Shown piece by piece: positions 1 through 64,000 of a stretch of 64,000 bases of DNA. The first letter of the stretch is position 1. Every line of letters begins with the position of its first letter. The notes under the pieces were generated by a model, which searched no databases, was not told the origin of the DNA, and saw nothing but the letters and a program-made list of their open reading frames with translations. Position numbers and translations under genes: made by a program. Origin of the DNA: Umbilicaria muhlenbergii (Eukaryota; Ascomycota; Lecanoromycetes; Umbilicariales; Umbilicariaceae); contig KK106982.1 in NCBI GenBank assembly GCA_000611775.1, positions 1,240,001 to 1,304,000 of the forward strand. The letters are read 5' to 3'.

Positions 1-613
1 CTGGTTGTGACTTGAAGTGGGGGTGGGGAGAGGGAAGGGGGGATGGGGTTACTTTGTCCATGACGTTTTCGAGGGAGTTGGGGCAGTCGATGGCGAAGCA
101 GACGAAGAGGAGGTCCGTTTCGGGGTAGGAGAGGGGGCGCAGACGGTCGTATTCTTCTTGGCCGGCTGTGTCCCAGAGGGCTAGCTCGACGGTTTTGCCG
201 GTTGGTGCGTGCTGGGTGTGGGTGATGTAGTTTTCAAACACGGTGGGGACGTATTTCTGGGATAGTGTCAGTGGTTCCTCGCGAACTTATCGATGATGTT
301 CTCGTACCTCCGGGAAGTAGCCTTGACTGTAACTGATCAATAGACAAGTCTTCCCACATCCTCCATCGCCCACAACGACGAATTTCTTCGAGTAGGAGGG
401 CGGTTGCGTCAGATGCGTAGCGGCCGACATTCCGCCAGTGGAGACGACGCTCATCATGGTGCTGACGGTGCCATTGCTCGTTCGTGTGCTCTCCTGCCGT
501 GTAGGTTTCCGACGGGGAGATGCTGATACTGACACAGAGCCCATCTTCTCGCTCATGACCGAAGTCCGTCGACGCAAGTAGTCATAACTGTCGTCGTATG
601 CTTGGGCCGACAT
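1..613 (-). CDS. rho4: Rho-family small GTPase, Rho4-like (5' part; runs off the window)
   Basis: Membrane-associated GTPase that in fungi acts in septation and cell-wall control (family knowledge). The start is the ATG at 613-611 ([10 protein letters not shown]). Exon 1 is 613-308 and exon 2 is 256-53, joined over a 51-bp intron in phase 0; the next donor (GTAACC) is at 52 and the rest lies outside the window. Visible GTPase parts: P-loop [10 protein letters not shown], effector stretch [10 protein letters not shown], and [17 protein letters not shown] of switch II, followed by [18 protein letters not shown]. The long basic, Ser-rich N-terminal extension of about 70 residues before the P-loop separates Rho4 from Rho1, Rho2 and Cdc42. 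The C-terminal CAAX box cannot be seen. I am confident of the Rho family and fairly confident of Rho4. Confidence 0.88.
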
Positions 614-1407
614 CTTGAGTGCCACGAGGCGAATGGATTCAGTCGTCTGATATGGATGGAACGAAGGGCTTAGCTTAGCAGGCCTCAGAAACGGTCGGTA
701 ATATGCACAGTGGAAAGAATAGATGGGTGAGGAATGTTCGGGGTGCTGGTGGGATTAATATAGAATATGGATGGATGCTCGAGCTAGGAGTGGAACTTTC
801 GCGTGTTGATTTTCCATCATTCACCACAGCAACGTCGCGGATCGGCTATCTTAAAGAATCCATCGGCCCAGCACGCTCAGATATTGGCATCAAGGATCTG
901 AACTGAAAAGGTGTCGAGCTTGGTGCATTTCGCGACAGATGCAATGAGTGCTCTCCGAATCTTCTTTAGGTCTCAAAAAGTCGAGAAAGCTGCCCCGGCT
1001 GTTAGAACGGCGTAGACACTGAGAGCTCTATTGCAGCTTGTTGGACTCTCTGCGTCCATATACCGTTTCTCTCACTCCCACAAACATCCATAGGGCACGG
1101 ACTGCATCATAGTCGTAGTGAGCAGCAACACTCCATAAAGGCTACGTTCGAGTGGAGAAGGCGAGGGGTTTAAGTGCAACGCAATCCGGCGGAGTTTTCG
1201 TAGAGAAAGGCTTTGCGCGTACATATATACTCGGTTCGGACTCTTCAGGATATTCGAAAGCGACAGCAACATGGTCTCTACCTTTCACTGGAATCTCATC
1301 ACACCAGGACACATGGAATATGTTTGTGATCATATTTGCATACTATTTACATGCTAACGACCCCCGCAAGCAATGACTTTGCCCCAACCCTTATTTTCCA
1401 TGACCTT
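614..1407. other. Intergenic region between Rho4 5' end and aldehyde dehydrogenase 3' end
   Basis: No supported gene. The interval must hold the Rho4 promoter and the dehydrogenase 3' UTR. Short open frames here have no recognisable sequence and no splice-supported extension. Confidence 0.5.
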
Positions 1408-3330
1408 TTAACCAAAGAGCGCATCACCCAACCCTAGAGGCTTGTCAGCGTTTGTCAATAGTGATACAGAATAAGAGGACTTACTGATTGAGACCGTCTT
1501 GGTTTGCGAGTAGTTGGCAAGGGCTGCCTCACCAAGCTCACGGCCAATACCAGACTCCTTGTAGCCACCGAATGGCAACTGGTGGTGGAGAGTGTTGTAT
1601 GTGTTGACCCAGACGGTACCGGCCTTGAGCGCGTTCGAGACATTGATGGCGGTGTTGAGGTTGCTGGTGTGGACCGCGGCGGCGAGACCGTAGGTGGTGC
1701 CGTTGCCGACTCGGATGGCATCAGCCTCGTCTTTGAATTTCGCGATGGAGCAGACGGGGCCGAAGATTTCTTCTTGCATGATCTTCATGTCTTCGCTGAC
1801 GTTGGAGAAGATGGTCGGTTGGATGAAGTAGCCCTCCTTCCCGTGGCGCTCGCCGCCAATCTCGACCTTGGCGCCTTCCTTCTTTCCCTCCTCGATGTAT
1901 CTGAATGATTGTCAGATCAAGGTCTATCTGAACAGGAACTCTGCTTTTCTAGAACTTACCCCATGATACGGTCGAACTGGAGTTGCGAGACCTGAGGACC
2001 TTGGAAGGTGTTCTCGCCGAATGGGTCTCCAACAACGTTCTTGGAGGCCCTCTCCTTGAACCTTTTGATGAATTCGTCGTAGATTCCTTCTTGGACATAG
2101 ATTCTTGAACCTGCACAGCAGCACTGGCCGTGGTTGAAGAAAATACCGAAGTTGACCCATGAGATGGCATTGTCGATGTTGGCGTCGTTGAAAACAATGT
2201 TTGGACTCTTGCCTCCGAGCTCGAGGGTGACCTTCTTCAAGTTGGAGCCTGCGGCAGCCTTCATGATCTGTCGGCCGACAACAGTGCTACCAGTGAAAGC
2301 AACCTTGTCGACATCCATGTGGGCAGAGATGGCGGCACCAGCAACCTTGCCGAAACCGGAGATGACATTGATGACTCCTGGTGGGAAACCGGCTTCCTTG
2401 ACGAGCTTCGCGGCGTAAAGGCCTGAGAGAGGTGTTTGTTCGGCGGTCTTGAGAACGACGACGTTACCGCAAGCAATGGCGGGACCAATCTTCCACGACC
2501 ACATGAGGAGGGGGAAGTTCCATGGGATGATTTGTCCGCAAACACCGATCTATAATGGGCGATTAAGCTGGCTGTCTTAGAGAACGTTGTTAATGGCCTT
2601 GACTTACGGGTTCCTGCTTTGTGTAGTTGAAGGTGTCAGGTGTTGTGTCGACGACCTTGCCCTCGATCTTATCTGCCCATCCACCGTAGTATCTCAGACA
2701 TCCGGCGGACATGCTGACGTCGACTTGCGCCATTGAGAAAGCCTTGCCATTGTCTAACGACTCAATAGCCGCAAGAGTCTTTGCGTGTTCCTCGAAGAGT
2801 TCCGCGAGTTTGACAAGGTATTTTCCACGTTGCTCGGGTGTCACTTTCCTCCAAGGGCCCTCAAAGGCCTTGCGGGCTGCGGACACGGCGATGTCGACAT
2901 CCTTCTCGGTGGCCTCTTGAACCGCGACGATGGGCTTTTCGGTAGTGGGATTGATGGTCTCGAAGGTCTTGCCGTCGACGGCTTTGACGAATTCGCCGTT
3001 GATGAACCTGCGAAAGGGCGATGTGTTAGTGCTGCGTCCTTCGATTTGATAAACAGGGGTGGAGGCTGTGGCGAGCACCCCTCTTTGTTGCGGGGTAGAA
3101 GGATTTGAATTGGAACTGGAATTTGCTATTGCAACTGGACTGAGGATGTATGTCTCGAGTAAAAAGCATCGGCAAATCCGTCCGTGTCGACTCAAGTCAA
3201 TCGGAGATAAGGGACAAGTGGGGATGAGTGACGAAGGGGATATGGCGTGAGGTGAGAGAAAGACTTACAGTCCAGTTGGCTGCTCGTACTTGCCGGTCTG
3301 GGGGGTTTCGAGTTGTTCTGCAAGAGACAT
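1408..3330 (-). CDS. aldA: Aldehyde dehydrogenase, NAD(P)+-dependent (AldA / Cla h 10-Alt a 10 type)
   Basis: Oxidises aldehydes such as acetaldehyde to carboxylic acids; fungal members of this family are cytosolic or mitochondrial and some are known allergens (family knowledge). Five exons: 3330-3269, 3007-2608, 2549-1960, 1900-1485 and 1433-1408, which add up to 497 residues in frame, the usual family length. Seen: cofactor-site [28 protein letters not shown], catalytic glutamate in [12 protein letters not shown], the [12 protein letters not shown] catalytic-cysteine loop, EEIFGPV, and the C-terminal end VSIRLGDALFG, which appears only after removal of a 51-bp last intron. The start [10 protein letters not shown] is an ATG with short leader. 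The first intron (3268-3008) is unusually long at 261 bp and is open in frame upstream of exon 2 (see findings). Confidence 0.95.
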
Positions 3331-4668
3331 GATTGCTTTTGTTTTTGCAGAGATGGGTATATTGCTGTTCAGAAAGATTGACACAGTAAGTTGAAGAGAG
3401 AAGAGGGAAGAGGGGAGGAGGTGGGGTTGCGGGGGTATAAGTAGGTACGCTGCGTGGGGACGGCTAGCAGGTCAAGTCACCGCGGGTGGCATACCTAGGC
3501 TTCAAATTACCCGTACTCTGTATTTGAAAGCAAAGAGTCGCCATCTGGGTATAGTGCGCCCAAGTGGATCTTCACGCTCGCTATGGGTTCCTAAATAACA
3601 TAGCGCTACACATGGTGTCTCATGCCTGCCCAGCCTACGAGAGCAGCCGTAGTATCCTCCCCCGTGTAACGTTCTCGAGCTTCTAGTAGGGGATGGTCCC
3701 AAAAGTCGAAGGAGGGGTAAAGGTCGGCATAAAGGTCGGGATCAAGGTCCGGGATACCCCTCACCCGTGCTGGATGTGTCGCCATCCTTTCAAATAACCA
3801 TTCCATGCTTGTGACTGGTCTCTGGCCCCGCGGCTGCAGATTTGGGGGAGTCGCACTGCCCTGCGACCATCCACCTGCGGTTCTAGACGCAATCCCTCGC
3901 CGCCAGAGTCAATAGAGTTCTTACGCAGGTCGAGAAACATTTCATGTCCGTCTGAAGAGAGGTGTCAATTCCGGAAAGGGAATCTTAACTCGCCTATGCA
4001 TTCTGCATTCTCCACCCCCGAGGTACGTGATCATTGTTGCGGGGCAAGTCTTGGCTTCATCGAGCGTTCCCTTATGAGAGATGCTCCGCCCTCGAGCCGA
4101 GAGGAGCTCCTTGATGGCATGAGTCGAGTATTTCATACACGGGTCCCCATCCTCTTCGGAAGTCGTGAAGAAAATAGTCCGAGTGCTATCACATGTGGAG
4201 ACCCTGGAATGTAGAGGCATACACGCTACGCTTGGGCGACGACAGAGCGACCGCACAAACGGAGCACTAAAACCCCACAATCCGCTAAGGCAGCTGAAAC
4301 CGGATCGTGGGCTCAAGGAAGATGTGCATTAGATTTGCTGGACCACCGGAGCGCCTTTGCGGCCGCCACACGTCGCTGCTCCCTTCAGACCAATCGAAGA
4401 TCCTGTCATCCGAAAGCGCGATCATCATCCCTGAAGACCCTGAGGGGCTGATCCAAAGATCAAGATCGAATCGACAACGCCACTCCGACATCTTTGATGG
4501 GAGAGCAATGGTGGCGGCAGACGATCCTTCATAGCTAGTTCTTTTCTAGATGAAGCCAATACTGCTTTCCATGACACGTGACGCCATGCGATGCTTGCTA
4601 CTTTGAACAACCCAACAAATCCAGATACAGTACCCCACGCTCAAAGCTAATGCAAACTCGTTAGATTC
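3331..4668. other. Intergenic region, 1.3 kb
   Basis: Lies between the 5' end of the aldehyde dehydrogenase and the 3' end of mre11. No confident gene. One ATG-started open frame on the minus strand (3806-3606, 66 codons) has protein-like acidic/aromatic composition but no recognised similarity; part of it comes from a short imperfect repeat around aaggtcggcat. I would not annotate it as a gene without transcript support. Confidence 0.4.
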
Positions 4669-7075
4669 TTACCTTCTGCTTCTCGTCGACCTCGCTGTTG
4701 CCGGCGGAGGCTCGAACGCGTCGTCGTCATCCGATATTTCGTCCGCGCTAATCTCGTTGGCCTTAACCGCTTTGCCGTTTGCCTGGCTCTTCTGTGTTGC
4801 TGGCTGTGAAAAGTTCAGCTTCGACTGTTTCGCTGGCGCAGCCGCAGCGGCCCTCGCTGGCGCTCGCTTGACGGGCGAGGCCGCCTTCTTGGCTGGTGCC
4901 GTCTTTCTTCCCCCACGTGCAGCCGGCCCTGGCTTGACGAAGAGCTCCGATTCATCTTCGTCAGAATCAACCATGACAACATCGTTGTCTCCTTCGTCGC
5001 TTTCTTCCTCGACGACTTTCTTCTTGCCACGGCCAGTCTTCGCCGGCTGAACCTTCTTCGCAGCAGCCGCCGTTGGTCTGCCTGCCCTCCCAGCTGCTTT
5101 GCCTCTTCCTCTCGCTGCAGATGTTGTGGATGGTAGAGAAACCACCTCATCGTCCTCGTCAGCAATTTCATCATCGGAGCGTATGAGTGCGCCAGGCTGG
5201 TCTTCCCAGTGGCCGCCGTCAATGTCTGAATCCCAATCGTCTGGGCGAGGTTTGACTCTTGCCTTTTTGGTCTTTCGTAGATGTCCAGCTGCGAAGAGCT
5301 CTTCTAACTTGGATTTGTATTTGTCCATTGCGTTCTGAAGGTCGTCCTCGTCCACTTGATCTACGTCCATCAAATTCTTGATCTGATTGGACAAGCTCTC
5401 ATTCACGAACATCTCCATGGCGTGTTTATCGTCTTTGTCCACATACTGGCTGACAGCATCACCAAACGAGTTCTGCGGAAGAATGGTGAGAGACTGCGCT
5501 GTCAAAAACTCGCGGACTAGTTTCTCGATCCTGACGGAATCAATTGAGAGCTGGGCTAGGATAGACTCTTCTGGCAGCGAAGCACCATCGGTAGCCTTTC
5601 GGGTAGTGCCTGCCTTTCTGCGGTAGAATTGGACCACATCGTTGACGTTCGCTACTTTGCCAACAAATCGATTCGAGAACCGTTGGGGGTTTTCGCAGTC
5701 AAAGCTTCCACCATCTGGCGCCGAGTATTCCACTCTCAACCGGACCAATGGCAATGGCACCTCAAGCTCCTCGTCTTGCTCAGGTTCGTCCTGCGCCTCT
5801 ATCCACTCCGTTTTAGCTTGCTCAATGAGATCGTCTACGACGCTCATAAGATATTGGGTCAGCTTCGTCCGGTTGTTCTCTTTCTTCGCGAGGACTTTCG
5901 CCGTTTTGTCTTCGTGCAACACTATCTCCTTCATCACGAACGGCCTCACTGTCTTCAGTCTGATGGGTTCAACCTTGAAGTCTCTGCCAGTAACGCTGAG
6001 GACCGCCACGTGCTTTGGCACTGCTTCACCTGGCATCAGTGACGTTGCGACAGAAGAGCCCGGCTGCATGACATGAAAGTTCATCTCGGGGTTATAGCGA
6101 GGATCTATGAGGCATTCGTGCTCATGGCCCCATACGACTAGATCAAGGAACTCTGGTAGAAAATTTTCAGGCAAGTAGCCCGTCTCGGTATATGCGTGAC
6201 TGTCCGGTTATTAGCTAAATATAAACCCCTTGGTAGGGTATGGTAAAATACGGACTGGTTCTGGTGCACGCTCATTAGGTTAAACCAATCCTGCTTTTGA
6301 GTGCCCGGTTGGAAGAACCTGACCTTGCCGTCTCGAAATGTGCGGAAAAGGCGTTCATCTCTGACATTGCTCATACCATAGAGAGCTAATTTCGTATGAC
6401 CCTTCTGTAGAAGGATTGGCTTCACCAAGATGTTGTCCGATTCTGGAGTTCGCCCATAGTAGTTGACAAGTCCTGAGACCTGTAACAAATCTAGCGCGGC
6501 TAGATGGCCTTCCTAGCTAACATGAGCATGTTGCTGCTTTGCAGGATGGCAAAGGTCGTATACGCACCCCTGACGGGTCATCATGATTGCCGTGGATGGA
6601 AAAGACAGGAATAGCCACATTGATGTCGGGATCCTCGTAATTGACATGCCCGAATGCCCTAGCGGATAATCAGATCTCGTCCACCTTCTCAATCGTGTAC
6701 GCCTACCCTGGAAAGCTTTCACTAGCATCACTGAGCATCTCCAGCTCGCATGGCTTCTCCCCATAACAGTTCATCCGTAATGATCTCATAACCTGATACA
6801 TCGACTTCCTTGAGGGCTTGTTCTCGTGGAAGAGGTCTCCAGCAAGTAGCACCATGTCGACGTCCTGCTCTTTTGCCAGACACATGACTTCGTGGAAGCT
6901 TTTCCAGCTGTCATCGCCACGGATCGGGTCTCGCTCGTTATAGCCGACATGGCTGTCCGTGGCAACGAGTATACGGATCGTGTCGGCAGCTGTATGGCAC
7001 TGTTAGCTTTGTCACGGGGCGGTCATTCTATAATGAACGAGTCCGTAAGGAATGCATACCTGTAAGGGCAGGCAT
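4669..7075 (-). CDS. mre11: Double-strand-break repair nuclease Mre11
   Basis: Mn-dependent 3'-5' exonuclease and endonuclease of the Mre11-Rad50-Nbs1/Xrs2 complex: DNA end resection, telomere maintenance and checkpoint signalling in the nucleus (family knowledge). Exons 7075-7060, 6989-6707, 6658-6568, 6512-6256 and 6199-4669 give 725 residues. Calcineurin-like phosphoesterase motifs are all present: DSHVGY near residue 20, [10 protein letters not shown] near 60, HGNHDDPSG near 128, and GHEHEC near 240. After the DNA-binding cap the C-terminal third is low-complexity, with acidic blocks alternating with Lys/Arg/Gly-Ala-rich stretches, and it ends TRSRR. The first exon is only 16 bp and codes MPALT. 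The 5' end faces the rsm19 gene across about 300 bp, so the two may share a promoter. Intron phases all close in frame. Confidence 0.96.
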
Positions 7076-7382
7076 TGTTGGTACGGCGGATTTGTTGGTC
7101 TATAGAAAGAAGTGCTCTACGTCCATCTCAAGTATTTTCCATGGCCATCGGGCTAGACTCTCAAGTGTCGTAATGTAATCTATGTAAGTCACCTCTGAGT
7201 TGCAGTCCGATCTTGAAATATCTCGCTCTGCCATCTCCAAACACGCTTCTGCCTTGTAGTAGGGTTGACGCAACTATGCGGAACTAGCGCGCTTGCATAA
7301 AATTGTGCATGATGATTTATCCCACTTCTCTTCGTCCATCAAAGACAGCGACTTACCACGAACATTCACCGGAAAGGCAGCC

Positions 7383-7955
7383 ATGCTCGGAACAAGGGCT
7401 CTTCAGGCTCGGTCGGTATGGAAGGGTATGACGTATGGAGGACCAATTAATAGTACAACGGATACTAACCTACAGCATAGGACCACACATCGTGCCGTAA
7501 GCTGTTCTTCCGCATTCTCGATGTCGTCGCAACCGGCCATGTCCACCGCTTTCCCTTCGCCAGTTTGGCGTCTACCAGTGTCCTCATTCGGAGCACTCTT
7601 GCTAACATCAAGATTTCCTCCCCGCCCAGTCTCCCTATCGTGCGCCCCGTCCCCGGCCAACGAACACCGCCCATCAAAACCATGGCCCGCGCAGCGACTA
7701 TACTGCCAAATTTTGTGGGCTTGAAGTTCCAGGTACACAACGGAAAGGTCTACAATGATGTAACAATTACAGAAGAAATGGTGGGGCACAAGCTGGGGGA
7801 GTTCTCGCCGTGAGTCTTCCCATCCGTAAAACTGGGGTTGACGCCGAGAATGGCATGCCCAAGATGAGAAGGGTCGCAGAGAGCCGATCACTGACTTCAG
7901 TATTTGGGATAGGACGAGGAAGAAGTTTACATACAAGCTGAGCAAGAACAAGTAG
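7383..7955 (+). CDS. rsm19: Mitochondrial small-subunit ribosomal protein S19 (Rsm19)
   Basis: uS19 of the mitochondrial ribosome, at the head of the small subunit (family knowledge). Four exons: 7383-7425, 7481-7496, 7630-7809 and 7913-7955, giving 93 residues against about 91 in yeast. The spliced protein reads ARSVWKGPHIVPLPI, then [36 protein letters not shown] and [18 protein letters not shown], which matches the uS19 core throughout. Exon 2 is a 16-bp microexon (GPHIVP) bounded by a CATAG acceptor and a GTAAGC donor. The start ATG at 7383 lies in good context; an upstream in-frame ATG at 7293 would add 30 residues with no similarity. Divergent from mre11. Confidence 0.93.
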
Positions 7956-8173
7956 ATGGGCTGTTGAGATGGGTGCGTAGCTAGGGCGTTTGGGCATGGA
8001 GCACTGGAGTCTCCCTGGATCGATTATGGAAGCATTGGTTCTGAGACACCACGAATCCCAGAAACTGTACATGTATTCATTACCGCCCTTCTACATTGCT
8101 TTCTCTTCGTTATCCCATGGTCTACTTGTATTCATTGCAATGTCCACCGATCCACCACCCCGTACAAACCTAT

Positions 8174-8873
8174 TCAATGGTTCCGTTTGGCAACGCCCGG
8201 TTGCAGCGTCCCCGTTGCGACTTCATTCGACCCATCATAGATTGTCAGCGCATCAACGAGACCATAACCGAACGCAGTCATATACTCATCAAGGCCATCG
8301 ATGGCGGCTTGCAAGACCCCATATGTTACCTGGTGGTTATTGGCATTCTGCACGGAGAGCTGCAGCCAAGCGCCGGCGGCGAAATTATTCCAGGTAAAGT
8401 CGCCTGTGTCGACTGGGCCGTCACCATGGAAGTGCATAATGCTTCCGATGATGCGCCAGGAGGATTGAAGGAGATCCCTGATAACTTGGAAGTCACCCGC
8501 ATAGGGGCGGAGGGTCGCGACGATGTAAGTGTGAGTACCCTGAGCGCACCACAAGATTTCCTTGGGGTAACGGCGGGGCGCTTTGGGGGTGGTTGAGAAG
8601 TCCGGTAAGGCGGAGCGTGGAGATAGTGCGCTGCCGGTGGGTATGCTTGTCAGCGGTGGAACTTGATCTTCATAATGGGATGGAATGTGGAGAGTCCTGA
8701 TGGTTGAGGAGGGGGATCACTTGCGTTCCAGCAATCGTGCCAGGAGCATTTTGGCAGGTTGGTCGACTTCGAGCTGCAAGTAGGGTAGGAGTACTTGGGA
8801 CGACTGGAGTTGCTAAGATTGGTGTAGTGAAGTGGGCTAGAGATGTGAGGATCAATAAGCGGAAGGGTTGCAT
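8174..8873 (-). pseudogene. Secreted-protein paralogue A (unrecognised family), frame interrupted
   Basis: I do not recognise the family. The start at 8873 opens MQPFRLLILTSLAHFTTPI, a typical signal peptide. The C-terminal half (from about 8560 to the TGA at 8174) carries THTYIVATLRPYAGDF and NNHQVTYGVLQAAIDGLDEY, which match paralogue B at 9767-10477 in order and spacing. Signal peptide and C-terminal half lie in different frames, and the region between them is protein-like in the second frame; either an intron with a weak donor or one small length change explains this. No transmembrane segment apart from the signal peptide. The two copies lie in tandem on the same strand. Probably a recently duplicated extracellular protein of unknown role. 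Confidence 0.55.
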
Positions 8874-9766
8874 GATGAGTATCTTGGAATATGTCTCTGG
8901 GGCGAAGCGTGGCAAACTGTCCGGAGTTACGGAATACACAGGAACTTCAAAGATCCCAGAGGGCTGCATCAAAGTACCCAGTAAGACACGGTTGCGTCCA
9001 ATTGAGCCACGTCTTTTCACATCTCGCTATGGTTCATCGCGAGATCGCATGCCGGAGATGTTTCATGGCAGAATTGGGTCGGAGACACGGCCTCCTCAGC
9101 CGTTGACAGACCAGAGACTCCCATGTTGACTATGAGAATATGGCCCTGCACGTAAGGCTTTAAACAGATCAGATATGGGAGTGCAGGAAAGCTGGCGAAG
9201 ATATCAATTTCTCGAGAAGACTCAAAGAGTATATTAGAGAAGTATGACGGCCATAATATCTACCGCTAGACTCGCTGGTAGCAGATGCTCGAAAGCATTC
9301 GGTAAAATAACACGATACCTGCTTATAAGCGTCCCTATCAGCCTTCATAGAAGGTACACGAAGGCGGATGTATGGCCGGGAAGCGGTAACTGCTTGTTGA
9401 AACGAGCGAGAGAAACCTTGACTCTCTAGAGCTCGACGTACTCGGTCGTTACCGGCTGGCAACTTTCGAAGAATAATACCATACGCGCACAATATCCGAG
9501 CTACTACCATTAGCTTCTATCGATACAACCATCCAGCTTTTCTGATCGCACGGTATCAACTTAGAGCGACCTCGGCTCAACTACTGCTCAGCACCCAGGG
9601 CCTCAATCCTTTTTCAATTTCGTCTCCAAACGGTACATCGTTATGGAAAAGTGTCTGGATCAAAATGTCCCAGCACCACAATGTCAATAAAGTAGCCCAA
9701 GATATTGCCTTTTACTGTGTTCTTGAGACGTGAGATAACCAGACCAAGTGGAAGCTGCGACTTCTG
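8874..9766. other. Intergenic region between the two secreted-protein paralogues
   Basis: About 0.9 kb. One open frame on the minus strand (9510-9169, 113 codons) has no recognisable motif, and I do not call it a gene. Confidence 0.4.
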
Positions 9767-10477
9767 TCACCCATTGACTCCGGGTGTGGGGGGCCATAGT
9801 GGGATGATATCCTGCTGCCCATGCCCGACCAAATTCACGCCATCATATACCTGCAAATTTATCGCCGGCCCAGGCCCGAACAAGCTCAGATACTCGTTCA
9901 AGGCGTTGAGAGCCGCACCCCAAACCCCGTAAGTCAGCTGGTGATTATTGGTGTTGCTACCTTAAATCTGCAGCCCTAATGGCCCGTCTGGGTTGTTGGT
10001 CCACCGATATACTCCATTTACAATATCTCCATCGCCGCGAGTCTGGATTGTGGAAATGACATTCTCGTAGGCCCTTCCAATCATATTGATGAGGATGGAA
10101 GGGTTACCTGCAAAAGTAATCAGGGTTGCGCGGATGTAGGTTTGACTGCCTGGGGCCTTCCATTGAAAGGAATATGGAAAGGTGCGTTCCCGAACTTGGA
10201 GCATTGAAGAGGGAGATACGAATGCCGCGGGCGATCGGATCTCTAGAGTGCTAGATATAGAAGAGGTGTCAACCTCGGGAAAGCTAAGACTGACCCATGG
10301 AAGTGGAAGGGGAGCGGGAATAACTTGCGGTTCGGTAATTGTGCCTGGCGCTTTATGAGACGTTGCTGGCTTGCCGGCTACAGAGGAGGAGGATTTCTGA
10401 TCAAGGATCGGAGTCGCGAAGACAAAAGCGGTAAAGGGAAGTAGGGCGACGAGGACGGGGAGACTGAATACAAGCAT
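9767..10477 (-). pseudogene. Secreted-protein paralogue B (unrecognised family), one in-frame stop
   Basis: The start at 10477 opens MLVFSLPVLVALLPFTAFVF, a clear signal peptide with a likely cut after ATP. A Pro/Ser-rich linker follows, then the shared domain: SQTYIRATLITFAGNPSIL, then NGVYRWTNNPDGPLGLQI, where a stop interrupts the frame at about 9962. The same frame stays open beyond it with TNNHQLTYGVWGAALNALN and ends at 9767, and this second half aligns with paralogue A (NNHQVTYGVLQAAIDGLDEY). The gene is therefore either a pseudogene with one stop or makes a shortened product. No splice pair that would remove the stop is visible. Function unknown. Confidence 0.6.
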
Positions 10478-11058
10478 TCTCGATGATTTGAAAAGAAAGT
10501 AATAGGGATATTCAATGACGCTGAGGATATTGACTTTCTATGAAATACAGAGTAAAACGGATGTAGAAGCCACGCTATATAGACAATGTCGCCGTTGGGA
10601 AAACACATGCTGCCAATATAATAAACCTCTATCTGTTGTAGTAGAGCTTCGCCGGCAATCGCGTGGCGCTTATGTTTCATGAGATACCATCTCGATAGGA
10701 GCTCTAGAAAACATTTCACTAGGCTCCTGACAAGAAGCGTACGGTTTAAACATCAAGTACACTTGAAGGGTAGTAGAGCCATTGATACTGTAGAGGCCTA
10801 GTGCGTTGGTCGTTAATGTAACTGATAAACTCCATGGCCATAAGGCTGAACGACCTTGGCTTGTGATTGGCTGGCGACTTTCAGATCCAACATCGAGCTT
10901 CTATAGTTGTCACCTGCTCATACGAGCACCGATCATCAGCAGGAATATCACTGCCTCACTTGCGCAGTACCAGCCCAGACCCCCCCTCATTCACCACAAA
11001 ACATTCACCTCCGTCAATCACACTGCCCATCCCTGCTTCACTCCGTCCACCTCTCACC
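10478..11058. other. Intergenic region, divergent promoters of paralogue B and taf10
   Basis: About 580 bp between divergent genes. Nothing else recognised. Confidence 0.4.
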
Positions 11059-11960
11059 ATGTCCTCCCCCAACGCAGCCGCATTGACCCAAGACCCCGAC
11101 CCCTTCCCCCAAGACCCTATCGACGAAGACATCGAGGCCCCCCTCGAAGACCCCGACATGGACCTCGACATGACTGCCGCCCCCGAGCAAGCGCCCCCAG
11201 GCGCAAACTTCGACAGCAACAACAACCCGCTCGACGCCCTCGACCCACCTCCAGACCCGCGCATACCCACGCGAAAAGATATGAGTTTACGAGAGTTCCT
11301 AGGAAAGATGGACGAATACGCTCCAATCGTATGCCACATTCTTCAACCCCGATCCTCCCCCCCGGAGCATCTCCCCCCCATCTCCCAGTCTTCCCCTCCC
11401 TCGCAAACCCTCCGCTAACACCCCCCCAGATCCCCGACGCAGTAACCGCCCACCACCTGACCCTTGCCGGCCTCCCTCCACCCCCCACCACCTCCACCAG
11501 CACCCCCACCGACCCCAGCATCCCGCACACCCCGCTCCATCTATCGCGCCTCCTCGCCCTCGCCACCCAAAAATTCATCGCCGACATCGCCGCCGACGCC
11601 TACCAATACAGCCGAATGCGGAGTTCGAACACCACATCCAACAACCCGATGAACACGCTAGGCATAGTCTCCGGCTCCACTGCCGGCGTCATCCTCCCTT
11701 CGACGACAGCTTCATCTCAGCCGAACCAAGGGGCGGGAGTGGGGGGTGGCGGGGAGGGGCAAGGGGGAGGGAATAAGAAGGGAGGGGCTGCGGGGGGTGG
11801 GGGGAATGCGAGCCATGTTTTGGGGGTGCAGAGGGCCGGCTTTGGTGGTGGGGGCCAGGGGGGCAGTGGGCAGGGGAGGACGGTGCTGACGATGGAGGAT
11901 TTGGGGATGGCGGTGGGAGAGTACGGGGTTAATCTTAGGAGGGGGGAGTTTTATCGATGA
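11059..11960 (+). CDS. taf10: Transcription initiation factor TFIID / SAGA subunit 10 (TAF10)
   Basis: Histone-fold subunit shared by TFIID and SAGA (family knowledge). Two exons, 11059-11328 and 11430-11960, joined in phase 0 over a 101-bp intron, giving 266 residues. An acidic Pro-rich N-terminus leads into the conserved TAF10 core: [14 protein letters not shown], then [15 protein letters not shown], then [30 protein letters not shown], and the C-terminal [20 protein letters not shown]. Between the last two is an inserted Gly-rich linker of about 60 residues. Codon third positions are almost all C in the first two thirds and almost all G in the last part (see findings). Confidence 0.95.
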
Positions 11961-12712
11961 GGTGGTCGGGCTTTGAGGAGGTGAAGCCGGTTGCCACAAT
12001 GACTGATAAGATAGTGGTTTGATATTGGCCTGGACAGATACCTGGAAATAGCATTGGCGGCGCACAAAGGGCGTTTTTACCGGGGCATAGAACGACCAGA
12101 AACCTTCCGCACCACTGCAGAGAAGTTGGAGAGGTTGGGTGGATAGACTGTTTGTACTATGAGACGCGTATGTACAACACAATCGAGACTTGCTTCCAAA
12201 TGGAAGACTACGTAAGGTACTGTAAGAACAACAAAACTGCCGGTACAGGAATGGGTAGTATGTAAGAAGCGTGAACTGTACATCTCTGCAGACGCCGAAG
12301 ATGATGCACTCCTGGGGGTATTTTCACCATTGACGCCACGCTTATGCTCGCACAAAGGCGAATGTTCCCTTGAGCGCCGAAGGCAGTAGAACTCGCATGA
12401 AAGGAAGAGAGGTAACATCGAATAATAGTGTCGAAGCCGACACGACATCTTTGTGAACATAGCTGATCGTGAAATCACGCATGTGCGTCTGCACTTAGCT
12501 GACCTGTGGCAGCCATGATGTAGATAATGGCACAAAGGGGGTTCCGTAAGGTGGCAACGACAGGACAGGAAATGTTGTGATCGGAGTATGCAGGATAATG
12601 AGCCTCGACTGAATCCAACAGTGTACAGCCATGCTCGAGGATGATGACAGAAGACGTCCCGCATGAACACCATTAGACGCACACTTCCAAGGTTGTGCTT
12701 ACCGAGGTAGGT
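11961..12712. other. Intergenic region between convergent taf10 and tbf1
   Basis: About 750 bp, 3' ends of two convergent genes. No gene or repeat recognised. Confidence 0.4.
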
Positions 12713-15453
12713 TTAGGATTGGGCGGCAGCTACAGCCGCAGCAATAGCAGCAGCCTGCCGAGCTTCGATTGCTTCTTTTTCGGTGTCTTCCTGCAAGGAA
12801 CGAGAGAGCTTCGCCTCATAGTCGTCCGTCCCGTCGGCCGTGGCCGGCGCTGGAGTCTGACCCGGAGTTCCGGTCTTCGCCTGAACCTGAGCTTGATCGC
12901 CTTGAAGTTGCTGCTGTCCATCGATTGCAGCTACTGCAGCGTTGTTCTCTCCTTCACCACCGTTGACGGCTGTGGGTGTGGCACCAGGACCTGTGTAATC
13001 CGTCAATGAACCTCCAGCAAGCGTCATAACGCCTTCAATGTGCGTTCGGTCCTCACTCTGCTTTTGGCGCTCTCTAGCCTCATTCTTCGCCGCCTGAGCC
13101 GGTGCCCTTGTTTTCAACTCTCCTGTAACAAACTGTAGATAATACGGTACCTCGATACCACTCTTCAAGAAGAACAACTTCAAGTTCCGCGCTTTGTCTT
13201 TAAGCTGAACCTGGTTTCTATCCTTCAAAGACTCGTCAATAGTACCGCCCGGACCGAACATGGCTAGAATTTGAGACCAGTGAGGCCCTTTGACGCGGTC
13301 CAGACCGGCCATAAGCGCGTTTTCTTCTTCGGTTGTCCAAGGACGACGCTGTGAAGGTAGACCAGCACGGCGGTTGCTAGGAGAGGATTTTGCAGTCGCT
13401 GCCATGCGTGCTCGTTCATACAAGATCCGTGTGGGTGCCGATTGAGTGGGAAAAGGAACACCGTTTTGATCCATCTGAGCTTGTTGCTGTTGTTGACCCA
13501 TGTCTGGGTGTCCATTCGCCTGGCCATTGTAAGGGCCCTGGTAGGGTCCCTGGTAGGGTTGGGCCTGTTGCTGCTGCTGATAGTAGTAGTGGATCTGCTG
13601 CTGGTGTTGCAGCTGTTGCTGCTGCTGCTGTTGGTGTTCTGACACTTGTTGGGGTTGCTGCGCCTGCTGTGGTTGCTGCTGCTGAGGCGCAGACTGTTGC
13701 TGGTTGTTCCCGAAGTCTTGCAAGGCGAGATGTGCTGCACGCGCGGCCTTTGCCACGATGTCGTCCGGATCGTTGTTTATTTGAGAAGCGTCTTGGTCTG
13801 CTACCTCTGTTGATGGTTGCACATCGCTGTGTTGATGATTCTGCCCTTGCTGATCGCCACCAGAGAAGTTTGATGGACGACTACGGATGGGCTTGCGGGC
13901 CTGAAGAGCTTTCAGTATTCTTACACTAGTTGTGACAACGCAGAAACTTACCGGTACTCCGACGATAGTGTCGAAGTTTTTGCTCACGTATAAACTAACA
14001 TCCCTCAAGAAATCTTCCCAGACATACTTCTCGGGTAGTGCTGCAATAGCATCTTCTGTATCAGGTTCCTCCAGGAGACCTTTGCTTCGGTTGCGTGCCC
14101 GCTGCAGAAAGTCTGCCTCGCTGGGAGCAAGCGATTTTGCACCAGGTCTTCGACTCAAGAGTCGTTCCTCGAGGTCACTAGGAAATAGATCCTCAAGTAT
14201 CTCATCTCTCGAACGCTCGCCATTCGACATAGCCGATATGTAAGCCTGGGTCTTGAGATCAAGGTACAGTTGAGCTTGCGATTTAAGTAAACGATTCCCG
14301 TCGGCCACAAAAGTGTCGAGAAAATACTCGTTGAGATGGTAAAAACCAACATCTCGGCTACCAAACACGCTCGACACGAACGTTGCAAGATTGGCCTTGC
14401 GGATTGTGTCGATTTGCGCTTGATCAAGAAGACCTAGCTCATAGGGGGAAAGGAAAGGTTCATGGATGGAGTAAACTTTCTTGGTGTGGTCGAAGAGCGA
14501 CTTCAGGGTTGCGTATGCTTGCCCGGGATCGGAGTCTGGTTCTGTGACTATTGTAAGGATCTCTTGATACGTGGACTTTGCTAAGGTATTCAAGATTTGG
14601 GTAGCCTTGAGATTATTAGTAATTGCATCCTTAAAGACAGATGAGCTGGAGATTTTACCAAATTGTCGAGAATAGGGAGACTCTGGACCTTCAAATGCAA
14701 GCTCGCCCCGATAGAGAGCCAGCTCTCAGTATCGACCATCCCCATCTCATCATACGCCTGGTTAGCATAGTGACGTTCAACTGTTTCACCATGATCGATG
14801 ATGTTCGCGATAACAGCAGCTAGATCCGGGGCAGCTGAGGTAGCTGGTGGGGAGTATTGACTTTGATGTTGTTGTAGTTGTAGCTCTTGCTCCTGCTGTT
14901 GTGGCTGAGGTTGAGGTGCTGGCTCAGGAGTAGTGGTAGTACGGGTTACTTCTGGAGATGCTTTATGCTTGCCATTAATGAGAGGCTTGGATGCTGTTGA
15001 AGTTTCGCGTGAGGGTGCTTCGGCATGTGCACGCTTATTGTCGGGGGATAGTGTCTGTCTGAGATTTGGACGCTTGGAGGCCGTAGGCGTTCCATCTGCA
15101 GGTGGTGTGCCCGTACGACGTCTCTTTCGTAATCTGGATCCGATGGTACCAGCCTCGCCATCGATGACAGCCACCTGATTCGAGGTGTCTGCAGCTCCTG
15201 CGCCTCGAGAGTATCAAATCAGCACATGTAATCATCACTGACAACGGAACGAAAAGCAAGTAATCTAGATCCTGCGGGCACAACCGGTACACCCAGAGGG
15301 TCATTGAAGATGCAAGGAAAGCTGCTCATTGCGCGTTGTAGAAGTGAGATGGGGCAGCTTACCTAGGGCCGTTGAGCCGTCATGTACGGGAGACGTCGCA
15401 GCGACAACCAACTCAGGCGCTGCAGCAGGTTGTTTCCCTCGCGTTGTCACCAT
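12713..15453 (-). CDS. tbf1: Telomere-repeat-binding factor Tbf1/TRF-type, Myb telobox protein
   Basis: Binds TTAGGG-type repeats at telomeres and at promoters (family knowledge). Four exons: 15453-15363, 15197-14659, 14605-13952 and 13900-12713, giving 823 residues. The N-terminus is basic with a likely nuclear signal (RLRKRRRTG). A TRF-homology dimerisation region follows (about 150-390; AYATLKSLFDHTKKVYSIHE is typical). Next is a long Gln-rich stretch (about 450-560) and a C-terminal Myb domain, RRPWTTEEENALMAGLDRVK to VQLKDKARNLK, the telobox form of helix 3. The tail is Gln/Ala-rich. The 51-bp third intron (13951-13901) has a strong GTAAGT donor but is open and a multiple of three, so an unspliced form would add 17 residues. 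Start chosen at the first ATG (MVTTRGKQPA). Confidence 0.92.
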
Positions 15454-16369
15454 CTTTTCTTCCGTAAGCGGTTCGATGGGTTGATATCGCTGTCGTCGTC
15501 GTCGCTGCTGTCAGAAGACAGGCCCTAGAAAATCTGACCTAACCTAAACCTTAACGCGGTTACTGACGGCAAATTCCGGGCTCTGCTGCAAAGTCTCCTC
15601 TGTCCAGAAACGTGATCCAGGATTTCCACCGTGTGCGGCAAGATTCTTTTCGCTTTGCTCGTTCTCGTTGGGAAAGTGAAGCTCTCCTTATATTGATTTA
15701 GCAGGACTGGACTACTCGTTGTTCACAAAGAATGGTCCAGTGTCAGTTGGACAAGGTACATTTGTGTTTCAAGCGCCGGTGCTTGACTAGAAGCGTCTTT
15801 AACTGTGAATGAGATGGCTGGTCTCCGACAACTTTCGTGCGCAATCTACTGCATACTGTCTTCGATCTGAAAGGAGGGGATTAGCTACGATCACGTATCC
15901 TTGTGCAGCATAATATGACTTGAATAGGAGAGCTGGCTGGCGGAAGCCATACATTCCATAGCCTCGGCTGATAGTGGTTGACCGTGGACCTGTGAAGCCG
16001 ATATTTCTGTTGCGTCCTCTGTACGAAACTGCTTGGTGACGTTATTGATTCTTCTATGTAGTCTTCCAGCGCAGCGTCTGGACTCGCAAAGAACGTCTGT
16101 ACTGCGTGAGCTGTACAAGGGTGGTGAGTGGCGCATCAACCCCGCCCGGTCAGCAAGACTTCCCGAAGCTCACATGACCGACATGTGACCATAACAGCCT
16201 TGCAGCTTATCGTACCACTATAATCCCTCATGGCTTGAGTGGAAAGCTCAGCTACGAGGCTGGCAACCTTTTGCTACCAGAGCTCGATTATTTCAAACTT
16301 GGGCCATACCGGCTTCAACTCTCTAAGGTGTCTTTCTACACGTAGTAGCCCGCAGCTACATCTAGCACC
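15454..16369. other. Divergent promoter region of tbf1 and the phosphatase-fold gene
   Basis: About 0.9 kb. It contains a telomere-like stretch, acctaacctaaacc, around 15537-15551, roughly 85 bp upstream of the tbf1 start (see findings). An open frame on the minus strand at 16139-15891 has no recognisable feature. Confidence 0.4.
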
Positions 16370-18115
16370 ATGCCTAGCTTTATCGCAATCGCAGCTACTT
16401 GTCTAGTGGCTTTGGCACAAGTCAAATACGTGCATGGAGAAACCATCTGGAGTTCGGTCATCTTCACACGCTATGGCGAACGAACACCTCTCATCGTCCC
16501 ACGAGAACAGGTCCTGACGTCTGTCGGAGCTCAGCAACTCTATTCGGCCGGATCATATTTTAGGAATCGATATGTCGCCCCTCAAGACAATGATGCGGGG
16601 GCCAGCTCTGCTATTAACGGCATCTCCAAATACGAAATCGATAGTACAGAGGTGTTTACTATGTCAATGGTGGACGAGTACATTGCGACTTCCGCACAGG
16701 CGTTCTTACAAGGGCTATACCCTCCCTTAAGTATATCATCCAACACCACAGCCAACAACTCAATCTCTATCCTAGCCAATGGATCAAATATCGAGTACCC
16801 GCTTGGGGGCTATCAGTACTCCCAGATTTACACTGTTGGGGAACTTGACTTGAACTCGATATACATAGCAGGCGAAATCAACTGCCCGGCATACGATACC
16901 TCTGCCTCCGCATACTACGATACCCCAGATTTCAAGCAAACACAAGCGGCAACGCAAGAATTCTATGGTAATTTCGAGGCTTTTATCCTTGACGGGGAGC
17001 TTCCTGAATCCTTTGTCGGTTACCAAAATGCCTACGCTATCTTCGACTACTTCAACTACGGGTATATACACAACAAGACCATTAAAGACCACTTGTCCGC
17101 GGATGATCTTAAGCGTGCGCGCATACTGGCTGATCAATGGGTATATGCGATAAATGGCAACGTCACGGTAAATGATGCCACAGAAGGAGTCAACATTCGG
17201 ACCTTTAGCACCATTAGTGGACAAACCCTGGCCGCAGAGGTAATCACGCTACTGTTCAATAACATACAGTCCGAAGGTGTTGTGGGTAAGCTCAACTTGT
17301 TATTCGGCAGCTTCGAGCCTATGACTGCGTTCGCAGCCTTGGCCGACCTTCCGAGCATTGACACGAACTTCTATGGCCTTCCTGATTATGGCTCTTCCAT
17401 GGTGTTTGAGTTGTTTAGCGTTGGTGTAAACAGCAGTGAGCCTTACCCAGACCTGAGAGACCTCTACGTACGATTCCTCTTTCGAAATTCAACGGATCCG
17501 TCATCAGAACTGATCTCGTATCCGCTCTTTGGGCTTGGCCCGAGCCAGGCCAACATGCCCTTTCAAGGTTTCTTGCGAGGTATGGAGAACAATATGCTCG
17601 CATCTGTTGGCGACTGGTGTAGCGTCTGCAACAGTACCAGCGTGTTTTGCGCCAGTTTCGTCAATGGTACGACCAACAACGGCACTGACAATGGATCGGA
17701 CTTGTCAACACAAAAGGGGAAGGGTTCCATGAGGCCAGTAGTCGCTGGAATTATTGGTGCCATCATTGCTCTTTCCCTCGCTGGTCTCACCCTGGCCACT
17801 GCCATGCTAGTTGGCGGACTACGTTTCTACCGATCAAAAGCTAAGCGGAGGTCAGCACTCGGTGGATTCAAGGGTGGTGAAAAGCTTGCTTCAGATCAAG
17901 ACCTTACGCTGCAAGAGGGTGTAGTAGGGGCTAAGATTATGAGTAAAGGCAACGAGCGAGTTGGCAGTTGGGAGCTTGAAGAGAACCGCAAGTCGAAGAG
18001 GGCCAATATCGGTGACTTGCCGAAACTCAATCTGTGCCGGAGGGCGAGCTATGAAGATGATGATGTTGCCGTGAGTCCTCTGGCTGAGTCGGTCAAGATC
18101 GATGAGAGTGTCTAG
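16370..18115 (+). CDS. Membrane-anchored histidine-acid-phosphatase-fold protein, catalytic residues missing
   Basis: Single exon, 581 residues, ATG at 16370. The N-terminal signal peptide (MPSFIAIAATCLVALAQVKY) is followed by the phosphatase-like ectodomain with several N-glycosylation sequons, a transmembrane helix near residues 460-487 (VAGIIGAIIALSLAGLTLAT) and a basic cytoplasmic tail with KAKRRS. The fold markers are FTRYGERTPL near 30 and LYSAGSYFRNRYV near 63, LQGLYPPL, AYAIFDYFNYGYIHN, and LPDYGSSMVFELFSVG. In active enzymes the first motif is RHGxRxP; here the nucleophilic histidine is tyrosine. The HD proton-donor pair is also not found at the expected place (LLFGSFEPM). It is probably a non-catalytic cell-surface protein of a fungal branch of the superfamily. 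I see no phosphatase function to assign. Confidence 0.85.
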   Translation: MPSFIAIAATCLVALAQVKYVHGETIWSSVIFTRYGERTPLIVPREQVLTSVGAQQLYSAGSYFRNRYVAPQDNDAGASSAINGISKYEIDSTEVFTMSMVDEYIATSAQAFLQGLYPPLSISSNTTANNSISILANGSNIEYPLGGYQYSQIYTVGELDLNSIYIAGEINCPAYDTSASAYYDTPDFKQTQAATQEFYGNFEAFILDGELPESFVGYQNAYAIFDYFNYGYIHNKTIKDHLSADDLKRARILADQWVYAINGNVTVNDATEGVNIRTFSTISGQTLAAEVITLLFNNIQSEGVVGKLNLLFGSFEPMTAFAALADLPSIDTNFYGLPDYGSSMVFELFSVGVNSSEPYPDLRDLYVRFLFRNSTDPSSELISYPLFGLGPSQANMPFQGFLRGMENNMLASVGDWCSVCNSTSVFCASFVNGTTNNGTDNGSDLSTQKGKGSMRPVVAGIIGAIIALSLAGLTLATAMLVGGLRFYRSKAKRRSALGGFKGGEKLASDQDLTLQEGVVGAKIMSKGNERVGSWELEENRKSKRANIGDLPKLNLCRRASYEDDDVAVSPLAESVKIDESV

Positions 18116-18981
18116 GGCCAGAGATCGGCCAACATCGGAGTGCCTCTTTCGTTCCTGCTAAGGCGAGGCTTATCCACATGAGATTGAATGACAATAGATG
18201 GCAGTCTGATCCGATGTGTGTGTGAGCTTCTCTAGATGTTAACTAATGCTCTAGTCCTCTGATCCTGCGGCAGGTTCAGCGATTTCGTTGGACCATCAAG
18301 CCCTGTAGTCGTTCCACCAACTTCGGTAGATAAGGCAGTTCGTCATGGGCCCCCGAGCCACTTCATAACACAGTAGACGCAAGTGAAAGTGCAAAAGGTT
18401 CATGCGGCTAAGATTCAGAGGTACGGTCTGCGTATTACCAGATGTTGATACGGGACAAGATCTCATAGAACAACCTACATGGTCATCGTCGGCATTGCTA
18501 AGGCCCTCAATGGTCAAGTTGATCAGGTGGTCTGTGGACTTCGTTTGTGAGAACCCGTCACCGAATCCAGGAGCCCTCGACTTATTGCAAGAAATGCAAT
18601 CTATGTGATAAGATGCTAAGGTGGTTCAGAGAGACGTAAACCTAGCAGCATTTGTTTTACTGTGTACAGAGCAGGTGCAATCCCAAAAAGCGGCTGGGAG
18701 AGCAGAAGTTACTGGCAGTTCGGCACCTTCCCTTGAAGGGAAGAACCGGCCCTAGGTCACCTCACAACTCATCCGAAATATCACCAACACATCTCAGAAC
18801 CCAGACATTCACCATGTATCAGCAATCTGCAAGTTGAGCTTACTTCGCATTGCTGACCGGAGTCGGTGTCATTGGCTTGACAACGTTCTTTCCTGGTAGG
18901 GCTTCCATTTCAATTCGCCTTGTTTTCTCACAACACGTCAACAACCTTGTCAACCACAGATCAACCAACACTGCAGCTATT
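18116..18981. other. Intergenic region, 0.87 kb
   Basis: No supported gene. The frame of the next gene is open upstream to an ATG at 18850, but those extra residues look like leader sequence, and I place the start at 18982. Confidence 0.4.
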
Positions 18982-21900
18982 ATGGCTCTGTCTCGAGCGA
19001 GCTCTTTTGGTTCTTGGCCAAGCAATAGCTCGAAAGATGACGTTCAATCTGTTAACTCTGGTGTAGAATCTGAATCCATCTTGCTTCCCAGCGAGGCGCC
19101 CACCGGAGATATGACTTCGACACGTGCAACCGACAACAAGATCCACGTGGACCAAAACTCGAAAGCTCTGCCTAGCCTGATGAACAAGGACAAGATGCAC
19201 GCGGACGATGTCCACACGGTACCCACCACGGAACATCGCCGCCATACTTCACCACCCAACACTGCGAAAGTATTAACACAACACCAAACGTCAATGCTTT
19301 CGCAACCTGAGAACAGAGACCTTAAAGAACATCAGTCGAAAGCAACTGGTACTCCCTTCACAGTCGCTCCGGTACAAGCCTCGGACGAAAAGCTTTCGAA
19401 GGTATTGGTGTACGACATCGCGACCTTACTTGAGCTCGGTAAAGGCTCAAGTGTAACACCGCAAGAGATGGAACGTTGCGACGACGACATCAAAGGTAAG
19501 ATACTGAGCATCTCTGACTCTTCTGGCATCTATCCATTGTTCGACGTTCCCACCTCACGCGCGCCACGGCAAGCATTGGCGAGATACACATACGGTGCTT
19601 CAACAGCATATGCATCTCGTCGTTCCAGACTTAGAAGATCTCTTTGTAGCACACGCTCACTGTACCATACATGATCCCTATCTTCAATTCCTCTTCTTTA
19701 TGCTTCCCTAGAGATCGCTCGCTAACACTAGCTCTCTCCTTAGAGAGCGTGTTCAAAGACTTTCTTAAGCAGGATCAAGCAAGGTTGCGCGGCTTATCCA
19801 ACACCTCCACAGTCGCCAGTGAATCCATGGAAGCCGAAGAACAGATCGTTTTCCTGAGTCAAGCTCAGAGGAGCCAACGCAAGCCCGTTCGACAGCCATA
19901 TGGCCCACCGCAGAGTTCTCTTGCACAGCAGCACGCAGGGTTTGCACGATTCTTGAGAGAGCATGCATCCCCACCTCATCATAGGGTGACTGCTGGTGGT
20001 CGCATCGTTCCTAATGGCCCTCTTTCCCCGCCACCTATGTTCCGACTGGACACTATAGAAAGTGTTGTTCATAGTCACAATCAGATATTCACAGCTCAAT
20101 CTCCTCTTGTACCACAGCCTGAGATGAGGTCGTCACTCAATGCGACTCAAACGGAGCAGTCCAACCAAATTTCAGCCGGCTCAACAGGTTCGAAGCATGA
20201 TCCAAGCGATACCTCTAGCACCCAACAGGGGCTTGCCGCTTCATTCACCAGAGGCACGATCACCAATGAGAGTTCTGCTGCAGGCAGTAAAGGTCAGCGG
20301 CAGGCATCTATCGGCCGGCCAATGCAGAGCAATGCTGGTGGGGTTTTGCAACTTCCGCCGGGAGCTGTGCCGACCATGGCGTTACCGGAAGGCGGCCTTA
20401 TCGTGAATTATCAAGGTATCATGTTTCGAGCTACGCTTAACCAAGCGAATGATACAACGTTGGAGCCTTTGCAGGTTATATGTCACGCTCCTGGGGTTCA
20501 GCAGCCGGTACCTTCTTACCCACCGGCGAACACTTACTTCACAGGCTCGTTAGGCTTTCAGCCTGTGACGATGCTCCCCTCATCGTCAATGCTAGCACCC
20601 TCAATGCCGCTTGCAACCTCGACAAATGGAGCACACCTTTTTCAACATCATCAGATGCCAATTCAGGCGCAATTTCAAGCTTTGCAAAATCAATACGACA
20701 ACTTGAATTCGCAGCTGGAAGGGCTAGATCGGCATGCCGCTCTTTATCGACACTTGCTCTCACCAATGGTGAATGCTTCCATGGTCGCACAACGTATGCA
20801 ATTGGTCCAGCAGCTTGACAACATCCGAGTTAGCAAGGAGCAATTGGCGCGGTCCATTTCAATGGCATCGCAAAATCCTAGGTTTCTGCAGCCAGTGCAT
20901 ATGCCGCAGGGCTCTCAGGCCGCGTTCGAGCATCATGTCCCTCAGAACCTCCAGATTCCGGCTGGCGTACAGTCATACCCCCCAATGTTGAATGTTGGAA
21001 ATCACATGATGGGTGTAGCCGCACCGGCCACTCTCCAAGCTCCGCAAGGGCGACTGGGTCACGAAATTAACAGCAACTCGAAGACGTCGAGCAATACTCC
21101 CACGACTCAAACTGGACTCAGGAACAGCAAATATCTCTCTCCTGACGCACCAGCGTTTATTCCGAACAGTGCGTCAGCCTCAACGTTCCGTAGCGGTGGC
21201 GAAACGCAAGGACACGATAACGAGCAGAATCATTCAAAGGCTGCCACTCACCAAGTTGCCCCTACTGCAACACCGAAGGTCGCATGCCCGGCCCAGGAAC
21301 GGGTTCCAGTTGTTACCCAGGATGAGGTTGAGTACGCAGATCGATATGGCTTCAACGATGAACCAGGCCCGAAGCTCTACTGTTCGACAGTTGAAGATTT
21401 CCAAGAGGTGATTCGTCGCGTGCGTGAGCAAGCCAGAATGTATGGATGCGCAGGCGGTCAAAGTAAGGATCCTGAACACGATGCAGAAGAAGACATTCGT
21501 TGGGCAATGTCAGACAAGGACGCCATACCATTGCCAACAACAGTCCCTGATCATGTTGCAAACCCACGTCCATGGAATTGGAAAGACAGTGCTTTCAACA
21601 TCCGCGCAGATGACGCAGCTTACTTTGCTAACCCTGTGCGCTTGAAACACGGTGGGTATGCTGGGAGTGGTGCATTATCGTCTAAGTGTCTGAAAATTCC
21701 TTGGGGTCAGGACACTAGCGACCACTTTGCTGTGCCGACTCTCAACCGCAAAGATAGCTGGGATTCTCTCCCTGGCGTTGCTACCTGTGACCTTGCTCCA
21801 GTCGATTATAGCACTTGGGGAAACCTTCCATCCGACATTGAAGCGCGTTCTGCTGTTGGTTCCACGAATACCTGGGGCAAGATCCCGCCCACTCAGGCTA

Positions 21901-23376
21901 AGTACAACGGCGGCGCTCCATTTCCGGTCTCCACTGTGGATGCAAATCACCTTGCGATCAGCACAACGGTGCACGAAAACAAACCCGAGGAAGGTTATAG
22001 CGGCTGGAACACCCCAGTTAGATCAAGTTTTTGGCCTAACACAAACAACCGTCAGGATGATTATGTTGATGATGGCTGGAATACCCCACCTCCGTCCATA
22101 TTCACGGCGATTGCGACAGATGAGACATGGGGCCCGAAAAATCCATACTTGCATCAGAGTAAGGTCTCTCACACTGCTATCGAGAACAACCGTGAGTATT
22201 CAGAAGCATCAGGCAAAGCCAAGGAGCCATCTGGGGAGCTAACTGACGGCCATGCGTATGGTACCACGGTCTCTTCCAACGACGTGAGTAAGCTTCAGAC
22301 GAGCCAGCATCTGTATGCAGCCAAGGTTCATGAGGAACCAAATCATAAGCCTTATCAAGCTTATGTTGAGGATGTGGTTGACTCACCTACCGGGAAAGCA
22401 TCACTCTGGGATTCTGTCGCCGAGAGATTATCACAACGCGCAAAGAAGGGGAAAGCTTGGTATGAAGCCAATGACAAGGATGATGACGACAGCGCTTCTG
22501 TCGATTCATGGAGAACCAAGAGTCCGGAATGGTAAGTACCTGAATTCATATGCATTGGATGAACTAACCTTAAATCCAGCGAATACTCAGGTTCTCAGCC
22601 TCTACCAGAGAGCGTCCTAGAGATCCTTCGACGTCCAGGATTCATGAACAATCCTCTCGCAACAAACGTTCCACCAAACCAGATTGCCGACCAGGATCAG
22701 GGCAAGGCTTTCGACCCCAGCGAGGTGACGGCAGTCCGTATCCCGAGGTAAGCTACCCAAGTTCCACTTCCCGGTGCTGTAGCAAGTGAAGGTGTTCTGA
22801 CCAACGTAATGTAGCCCGGCCAGGAATGCAGAAGCCAACCCATTCTACCTCAACATGATAAAAGATCCCCGCTATTCCGTTAATACTGGTGACCTCGCAC
22901 TCGCCAGTGACCGTGTTGATCATAGGGGCTATGGCTCTGGTAAATCTGCCAAGAAAGAAAACCAGAATGTCCAGACTCAAGCCAACGCCGCAGTACGTGG
23001 TGAAGATAAGACCACGCAGGGTCGCCTTTCAAATATTGCACCGAACGTTGGTATGTGGCAGAATCATCAAGTCCACAAGGCTCCGTCTTCGATCGCAGCG
23101 CCAGTCTACCAAGCCCATGGGTATCTGCCCCAATATTATGGCGCTGCGAACTCTCTCAATTGGGGAGATCCGGCCGTCGGCCCTCACCGTCGGCCGCCGT
23201 CTCGTGCGGTTCTCGGCGGCGGTGTCAGCGTAGCAGGACCTCCTATTGGCCGCATGGACCGTTTTCCTACTGGCCATTATGACGCAAGCAATCACTTCTT
23301 CCGTAACCTGCGCGAGCAGGAGCGTGAAGATATGGCGAGACACAAGCATCTCAGCCCGCCCAACTGGCAGGGTTGA
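18982..23376 (+). CDS. Large low-complexity protein, function unknown (1343 residues)
   Basis: I do not recognise this gene. Four exons, 18982-19495, 19744-22531, 22580-22747 and 22815-23376, close in frame. The protein is largely disordered, rich in Ser/Gln/Pro/Asn. Distinct segments: a short hydrophobic motif near 160 (VLVYDIATLLELG), a charged block (ESVFKDFLKQDQARLRGL), GFARFLREHASPPHHRVTAG, a likely helical heptad stretch near 530-600 (QFQALQNQYDNLNSQLEGLD), a Trp-rich region near 780-1000 with repeats of the form GWNTP, and a conserved-looking end (LRNLREQEREDMARHK-like). The first motif faintly recalls the start of translation-repressor proteins of the 4E-T kind, but that is a guess. 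The first intron (248 bp) is long and could hide a small exon. Confidence 0.7.
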
Positions 23377-24962
23377 GAAGTGGTGAGATTTGGGAGGGAA
23401 AGATGAAGTGATCGAGTCAATTGTCGAAATACTCTATGTCAGTATTACAAACGACTTTCGAGATGCTTCCTTTTCTGTCCCTTGGATGTACCTTTCTTTC
23501 CCTGTGGGAATTGGCCGAGTGCCACTGTTTCAGATGCCTGGCGAAGCATGATTTCCTGCTCTCACCGCAAGCTTCACGCAAGATTTTCGGATGAGGCTCT
23601 GAGGATATTTATTCTGATGCATAACAGGCGGTAAAACTAGAAAAAAGCCAAGTAGGGCGATACTCACAATCGCGTTTCCTGGAAGCAATAAGAGCAGTTT
23701 TTGTTTTAGTTAGGAAATTGAACATGCATCACTGAAACCTTGAGAGCGGCGATGGCGTAGGTTGATAGCGCCTGGGATGTTTCTTTGCCTATCGTGACCT
23801 CAATTTCCGCAATGCGAAGTAGGTGTGGGAGGGAGAAAGAGGGTTCCACGGGCATATTAGATGTTTCACCAGCATTCCTTCACATGGCCTGCCGCTTCAC
23901 CATCATTTTAGACTGCCTTCATATCTGGCGTAGACTTCACCATGCTGTTGGATGCCGTGAGAGGAAAAGATGATATCCTAGAGGATAAGATCTTACTCCG
24001 CAGGTTGAGTTGCGTCAGCTAAGTCGAGATCTGTCGTGCATGTGAAAAATCCAAACCCGGGCTTAAGGCTTTTACGAGTAAGGTAGATGACCGAGATGAC
24101 GCCTGGGAGTCGACTAAGGCACGTGTCGGCACGCCATCCTTGCAACCAAATCTCCTGGGGCCCTAGCACTGCCGAAGTTAGGGGTTTTGGGGGCGTCGCA
24201 AAGAACGTTTGATGCCTTCGACAATCAACGGTGCTATGCAAGCGTGCCCTGAACAAGATGCACTTTGACTAAAAGGCATCCCGCCCCCATTACTTTTCTA
24301 CCGGAACGGGCCAAGGCCAAGTCATATGAGCGGGCTCATTGGCCAATTGCCTATCGATGAACAAGAATGCACGATAAAGAAAACACCGCCACAATGCCAT
24401 GGCGCCGCCAGCACAAGCACTTCGCAACGACAAGACATGCCCCCTTGCAAATGCGAAGACCCACGGCCGGTTTATCAGCAAAATGTCATTAGACCGTTGA
24501 CCGCCTTTCCCCGGATTTACCGTCTCGCTCGTATCAGACCGTTCCTGTAAGCTGGTGCACTTTACCCTAGCACGTCAAGCTTAAAGCTCCCCAGTTGGAA
24601 AGTTAAAGGGTGTCGTTCCGCAACCTTCGATGTCGTACCTTGTCTTCATATAACGGCAAACTGGCCAACGAAAGCTCGCTATCCCAGCACGCCTGGAATC
24701 CACAGATCCAGATACATCCATCTACATAGCCATACAAAAAGCCGCACCGGTCAATGCTCGAGCGCCTCTGCCGGACCCCTTGCTGCATACTCTGCTAACC
24801 CATTTGCACTGGCTCAAATGGAAGATCTGTGTAGATTGTCCTCCATGGCTTCCTGCAGAGTCCGCTTACGCTTCGGTTCATAGCACTCGTCCTTCGAAAG
24901 ATTTTCTCGGGCTCATTGTGCTAAGCGGAAGACGTGTCATCTTTTGACACCAGTTCATCAAG
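23377..24962. other. Intergenic region, 1.6 kb
   Basis: Nothing recognised. All open frames are under 90 codons and lack motifs. It contains the promoter of the downstream SPX gene. Confidence 0.4.
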
Positions 24963-27900
24963 ATGAAGTTCGGAAGCAATCTACCTCGCAACCAGGTGCC
25001 TGAATGGGCGTCGAATTACATCAACTACAAAGCCCTAAAGAAGCTTATCAAATCGGCTGCGGAAACAGCCAAACATGGGGGTGTTGCAGACACGGCCGGT
25101 ATGATCAATGGCTGATACCTGTCGGGGTCTTCAAAGACGCTGACTTTCTTTAGGCTTCCTGCACTCTTTGGACCGCAATCTCGAGGACGTGGATGTCTTC
25201 TACAACAAAAAGTACGGGGAAGCAGCTCGACGGCTCAAGCTGCTACAGGGTCGTTACGGGAAGCCCACAGATATTCCCGATGGCATTGATAAGGATGAAG
25301 TGGAAGATCTCATGGGAGCTTTATTGGAATTACGCGGTCAATTGAGGAAACTACAATGGTATGGAGAGGTCAACCGAAGAGGCTTTATTAAGATCACAAA
25401 GAAGCTTGACAAGAAGGTGCCACAAGCCACAACGCAAAGACTCTACTTGGAGTCTAAGGTCGATCCAAAGTCGTTCACCACCAATGTTGGCCTGCTGGAG
25501 ACCATGAAGACCGTCAATGACTGGCTGTCAATCCTTGGAGACATCAGGATTCCTGATGATAGTAGCTCCACTCATTCGTCATCATCTATGAGACGTGTTT
25601 CTTCAAAGGCCATACTCAACCTTCCGGCAGGCCTCCTGGATACGGTTGACCAAGCTATTCGTAATGACGACGCTTCCATCCTCATGGAACTCTTACAAGA
25701 AGCCAATGTCGGTCAGGAAAACCCGAAAGATCCTCTCTTCCAACGATTACTCTTGAATCTGTTACAGCGCTCTATCTCCTGCAGGGCCAAAACATGCATC
25801 GACAAGCTGTTAGACCAGCTAACTACCCTCGATGATGAAGAGGATATCAACAAACGCAATTGCATACACCGCCTCGTCATCGCCATTGGGCGCTCCAGGG
25901 GGACTGGCGATGCAGAGCTGACTGCTGATACGACACTTGCTGTGCCGTTGGATAATACGAATTACATCACACCCGCAGCACCGCCCGTCCTTGCCCCTCA
26001 AGTTTGCTTGAGCAAGGAAACAGATGGTGCCGCTAGACTTGGCAGAACCGACAAGTCTGTCGTACTTCTGCAATATCTCCTTGACAAGTTGCGGCCTCTA
26101 CAACGGACAGCATTGCGGGCGAAAGACATCTATGGGCGTATGCCGTTACACTACTCTGCCCAGTATGGGATAGTCGTCATATGCCAGATCATCATTGCCA
26201 GCATGCAGGACTGGGGCCAATTCGACGTCACAGAGGGAATAGACGCACCATTTTGGCAGGACGCTGAAGGGCTGGCACCCTTGCATCTCAGTGTCATAGG
26301 TGGTCATCCACTAACGACAAAGACCTTGCTCGAGGCCGAGGACTGGAGAGGTGCTAATGACCGCAAAGCCGCTGTTCGCAGGCAAATGTCGAAGTCCAGT
26401 GCAGTTCTAGCGTTGGCCGCCAAAGCCAACTTTGTCGCAATCGTCAAATTGTTAGTCGAGGCTGGTGTGGACATAAACTATCAAGACGAACAGCAAGGGG
26501 AAACCGCCCTACACGTGGCAGCACGATTTGGTCACACCGAGATTGCGAGGGTGCTCCTGGACGGCTCCGGAAATCAGACCATAAACACTGAATTGGCGGA
26601 GAAGACTTTTGAATGGACACCATTGTTCACTGCCTGTGTTGATGGGCATTTGGGCATCGTCGACCTTTTGGTAGACGCTGGAGCTGATCTGCAGAGAATG
26701 GACTTGTCAGGCTGGACGGCAAAGGAACACGCAGCATTAAGAGGGCACATGGATATTGCCAATCGGCTTGCCGAGATCACAACAGCCCCAGAAACCTCAG
26801 ATTCAGAGACCTCGTCCGCCACCGATTCGGCATCTCCCCCGTTATTGTCGTCCTTTCTCGCGGACAGAAAATCGAATGCATTTGTCAATGGTAACGGTGC
26901 GGTACGAACTACAGAGCCAGTCAAGACGTTCGGTCATCGGTACCTTACAAAAGAAAGCATGATACTGGTCAGCCTGGGTTCGATGGATATGCGGAAGGCC
27001 ATCGAAGCGGTCAAGCTTGATCGGATTCCGCTTGCGGATGCCCATTCAACTCAACTAGATACAGCATTATCTGTAGTTGTCTCTGCGAGTGGGGCCAAAG
27101 GCGACCCATCGATCATTGACCTACCAGTGCAAGACAATATCAGCACGGATCCCATCATTTTTACCGCAGTCGATGCAACCAACGTCAAGCTCCTGTTTGA
27201 CATCGTACCTACATACGCTGGCACCAAAGATCAAATCGTTGGGCGCGGGGTCGCCCTTCTGTCCAGTGTAAAACCAAATATTGGCTCTAAGCGCATCTCT
27301 TTGCAGGGCGATGTCACTGTGCCTATCATGGCTGCCAATACTCTCGAGGTGATCGGTTCCGTTAACTTCAATTTCTTAACAATCACGCCATTCACACATC
27401 CGAACATGTCTATAACAGAGAACCAAACGTACTGGAAGAGCATGACTTCGACAATGGTGATTGGACACCGAGGCCTGGGAAAGAATATGGCTGCTCGGAC
27501 CTCACTGCAGCTTGGGGAGAACACCATTCAGTCGTTCATTGCAGCTGCCAACCTAGGAGCGTCATACGTTGAATTTGATGTGCAGTTGACGAAAGACCAC
27601 GTCCCTGTGATATATCACGATTTCCTTGTGAGCGAGACAGGGATCGACGCGCCTGTTCATACACTCACGCTCGAGCAATTCTTGCATGTCAGCGATGTTC
27701 GAACGCCTCGTTCTTCGCGTCCAGCGTCGCCTGTTCTCCCGATGGATCCTTCGATCAAGGATCTGAGAGGATTGGATGTACGAAGACACCGGTCACTCTC
27801 TGTTGGAAATGGTAACAAAGACGGAAATTCCGAGATGAGTGAACGTATGAAACATACGCGCGATTTCAAGCAAAAAGGATTCAAGGGTAACAGTAGGGGC

Positions 27901-28647
27901 AACTTCATTCAGGCCCCCTTCACCACCCTAGAAGAAATGTTTATGAAGCTACCCGAGACCATTGGCTTCAACATCGAAATGAGTAAGTTGACCATCCGTC
28001 ATGATTTAGAATTTAACATGGCTGAATGTTCATAGAGTATCCTATGCTCCACGAAAGCGAGGAGCAGGAGATGGACACCTACGCTGTAGAACTGAATTCG
28101 TTCGTCGACACCGTCTTGAGTAAAGTCTACGACCTTGGCAAGAAGCGTAATGTCATTTTCTCCAGCTTCAACCCGGACATCTGTCTCCTCCTCTCGTTCA
28201 AACAGCCTTCTATACCGATACTATTCCTCACAGATGCCGGGACGTCACCGGTTGGAGACATCCGTGCGAGTAGTTTGCAAGAAGCTATCCGTTTCGCTTC
28301 AAGATGGAACCTGCTGGGCGTGGTATCCGCAGCGGAGCCCTTTGTGATTAGTCCGAGACTGGTGAAGGTTGTGAAGGAGTCTGGACTGGTTTGTGTTTCC
28401 TATGGTACGATCAATAACGATCCTGCCAAAGTCAAAGTATGTTTCCCATTCTCTCTATCTCTCTCTGACAATGCTGATCTTGTCGTAGCTGCAAGTCAAA
28501 GAAGGCATCGATGCCGTCATCGTTGATAGCGTTCTCGCTATTCGAAAAGGGCTTACAGGTCATGAGAGCAGCGCACCGTCTTCTACTACCGGAGTCTGCA
28601 CCCCTGCTTCTACCAACAGCTCGGCCAACTCGACCAATGGTGTCTAG
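24963..28647 (+). CDS. gde1: SPX-ankyrin-glycerophosphodiester phosphodiesterase (Gde1-like)
   Basis: Cleaves glycerophosphodiesters such as glycerophosphocholine and senses phosphate through its SPX domain (family knowledge). Exons 24963-25098, 25154-27982, 28036-28436 and 28489-28647 give 1174 residues. Seen in order: SPX domain (MKFGSNLPRNQVPEW at the very start, then YFNYKALKK-like and GRGFIKITKKLDKK-like helices, ending near 150); six ankyrin-type repeats about 370-575 (DIYGRMPLHYSAQYG, GETALHVAARFGHTEIARVL); a beta-rich linker; and the GDPD barrel from about 815 with GHRGLGKN, GENTIQSF, VEFDVQLTKDHVPVIYHD and IGFNIEMKYP. The HRG and EFD catalytic and metal residues are intact, which favours Gde1 over the Pho81 regulator, whose GDPD is degenerate. 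The C-terminus is a Ser/Thr-rich tail. Confidence 0.93.
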
Positions 28648-28991
28648 TCTTTACGAAAATCCTGTTATCTTCAAAAGGTTTGTTTTCAAGACCACGATAC
28701 CCCAATGAGAACTCAACTTCTCGTTACACGCGTGATCCTTTCTCGACGATCTTACTTTGTATCACGATTTCTGACCTGTGGCGGCACTTTTAACCCGCTG
28801 CTTGCATGATTAGAGAAACTACACTTAGTAGACTGGATGTTGCATATCGCCGCCCTTAGTTCTTACCGTAAAGAGCATACAAGGGGAGACGGAGGCTTGT
28901 GCGTTTTCAACGCAAAAGTAATTCGGTTTGCTGCTCGTTCCTTCTCTTGTTTGCTCCATTCTCTGCCGCCATGTCTGAGTCGATCTGCTTG
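28648..28991. other. Intergenic region between gde1 and the coiled-coil array
   Basis: Convergent 3' ends. Nothing recognised. Confidence 0.4.
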
Positions 28992-29487
28992 CTAACCCTC
29001 GTGCTTCGTGCCCTCCTGCGCCTCGTGTTCCTCGCCATCCTCCTCTTTCTCCGCCTCGACTTCCGTCTCGACTTCCGCACCATCTCTAGCTCCTCTTCCG
29101 AACTTTTCTTCCTTCTCCATCTCAATGATCTTCACGACTATTAGTTACAACGTCCTCCTGTTGGATTGGGAAGTACATCCGAGCACCTACCTGCCGTAAA
29201 AGTTCTCTCCTTTTCTCACTTAGCCGGCGTATTCTCGGTCGCAAAGCCTCCAACTCCTCCCGGCTCGTATCATAGAAATACTCCGCGGTGGCTGACGGGA
29301 TGCGTATTACGGTTGCTGTTGCCCCTGCTGCGTTCGCGGAAGCGCTGGAAGGTCTCAGCAGGCGGTCGAGTGAGTGCAAATTTCCGTGGAGGCAGGTGTA
29401 TTCTTTGAGGAGTTTGTCTTCGTGTTTGAGGACTGTTTTGAGCTCCTTTCTGAGGTTGAGGAGAGTGGTGGTTGGCATGGTTGGCAT
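28992..29487 (-). CDS. Tandem coiled-coil family, copy 1 (full acidic tail)
   Basis: Unrecognised family. Exons 29487-29191 and 29129-28992, 61-bp intron in phase 0, 144 residues. Exon 1 holds a first helix (LLNLRKELKTVLKHEDKLL), a second (EYTCLHGNLHSLDRLLR), a variable loop and a third (ALRPRIRRLSEKRRELLRQ). Exon 2 starts IIEMEKEEKFGRGARDG and runs into a strongly acidic tail (EVETEVEAEKEEDGEEHEAQ). The acceptor GTGAAG was chosen because branch TAACTAAT lies just upstream and because exon 2 then starts with the I-I/V/T-E/D-M/W-E motif seen in all five copies. This is the only copy whose acidic tail is uninterrupted. No signal peptide or membrane segment; likely an intracellular helical protein. 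Confidence 0.7.
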
Positions 29488-29764
29488 GTTTGGTGATTGA
29501 TGGTTTAATTGATTCGAAGGCTGTCTAAGATGAGAAAGGTAAGGGTTATGAGGGATGTTTGTTAAGTTAGAGGTCGTGGTGGATGTTGTGTGTTATTCGT
29601 TGCTAATGAGCCACACAACACTGTCGCTGGCTCTCACAGGTGAGAGTAAGAGAGAGGTATAGCTTGCGCCCTTTTGAAACAGATGGGCTTTTAAAGCTCT
29701 GCTCCTAATACCCGCCGTTCCTTGCTTCCCAGGATCCTTTCCACCTGTCATCCTGTTCTTCCAT

Positions 29765-30202
29765 CTATCCTTTCTTTGCACTACCCTTTACCTTCGACCC
29801 TTCGCCTGCCTTCTTGTTTTTCAACTCTTCGTCTGCCCTCTTGATTTTCGTCTCCATCTCCACAATCTAGGAGACCGTCAGTCACTATTCCAACATTGGC
29901 GACTGCCAGATAACGCTCACCTGCACCAAAAGCTCTCTCCTCTTCTCCATCAATGGTCTTATTTTCTCTCTCTTCATCACCATCTGCCACGAGGCTTCTC
30001 TTCGCTTCCCGTGCATGTATTTAAGCCACCTCGGATTTAATACCGTGCCTTTGCTCGCTGCTTCGTTCGCAGACGTTATCAGGTCGCGGTCGATGGTGTG
30101 GAGGCGGCCGTGCGCGCTTTTGTATTCGCCGAGGAGGTCGTCTTCTTTTGCGAGGACGGAGCGGAGGTGGTTTCGAAGGCTGGTGATTGATGGGGCAGCC
30201 AT
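29765..30202 (-). CDS. Tandem coiled-coil family, copy 2 (basic tail)
   Basis: Exons 30202-29921 and 29866-29765, 54-bp intron in phase 0, 127 residues. Same plan as its neighbours: SLRNHLRSVLAKEDDLLGEY, then HGRLHTIDRDL, then a loop longer in basic residues, then IRPLMEKRRELLVQ at the exon end. Exon 2 begins IVEMETKIKRADEELKN, but its tail is lysine-rich (KKAGEGSKVKGSAKKG) instead of acidic. The donor GTGAGC and acceptor CTCCTAG with branch CTGAC are clear. Start chosen at the ATG in context CACAATGGC, which puts the first helix about 8 residues in, as in the other copies. Function unknown. Confidence 0.7.
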
Positions 30203-30514
30203 TGTGGAGGTGGAGGCGGAGTGGGGTGAGTAGGGAGTGAAGGAGATGGGATGGGGATGGAGATTGTGATGCTGTGGTTTGTTTACAGGATGGGCACTAA
30301 TACGGGGCATTTTGATCATTCACTGCTAACGGATTTGCGTTTGCTTGATATCCTTCCTTCCTCACTCCACTGATCCATTTATCGGCATGTTCATATTCAA
30401 CGCTTCCTCTCCTTCCCTTACTTCTCTTCTTCGCTGTCCTCCGCGACATTCTCCTTCATATTCTCCCCTCCTTCCTCTTTGCCCATCATACAGTTTGTAA
30501 ATTTCGACCCGAAC

Positions 30515-30842
30515 TTATTTTTCCCTCTCCATCTCAGTGATCTGAACGAAGGTCAGTCACATCACCATGAACACTAATCGTTGTGTCACTCACCTGTCGC
30601 GAAAGCTCCTTGCGTCTCTCAGTCAGCGGCTGCATCTCCTTCCACAAATCCCGCAACGCGTCCCTTTGGGGGTCGCGTATGCGTTCCCACATTTGGCGTG
30701 GTAGGCCGGCCGACGCTGACGTTTGACGGTCGCAGTGTTCGATGTTTTGGTGCACTTGTTCGCATTCTTTAGTGAGAGAATCTAGCTCTTCGAGTACGGT
30801 TTTGAATTCTGCTCTGAGGGAGTCTAGGGACGCCGCCATCAT
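30515..30842 (-). CDS. Tandem coiled-coil family, copy 3 (tail truncated)
   Basis: Exons 30842-30594 and 30541-30515, 52-bp intron in phase 0, 91 residues. Exon 1: SLDSLRAEFKTVLEELDSL, QVHQNIEHCDRQ, and MQPLTERRKELSRQ at its end, the same layout as the neighbours. Exon 2 gives only ITEMEREK before TAA. Directly after the stop, in the next frame, the sequence reads KFGSKFTN and then an acidic stretch to a TAA at 30418; KFG is also the start of the tail in copy 1. A one-base length difference in the A5 run at the end of the coding sequence separates the two frames, so the acidic tail seems to have been lost here. Confidence 0.65.
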
Positions 30843-31357
30843 GAGGATGGGTAATGGCTGTGTTGAGAAGATGTAGATGAGTAGTGGAGGAGGAGGTGGA
30901 GGAGGTGGGCATATCATGAGGGGAGTTATGCTTGGAGAGAGAGGGTGGGTCAGAGGTCATTCGTTGCTACAATCTACGTGCTTCAGAGTGTTCTTTGAGT
31001 ATCCACGACAAAGAACGCAAAGCATTGAAGTTGGATGAATGCGGAAATCTATTGAGTCATGAGCTAAACATGATGCTCTCGGCCACGCTTCTAAAAACGC
31101 TTGCGGATGCTGCAAACAGCTGCAGACAAAGGCGACATAACTACAAAGTTAGTTATTATGTGTTATCGATTGCTCCTACTTCGTCCCACTCTCCTGGTTT
31201 CGAACCTCTTCAAGCTCTTTCCCTTCTACATTTTTTCATTCTTCTGCTTTACAACCTCCTCATCGTCTCTCCCCTCGTCCTCCTCGTCCTCCTCATCGTC
31301 GTCCTCCTCAATCCCTTCCTCGTCAATCTCGTGTTCCTTAACCTTCTCGTTTTCTCT

Positions 31358-31889
31358 CTACTTGATCCTAGCTCGTTCCTCTGCTTTCTCCGCTATTTCC
31401 ATATCAATGATCTAGGAGTACATTAGTCACTGGACCTTAACATTATCTTCACCAGCACCAACCAACACCTACCTGCTGCAAAAGCTCCCTTCGTCTCTGC
31501 GTCAGCGGCGCCATCTTCTCCCTCAAATCGTCCATCTTCCTCACTTCCATATCTCGAAGGTTGGGCAAATACCACGTGTTGTAATGACCCCAAGGCAGCG
31601 GTGTAGACACCGTGGCTCTCAAACGACGGTCGATGTCGTGGAGGCCGGCATGGATGGTGTTGTATTCCGCAATCAGGATGTCTTGCTCCGAGAGAATCGT
31701 GGTGAGCTCTTCTCTGAGAGGGAGGATGCGGCGGGAGGATGCGGCGGGAGGATGCGGCGTTGGGTCTACCACGACTGTGCGGGATGAAGGGGCGGTGTGG
31801 GGATGAGGACGGCTTGAGAGGAAGCTGTTACGAGGACCATAGAGGATGATGTGGACTTCTTCTCGGAAGGAGTCCCATCTGGCTTCCAT
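31358..31889 (-). CDS. Tandem coiled-coil family, copy 4 (N-terminal repeat, tail cut by a stop)
   Basis: Exons 31889-31473 and 31411-31358, 61-bp intron in phase 0, 156 residues. It has a partly repeated first helix: WDSFREEVHIILYGP at the start and PLREELTTILSEQDILIAEY after a Pro/His/Ser-rich spacer, then IHAGLHDIDRRLR and MAPLTQRRRELLQQ at the exon end. Exon 2 reads IIDMEIAEKAEERARIK, then TAG. The same frame continues open past the TAG for 43 codons (to about 31226) with a very acidic sequence (EGIEEDDDEEDEEDEG), as expected for the family tail. The ATG at 31889 has context CACCATGG; another at 31916 would add nine residues. A TATA-like ATAAATA lies at about 31956-31962. Confidence 0.65.
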
Positions 31890-32126
31890 GGTGAGGGGTG
31901 GTGATGGACTTATCATGAGTGTGGGGGATGGAAGGATTTTGTGTTTGGTGAGGAGTATTTATGCTGTGGGATGAACATTCAGGTTGAAGGTCGTTCACTA
32001 CATAACACTTATGTGCTTCTGGTTTTCACTCTGCTACATTACGGCTGCTCCTTCTTCTCATCGATCTCCAGCTCTTCTTCACCTTCATCGACTTCCGCCT
32101 CCTCCTCCAGCACCCCTGCATCCTCC

Positions 32127-32563
32127 TCAACTTCCCCCCTTAACCTCTTCCTTCCTTCTCTGCTTCTGCCGTTCCTCCGCTTTCTCCGCAATCTCCCATT
32201 CAATAATCTGCAATACATTAGTCCTCCCATCAGCACTCTCTCTCCACCAAAACTCCTTCTCACCTCTTTCAAAAGCTCTCTTCTCCTCTTCGTCAGCGGC
32301 GTCATCATCTCCTTCAAGAACTCCAGCATCCTCGTTTGCTTCTCTCGAAATTCCAGCCAGGTAGGGCCATGAAAGATGGTCGGATCAATCCGCAGTAGAC
32401 GGTCTATCCGGTGGATACCCTTGTGGAAGATGTCGTACTCGTTAATGAGATCGTCTTGCTCGGAGAGGATGGTGGCGAGTTCTTCGCGGAGGGTGGAGAG
32501 GGTTGTGGTGGAGCTGGAGCTGGAGCTGGAGCTGGTTGTACTGGTGGCGGACATGGTGGTCAT
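32127..32563 (-). CDS. Tandem coiled-coil family, copy 5 (tail shifted out of frame)
   Basis: Exons 32563-32264 and 32207-32127, 56-bp intron in phase 0, 126 residues. The N-terminus is a Ser/Thr run coded partly by a GGAGCT repeat. Then come TLREELATILSEQDDLINEY, HKGIHRIDRLLR, a loop, and MTPLTKRRRELLKE at the exon end. Exon 2 reads IIEWEIAEKAEERQKQRRKE and stops at 32127. The next frame, reached across a G6 run at 32134-32139, is open to 32039 and encodes a clearly acidic tail (VLEEEAEVDEGEEELEIDE). A TATA box (TATAAAATAGG, about 32613-32623, minus strand) lies some 50 bp upstream of the start and supports this 5' end. Confidence 0.65.
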
Positions 32564-33107
32564 GGTGGCCGTGGTGATTGTGGTTGCTGCTCTGTGTGAT
32601 GGAGACGTCAATCCTATTTTATATCCATGAGATGATGTGTTAAAGACAGAGTATAGGCCGCTTATTCACATGCCCAAGTCCATCGCACGCTTCTTGTTAT
32701 CATCTGGCCCAACACTCCCACATCCATTCACCTCCCTCCCTGCATCCCTCCCGCTCGCTACCCCTAACCCCCTATCTCCTTACCTTCATCGTCTGCCGCC
32801 TTTCCTCGTCTCCCTCTCTACACCAACACCACAAACACCAGCACCTCCTCCTCATCCTCGCCCTTCATGCTCATCCCCACCACCTCCTCCTCGTCCAATT
32901 CAACACCCCAGGCCCACCCCCACCCCCGCTCACACCGCCGGCCAAAACCTCAGAAACAACTTCACCCGCCCCTCACGCACACTGAACAAGAAGATGACCC
33001 CCTAAGTCACTGCCTCCTCCTCAGATCTCCACCCACTCACCCCCCATCTCTATCCCATGAAAAATCAGCGCTCCTTCCATCCTATCTCTACAAAGCACAA
33101 AAATAAA
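32564..33107. other. Intergenic region, C-rich on the + strand
   Basis: The stretch 32700-33000 is Pro-coding low complexity on the plus strand. No family copy could be traced in it. It includes the upstream region of copy 5. Confidence 0.4.
32613..32623 (-). promoter_or_regulatory. TATA box of coiled-coil copy 5
   Basis: TATAAAATAGG on the minus strand, about 50 bp before the chosen ATG. The spacing fits transcription start some 25-30 bp downstream. Called from sequence only. Confidence 0.5.
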
Positions 33108-33263
33108 TGCCCACAGACAGAGTCGAACTGGCGACCTCGTCATTTCGGGTCCTCACTCTTCGCAAGGTTACTAGCTGGAACAGAATTAGTATACTGGAAT
33201 TTTTCAACTTTGGGTGAGGTTATAGAACATACTGACGCGCTCTACCAACTGAGCTATGTGGGC
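33108..33263 (-). tRNA. tRNA-Thr(AGT), interrupted by two segments; possibly a pseudogene
   Basis: Acceptor stem GCCCACA (33263-33257) pairs perfectly with TGTGGGC near 33109-33115. TA, D-stem GCTC/GAGC with loop AGTTGGTA, anticodon stem CGTCA/TGACG, variable AGGTC, T-loop TTCGACT and discriminator A follow. The loop CTAGTAA, anticodon AGT at 33172-33170, is the standard threonine loop. It is split: 58 bp (33232-33175) sit between the stem and position 32, and 25 bp (33168-33144) sit at the usual intron site after position 37. The 58-bp piece starts GTATGT, has TACTAAT and ends CAG. The T-stem has one mismatch (GCCAG against CTGTC), so a dead copy is possible. The T-rich run after the gene fits a Pol III terminator. 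Confidence 0.65.
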
Positions 33264-34285
33264 GGTAACGATGAATGTGTCGGATTGTTATTGAGGTTAA
33301 TAATTCAGATGGGAATTGAGCGTCTTCAGTGCCGCTGCAAAAAGGCACGGCGCTTTGGTGGCAATTTGATACAGTTTCGGATCCAGGGTAGGACAGCGGA
33401 GCGGATGGGGTTGACTATGAAGAGAAAGGGGGAAATATGATAGCAGCGAATCCCTCCCTAGTGCCCCTGTTTTCTAGGCTTTCTAGAGAGTACTTGTTTA
33501 TTTCGGAGTATCGCAGGAGTAACTCCTCCTCCTCCACAGTAAGTTATGTCAGGGTTATACCTGTCATTCCCCTTAAAGTAGTCCTGCAGCCGCTGGCCTG
33601 AGAAGCCTGCGGTCAATACACTCCCCATTTTCTCACACTTTATTGGTGTCAACAACATACACTGGGGGATGCTCGGCAGTGAAACAACTACGACCAGCAC
33701 ACCGTTGTTCAGTAAAGAGAAGAGTAAGAGTGTAGGGCTGAAGCTCAATAACTTCAACTTTCAGCATATGCTCAAATCATCCTCTTCAAATTCTCATCAT
33801 TAACAATTCTCATCATTAACAATTCTCATCATTAACAATTCTCATCATTAACAATTCTCATCATTAACAGAACATCATTAACAGAACATCATGGGGGCCC
33901 TCCTGATCAGAAGACTGTCACATATTTTTATACTTCGCCGCGGGTGATAATCCGCCGGTATAGAGTGAGAAGTGAGTATGATTTAGAAAGTCCAAAGATA
34001 AGGGGTTACTTGGGGGATAGTCGTACGGATTGGCGGTGCCGGATGCTAACAGCGACGAGTACGAGCGTGCATAGGGGAAGATGGGGACGTTTAGAGTCTT
34101 GGCTGTTATAGATATGTCTCCTTTGATATTCGTTGTGGCACTTGCGGTAGACCGTAATAGGGTTCTACCTTATGTCGCAGGTATCTAGCTCCGCCATTTT
34201 TGCGGCGTTGTACCGTCAACAATCACGTCCCGCTCTCCCGCTCTACAAACCCTCCATCTCCCCACCAACTCAGGACCTTCTAAGC
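33264..34285. other. Gene-poor spacer with minisatellite
   Basis: An open frame on the minus strand (33757-33458) starts only at TTG; it has a hydrophobic beginning (LLLFSLLNNGVLVVVVSL) and three cysteines but no upstream ATG in frame, so I treat it as a possible relic of a secreted-protein exon. Apart from the tandem repeat listed separately nothing else is recognised. Confidence 0.35.
33789..33892. repeat. Minisatellite, 16-bp unit x5 plus two 14-bp variants
   Basis: Five exact head-to-tail copies of aattctcatcattaac (33789-33868), then agaacatcattaac and a partial second copy that end at a ggggg run. The unit contains tcatcattaa. No gene overlaps it. Confidence 0.95.
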
Positions 34286-34750
34286 CTATTTCTCCTCCCC
34301 AATCCCCACCTTCCCCTCATTTTCTTTCTTCAACGAAGCAATCTCCTGCATGATCACCCTCTGCCGCCTAAGCAGAATACTCGTCTTGAGTACCAGTGTC
34401 TCCCATGCCACTACTTTAGCAGTGGAGATATGTGACAGAGAGGGGTCGGTGTGGCCTCCCATGTCGACCCGGCACCAGTGGGTCTGGTAAGCGCGTTACT
34501 GCTGAATGTTGGCTTGGAGGTCTTGTTCGAGGGCTGCGAGGCCGGAGGGTGGGTTGGGGCCCATGATGGTGGTAAGTTTGTGGATGAAAGAGGACGCCTG
34601 GGAATGGGATGGTGGATGAGATGCGGATGAAGGGACTTCGAGATGGATAGATGGGCAATTTCTACTTGTAGACGATTCTTCAGTTGGAGAACTATTCTCC
34701 CTGGTCCCACTGTTTACAACTTCTTTCCCTTCCTTCCCTTCCATTATCAT
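34286..34750 (-). pseudogene. Small helical protein gene split by one in-frame stop
   Basis: From the ATG at 34750 (MIMEGKEGKEVVNSG) the frame runs through a Ser/Pro-rich part to SGLAALEQDLQANIQQ and a TAA at 34498-34496. The same frame then stays open for 69 more codons to a TAG at 34286, reading AYQTHWCRVDMGGHTD, then VAWETLVLKTSILLRRQRVI and MQEIASLKKENEG, clearly protein-like and helical. A CAA-to-TAA change would explain this. I also tried a GTAACG donor at the stop with the GTAG acceptor near 34430; it does not keep the second half in frame. Unrecognised; not obviously a member of the neighbouring coiled-coil family. Confidence 0.45.
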
Positions 34751-34811
34751 AAGCAGATCGTTCTTTTACCTACCCACACCGTCTCCTGCTTTATCTTTAT
34801 TCCATGTTTCA

Positions 34812-37582
34812 TCACATCATGCATCCGCCCTTCCAACTCGTCATCAGTTCGCTCGCACCTAACCTAACCCGTCTCTTCTCACCACCAATCATCAGATTCC
34901 ATCCAAAGCTCTCCACCATCCACTCGTACCACACTTTTCGGTCGTCCGTTTGGCGATAGATCGTCACGTCGAGTTCGGAGTGGTCGGGGATGTAGAGCGG
35001 TGTCTGCTTTCCATTAGTATGAAAGTGAATTAACTGGCATGTGGACGGGCAGGTGGCTTACTTTAAGCGGGAAGAATATCGGGAACCAACTAATCATGCC
35101 CGGACTTTTCTGGTCCATAGTAACCGGATTCGTACTCAGCTCCACCCCTGGATACAACACCGTCTCGAAATACCCTGCCAATCCATGGCAGACACCTCTA
35201 TCTCTCGTACGGAAAGTGAGGCGCGCATGCCGTTCATTATGCCTGTTACTTATCGGAAAATCCGGGGGTGACAGACTAGGCGCGTGTGCAAAACCCCAGG
35301 CTTTATGCACGTTAGGCGTGGTTGTTGTAGGTGGAGTTACCGTCGAGGGAGCGTGCGTGTTCAACGGAAAATCCATGGTACTTGCACTATCCCCGGGGTC
35401 TTTGGGAGGAGGTGTAGGTCCCGAGAGATTCGTCGACAGATAGTCGATTGCATGTAACATAACTACATACGGGGTCTCACTCGCGGTCGGATCGCTATGA
35501 CCGCGAGCCGCGATATCTGCGTGCAGTTTTGGTGCCGAGATGGGCGTCAAGTGCGCAGTGTAGGATGCCGGAATCGAGATACCGTGCTCGGGGTTCAGGA
35601 GGTGCGTTATGCCATCCAGACATTCGGGCGAAAGCTCATTATCGGCGAAAGAGCCGAGGAGCTCAGATACTAGCATGTCAATGGGGGTGTGCCCGGGTTG
35701 CGGAACGTAGGGTGAGGGCGCATCTGCAGAGGACGTATAGGAATGGAGAGATGGTGAAGGTCTTACGTCCTGCCGCCATGGACCTTTCCAGGCGCGCATG
35801 TCTGACTTTACGACGGTTACGCGGTTCTGCCAGTCTTCTTCATTGTGCCGTTGCAGCAGGACATAGGCATTGGGGTTCTTCTCAACGGCCCAGAGTTCGA
35901 TTTCAACGCCTACGGCCTCACTGGCTCGTAGTGCGCGCGTGACGAGCGGCCCGCGGCCGGCTCCGACCACAGCGACAACTACACGGCCGTCAGGGCTAGA
36001 TGTTGGTTTTTCTTGCTCGGCCCAGTCGCTGAGCGCTCTGGCTATGGCTCGCTCGTACCAGTCGTATTTGATTGGGTCTTTCTCGAAAACTTCATACGTG
36101 ATGCTTTCTAGATTGTCGGTTAGGGGCTGTAGAGGCGCTTGAAGATAGTCCTGGTAGCCGGCGCCTAGTCGATCGAGGCTTGTCCGTGAAGGCTGCTTTC
36201 GCTGTAGATTTCGAATATAGCTTAGATGAGGTGTAGAATCCTTGATCTTCCTGCTGCCCGATTGCTGCTGCTGATGAGAAGCCTCGGCTGGTGTAGGTGA
36301 TTGAGTAGCGTCAGCTGTCGTACTGGGACTAAGGAAACCATCGGCCATGGGTATTCTATCATCTGAGTTGTCCAGGCCAGGGATCGGTCCAACATCGCAT
36401 AGCAGAATCCACGGCGGATTTCGAATACGCATATACATGCTGATCAATGTCTGGTGAGCCTTGGAGAGTACTGGATAGCCTTTTGGGTTGCGAAGGAAAG
36501 AATGCGCGGTCAGAGAAAGAAGACGTAACGGTTCCGAGTGCCATCGAGACACGATCGGGAATGCTGGAAGATGTCTTGGCAGTGATAACCCTTTTGCGAA
36601 TGAAGTTAGCCATTTACTCGCCTGGCGCTCTGGTGTTCAGGTAGGAAATACGAAAGGATAGAGAGTACCTCAAGATCCTTCCTCGCGAACAACAAAGACG
36701 CCTCTTAGCGGATACGATGCCACACACAGTATGAAATTCGAAAGCAGATTTCACAAAGAGCACGATATACGGAACGAAAACTCTTGTCTGATTTCTTACC
36801 TACGAAAAGCCTAGCATTATATTTACATACAGTCCTGATTAGATTCCACGCATCCCAGGTTCCGAATATATCTGCTTTCCTTGGTCTGTCTTCATATGTC
36901 TCTCCCAAGTATTCCTCTCTCGCAAATGGAACCAGGCTACCCATTTCATCGTCATTGTCTGTATCCGGATGATCTATGATAGGCAGCATGATATGTATCT
37001 GCAGGTAGTTGCCAACTGCTAGAGCCTCCTGGATAGCTCGAGCGTACTGCGTTAGTCCTCCGCCATGTAAACTTTTATGGTGTAGCTTCGGTCCAGGAAC
37101 AATGACATTGCCAATTCCGCAAAAGGCTGCGTATGCTATCTCCAAATCCAAGACCTGACGAGAGATGTTGTAGATGAGAGGATCAGGTGAGCATAGATCG
37201 ATCCATGGACTGGCAACAGCAAGCAACTGTGATATAACATCACCCGGAGTTAAGGGTGTGTCTACTGGGGACAAGGCAGGTATGACAGGGGTTGGAATTT
37301 GTCGCCCAGACCGATTTGCGTCCTCGGAACCCAGCTCAGATAGATGGTTTGACAATAGCGCAAGCACACGTGAATGGAAATGCGGGGTGGTAATTGGAGT
37401 TGTGAGCATATCATACTGGAAATATAGTCAGCATCGGTCTCAAAATGGAGGGGCTCAATACGCACATTGCAATCCTGCGCCTGGCGCAAGACCTGTTCTG
37501 TAACGGGGAGCGGCCGTCTGCTCTCATGCTGACCAACATAGAAAGTGGGGATATAATCATCGACCGATGTCGGGGGCTCCAT
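34812..37582 (-). CDS. prmt5: Protein arginine methyltransferase 5 (PRMT5 / Skb1 / Hsl7)
   Basis: Makes symmetric dimethylarginine on Sm proteins and histones; in fungi also a cell-cycle regulator (family knowledge). Exons 37582-37466, 37415-36800, 36590-35062 and 35003-34812 give 817 residues. Seen: N-terminal TIM-barrel (YDMLTTPITTPHFHSRVL, then HGGGLTQYARAIQEAL, LPAFPIVSRWHSEPLR), AdoMet-binding VVGAGRGPLVTRAL with ELWAVEKNPNAYVLL, the double-E loop SELLGSFADNELSPECLDG, and the C-terminal beta barrel (NPVTMDQKSPGMISWFPIFF). There are Pro/Ser-rich inserts in the middle and in the barrel. The 5' end could extend: a TTTCAG acceptor lies just upstream of the chosen ATG and the frame is open (EEDDLSGALAKLFSVMEPP), so a small upstream exon is possible. 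Divergent from prp43. Confidence 0.93.
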
Positions 37583-38125
37583 AACTGAGAAGAGCTTCGC
37601 GAGGGCTCCAGAGAGGTCGTCTTCTTCCTGAAAGTAAAGGGGTTTACTTCACATCAAGTAATATGTGCAGCTGCTGTCATTATCATGATCAGGCGTCTCT
37701 GTGTACTAGCAGATACATTGAATATGTTAATCAAGATCGGAGCAAACAATCTGCGGTCGGTCAAGATGAAGAGAGAAGAAGGCAAAGAGGAGAGAGTCGA
37801 CCAGGAAGGGGGCAAAGGAGTGACTGTCCTGGCCAGCTGCGCCGCGCGCGGTCCTGCGGTAAAGTGGAGATGTGAGTGGTTGGCACTGGTTGCCCTTGCT
37901 CGCCTTGCCTGCTGGAAGGCATTGAGAGGACCCTTAGACCCCGGCCCTGCATTTTTGATAGTGAGAAGCCTGGATCGGGAATAGCGCGGAACGTTTAAAT
38001 CCTTTCCGTAGCGCAAGCCACCTCGGGCCATTCTTATATCCACATCCCCAGCCCTACAGAAAATATACCCAACAGTGAATATCAGGCGGCGAGACTACTT
38101 CTCGCCACTGGCTTCCTCGCAATCT
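37583..38125. other. Divergent promoter region of prmt5 and prp43
   Basis: About 540 bp. It may include a short first exon of prmt5. No other feature seen. Confidence 0.4.
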
Positions 38126-40599
<2,474 letters not shown>

Positions 40600-40793
40600 T
40601 TCGTGAAGCGATCTCTGGTCAGAATGCTTGAGCTTGAGCACGGCATGTGCCTCTCAGGCCTTGCTACTGTAGAGTAGACACATGAACCAGGAGCAAATGC
40701 AACATTTCGCTACCATCACTGGACTTTTCCATTCCTTTTAATGCCAAAGCTCCACCATCCATGCTCTATTTATCTCTACATACACATCCCAAC

Positions 40794-42479
40794 CTACGTA
40801 CTCCCCGGTCCTCCGAGCAACGCGAAGCGCCTGACTATGCTGGGTCCTATCTCATCATACTAATTTCGGCAGTCAGACGAATTTGGTCCCAGGACTGTGA
40901 ATTGGTTGACTTACCTCCTGCTTCGTATGGCAATAACTCCTAAACTCCGGCGTCTGCCCCAACAAGCTCCCGCCAAACCAAGGCCCGTGTCTCTGCCTCT
41001 TGTGCGTAATAACCTGCACCTCCAACCCTCCGCTCTTCGCTCCTGTACCGCTCCTGGCCTCAGAAGCCTTGATCCTAGCGTCGACAAGATGCCTAATATC
41101 TCGTTGCAGGCGCCGTCCGAAGTCTTTGTAAAGCGTCGAGCCGCCTGAAAGGACGATATTCTTGTAGAGCCCTCGTCGTACGTCAATGGGCGAGGATTGG
41201 ATGACGCCGTCGACGACGGTAGGCAGGGGAGTCAGGAAGTCGGAGGAATAGATTTCGGGATTGAAGAAGATTTCCGGGGCAAGGAAACGCTCGTAGCCGA
41301 CGTCGACGGTGACAGAGCGGCCGTTGGGGGAGGTGACGGTGTGTTTCAAGAACTTGTCGGGTTCGCGGTCATATCTGCTAAATTCCTTGACGATATCCGG
41401 GCAGACGTAACAGTATTCCTCCTTGACCCTTTCCGCCGTCTTCAGACTGCTGTCGGATTCCCCTCGGTCCCGCAGTAGCGATTGGACGAAGTAGGTTATG
41501 TCTCGCCCTGCGATCGGGATGCTTTTGATTGAGCTTCCGATCACGTAGCCTTCTGCCACGGGGATTACGTGCGTTACGCCGTCGCCGGAGTCGATGACGG
41601 TGCCGGTTAGAGAGCGGTCGGAGACTTTGGAGGAGGTCCAGGAGGCGGCGAGGGCGAGGACGGCTTGGACGGCGATGTAGAGGCCAGCGCAGTTGAAGGA
41701 CTCGAACATTATTTCGGCAGTGTTTTCACGGTTTTCGGGAGGATTGAGGGGCTGGCTGGGGGTTAGTGGGGTTGAAGGGGGGGTAGAGGGGTACGTACGG
41801 GTTCTGTGAGGAGGAAGTAGTGGTCTTCGGGCTCGACGCGGAGGTATTTGAAGATGGAGTTCGACCAGAAGCGCTCCATGTGGTCCTATACGGAGTTAGC
41901 TAGTTGAAATGCGCCTCGAGATTAAGACAAAAGAACTTACCCAGTTCTCAACCTGCCCATGCCGCACTGGGTAATGTATTCCATAGCCTATGCGCCATCA
42001 TCAGTACTTCGTCCCAGAACATGTTCCGCATCCAAGCTGCACAGCGTACCAGGTCCAGCTGCTGCGGCCAATGCCTCATCTCCAATAAAGAAATCCAAAT
42101 CTTCTGTCCCTCTCTTCGCTGACAGAGCCCCACCAGATCCCGTCCCACCCGTAAGAAAGGAGGGCTTGCTTGCTACTGCTGGTCTCCCTGATCCTGACGC
42201 GCCAGTACTTCCAACTCCTCCCTTTGTTGCGATGGCTGTAGGGAATACGAAGGAAGGAGAATCATTGCCCGCGAAACCTGCGTGCCCACTATATCAGTTG
42301 GTTCTTGTGCAATGAGGTTCGAATTGGTACGCACCAAGCTTCGAAAAGCCCGTACCGCTGTCTCGGTGTCAGCTGCTGTTCCATCGATTCACTTTCAATA
42401 GCTAGGCAGATGCAGTCTCCACAGACCCGGGTTATGCCACTTACTTGTCCATGACAACGGCAGGGGTTTGGGAAGCCAT
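40794..42479 (-). CDS. arp3: Actin-related protein 3 (Arp2/3 complex)
   Basis: Core subunit of the actin-branching Arp2/3 complex, needed for endocytic actin patches (family knowledge). Seven exons: 42479-42445, 42357-42335 (23-bp microexon), 42277-42050, 41987-41941, 41885-41799, 41751-40915 and 40859-40794, giving 440 residues. Spliced start: [20 protein letters not shown], then [17 protein letters not shown]; next [20 protein letters not shown]-like and [13 protein letters not shown]; then [38 protein letters not shown] and [20 protein letters not shown]; end [18 protein letters not shown]. The last exon is found only by splicing at GTAAGT (40914) to AATTAG. The 3' end is convergent with prp43 at 195 bp. 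Confidence 0.95.
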
Positions 42480-43333
42480 GATCGCGGTGACGCAGTCGAG
42501 TGCTGCCGAGTGGTCTAATGAAACTGCCGCTTATACGAAGAAGAGTTCTAGTTCACTGGAACAATGATCATCGGCTCATGACGAAGGTCATCTCCTTCAG
42601 GTGGGTTCCTGGCCGGGCTGGCGTCTACGTTCATGAGCGCTTCGGCTAATCATCCGCGCGTCAGCCCTATTTCGATGATGTTCAGAAGCGGAAGTGGTGA
42701 TCTGATCGGACGCAACTCACCACCCAAAACATGGTATTGCACAATATGATCAGCGACTTCCTTTCGGTGCGGGATGACGTGGCAATGGCATACTTCCAAA
42801 GCTAGTCTAGACAAATTCTCACTAACTTCACTGAAGCTGGTAAAGACGCTTCCTACTTTTTCACTTTTAAGAGTCTTCTTGAAGTCTCCCTCACCTCATC
42901 CTCTGTTTACCCCTTGCAACATCTGAACCACCGGCACAACACTCATTTGTACTTGACGAGTTGACGACCCCCATCCTTACATAACTTTCCCTAAGTCAGA
43001 GCCACGCGGATGCAGGTCATTCGTTTACGCTTATCGTCTCTTTTATGGTTCGTTGTTCCACTCTTTCTGTCTGCTTGTCAGAATACTCTTAGGTATTCAT
43101 GCCAATCCAAAGGCATTGACTTGGACACTTCTACACTGTGAGCCCAAGGACCTTTTCATCAATTCAGTCTCAGCCACACGTCATTTTCTAAAGTCCCTCT
43201 ATCCTTGGCCAGCGTGGAGCCCAGCCTATCGCAGGTAAAATAGCGTACCTAAGGAGGCATTGTGTATACAATAACGGCCAAAATATACGCTACCTGAATC
43301 TCACGACAATACTAGCTTCTCGGTTGTGCTTTC
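42480..43333. other. Divergent promoter region of arp3 and the threonine aspartase
   Basis: About 850 bp. No gene or repeat recognised. Confidence 0.4.
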
Positions 43334-45678
43334 ATGACCGCGGCGTTGGACGACCGGCAGGCACCTACAGAACCTCGAGAAAGCGATCTTCGGGTCATCG
43401 GCAAGCTGCATTTCCTTCAATCAAACGTGGACCGCCTTCGGCGTCACCTTCAGAAGCTTCGGCTAAAGATTACGACCAAGTCTTCCGAGAACGCGGTGTC
43501 TGCGATTTACCAAGTGGATCAAGCGCGGCTTGCCCTCGACGGGTCTATAGACCTTCCCACCACAACCATGCCGTTCCAGCGCCGCAGGCTGGGTGGAGAC
43601 ATCTGTGCAATATTTGTACATGCCGGTGCAGGATATCACAGCGTTCAGAATGAAGAGGTCCACCTACGGGCATGCGCTGAGTAAGTGACTGCCGTCCCTT
43701 GTTCGTAACGAGCTCTTCGCCTTACAGTTATCGAAAGATGGGATCAGAATACTAGGAGGGACAGCTGACATTCTTCAGTGCCGCAAAATCCGCGATGACG
43801 TTCTTGAACAACGGTGGGGACGCCGTGGACGCTGTTGAGATTGCTATCAAGGTACTCGAAGATCGGGAAATTACAAACGCAGGTTATGGAAGTAATCTGG
43901 CCATGGATGGTACAGTCGAATGCGATGCTACAATCGTTGATCACTACGGACGGAGTGGCGCTGTTGGCGCGATAGCACGTGAGGCTTCGTACATTCCAAG
44001 CCACAACTGTATTTCGAAGCTGTATTACTAATTGTGACAGAGGTTCGCAATCCTATCCACGTTGCGCGGCTGGTTCTGGAACAAAGTACGAAACCTATGT
44101 CTCTACGTCGGGTCCCTCCGAACTTGCTAGTCGGCCAGGGAGCAACAGACTTTGCCTTTGAGCAGGGGGTGCCGGTTCTTCCCCACGATGCTTTAATATC
44201 TGCTGCAGCTAAAGAGCGTTGGCTCAAGTGGAGGGTTGACCTCACAAAGGCCGAGAGCGAAGAAGCGAGCGAATCTAGCCCGGAGCCTAGCAGTAAGAAG
44301 TATGATGAGAGGAAGAATGAACGGGACCCAAAATCATCAACCTTACAGAGTATTTGGAACGAGGGCCAGCCTATTTCTCCTTTACCAACCCCGAAGACCA
44401 CTTCGATGGATCTCTCAATTGACGGAGAGAAGACCGACTCATCACGCCTTCCTGGGTCCTTTTACGAGTCTACTGCAGATACCTCAATAGATACTCCACA
44501 GGCTAGTGCTGGCGAAGCAAAGAGCCTTAGATCATGCAGAGACCGCCGGGCGATAACTCCAACGCAATTCGCATCTCCATCTCTGCTCGTACCGCCTTAC
44601 AAGCCACGACATGGGAGCGATGGTCATGAAATCAGTTACGAAGAGAGCACTGATGACGATAGTAGCTTCATTGACACGGATCCTCGGTGGACAGGAACAA
44701 TGCAAACTCCTTCTGGTCTATTCGATGGCTCATCTACTTCGGTGGGCGACACACCTATGCGGTATTCTTCGATCGCCCCGCCGCACGATCCACAAGTTTC
44801 AGGCAGAGCAGACTATATCACTGACACAGTAGGCGCTATCGCCGTAGATTGCTTTGGAAACATTGCCGCTGGTTCATCGTCCGGTGGGATTGGTATGAAA
44901 CATCGTGGACGAACGGGGCCGGCAGCTTTGGTAGGTATCGGTTCTGCTGTCATACCCATTGAGCCAGAGGACAGCGACAAGGCTTCTGTGGCAACTGTAA
45001 CCAGTGGTACAGGAGAGCACATGGCTACGACAATGGCCGCGGCGACATGTGCGAGTCGCCTCTATCATAGCACCCGAAGGACTAAGCATGGCGGCTCAGA
45101 ACAAACGAGCGAAGAGCATGCGATCAAGGCTTTTGTGGAACGTGACTTCATGCGTGAGTTGAAACTACTCGGCTATTGCTCACGGTAAAACTCTTCGCTG
45201 AATAGTGCATTTTAGATCATCCCAGTGTCAAGAACAGCCATTCAGCGGGTGCCATTGGCGTCATGGGCGTCAAGAAGACTGTGGATGGTGTGTGGCTTCA
45301 CTTCGCTCACAACACCGATTCTTTTGTAAGTCGTCTGGAAAGCCATGTGTTGGAACCGAGTGCTAAATGAATAACTGTACAGGCTGTTGCGTCGATGCAC
45401 TCCGACGAGAAAGTCCCTGTGCTGGTAATGTCTCGCAGTAAAGGTATTGCCTAGTCCATCAATAGCATTGAGAGGATGCTTACAGGAAGCCAGGAAACAA
45501 CAGCATCGCTACTGGAGGGCGAGCAATGAAATATCGTCGGCCTGGCTGGGGTCGGCCGAACACAGACACCTGGCCTGCAAACCCTGATGATACGATCGAC
45601 CCAGGTTCCAGCGAACAATCTGCCAAGCGGCAGAAGACCAAAGCTGAGAAGCCGCCACGGCGCCCATCCATAGGGTAA
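43334..45678 (+). CDS. Threonine aspartase / asparaginase-2 family (taspase-like), 3' end uncertain
   Basis: N-terminal-nucleophile hydrolase made as a precursor that cuts itself before a threonine (family knowledge). Exons 43334-43680, 43779-43978, 44041-45153, 45216-45325 and 45383-45443, then a last exon from 45486. Seen: AIFVHAGAGYHSVQNE, AVEIAIKVLEDREITNAGYG, SNLAMDGTVECDA, NPIHVARLVLEQS, a long Ser/Pro-rich insert, the cleavage site YITDTVGAIAVDCFGNIAAG with the catalytic Thr after Asp, SSSGGIGMKHRGRTGPAALV, TSGTGEHMATTM and HNTDSFAVASMHSDE. With the visible splice signals the last exon stops early at 45529 (624 residues), yet another frame reads NSIATGGRAMKYRRPGWGRP to a TAA at 45678, which looks more like family sequence. 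A GTAAGC at that end even allows a further exon near 45850-45889. Confidence 0.82.
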
Positions 45679-46197
45679 GCTCGAACCCCTCTTAATTATC
45701 ATCAATCACGATCTGGGGAGACCACCGAGTGCTCCTATATTCATCGATCTTCCCTGGTGTTCGCATGAGATTTTGTTGCTGTAGGGTTGCTATCAACCTC
45801 ATTTCCACAAGGATTGCAGCGTTTGAACGAGTTGGCTGACGTATAACAGTACACAGTACGCGGGTCTGGGAACGGTTTCGAGGTTCTAGCGATGCCAAAA
45901 CGATGAAACCCCTTCGTGCACGGTCAAGGTCAATCCTTGGCTTGGCGCTTAAGGAATGGCACATCAAGTCCCACAATAGCATAGCGTTGGCGTTCATACA
46001 TACGAGCTTTATACTCCTTTCGGTGCTCGATGTACTCTCTCCTAGCTCACATATCATGGAATCGAGCAACTTCGCTCTTCCACCATTGAGACTCATCCAT
46101 GTCCATGGTCCGACAAGCCGTCAAGCCATCCCACCAGGACTGATCTCATCAACACATGAAACACCCACAGGATGCATGTTTACACAGAGACCCATGT
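45679..46197. other. Intergenic region between convergent genes
   Basis: It may contain a final small exon of the threonine aspartase (45850-45889, preceded by branch GGCTGAC and acceptor AACAG). Otherwise nothing is recognised. Confidence 0.35.
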
Positions 46198-47575
46198 CTA
46201 TGCAGGCCCCGGCGTCCCACCAGGCACCGGTGTCCTGCCCTCCCCATTGACTCTATCCTTCCGCTTCTTCTTCCGCTTCTGCACAACAGCCGGCTTACCT
46301 CCATAATCCCCAAGCCGTAAATGCGTGCCGCAAGTGAGACATATCGCACCCTCCGGCGGCGAACAGAATACTACAACTCCCGTCAGCACAACCTTCCCAA
46401 CCTCAAACCATTGCCATTGCCATCTCTGACAGAAGAAAGACCACTTACTACTCAAACAAACACTACAAACAAACCCCGTACTCACCACCCTCCTGTGGCA
46501 GAAACACGCCGCCCGAAAATCCACCCCCACCTGCGTCGGCGCCACCAGACTCCTCCGACTATACTGATCCGGCAGAAACCCCATCATCAGATACTGCAGC
46601 AGTCCCCGCGGATGCTCGAGCTTTATATAAGTGCCCCGCGTGGCGTCGGAGGCTTGTTGGAGAAACACAGTGTCCCCTGCTATCTTGCAGATGTCGATCG
46701 GGATCTGTAAGCGCTGACAGGCGAAGATGCAGTTCATCAGCGGGATGTACTGGTGTGCGAGATCACCGGAGACGGAGAGGATCAGGATGCGCGATTGGAG
46801 TGCGGGAGGGTGGGTGGAGTCGAGGCCGCCGTTGGGGTTGATGGGGTGGACGGAGGCGGGGCCGCTGGATGTCAGGGTGGAGGCGAGGAGGGTTTGTTTG
46901 TGTGTGTAGGTTAGGGCGAGGGTGAGGGCGCCGGCGATGGAGGTTGTGGGGGTTGTGGAGAGGGTCGTCGGGGCAGTGGTGGCGAGAAGGTGGGTGAGGG
47001 AGGTGTGGAGGGTTTCTTCGACGAGGCGGAAGGGGCGGTATTTGTTGGCGTCGGAGATGTGGGTTGGGGCGGTGGAGCGGCGGGTTAGAGAGGGTGTGCC
47101 GTTGGAGCTGGGTCTGGGGCCGTTGAGGGCGAGTTTGGGCTTTGTGGTTGCAGGGGTTATGGTGGAGGAGGAGGTGGGGTCGGCGTCAGCCATTTCGATG
47201 TCGTCGGAGGGGTTGGCGGCATCTTGTTGCGGGGCTGTGCTGTCGTCGGTGGTGGAGGAGGGGTAGAGAAACTCGGCGCGCTGGGTGTGGCTGGCTATGA
47301 CGGCGACTCGATTTGCGTAGTTGAAGGCGAGGTGGGCGTTGATGAAGACGAGAAGGTTTGCGACCGCTTTGGAAAGGGGGAGGGTTTCGGAGAGGAGAGC
47401 CCAGGCGTGGGGGTTCGTGTCGAGGATTATGGTTAACAGCGACGGCGGAGGTTCTGCTTACGGATCACGTCAGCGCCACTTCTGAGGGAGCTGCCGTCAT
47501 GGACGTTCGTTTGCTGTGGAGGGGCGTACCGTCGGAAGTTCTCTCATAGTGCTCGGAGCCATCCACGGCATTCAT
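46198..47575 (-). CDS. tfb4: TFIIH subunit Tfb4 (p34)
   Basis: Core TFIIH subunit in transcription initiation and nucleotide excision repair, paired with p44/Ssl1 (family knowledge). Exons 47575-47530, 47453-46449 and 46370-46198 give 407 residues. The von Willebrand A-like fold is seen in PPPSLLTIILDTNPHAWALL, LLVFINAHLAFNYANRVAVI, RILILSVSGDLAHQYIPLMN, FACQRLQIPIDICK, and LEHPRGLLQYLMMGFLPDQ. The C-terminal zinc finger is CFCHRR, then GFVCSVCLSIFC, then GAICLTCGTH, followed by a Lys/Arg-rich tail. The spliced join LSIFC confirms the 78-bp intron. The start is an ATG (MNAVDGSEHYERTSD). Divergent from the She4 gene with 300 bp between starts. It shows the C-then-G third-position switch along the coding strand. 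Confidence 0.93.
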
Positions 47576-47876
47576 CTTTCCGAAGTTGCGCCGGCGGACA
47601 TATCGCCTTGAGCCGTGAGCTTAGACTGTTCGGCGCATTGTCTGTATGACGCGGAAAAGAATGTGCACCAGTTGCGCGAATACTTAACGCGCTGGCTCCC
47701 CTGTTCAGTTGCTGATTCCTCTCGTACTCGGAGTCGTTGGTGCTCGCATCGGATCGCCATAAAAGATGTGACTTGCATAAAAGTATAATATTTGCCCTGC
47801 ATAAGCTAAGCGCGCAACGCGCCTAAACTTCGTTATGAGGGTCCGGACATCAGCATCCAGATATGCTGCGCTAGCA

Positions 47877-50314
47877 ATGACCAGCGTAAAGGACGAAGAG
47901 AAAGCCGTTGAGCTGGCCCAGCAAGCTCTAGAACTGGTTGCATCCGGTCAAGCTGAGGTCAATTGCCTCCCGTTTCGGGTGTTTGTCAGTCACTGATTCG
48001 GCGGCGGTAGGCAGCTTCTCGAGCCCTTCGACAGGCGGTATCACTAGCACCGGAACACCCCCAGGTCGAGGCTGCGTTCCACCAAATCCAGTCGGACGAT
48101 GCGATTCATCCGTTGTTGAAGTACTGCGAGAAGTACAATCAAGATGGGGACGAAAAGGCCGGCAAAGAGATTCTCCAATTCGTGGAGAGATCCAACGCGC
48201 AGCTGCCCATGGACGTGATGGAGCGGTGCATGGAACTCGTGATGGGAAAACACAACATTCATGGAGACGAGTTACAGGATCTTATCTTGGCGAGTCTGCT
48301 ACAGCAGAATCCGGCTGCGAAGAGATTCATTGCGAGGCGGCTACAGGAGAGCGTTACTGTGATCTTCGATGCAATCTATGCGATTGGAGACCGCTCCGCG
48401 AGCTGCCTTGCCGCGGTTGCTTTGGATCCAGCGGCCTGGTCGACAGAGATTTCTCGAGAAGTTTGCGAACGGGATGTCTTCCAATTGTTCATTGCCAAAT
48501 TGATGGAGTCCGGACATGATCATGATGGTAGGGCACTGAAGGGCATATCTCGACTGTTGGCGGCGAACGCCGAAAAGCTACAACAATTCGTCGATCAAGA
48601 AGGGCTCGAAGCTCTTCTTGTTTCATTGGATGACCGGTTACCCATAGAAGTACAGGGTCAAGCTATCCTTGCAACGGCGAAGTACTTGGAGGTTTCGGGA
48701 GAAAAGGGACAGAAGAGCCTTTCAACTTTCATCACTACTCGGTTGCAAAGACACACCAACGAAGATCTGATACTTGCTTTCTCGGCTGCCGCTGCTGTCT
48801 TTCCTATTGTACCCTCCGTTGCCTCAACCTTGTTCCTTACTGAAGGATTCCTGCAAACACTGGTTCCTATGCTAGAGAAAAAAGCCAAACACACCAAGAT
48901 CGAGCAGGCAGCATTGGACATGCTAAGTGCAGCATGTATAGATAGTGCGTGTCGTGACGCCGTTGGCAAATACTGCTCCGATTGGCTCGAGCATGTCATC
49001 AATAATGGGAAAGACCAAAGACCTGCAATGGCCGCCGTCATTTTGGCTAAAGTTCGAGGAGCCAGTGGCAACAAGGACCAAAAGGTGCAGGACGGTGAGA
49101 CTGGGGTCGAAGATCTAGTTCCAAAATTCAAAGACTTGATGGCTGGAACTGAAGAGAAGAGCAAGCAGAGCTCCATTGAAGGTCTCGCGTACGCGTCTAT
49201 GCAACCAAAGGTCAAAGAACAGCTCGCAAAAGATAAACCATTCGTCAAAGGACTGATCCAAACCCTTGAAGAAAGCACGGCCAGCTCGATGACGACGTTC
49301 GGGGGCCTAACGCTGATCAACAATCTGACTCGCTATCAACCTACGCTCTCCGAAGAGCAAAAGCGAATGTCTCAATTAAAAGCTTACGCGAACGCGTCGA
49401 AAGAGACCCAGCAGGCCGACCCGCTTGACGACGACAATCACGTTACCAGCCGTTGCAAAACGCTCATCGACGCAGGCATCGTCCCCCTTCTCGTCAACCT
49501 CAGCAAGAAACTATCCCCCACCTCCCTCTCCCTCCTCACCAAAATCTTCCTCTCCCTTTCCAAAACCCCATCCCACCGCGGCACCATGGCCCAACAAGGC
49601 AGCATCCGCACCCTCATCCTGACCTACAACTCCATAACCGGCGCCACCCCCACCGACATCGAAACCCAAAACACCGCCGCCCACGCCCTCGCCCGCATCC
49701 TCATCTCCGTCGACCCCAACCTCATCTTCTCCACCTCCGTCTCCGCACCCCTCACCTCCGCCATCCGCTCCTTAGTCTCCCTCCTCATCCCCACCGCCTC
49801 CCACCTCCCAGACGGACCCCACGACCTCCTCCCCACCTTCGAAGCCCTCCTCGCGCTTACGAACCTCGCTTCTCTCTCCTCTCATTTCACCTCCGACATC
49901 ATCACCCGCACCGCCTTCCCCGTCATCGAGAACCTTCTGCTCAGTAACAACAGCCTCCTCCAACGCGCCGCCTGCGAACTCGTCTGCAACCTCGTCGCCT
50001 GGCCGTCGGGCGTCCAGAGATTCGCCGACGGCTCCCCGGCCGCGGGGCGGAGATTGCATATCCTGCTGGCGCTGGCGGATGTGGAGGATGTGGCGACGAG
50101 GAGGGCGGCGGGGGGCGCGTTGGCGATGGTTACGGAGGTGGAGGGGGCGGTCAAGGGGGTGGTGGGGAGGGAGAGGGGGGTCGAGATTTTGTTGGCGTTG
50201 TGTCGGGATGAGGATCTGGGGTGTGTGCATCGCGGGGTTGTTTGTGTGAGGAATGTGGTGGATGCGGGGGTGGTGGAGGTGGGGGGGGAGGCGCTGAAGG
50301 TTTTGGGGGGATAG
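47877..50314 (+). CDS. she4: UNC-45/CRO1/She4-family myosin chaperone
   Basis: Folds or stabilises myosin motor domains in the cytoplasm (family knowledge). Two exons, 47877-47957 and 48011-50314, in phase 0 give 794 residues. The short N-terminal part (VKDEEKAVELAQQALELV, then AASRALRQAVSLAPEHPQV) resembles a reduced TPR region, as in fungal rather than animal members. The rest is armadillo/HEAT-like helix pairs (KGISRLLAANAEKLQQFVDQ, ALEALLVSLDDRLPIEVQGQ-like, RPAMAAVILAKVRG, GLTLINNLTRYQPTLSEEQK, LTNLASLSSHF, RAACELVCNLVAWPSGVQRF). The donor GTCAAT is weak, but the 53-bp intron and the acceptor GGTAG give a clean frame. Third positions change from C to G near 50030. Confidence 0.9.
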
Positions 50315-51169
50315 GTGGGGCGGAGCGTTGGGATGGCATCGGATGGGAAAGGAACGGGGTGGATTGTGATTGATGATGTTATGACGTTTTCTTTTTTGTA
50401 GAGGCTGATTGGGGTGTTTGGAGTTGAAAGAGGAGGGGGATACTGTGGGCTGCTTGTAACGTCGTTCATGGTTACATGAGGATCGTAATGACATGAATTG
50501 TGATAGATATGCAATATCCTTTGTGTTGTGATAAGCTGTAGTGGAATTATATGTCACGGTATACCCAGGTTTTCTGAGTATATACAGTAAGGCCGCCAGC
50601 CCATAAGTCCTCCTTAACCGGCTTCGAACCCCCCCCAAAGAAATTCCTTCAGGACATCGTCTGTTCAATCCAGAATGAAAGCCAACCTTCGCGGTGAACC
50701 AGATGCGTTTTCCAACAGACATACGAGGAAGCGTCTAGATTCAAGAATAAACGCAGCTTGGCCGCCCGGTAACTACGGAGTAGCAACCATAACTTCAAGT
50801 TTCCAGGAACGCCCCATCCCACGAACAGCCCCCATACCCTTCCCCACCTCCAATCCCAGCGTCACCAGCCTCATCTCCAATTTCCGAAGCCCATTCTATA
50901 TCTTCCACACCAGCACCGTTGGCTTCGCGTTACACAAGGCGGCTTGTGAGATCTGTATCCTTTCCTACTACTCCAGTCGTAGTAAAGGCAAGGGTCCCGA
51001 TCCCTGTATTCGTCGCCGCTTATGATGGTGTGGGGGAAGTTAGGACGTGTGCAGGTGGTGTGGTAGCGGCCTTGGGAGACGGGAATATTTGAGCGCGTAG
51101 CTTTGTTTGGGACGTTCCTCCGATGTTCACACACGGAGTAAAGCAAGCTATCTGGCCAGAGTGTCTGCA
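50315..51169. other. Intergenic region, convergent she4 and trm2 3' ends
   Basis: About 850 bp. An open frame on the plus strand from 50675 (116 codons) has no motif or splice support. Nothing else recognised. Confidence 0.4.
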
Positions 51170-52918
51170 TTATAGCACCTCAGCAGTGCCAGCCTGAGTA
51201 GCCTCGGAACGATTGAGAATCGCAACCCCCTCCACATGTCCTGTCTGCGGGAAGAAGTCGAAACCCCTCAGACTCTCCATCTCATATCTACATCCTCCCT
51301 TTCCTTCGACCAGAACGCCTATGTCTCTTGCTTGCGTATGCACATTACAGCTCACGTACACGACTCGGCGGGGTCCGAAGTTCAAGAGCTGCCGAAGGAA
51401 AGGATCGTCGCAGCCTTTACGAGGCGGATCAATCACAACGACCGTCTCGTCCGGCGGATACGTGACTTCCTTGAAAAGCGCTGTTGCGTCTGCGGCCATG
51501 AATGTCGCGTTGGATATGTTATTCGCCTTTGCATTTTGGTTCGCCGAAGCGATTGAGGGTGGTGAGATATCGATGCCGGTGGAAGATGAGAATATCGAGG
51601 ATAGAGTCACGGTAAAGAGTCCGGAGCCGGAGTATGCGTCGATTAAGTATTTGATTGGCTTCTCGTCTGTATTTGGCGTGGATGGGAGGATGTGCTCGCG
51701 GATGTAGGCTGTGAATCTTGGGAGGATGGAGTTGTTGTTTTGGAAGAATGCCCCGGCGGTGTTGGAGAAGATGTAGTCGTCCACGTATTCGGTTGAAGTG
51801 GCGTTTGAATCGGTAATGCAGGTCTTCACTTCATCGTAGGGCAAAATGTCGCCATGAGCAGCCCCTTCATGTGGATTGCCGTTTTCTGCGTCCAGAGCGA
51901 TCTTCGCGTCACTGTTGACCTGCTCACCCTGCGATTTGCTCTCAATGGCCTGTGATACTGATGGCTCAAGACTTGATGGCTCTCTAGGCGTTCTGGTGGT
52001 GCTCTCCCTTAGCAATAGCGTTGCTCCTCTCTTATACTTGCTAAGCTCCTCCGCTACCCTCTTCCTCTCCCTTTGCATGCCCTTCCTTACAGCATCCGTG
52101 CCAATCGGACAGTCCTCAATGTCGATGGTCCTTCTAGTCCCCTTCATCATGAAACCGATAGGTGGAACCTCCTTGAACCCTTTCCTTTCGGCACCATTGC
52201 GCCTGTCCTTCCGGCTGTGACTACCCGGTGGACCATCAAAGTGGGGAGTCAACTTGGTACGGTAGCCATACTGTAGCGGCGATCCAATCGTCTCGCCGAC
52301 CGACGGTACCAGCCCGGGTGCAAGTCCAGAGAAGTTCTTGAATGCCTTCTCTATGATGGTCTTCTTGTGCGCCAATTGATCCTCGTATGACAACATCTGA
52401 AACTGGCAGCCAGAGCACGTAGCAAAGTACGGGCAACGAACAAGACTATCATCACGCTTCGCAGACGGCTTCACAATCTTGACAAAGTCTGTGAGCGTGT
52501 AACCATCTTTTACGAAATAATTGACTACCTTGGCTCGAACAACATCGCCAGGCGCAGTGAATGGTACCACGTAGACATGATCTAAGGTAGAAGAAAGACC
52601 TAGGCCATCACCGGTAGACGACAGCTCGGTGATCTTCACCTCAACCTCGCTGAAGCGGTCTGGAGGAGAATATGGCTCGAGCTGCGTTTCTTCTCCAGGG
52701 GTCTCCTGAGCCGCGAGAAGATGTCGCACATCGGTTTGGAGAACAACCTCGTTCGAACCCTCTTTAACAGGCTTAGCCTCGAGCTTCTGCTTTTTCTTGG
52801 AAGAGCCATGGTAGGCTTTCTTCTCGGTCATCGCCTTGAGATAGGAGGATACCAGTATAGTAGCTTTATGTGCAGGAAAGCGCCTGAATGCTTGCGAAGC
52901 AATCCTTAATGGCCCCAT
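51170..52918 (-). CDS. trm2: tRNA (uracil-5-)-methyltransferase Trm2
   Basis: Makes m5U54 in the tRNA T-loop, using AdoMet (family knowledge). Single exon, 582 residues. A TRAM domain lies about 70-130 (VEVKITELSSTGDGLGL, PFTAPGDVVRAKVV). A cysteine cluster CPYFATCSGCQFQML follows, as in iron-sulphur members of the RumA family. The methyltransferase core includes FFQNNNSILPRFTAYI, LIDAYSGSGLFTVTLSSIF, VVVIDPPRKGCDDPFL and the catalytic-cysteine loop RVVYVSCNVHTQARD, then GFDFFPQTGHVEGVAILNR at the end. The first 30 residues (MGPLRIASQAFRRFPAHKAT) are basic with no acidic residue before MTEKKAYHG, so a mitochondrial presequence is likely, with a second start possible at that Met. Confidence 0.94.
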   Translation of the reverse strand: MGPLRIASQAFRRFPAHKATILVSSYLKAMTEKKAYHGSSKKKQKLEAKPVKEGSNEVVLQTDVRHLLAAQETPGEETQLEPYSPPDRFSEVEVKITELSSTGDGLGLSSTLDHVYVVPFTAPGDVVRAKVVNYFVKDGYTLTDFVKIVKPSAKRDDSLVRCPYFATCSGCQFQMLSYEDQLAHKKTIIEKAFKNFSGLAPGLVPSVGETIGSPLQYGYRTKLTPHFDGPPGSHSRKDRRNGAERKGFKEVPPIGFMMKGTRRTIDIEDCPIGTDAVRKGMQRERKRVAEELSKYKRGATLLLRESTTRTPREPSSLEPSVSQAIESKSQGEQVNSDAKIALDAENGNPHEGAAHGDILPYDEVKTCITDSNATSTEYVDDYIFSNTAGAFFQNNNSILPRFTAYIREHILPSTPNTDEKPIKYLIDAYSGSGLFTVTLSSIFSSSTGIDISPPSIASANQNAKANNISNATFMAADATALFKEVTYPPDETVVVIDPPRKGCDDPFLRQLLNFGPRRVVYVSCNVHTQARDIGVLVEGKGGCRYEMESLRGFDFFPQTGHVEGVAILNRSEATQAGTAEVL

Positions 52919-53023
52919 GGAAAGCCAACATGACTTACTGATCTACGAGTCCAGAAGGTGATGTTCAATAGCACAATCCCGCTGGTCGGAAAAAGGCCGG
53001 TATCGCGAAGCGCGAAAATTTAT

Positions 53024-53032
53024 TTTACCAAT
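53024..53032. repeat. Target-site duplication, left copy
   Basis: TTTACCAAT directly outside the left inverted end; identical to the right copy at 53663-53671. Confidence 0.85.
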
Positions 53033-53662
53033 CGGCAAATATCCCCCGAGTACCCCTTTTTTCTGCCCTTTTTGACTATATATCGCGGGAGTCCCCCCCC
53101 CTGCCCAGTAGGAATATATCAGGGGAGTACCTCTCTCTATATTCAACTTCACTGTCACTGCCGCTAGCCCACAAAGCCTGCGCTTATAGTAAGAATATAT
53201 CAGGAGAGTACACCCCCCCCTCAAACTAGATCCTGCAGTTGCTGCTGTTAATTCATGCAGCGTGCACTTGATAAACTCTCATTTCCCTCAACACTTTCAT
53301 TTTCACTAAACCCACCTTCCTACTGTAAATCAAGCTTTCAGAACAACATCAGTTGACAGACATAATGTCTCTCTCAACCTCAAATGTTTTAATTACTGTG
53401 AGAATCACATTTCCCTTCATGACTGAAGCCTGAATGACTGTGAATTGATGAATTGTTGATCAACAGGAGTCCTATAAATCCATAAAGTGTAAGTCATGAG
53501 TATTAATTTGTAGAAAGGACGAAGAGGATTGTGACTTTCAAATCAGGGCCATTGATAGGCGTGTTTATGAGGGGGGGGGGTTTACTCCCGCCGATATGTA
53601 GTCAAAAAGGGGTACTCCCCAGAAATCCCCCCAAAAAGGGGGTACTCAGGGGATATTTGCCG
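53033..53662. mobile_element. Mutator-like non-autonomous DNA element (MITE-like), 630 bp
   Basis: The ends are inverted: the left end reads CGGCAAATATCCCCCGAGTA and the right end, read on the minus strand, CGGCAAATATCCCCTGAGTA. The similarity continues inward for about 100 bp with gaps (CCCCTTTTT, TTTTTGACTAYATATCG, GCGGGAGT and runs of C). Immediately outside, a perfect 9-bp direct repeat TTTACCAAT stands at 53024-53032 and 53663-53671, the length typical of Mutator-like insertions. Inside are two imperfect copies of gaatatatcaggggagtac. No transposase frame is seen, so it needs a helper element. Good preservation of ends and the perfect target repeat point to a fairly young insertion. Confidence 0.85.
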
Positions 53663-53671
53663 TTTACCAAT
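53663..53671. repeat. Target-site duplication, right copy
   Basis: TTTACCAAT directly outside the right inverted end of the Mutator-like element. Confidence 0.85.
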
Positions 53672-54033
53672 GCCAACAACTCCCCTTTCCCCTCCAATTC
53701 CAGTCCAGAACCTCAACACCATTACACACTTATGGATCTTTATGCACCCACCACTACAAAACGAGAGTCACATTATCCTTCGATTGACCTTTTGACTCAA
53801 GTTGAACCTGTTGATTTCATGTGCATTGGCTTATCTGCTACTATTTGCCTGTTCACTGCAGCAGCATTTAGCCGACTTGTATCCAGGGCTACATGCATTT
53901 TTATGTTCCTTACAGCATGTTCTAACTCATGGGAAATATAGTAGCCGCGGCATGATAGTAAACTCCATTTGCTTTCTAAATCAGAGGTCTACCCTTTGTG
54001 AAAATGCGAACAAATAAGAAACGATTAAAGTCA

Positions 54034-55167
54034 TCAGAGTTGATTTCCATGCTGCTCCCTTTCATGCCTGCGACAATTGTCTCTCCGCGGGAAACCCTTA
54101 GTGTTGTATTCGCATTCGATTTGCTGACAGTAAAACGTCCTTCCCGCGATCCCTAGATGGCTAGCCGCATGGCGCGAGAGATCTTTTTTACTTGAGAAAC
54201 CGCGGGAATTGCAACCGACTTGAGGACACCTGTTCGACCGATCATGCAATTTACGGTGTCGACTGCAAGTGGTAGTTAGCCGCAGAGCCGTAAAGTATTC
54301 ACGGAAGGAAAGCACGCTGGAAAGGTTCCCACGACATACTTCAGCTCGTGCCGATGTCTGAAAAGCTTGGAGCAGATTGAACAAATATGTTGGTGATGAT
54401 GCACTGGCGTAGATCGTGTCCTGGGTGAAGCTGTTCCGTTGCGATGTTCAGCCCCTTCAACGACGTTGCCACTAATAGAATTGTCTTGCCCTTGGTCATG
54501 TTGTGCCTGTTGCTGTGAGTTATCGCGTGCTCGGACAGCCGTTGACCACTCTGCTAACGATGGCGGTGAAGGCTGTGGTGTCGAGTTTCCGCAGGAATCT
54601 GAAGTCTGCTCGGCGGATTCATCGGCGTCGTTACTGCTATCGGTGTCCGGCCAGAACAAGGGAGGTCTTATTGGCGAAACTGCTGCTGAAGGCGACGAAA
54701 GTGATGGGTTGCTTGATTGGGTAAGCTTGTGAGGGTTAGAAAGCTTTGGAGCCTTGAGGCTTGCGCGCAAGCTGTTAGTTTCCGGATGATCCCCGCTCTG
54801 GGAGTCAAAGTCGAGACAACGCTATAAGCCATTAGCATACGCCCTTTCCAACCAGCTGGAACGCTAGCTGCAACACCAGCTGCAGCGACATTACCTGGAG
54901 AGAGATTGGGTCAGTGCTCTGATAGATAGACGTAGTAACAATCCCAGGGGACGCAGTTGACCAATAATTAGGGGAACTTGGAACTGTTGGATTTAATTCG
55001 AGTTCTTGCAAGGTGACAAAGGTCGGTAACTCATGACGATTGCAAGAATGCTCTTCGGGAATCTGAGATGCTCGTGCAGAAGGAGAGTTAAGGCTGCGGC
55101 AAATAAATACAAAACCATACGAAGGATCCTCAAATGTTTCGGGAATTTTGACTACTACGGCAGTCAC
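54034..55167 (-). CDS. Three-finger C2H2 zinc-finger protein (start uncertain)
   Basis: Probable DNA-binding transcription factor. Supported exons: up to about 55160-54895, 54821-54340 and 54262-54034. Splicing restores finger 1 across the last intron: ICSICSKLFRHRHELNRH then RKLH. Finger 2 is CPQVGCNSRGFSSKKDLSRH with AASH, and finger 3 is CQQIECEYNTKGFPRRDNCR with RHEREQH. Upstream is a long Ser/Pro/Asp-rich region (DTDSSNDADESAEQTSD), typical of an activation or linker segment. No ATG is found in frame at the 5' end, and acceptor-like AACTAG and GTAGTAG signals precede it; a first exon starting near 55250 (ATGGCAGACGAC) is likely, but the phases I tried do not join cleanly. The family is clear, the identity is not. 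Confidence 0.75.
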
Positions 55168-57440
55168 TAGTTCGAGCTACGTCCTATCCAAAGGCGGCTC
55201 GACGACGTCGACGTTAGGATATCGAATTCGTTAGGAATACGTCGTCTGCCATGTGTTCTTCGCAAGGACCGTGGGGCAAAGTAGTTCTTCTGATAGCTCT
55301 CAATGAGTTTCTATCTTATGATTTTCGATAATAGCGTGGGGTAGGAGGTTTGGTTGGGATCTAATGGTGGTTAAGTACAACAGGAGGCCCACGAGGCTCT
55401 GCCGTACACAGCAGCCAACCAGCGTTGCCGACACGTCCTACGGCACTAGTAGCCAATGAAAATTCGGGGGCCTCCGCCGAAGCAGGGATGGTTAAGCCAC
55501 CCGTCACACAAGTATATGGGAGGCCTCCCCGCTCGAGATACAGATCGCAAATCGAAGTGATGCGCCTGCTGTATCTGCCTCAGGCGCCTCAAGTATGCAG
55601 ATCTGTTTGATGTCAGCTGCTTACTTTGCCCTGATCGGTCATACTGGAGGCCCCCGAGGGCTAATACTTGGAGAACAACGCCCTTCTTATTACATCTGCT
55701 GTGGTGGGCCTCCATCGAGCGCCTATGGAATGGCGCAACGTTGCCTGATAGAGCTCTTTCCTGTTCCCATTGCGGTAATTGAGAAGGTCCACATACTATC
55801 ACGTTGCCCAACAATTGATCTTCATCGCCGTTTCTTGTCCGTTCCACCATTCTACTATCTACTCGGAGTACGCTTCTTAAGGGTTGATCATCTGAACCAA
55901 TCAAGCAGCTCCGTCAGCAAACGCTCTAGAAACCGTTCCAAGCAACATTTTACCAGTCGTGGGATGCTTGGATCCACAACAACCACGGCGGTTTACATTG
56001 AGCCTATTAATTATCAGTGTATGCGATTGTATTTTCTATTGGCAAGACTCGCAGCAATGACTGAGAAGGGCCTTGACACATGGATTGAGGCCACGGTGAT
56101 GATATCTCTCACAATAATAACAGAGTAGATCAGCATAAACACAAGAAGGGAGGAGACATTGCTTTCAGAGAATGTGAGATGCAACTGAAGAGGACGCAAC
56201 CATTTCATAAAACCTATATTGATAAAGACTTTAGCTCAACCTGGGCGACGAAGGCGAAAGCAGAACATGGACTAGAGAAGACAGACAGTGTAAAGACCGT
56301 AATTCCCTTAGATACTCAAAGCACATGACGCAAGAGAAAATGAAGAAACATGAGAGCTTGATGTAAGGTCCCCTGACCCAACAATCCTAAACCTATCACT
56401 TTGACATATCTGTGCCATCCACTAACACCAATGATCAACCGGGGCCACACCTTCTCAGAAACTAATCCTGTAATTGTTCGTAGACAACACAGACAGCTGG
56501 ATAGACGGGGAAGATGGTCCGTGATGCAAGGCCGTACTGTTGGAAGCGTCTTCGGATATTGGCGATATCGAAGCCCTCCCTAGTCGAGCCAGTGAGAAGC
56601 TATGCCATTGCCGTCGTAGGCCTCCCGTGCCGGACAACTACCAACCACTTTAGGCGACGCGATGATCACAGTCGTAGTTTTCCATGCTCTGAGAGTGTCG
56701 CCCTGGCCCGCCTCGCGCTTTGACCGAGCTAATGCTTGAACCACAGCTCCCCGCTGCCCTATGCGATTCCTAGTGCCATTAAGTTAATGCTTTTTATGAT
56801 TCTCAGAAGAGTTTGTGACGGTGTAATCGTGCAAGAGGCCTCCCAAAGCTGTTCCAGCACGGTGATGGCACTGCCAGTGCTCCTCGTAGGGTGGGATCCC
56901 ACGGTGAGATCCGCCTCTACCCTCGTCTGAATGCGAAGAGACCTCCCAAATATAACCCCAGTTCATCATGGCTCGGGCGTGACAGCAACGCAGTTCATAC
57001 CTGATCGCACATCCCAGCCTATGATGGTCGCAAGGTTTCTTGAATATGCATCCCTTGTGTTGGCCGCGTGCCTGACGCTTGTAATAGCACAAACTCGACC
57101 AATAACCTTGCTGGCACCCTCTTCTTCATATACGGTCTAGAAGCTTGGCAAGCGGTAGTAGCGACTGCTGTAGGGTTGTCAAAGCCCTCTCCATGTCCTC
57201 ATTTATAGGTATCAAGCGTCACCGCGCCAAACTTACATCAGTTCCCAACTTTCTTGTCGATAGCCACTGCTCACTCCCTTCATCTTTACAAAAGTATAGA
57301 TTCTGGGAAAAAAAGAGAAATCTATAACTTCACGTGCATCGATCTTGATCGCTCGTCGCTCTCGTCCGGTCACACCTGATATCAAGATAGATCCCATTAA
57401 ATCCTAGAGTACTCTCGGCATAGCCATTCCTACAATCAAC
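55168..57440. other. Gene-poor region, 2.3 kb, with repeated GGAGGCC motif
   Basis: Overlapping open frames exist on both strands (55595-56128 plus, 55904-55446 minus), but neither has a recognisable motif or splice support. The motif GGAGGCC/GGCCTCC occurs at about 55383, 55469, 55519 (as palindrome GGAGGCCTCC), 55646 and 55707, and related AGGCCTCC at about 56619 and 56839. A short frame near 57018 starts MMVARFLEYASLVLAACL, like a signal peptide, and ends after 39 codons. Confidence 0.4.
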
Positions 57441-57770
57441 ATGCCTGCACTACCATCGTGTGCCCCAGTTCCATCTTCGCTATCCACAGGTAAGGACACG
57501 GTACTCATGAAACCACGATGTGGCTAATTCGGTACCGAAGACACAGCGTCTGCTTCCGGAGGGCCTCAGCACGGAATCTCTGTTAACAACGCAATCACCA
57601 TTGCCTTCGGAATCTTCACTGCGGTTACCGCAGTTGCCGCCATCATACTCTCGTTTGCAACGTGGCGGGAGGCGAGCCAAAAGGAAAGATTGGCATCCAT
57701 ATTGAGTCGTTCTGATACTCCGGTTGGTATGACTGACTCTGCAATCAAAGACCAATCGAATGAGAGCTGA
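57441..57770 (+). CDS. Small single-pass membrane protein, 90 residues, unknown
   Basis: Two exons, 57441-57489 and 57547-57770, joined over a 57-bp intron with GTAAGG donor and ACACAG acceptor. The spliced product starts MPALPSCAPVPSSLSTA, then SGGPQHGISVNNAITI, a transmembrane helix IAFGIFTAVTAVAAIILSF, then ATWREASQKERLASILSR and a polar end (DQSNES). The form (short outside part, ISVNNAI before one helix, then a W-R motif and charged helix) is common among uncharacterised small fungal membrane proteins. No signal peptide. Role unknown. The exon structure and composition make me fairly sure it is a real gene. Confidence 0.65.
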
Positions 57771-58980
57771 CGTACCAGCCTTGGCAGTTCGATCATAAGG
57801 CCCCTTTAGCGCCACGAAGTCGTTCGACTCTATTCGATGGATGGTTCGTTGGATTTTCGACATTTGAATAGATATCGAGTATGGAACGAATGATAGGACA
57901 GCGCTCAGGGGGTCACAGCGCCGACGCCTTGGTGTTGTCAGATAACTTGTCGTCACCCTACATGGGTTGGTTATATTTTTGATGGCAAGTGTTGTATTTC
58001 TTGAGGGATCCGGGACGTCAGACAGTGCTGTTCAAACGTCTTTTTGCTGTGCCGATGATACCTCGGCGCTGATTTCGCCCACCTCAGAAGCAGGTACTGC
58101 TGCATTCAGATAGAGCCGCGTATGGAATTGTGACAAATTCGGGACTTGCTAAAAGCCTGGAAATTTTGAGCAACCTAATCGCCTGATACTGTAAGCAACA
58201 GAAAAGGGGATGAAGTGTTACGGGAAGGCGGCAGTAGCTACCTAAGCATCGAGGTAGAAGGTCGGCAGGTTTCGAGCATAGATATGCTTTAGAATCTTGC
58301 GTGACCTTATTTCTAAAACTAATGATAGAAAATTAATAGCTAGAGCAATTGACACTGTCCTTTTGGGCTTTGCCAGTTGCTGTGAAGATGTCTTCTTCTT
58401 CAAACATGACTAGAAGCAAATTCAGGAGCAAACGAAACACCCGGGGAGAAAAGCTAAACGAAGTGGGAACAACAAACAGCTCGTAATGGAGTACCCGATA
58501 CAAGCCAAGTACAATAAGTTGATCAATCTGCTGAGGTAAAAGCTCAGCAGCTGCAAATCATTCCTTCAAACAACCAATTCATAATTGTACGGATATCTCG
58601 TGCCTAGAACAAACTGGAAGTGATGAACAGTCAGTGGCCATTGGGCTTGGGGGTGGTCGATTGCAAGACGGCATGAAGTGCAGTGTTGAATGCCTCAAAC
58701 GCTCAGCAGGCCTTAGAAGTCGATGATCGGCGCATGATGTAGGTGCCGCTAGAATATGGATCAAATGTAGAGTGTCACAGGTAGTGGAAAGACATATGGA
58801 GCGGAAGCTTGCAAATATACAGTCGTCCACTAGCGTGTTCATCGGCAAACCTTCCCTTTACTAGCGTGCAGGGAGAAAGTTGGCTTGGCAACAATGTCGA
58901 AAATCCCCAGCACTTACATCAAGGCCTAGCAGATCGCAACGAGTAGGTGGAGGAGGTCGACAATATTCCATGAGACACCA
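57771..58980. other. Intergenic region, 1.2 kb
   Basis: AT-richer than its surroundings around 58280-58360. No gene recognised. It contains the S5 promoter. Confidence 0.4.
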
Positions 58981-60285
58981 ATGAGTACCTCACGCTCACT
59001 ACGATGTCTCTTCGCCAGGCCCGTCCGCCCCCCACGACCATGCCCCCAACGCCAATTCCACATCACTCCCTCCCACCACGCCCGCCCAACCCCCAAGCAC
59101 AAAAGCCTCAAAGCCTCCGAGATGGGCCTCACCAAGCCCTCGCAACCCTCACCAGCTAAATACAAACCCTACACCGCCTCCGAACTCGCCGCCCTCTCAA
59201 CCCGCTACACCCCCTCTCAACTCGCCGCCATCGAAGCCGGCGAATCCAGCATCTCCCCCCACGACCTCTCCACCCAAGCCACCATCCGCCACGACCCCAT
59301 GTCACTTTCTTACCTCGACGACTTCGCCACCATCCGCCCCGTCATCGACCACCCCGTCCGCGCCCCCGACTCCAACTACGACCCCAACCTGCGCTTCAAA
59401 ACCGAAGACGAACTGGCCGACGACCTGGCCACCTGGGTCGAAGATCTCCCCGACGACGCCGACCGCGTCGAATGGATGAAATTCGAAGACAACCTCCGCC
59501 TCACCGTCGGCAAAGAAGAAGCAGAGCGGAACCCGCGCTCCGCCCTCGCCCCGGCCATCCCCCCCCTCGCCGACCCGAGCATCCGCTACGAGAAAGAGGC
59601 CGAAGACGGCGCCGACGAGGCCGAACCGCACGTGAAGCGGCTGATGAAGCAGACGGGCTATACGCGCGACCAGATCCGCCGGTTCCGCAGCAAGGTGCTG
59701 GTGACGAAGCGGGTGGTGAATGTGACGCGCATGGGCAAGATCTCGAGTATGTATTTCCTGGCGATCGCGGGGAACGGGCGGGGGCTTTTGGGGGTCGGGG
59801 AGGGGAAGGCGGATGAGCCGGAGGCGGCGAGGGAACAGGCGATGATGGCGGCGATCAGGAATATGGTGCCCATTCCGCGGTACGAGGATCGGACGATCTT
59901 TGGGGATGTCAAGGGGAAGGTGGGGGCGGTGGAGTTGGAGCTTTTTACGAGGCCGCCGGGTAGGTGTTCTTTTCACTCCTCTCTCTGTTTAGCTATGTGG
60001 ACTTGGGCTGGGGGGGGATGATGATGATGATGGCTGATAAAGGTGGCTGATCACTGTGACGTAACAGGGTTCGGCATTCGCTGCCAGCAGTACATCTTCG
60101 AGATGTGTCGGTGCGCGGGCATTTCGGATCTGGCGGCGAGGTCTACGCGGGCGCGGAATCCGATGAATACGATCAAGGCGACGATGCAGGCGTTGCTGAG
60201 CCAGCGCTTGCCGGAGGATATTGCGAGGGCGAGGGGGAAGAAGTTGGTGGATGTACGGAAGGTGTATTATGCGGGGAATGTATAG
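58981..60285 (+). CDS. mrps5: Mitochondrial small-subunit ribosomal protein S5
   Basis: uS5 of the mitochondrial ribosome (family knowledge). Exons 58981-59959 and 60068-60285 give 398 residues. The N-terminus is a strong mitochondrial presequence (MSTSRSLRCLFARPVRPPRP, Arg-rich with no acidic residue in the first 45). The S5 domains are seen in SKVLVTKRVVNVTRMGKISS, YFLAIAGNGRGLLGVGEGK, ADEPEAAREQAMMAAIRNM, TRPPGFGIRCQQYIFEMCRC and AGISDLAARSTRARNPMNTI, ending RKVYYAGNV. Codon third positions are C-rich until about 59640 and then G-rich. The 3' end is 172 bp from the convergent Dad3 gene. Confidence 0.95.
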
Positions 60286-60456
60286 AATATGTAGATATAC
60301 CACGAGCGAATCAATGCTCGTATTGTATCACTGTAGCCCTCCTGATTCTCAGGTCTCTCTTTCCGGGTATCTCTCCAACCAAACGCCTTTGATATCTCGC
60401 CCTGCACGCACACCAGCCCATCCTTTGCCTTTGCCGCCCCTCGGCAGCTTTCCTCC

Positions 60457-60938
60457 TCACTCCCCCTCCCCCTCGTCCCCGTTATAGATCTGCTGCTGCA
60501 GCACGATACTATACACACTCGCCTTCAACAACGTAAACACCAAACTCGTCTTCCGCTCCAACATCCTCAATCCATCCAGCACCTCCGCCGTCGGCTGAGT
60601 GGACAAGTCCGCCAGGTTCTGCGACAGCTGGGTGCGAAGATGGGAGTCAGAAGCCTATATATGAGAAAAGCGTATCTACGAGAAGTGTGTTCCATGAGGG
60701 GGCATTGTGGATGCGTAGATGGGGGAGCACCCGAGAAAAGGGTAAGGGGGGATTGAGAGCGGAGAGGGTGGTGAGCGCGAATGGAGTGGAGAGGGAGGAG
60801 GAGAGGAGGACGCACTCGGTTCAAGTTCCCTAACAGTCGCTCGTACTCGTCCAGCACCTCCTGCTCCAGCGGCGTGAGCGTTTGGTGCGCCGTCGGGGGG
60901 GAAGAGCCCGTGGGCGCCGCGGCGGCGGAGGACGTCAT
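60457..60938 (-). CDS. dad3: DASH/Dam1 complex subunit Dad3
   Basis: Small subunit of the DASH ring that couples kinetochores to microtubule ends (family knowledge). Exons 60938-60816 and 60654-60457, with a 161-bp intron in phase 0, give 106 residues. An Ala/Pro-rich start is followed by TLTPLEQEVLDEYERLLGNL in exon 1 and by LSQNLADLSTQPTAEVLDGL, RMLERKTSLVFTLLKASVYS and IVLQQQ in exon 2, the full Dad3 core. The tail is short and acidic. The donor is GTGCGT and the acceptor TATATAG. Confidence 0.92.
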
Positions 60939-61435
60939 CGTTTTGGCAGGAATGACTATTGTAGAGGGATTTCAACCGGTCTAGCGGGACGACATGGTTG
61001 CGGAGAGTTGGGTTGGTGGGGCGGGAGAGGAGAGGAATGACCGGTGGTTGCGGAAACGCGTCGTGGTGATGTTGGTGGGGGTGCAGCGGGATCTCGAAAC
61101 ATTCGAAGTAGTTCCTCAACGTCACCCCACGCCCCAACTTGAATCCATGTATAATGTTTCCATTCGAAGCGACTAACCTACACCACTCGTGCCCTCGATC
61201 GAAAAAATCATAATCAAAGCCCAGATGCCCGCGTGTCCATTTCTAATAGTATACAGCAATGATGCTCCACCATGCGCGTACATTTTGCTCCTCCACCAAA
61301 GCAAAAGCAGCATGCAATCCTCCAACCCAGCCAGAAGCTGTACCCTCGGCGATGCGACTCCAGAACACCATACGATAAGGACAGAGCATTTCAAGCCAGC
61401 CCAACTTGACACGTGTTTATTTTCACAAGCCTTAG
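60939..61435. other. Intergenic region between dad3 5' end and kinase 3' end
   Basis: About 500 bp. Nothing recognised. Confidence 0.4.
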
Positions 61436-63541
61436 TCACCGCCCGTTCATCGCGGCTTCTTGCTCCTGATGATGCTGCTCTTCACCGTCGTGATGTAGTG
61501 TGACGCTGTTGAACTCCTCGAACGGGTCGGCAATTTCGCCACCTGGAGTCGCTAAGCCTGAGTCTAACGGTACGCCTTTGACTCTGCTGGCGCCGAGGTC
61601 CACGCTTGCGCTCTCTTTCACATTGCGGAAGTTGACGGTGTCGATTGCTCGGCCTTGGTGAGGAATCATCGGGGGTTTCATGTGGCGGAGGAGTGCCCAT
61701 TGGGTTGCTCGGAAAAAGGGGTGAGTTTTGACATCAGAAGCTCCAGCGCGTGAACCAAGGCGGCGCATTTCATCTTTGATGAGAAGCTTACGGATCAGGG
61801 ATTTGCAGAGGCTGTCATCATTGTTAGCATTTTCTGAAGAATCACATCATATATGTTTCGACTTACTGTGAGATTTGTGGGGAGCCCGAAGTTTCTGGGA
61901 AAGGTACATCATCCCGAAGAATGTTCGCAAATGTAGCGTTTCGGTTCTTGCCTTTGAATGGAGTGGTTCCGAACAGCATCTCATATATCAGAATACCCAG
62001 AGTCCACCAATCGACGGCGCTCGTATGGCCGCAGCCTTTGATGACTTCGGGAGCGATGTACTCCTCGGTTCCAACAAATGAGTTAGTGCGGAAGTTGGCT
62101 ATACATGACTTCGTGTCGATTGTAGGTAATGAGGTAGGAGTAGCGCCATTACGACCAACGATCATGGTGGGTGCTCCGCCAGGGTCCGACTGTTTTGACA
62201 AGTCGAAGTCAGACAACATGATGTGGCCAGATTGGTGTAAAAGAATGTCTGTTCTAGTTAGTCTGAGAAATCTAGTAGAGATCGCACTTTGAGGACGTAC
62301 TTTCAGGTTTTAGATCTCGATATATGAAGCCCATCAGATGCAGATATTCCAGCGCAGCAGTGACTTCACCAGCATAGAATCTCGCGTCGTCTTCAGGTAT
62401 ACATTTGCCAGGACGGGTTTGAAGCGCTGGTATCGTCAGTTTAGCTAAGCGTGAAATGCTTAGCAGACTAACCTCTGAAGAACTCTCCGCCGCTGCAGTA
62501 TTCCATGCATAGATACAGATGATCCTCCGACTGGAAAGAGTGATAGAGTGTAACAATGAACGGGTGGTTACTGGTAGCAAGGATTTCTTGCTCCGCCAAC
62601 GCACGCTTGATTTTGTTCCGTTTGATCATCTCCTTCTTGCTGAGGACTGCAGGGACGTTAGCTTCGTTCGATGCTAAGCAACCGTCTTTCTCACCTTTCA
62701 TAGCGTATAGTCTGCTTGACTTCTTCTCCCGCACCAGGTACACTTTCCCGACATCTCCCTTCCCAATGAGCTTGATCTTATCAAAGCTTCCAGGACCCAC
62801 CTCAACGTTCCTGACTTTGATGGAGTTTGAGCTGTAGGTCCTCCGGAAAGCTATTGACTGTCGTAACTGTCCAGGTGAGGGTATACCATTTGGGTTAGGT
62901 ACTGGTAAAAGATGTCCTTTTGTCTGGTCCGCAAGACTCGGCGTCGAACTAGTTGCCTGCTGTACCACCATTTCCTTTCCCGTCTCCGCAGTAGCCGGCC
63001 TATCACCCGGCTTCCCACTGCCAAAGAGCCCTTGTGCATTGGGTGCTGATGCCACACGTCGCAATTTTCGAGCAAGTTCTTCCTTGCCAGCAGCTGTAGC
63101 CTGATCGTTGGCACCGCTGATACCTTGTATCTTGTCTACAGGAGTGTCGGGTGGCGACGGTGGTACACTTCCATCGTTATGATGCCTCAACGCTGGTGGT
63201 CCTTGGTGCGCAAAGTAGGGGTTCGCGTGCGCTGTTGGGGATATTCCGTCCTCTAGAGGGTTTCCTTCGCTGGCTACAGTTGCAGATCGGTTTCGATTGA
63301 TACCCGGGAGGAAGCGTGATTGTCGGAACGAGGACTTGGACTCTGACTTTGGGGTCGGTGTTCCATCATTGTTCACGATACTGCTGCTTCCTAAACTGGT
63401 GATGCGGAAGAAGTTCTTCAATTTCTGAGGAAAATGGTTCGAGCTGTTGGTCTTGGTGGAGGACATCGAGGCACCAGAGAAAGTACGTTTCTCGTTGGGT
63501 AACGTCGATGAGGTCGACGATGATCCGAAGATTTGCGTCAT
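61436..63541 (-). CDS. nrc-2: AGC protein kinase Nrc-2 / Fpk1-like (flippase kinase)
   Basis: Kinase of the Nrc-2/Fpk1/Kin82 group; phosphorylates phospholipid flippases and acts in polarity and repression of conidiation (family knowledge). Exons 63541-62695, 62646-62473, 62426-62301, 62248-61867 and 61811-61436 give 634 residues. The Ser-rich N-terminus of about 245 residues is followed by [20 protein letters not shown], glycine loop [11 protein letters not shown], catalytic Lys in [72 protein letters not shown] with DFD, the long activation segment insert ending [20 protein letters not shown], and [11 protein letters not shown] near the end, a family hydrophobic motif region. All intron phases close. 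The start is the ATG at 63541 ([10 protein letters not shown]). Confidence 0.93.
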
Positions 63542-64000
63542 GATGGGTTTGTGGTAAAACGAAGGTCAAGGCAGTAATCAGGATCGTTGTCCAGGTCGAA
63601 GAGGTGAGAAGCTGAGCCTTCGCACCCTTACGAAGTACCTAGGTGTCGAGTTGGATGAATGTGGTCGGAATGGAATGCAGATCAGCACTGCGGCGGTGTC
63701 ATGGTGGATACGATGCGTGACTGCAGCACCAGAGAGTGCGATGCCCGCGAGGGGTCAGTGATTGTGGGTGAAGTTGTCCCAGTTATCCCACGAGTGGCAG
63801 CATCATCAGGACATGGTTGCAGGGGAGGAAGTGGAAAAAAGGTACGAGGACGGAATACGGATGGACCTGATCATGAATGGCTAAAGGCAGGCAACGCCAG
63901 TGAAGCGGGGGATCCAGCCCACTTTCGCGCGGGATGGCCAATTAAGGCAAGAGGCGATAATTCCGCCCCGATGTCAAAGGGTCCGATTGGGTCCAATAGA
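63542..64000. other. Upstream region of the kinase gene
   Basis: No gene seen up to the window end. It contains a CCAAT-type box in ggccaatta near 63938. Confidence 0.4.

Follow-up and report, generated by a model that had tools for sequence, protein, structure and literature searches.

A threonine tRNA gene of Umbilicaria muhlenbergii interrupted twice, once at position 31/32 by an insert with spliceosomal-type signals

Introduction

Can a tRNA gene carry an intron of the mRNA type next to an ordinary tRNA intron, and still give rise to a working tRNA? This question is raised by a single locus in a stretch of 64,000 nucleotides from the genome of Umbilicaria muhlenbergii (here, the window), in which the anticodon arm of a threonine tRNA is interrupted at two places. 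The original prediction, which drew attention to the locus, set it against the statement that all known eukaryotic nuclear tRNA introns lie after position 37. That statement is too strong, as exceptions are described for the red alga Cyanidioschyzon merolae and for nucleomorphs (PMC4090602, excerpted text). For a fungal tRNA, spliceosomal signals at 31/32 are unusual, and no spliceosomal intron in a tRNA gene appeared among the matches listed in the open-licence literature.

Anatomy of the Interrupted Gene

The minus strand holds a complete nuclear tRNA gene at 33263..33108, which matches Rfam model RF00005 from end to end (model positions 1-71 of 71, 43 bits), the sole Rfam match above gathering score in the 64-kb window. 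The coordinates first proposed, 33108-33263, are correct, and the strand, which had not been given, is minus. In the RF00005 alignment 90 nt separate the two strands of the anticodon stem and consist, in this order, of a 58-nt piece, CTAGTA, a 25-nt piece at 37/38 and A38 (Table 1). The anatomy, the splice signals, the intact tRNA exons and the T run past the gene can be read directly from the window.

Table 1. Features of the interrupted tRNA-Thr gene, in window coordinates
Feature	Position	Strand	Basis
Internal promoter A box TAGCTCAGTTGG (presumed)	33245..33256	-	sequence located
tRNA 5' exon, positions 1-31: acceptor 5' strand, D arm, anticodon stem 5' strand CGTCA	33233..33263	-	Rfam alignment, ARAGORN cloverleaf
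58-nt insert at 31/32 with spliceosomal-type signals GTATGT ... TACTAAT ... CAG	33175..33232	-	signal pattern, scoring
5' splice-site-like GTATGT, immediately 3' of the anticodon stem	33227..33232	-	sequence pattern
Branch-site-like TACTAAT	33185..33191	-	sequence pattern
3' splice-site-like CAG, first AG past the branch site, ending 10 nt after TACTAAT	33175..33177	-	sequence pattern
Middle exon CTAGTA, positions 32-37, anticodon AGT (Thr)	33169..33174	-	ARAGORN
25-nt ordinary tRNA intron at 37/38	33144..33168	-	ARAGORN, pairing
tRNA 3' exon, positions 38-73: anticodon stem 3' strand, variable loop, T arm, acceptor 3' strand, A73	33108..33143	-	Rfam, ARAGORN
T arm with lone stem mismatch C50-U64 (33131, 33117)	33117..33131	-	pair check
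Internal promoter B box AGTTCGACTCT (presumed)	33119..33129	-	sequence located
Pol III-type terminator TTTATTTTT, beginning at the base next to the gene 3' end	33099..33107	-	T5 run

ARAGORN finds no tRNA in the window and, with introns allowed, calls the tRNA sequence Tyr(ata). The Tyr call, made on the full sequence, places an 83-nt intron at 35-36. Once the 58 nt are taken out, ARAGORN calls Thr(AGT) and puts a 25-nt intron at 37-38; removal of both pieces leaves a 73-nt cloverleaf with the loop CU-AGU-AA, that is, Thr(AGT). Taking out the 58 nt in silico thus restores a regular Thr(AGT) precursor. All the parts that had been described are borne out: the arms of a tRNA-Thr(AGT), by the match to model positions 1-71 and by the ARAGORN call once both pieces are out; the 58 nt between the anticodon stem and position 32 (33232..33175), which start with GTATGT, contain TACTAAT and end in CAG 10 nt further on; and the additional 25 nt at the ordinary intron site 37/38 (33168..33144, ARAGORN).

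The exons are well preserved: every one of the 18 conserved positions tested (18 of 18) is intact, as are all but one of the 21 stem pairs. The T-stem mismatch that had been pointed out is C50-U64, the single broken pair, and it favours the main rival of an active gene: a dead or dying tRNA copy with a recent 58-nt intron-like insert, the cell being supplied by other Thr(AGT) genes. In eukaryotes, when one of many synonymous tRNA genes carries a short insertion, it is supposed to be a pseudogene (PMC4090602, excerpted text). Against a dead copy speak the conserved positions and pairs just given, the T run at the right place, and the position of the splice signals precisely at the edge of the stem, for which decay offers no explanation. 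We regard a dead copy as possible but doubtful.

Spliceosomal Signals in the 58-nt Insert

A search of the 64,000 bases for the strict pattern GTATGT-N10-40-TACTAAY-N4-14-YAG gives a single site (reported in duplicate because of two AG ends), against an expectation of 0.01. This place starts exactly at the border between stem and loop, at the first base 3' of the anticodon stem. A looser joint criterion, in which a 5' splice site at the first base is combined with a branch site, a YAG and a Y-U-NNN-R loop, was found in 47 of 200,000 dinucleotide-shuffled versions of the 90 nt (in which the first base always stays G), in 3 of 200,000 simple shuffles and in 3 of the 127,820 real 90-mers of the window, one of these three being the tRNA itself.

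The insert was also scored with a model built from 17 mRNA introns of the window. Its combined signal score is 17.3 bits, a value that 20,000 shuffles preserving its composition never reached; leave-one-out scores of the 17 introns range from 10.1 to 24.6 bits, and 14 of the 17 lie above the insert. The length of 58 nt also falls among those of the local introns (39-87 nt). Spliceosomal signals alone are no proof of splicing, because, of 24,442 GT-AG segments between 40 and 90 nt long, 73 score at least as high, genuine introns and variants of these among the 73.

The 17 introns were picked by hand, by reading frame and signals, from 20 printed stretches, of which four were left out (first Mre11, TBF, She4 and the Prp43 end); an automatic intron finder had given 14 candidates, several of them overlapping, and had missed the introns of most genes. 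The least certain members are those of PRMT5 (GTACTC, 39 nt) and TFB4. The set leans towards the consensus, because some stretches came from motif matches and the branch site of each intron was taken to be its best CTRAY-like match. For the same reason the branch sites ending in CTRAC in 14 of the 17 introns are partly a product of construction; GTATGT starts one of the 17, and TACTAAT occurs in none. The signals of the insert are good and well placed, yet they are not quite those of the neighbouring introns. The claim that they are exactly those of the protein-gene introns in the window was accordingly overstated: the score does lie within the local range, whereas TACTAAT (0 of 17) and GTATGT (1 of 17) are not the local habit.

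Two further ideas about the insert found no support. Taken as a Pol III adaptation of the insert, the lack of a T run is uninformative, because 16 of the 17 local mRNA introns likewise have no run of four T. Introner-like elements, which are present in many near-identical genomic copies, are a source of new fungal spliceosomal introns; the insert differs from them in having no second copy within the 64-kb window.

Intron Borders and Folding

Non-canonical tRNA introns of Cyanidioschyzon and of nucleomorphs exist, some with confirmed excision (PMC4090602, excerpted text), and this precedent would allow a tRNA endonuclease of relaxed specificity to remove the 58 nt, the spliceosomal signals then being a matter of chance. 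A bulge-helix-bulge was looked for by pairing at the borders of the 58-nt piece and does not form: one of five pairs is present in the outer helix, two of four in the central helix and three of four in the inner helix. Together with signals that have 0.01 expected occurrences in the window, this makes relaxed endonuclease cleavage quite improbable, and removal of the 58 nt by the endonuclease was rejected for want of the bulge-helix-bulge.

At the borders of the 25-nt piece, the outer helix has five of five pairs, the inner three of four and the central two of four, including C32-G(-3). The central count is the same as at the 58-nt site, and the five outer pairs are the anticodon stem itself, common to a reading with an 83-nt intron. 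The 25-nt piece has the features of an ordinary tRNA intron: it lies at 37/38, and C32 can pair with intron base -3 (G).

The original prediction had named, as one model that could overturn it, 88 bp forming one ordinary intron in a tRNA with a different anticodon. The readings of this kind have a single ordinary 83-nt tRNA intron and another anticodon, either His(AUG) at 37/38 or Tyr(AUA). The length is inside the range of 6-133 nt for eukaryotic tRNA introns (PMC4090602, excerpted text), and ARAGORN folds the unreduced sequence in the Tyr form. The His form folds too: its cloverleaf has -27.8 kcal/mol, 1.1 kcal/mol better than the -26.7 kcal/mol of the Thr form (0.9 above its own minimum), and the energy model gives no preference for Thr over His. 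Set against this, position 32 would be G in a single-intron tRNA, and the His reading would have U37, a base 32 unable to pair with intron base -3, and none of the four central-helix pairs. In eukaryotes, moreover, tRNA-Tyr calls for C1-G72 and tRNA-His for G34 (table in PMC9976931), where the gene has G1-C72 and A34. Despite the better energy of the His form, both single-intron readings were rejected on loop bases, pairing and identity elements, and we hold them to be extremely improbable; Thr(AGT) with two inserts stands. Only the reading with two introns gives a legal loop Y32 U33 AGU A37 together with the pair between C32 and the G at intron position -3.

The predicted folds bear on the two-intron reading in both directions. 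With the 58 nt out, the enforced cloverleaf lies 0.9 kcal/mol above the minimum, compared with 4.9 kcal/mol with the 58 nt in. The minimum-energy fold of the free precursor is not a cloverleaf, and in it the region of the 5' splice site pairs with sequence near the branch site. The T-stem mismatch, the fact that TACTAAT is not the local favourite and this precursor fold all stand against two introns.

Transcription Signals and Threonine Identity

The sequences TAGCTCAGTTGG and AGTTCGACTCT are taken by us to be the A box and the B box, by comparison with the consensus. Their starts are 127 nt apart, or 44 nt with both inserts out. T runs end Pol III transcription; the T5 lies at most 9 nt past the tRNA gene, and inside the gene there are no runs of four T. 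As background, 604 of 127,970 window positions (0.5%) have a T5 within 15 nt.

A Thr(AGT) tRNA would presumably decode ACU and ACC, which make up 213 of the 412 Thr codons counted in ten long ORFs. The identity elements of eukaryotic tRNA-Thr are given as G1-C72, U3-A70, G5-C68, G35, U36 and U73 in the eukaryote row of PMC9976931, the text of which, in the excerpt, names A73 for yeast tRNA-Thr. Compared with that row, G1-C72, G35 and U36 are present here, U3-A70 and G5-C68 are absent, and base 73 is A.

Genomic Surroundings and Uninterrupted Thr(AGT) tRNAs

The genes of the window are split by short GT-AG introns. Ten ORFs were searched against Pfam, which identified a tRNA methyltransferase, an actin-family protein and a DEAH-type helicase, along with PRMT5 and a GDE1-type phosphodiesterase, each of these two in two pieces. 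Among solved structures, the helicase has its best relatives in chains named PRP43, the first of which we take to come from a filamentous fungus. The window has the look of a fungal chromosome, and from its gene content we judge the host to be Pezizomycotina-like. The tRNA gene sits between the PRMT5 gene and three small ORFs (29122-29592, 31449-31958 and 32039-32665, minus strand), paralogues with 30-51% identity (E 3.5e-10 to 4.2e-21) that form a local family adjoining the tRNA and have no Pfam match at E 0.001. A weak Rfam match to ar14 at 35331-35431 (minus strand; 21.4 bits against a gathering score of 58.8, E 0.64) is most likely due to chance. A scan for bacterial promoters, not applicable here, found nothing.

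The locus is single, which would suit an error of sequencing or assembly, or a spliced Pol II transcript that just happens to cross a tRNA relic. The absence of a further copy of the insert from the window and the intact tRNA ends with the T run directly past them argue against both, and we give this explanation scarcely any credence.

Relatives were sought in several collections. Two protein scans with parts of the neighbouring genes gave no relative (no pattern matches in one; 14 stretches in the other, none of them a relative), a 281-base query had no match among plasmids and phages, and an intron pattern behind the D arm had none among viral contigs. Two tRNA-pattern scans of viral contigs yielded one phage-like contig (L001) and nothing, respectively. 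This contig carries a Thr(AGT) tRNA at 7902-7974 that has no insert and an anticodon arm letter-for-letter identical to that of the spliced fungal tRNA; it also carries a GOLLD RNA and, judged by eye, a ligase-like ORF. One pattern scan of genome contigs returned 27 records, all titled as bacteria, with no fungal contamination.

ARAGORN called 24 of these 28 sequences (L001 included) Thr(AGT) and one Asn(att), and left three uncalled. The loop CTAGTAA is carried by 24 of the 28 matches, called Thr(AGT), a frequency that is partly by construction, because this loop was nearly fixed by the viral pattern and was one of several loops in the genome pattern. The bacterial share consists of 23 records (L003-L007, L009-L017, L019-L025, L027-L028) of A34 Thr tRNAs (AGT), by title mostly from Lactobacillales and three from Mollicutes; an A34 Thr anticodon is unusual for bacteria. 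The uninterrupted bacterial and phage-like tRNAs indicate that CTAGTAA is a proper Thr loop, and are silent on the history of the interrupted gene.

Proposed Maturation by Two Splicing Machineries

The locus is best read as a nuclear Pol III tRNA gene for Thr(AGT) with two introns, the spliceosome removing the 58 nt and the tRNA endonuclease then removing the 25 nt, a reading towards which the balance of probability tips. That the product is a working tRNA matured by two unrelated machines in a fixed order, with the spliceosome acting at 31/32 and only then the tRNA endonuclease, has about an even chance. Here we infer transcription, spliceosomal splicing, the order of the steps and function.

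Pol III would make the precursor of the interrupted tRNA-Thr, and the spliceosome would take out the 58 nt in the nucleus. This removal may close the anticodon stem-loop, upon which the tRNA splicing endonuclease and ligase would remove the 25-nt intron at 37/38. The tRNA endonuclease is believed to set its cuts by distance from the tRNA body (PMC4090602, excerpted text). For that reason, and because a premature cut would destroy the 5' splice site, the spliceosome would have to act first; in the unspliced precursor, the endonuclease cut behind "position 37" would separate the sixth from the seventh base of the 58-nt insert. In Saccharomyces cerevisiae the tRNA endonuclease resides on the mitochondrial surface (PMC4090602, excerpted text), and if the enzyme is placed alike in the host fungus, the order of splicing would therefore be enforced in space as well.

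Comparison with Known Systems

The closest likeness is to U6 of Schizosaccharomyces pombe, which is made by Pol III and loses an mRNA-type intron to the spliceosome (PMC8917221, excerpted text). Like U6, the tRNA-Thr gene would be a Pol III small-RNA gene with an mRNA-type intron; spliceosomal removal is seen for U6, whereas for the tRNA-Thr it is presumed. The host molecule also differs, being a spliceosomal RNA in S. pombe and here a tRNA that carries an ordinary tRNA intron in addition.

Lichen fungi have spliceosomal introns in their rRNA genes, and yeast removes a spliceosomal intron from a Pol I transcript (PMC8527467, excerpted text); a first report of spliceosomal introns in ribosomal genes is cited in the excerpted text of PMC11889510. 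These introns of ascomycete nuclear rDNA resemble the present case as mRNA-type introns in a non-coding gene outside the Pol II class (PMC8527467, PMC11889510), and differ from it in belonging to Pol I, rRNA and repeated rDNA, where here a tRNA and presumably Pol III are concerned.

Among tRNA introns proper, C. merolae and the nucleomorphs share the position away from 37/38, and a nucleomorph offers several introns in one tRNA gene (PMC4090602, excerpted text). By contrast, the C. merolae introns are tied to a bulge-helix-bulge and the splicing endonuclease (PMC4090602, excerpted text), and the 58-nt site is without such a motif. The 25-nt piece fits the ordinary eukaryotic intron at 37/38 in position, length and the pairing of C32 with the G at -3, and the 58-nt piece does not.

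Implications

If the two-intron reading is true, the gene would hold the first spliceosomal intron in a tRNA gene, as far as the open-licence literature among the matches listed shows. Genes of this kind could be missed or miscalled by tRNA finders, as happened with ARAGORN, which found none in the window and then called Tyr(ata). The case would also show that tRNA genes are open to intron gain, and would offer a natural example of structure dictating which of two splicing pathways acts first. For the fungus itself, the supply of one tRNA would depend on the activity of the spliceosome, the reach of which would thereby extend to one of the most abundant classes of Pol III products.
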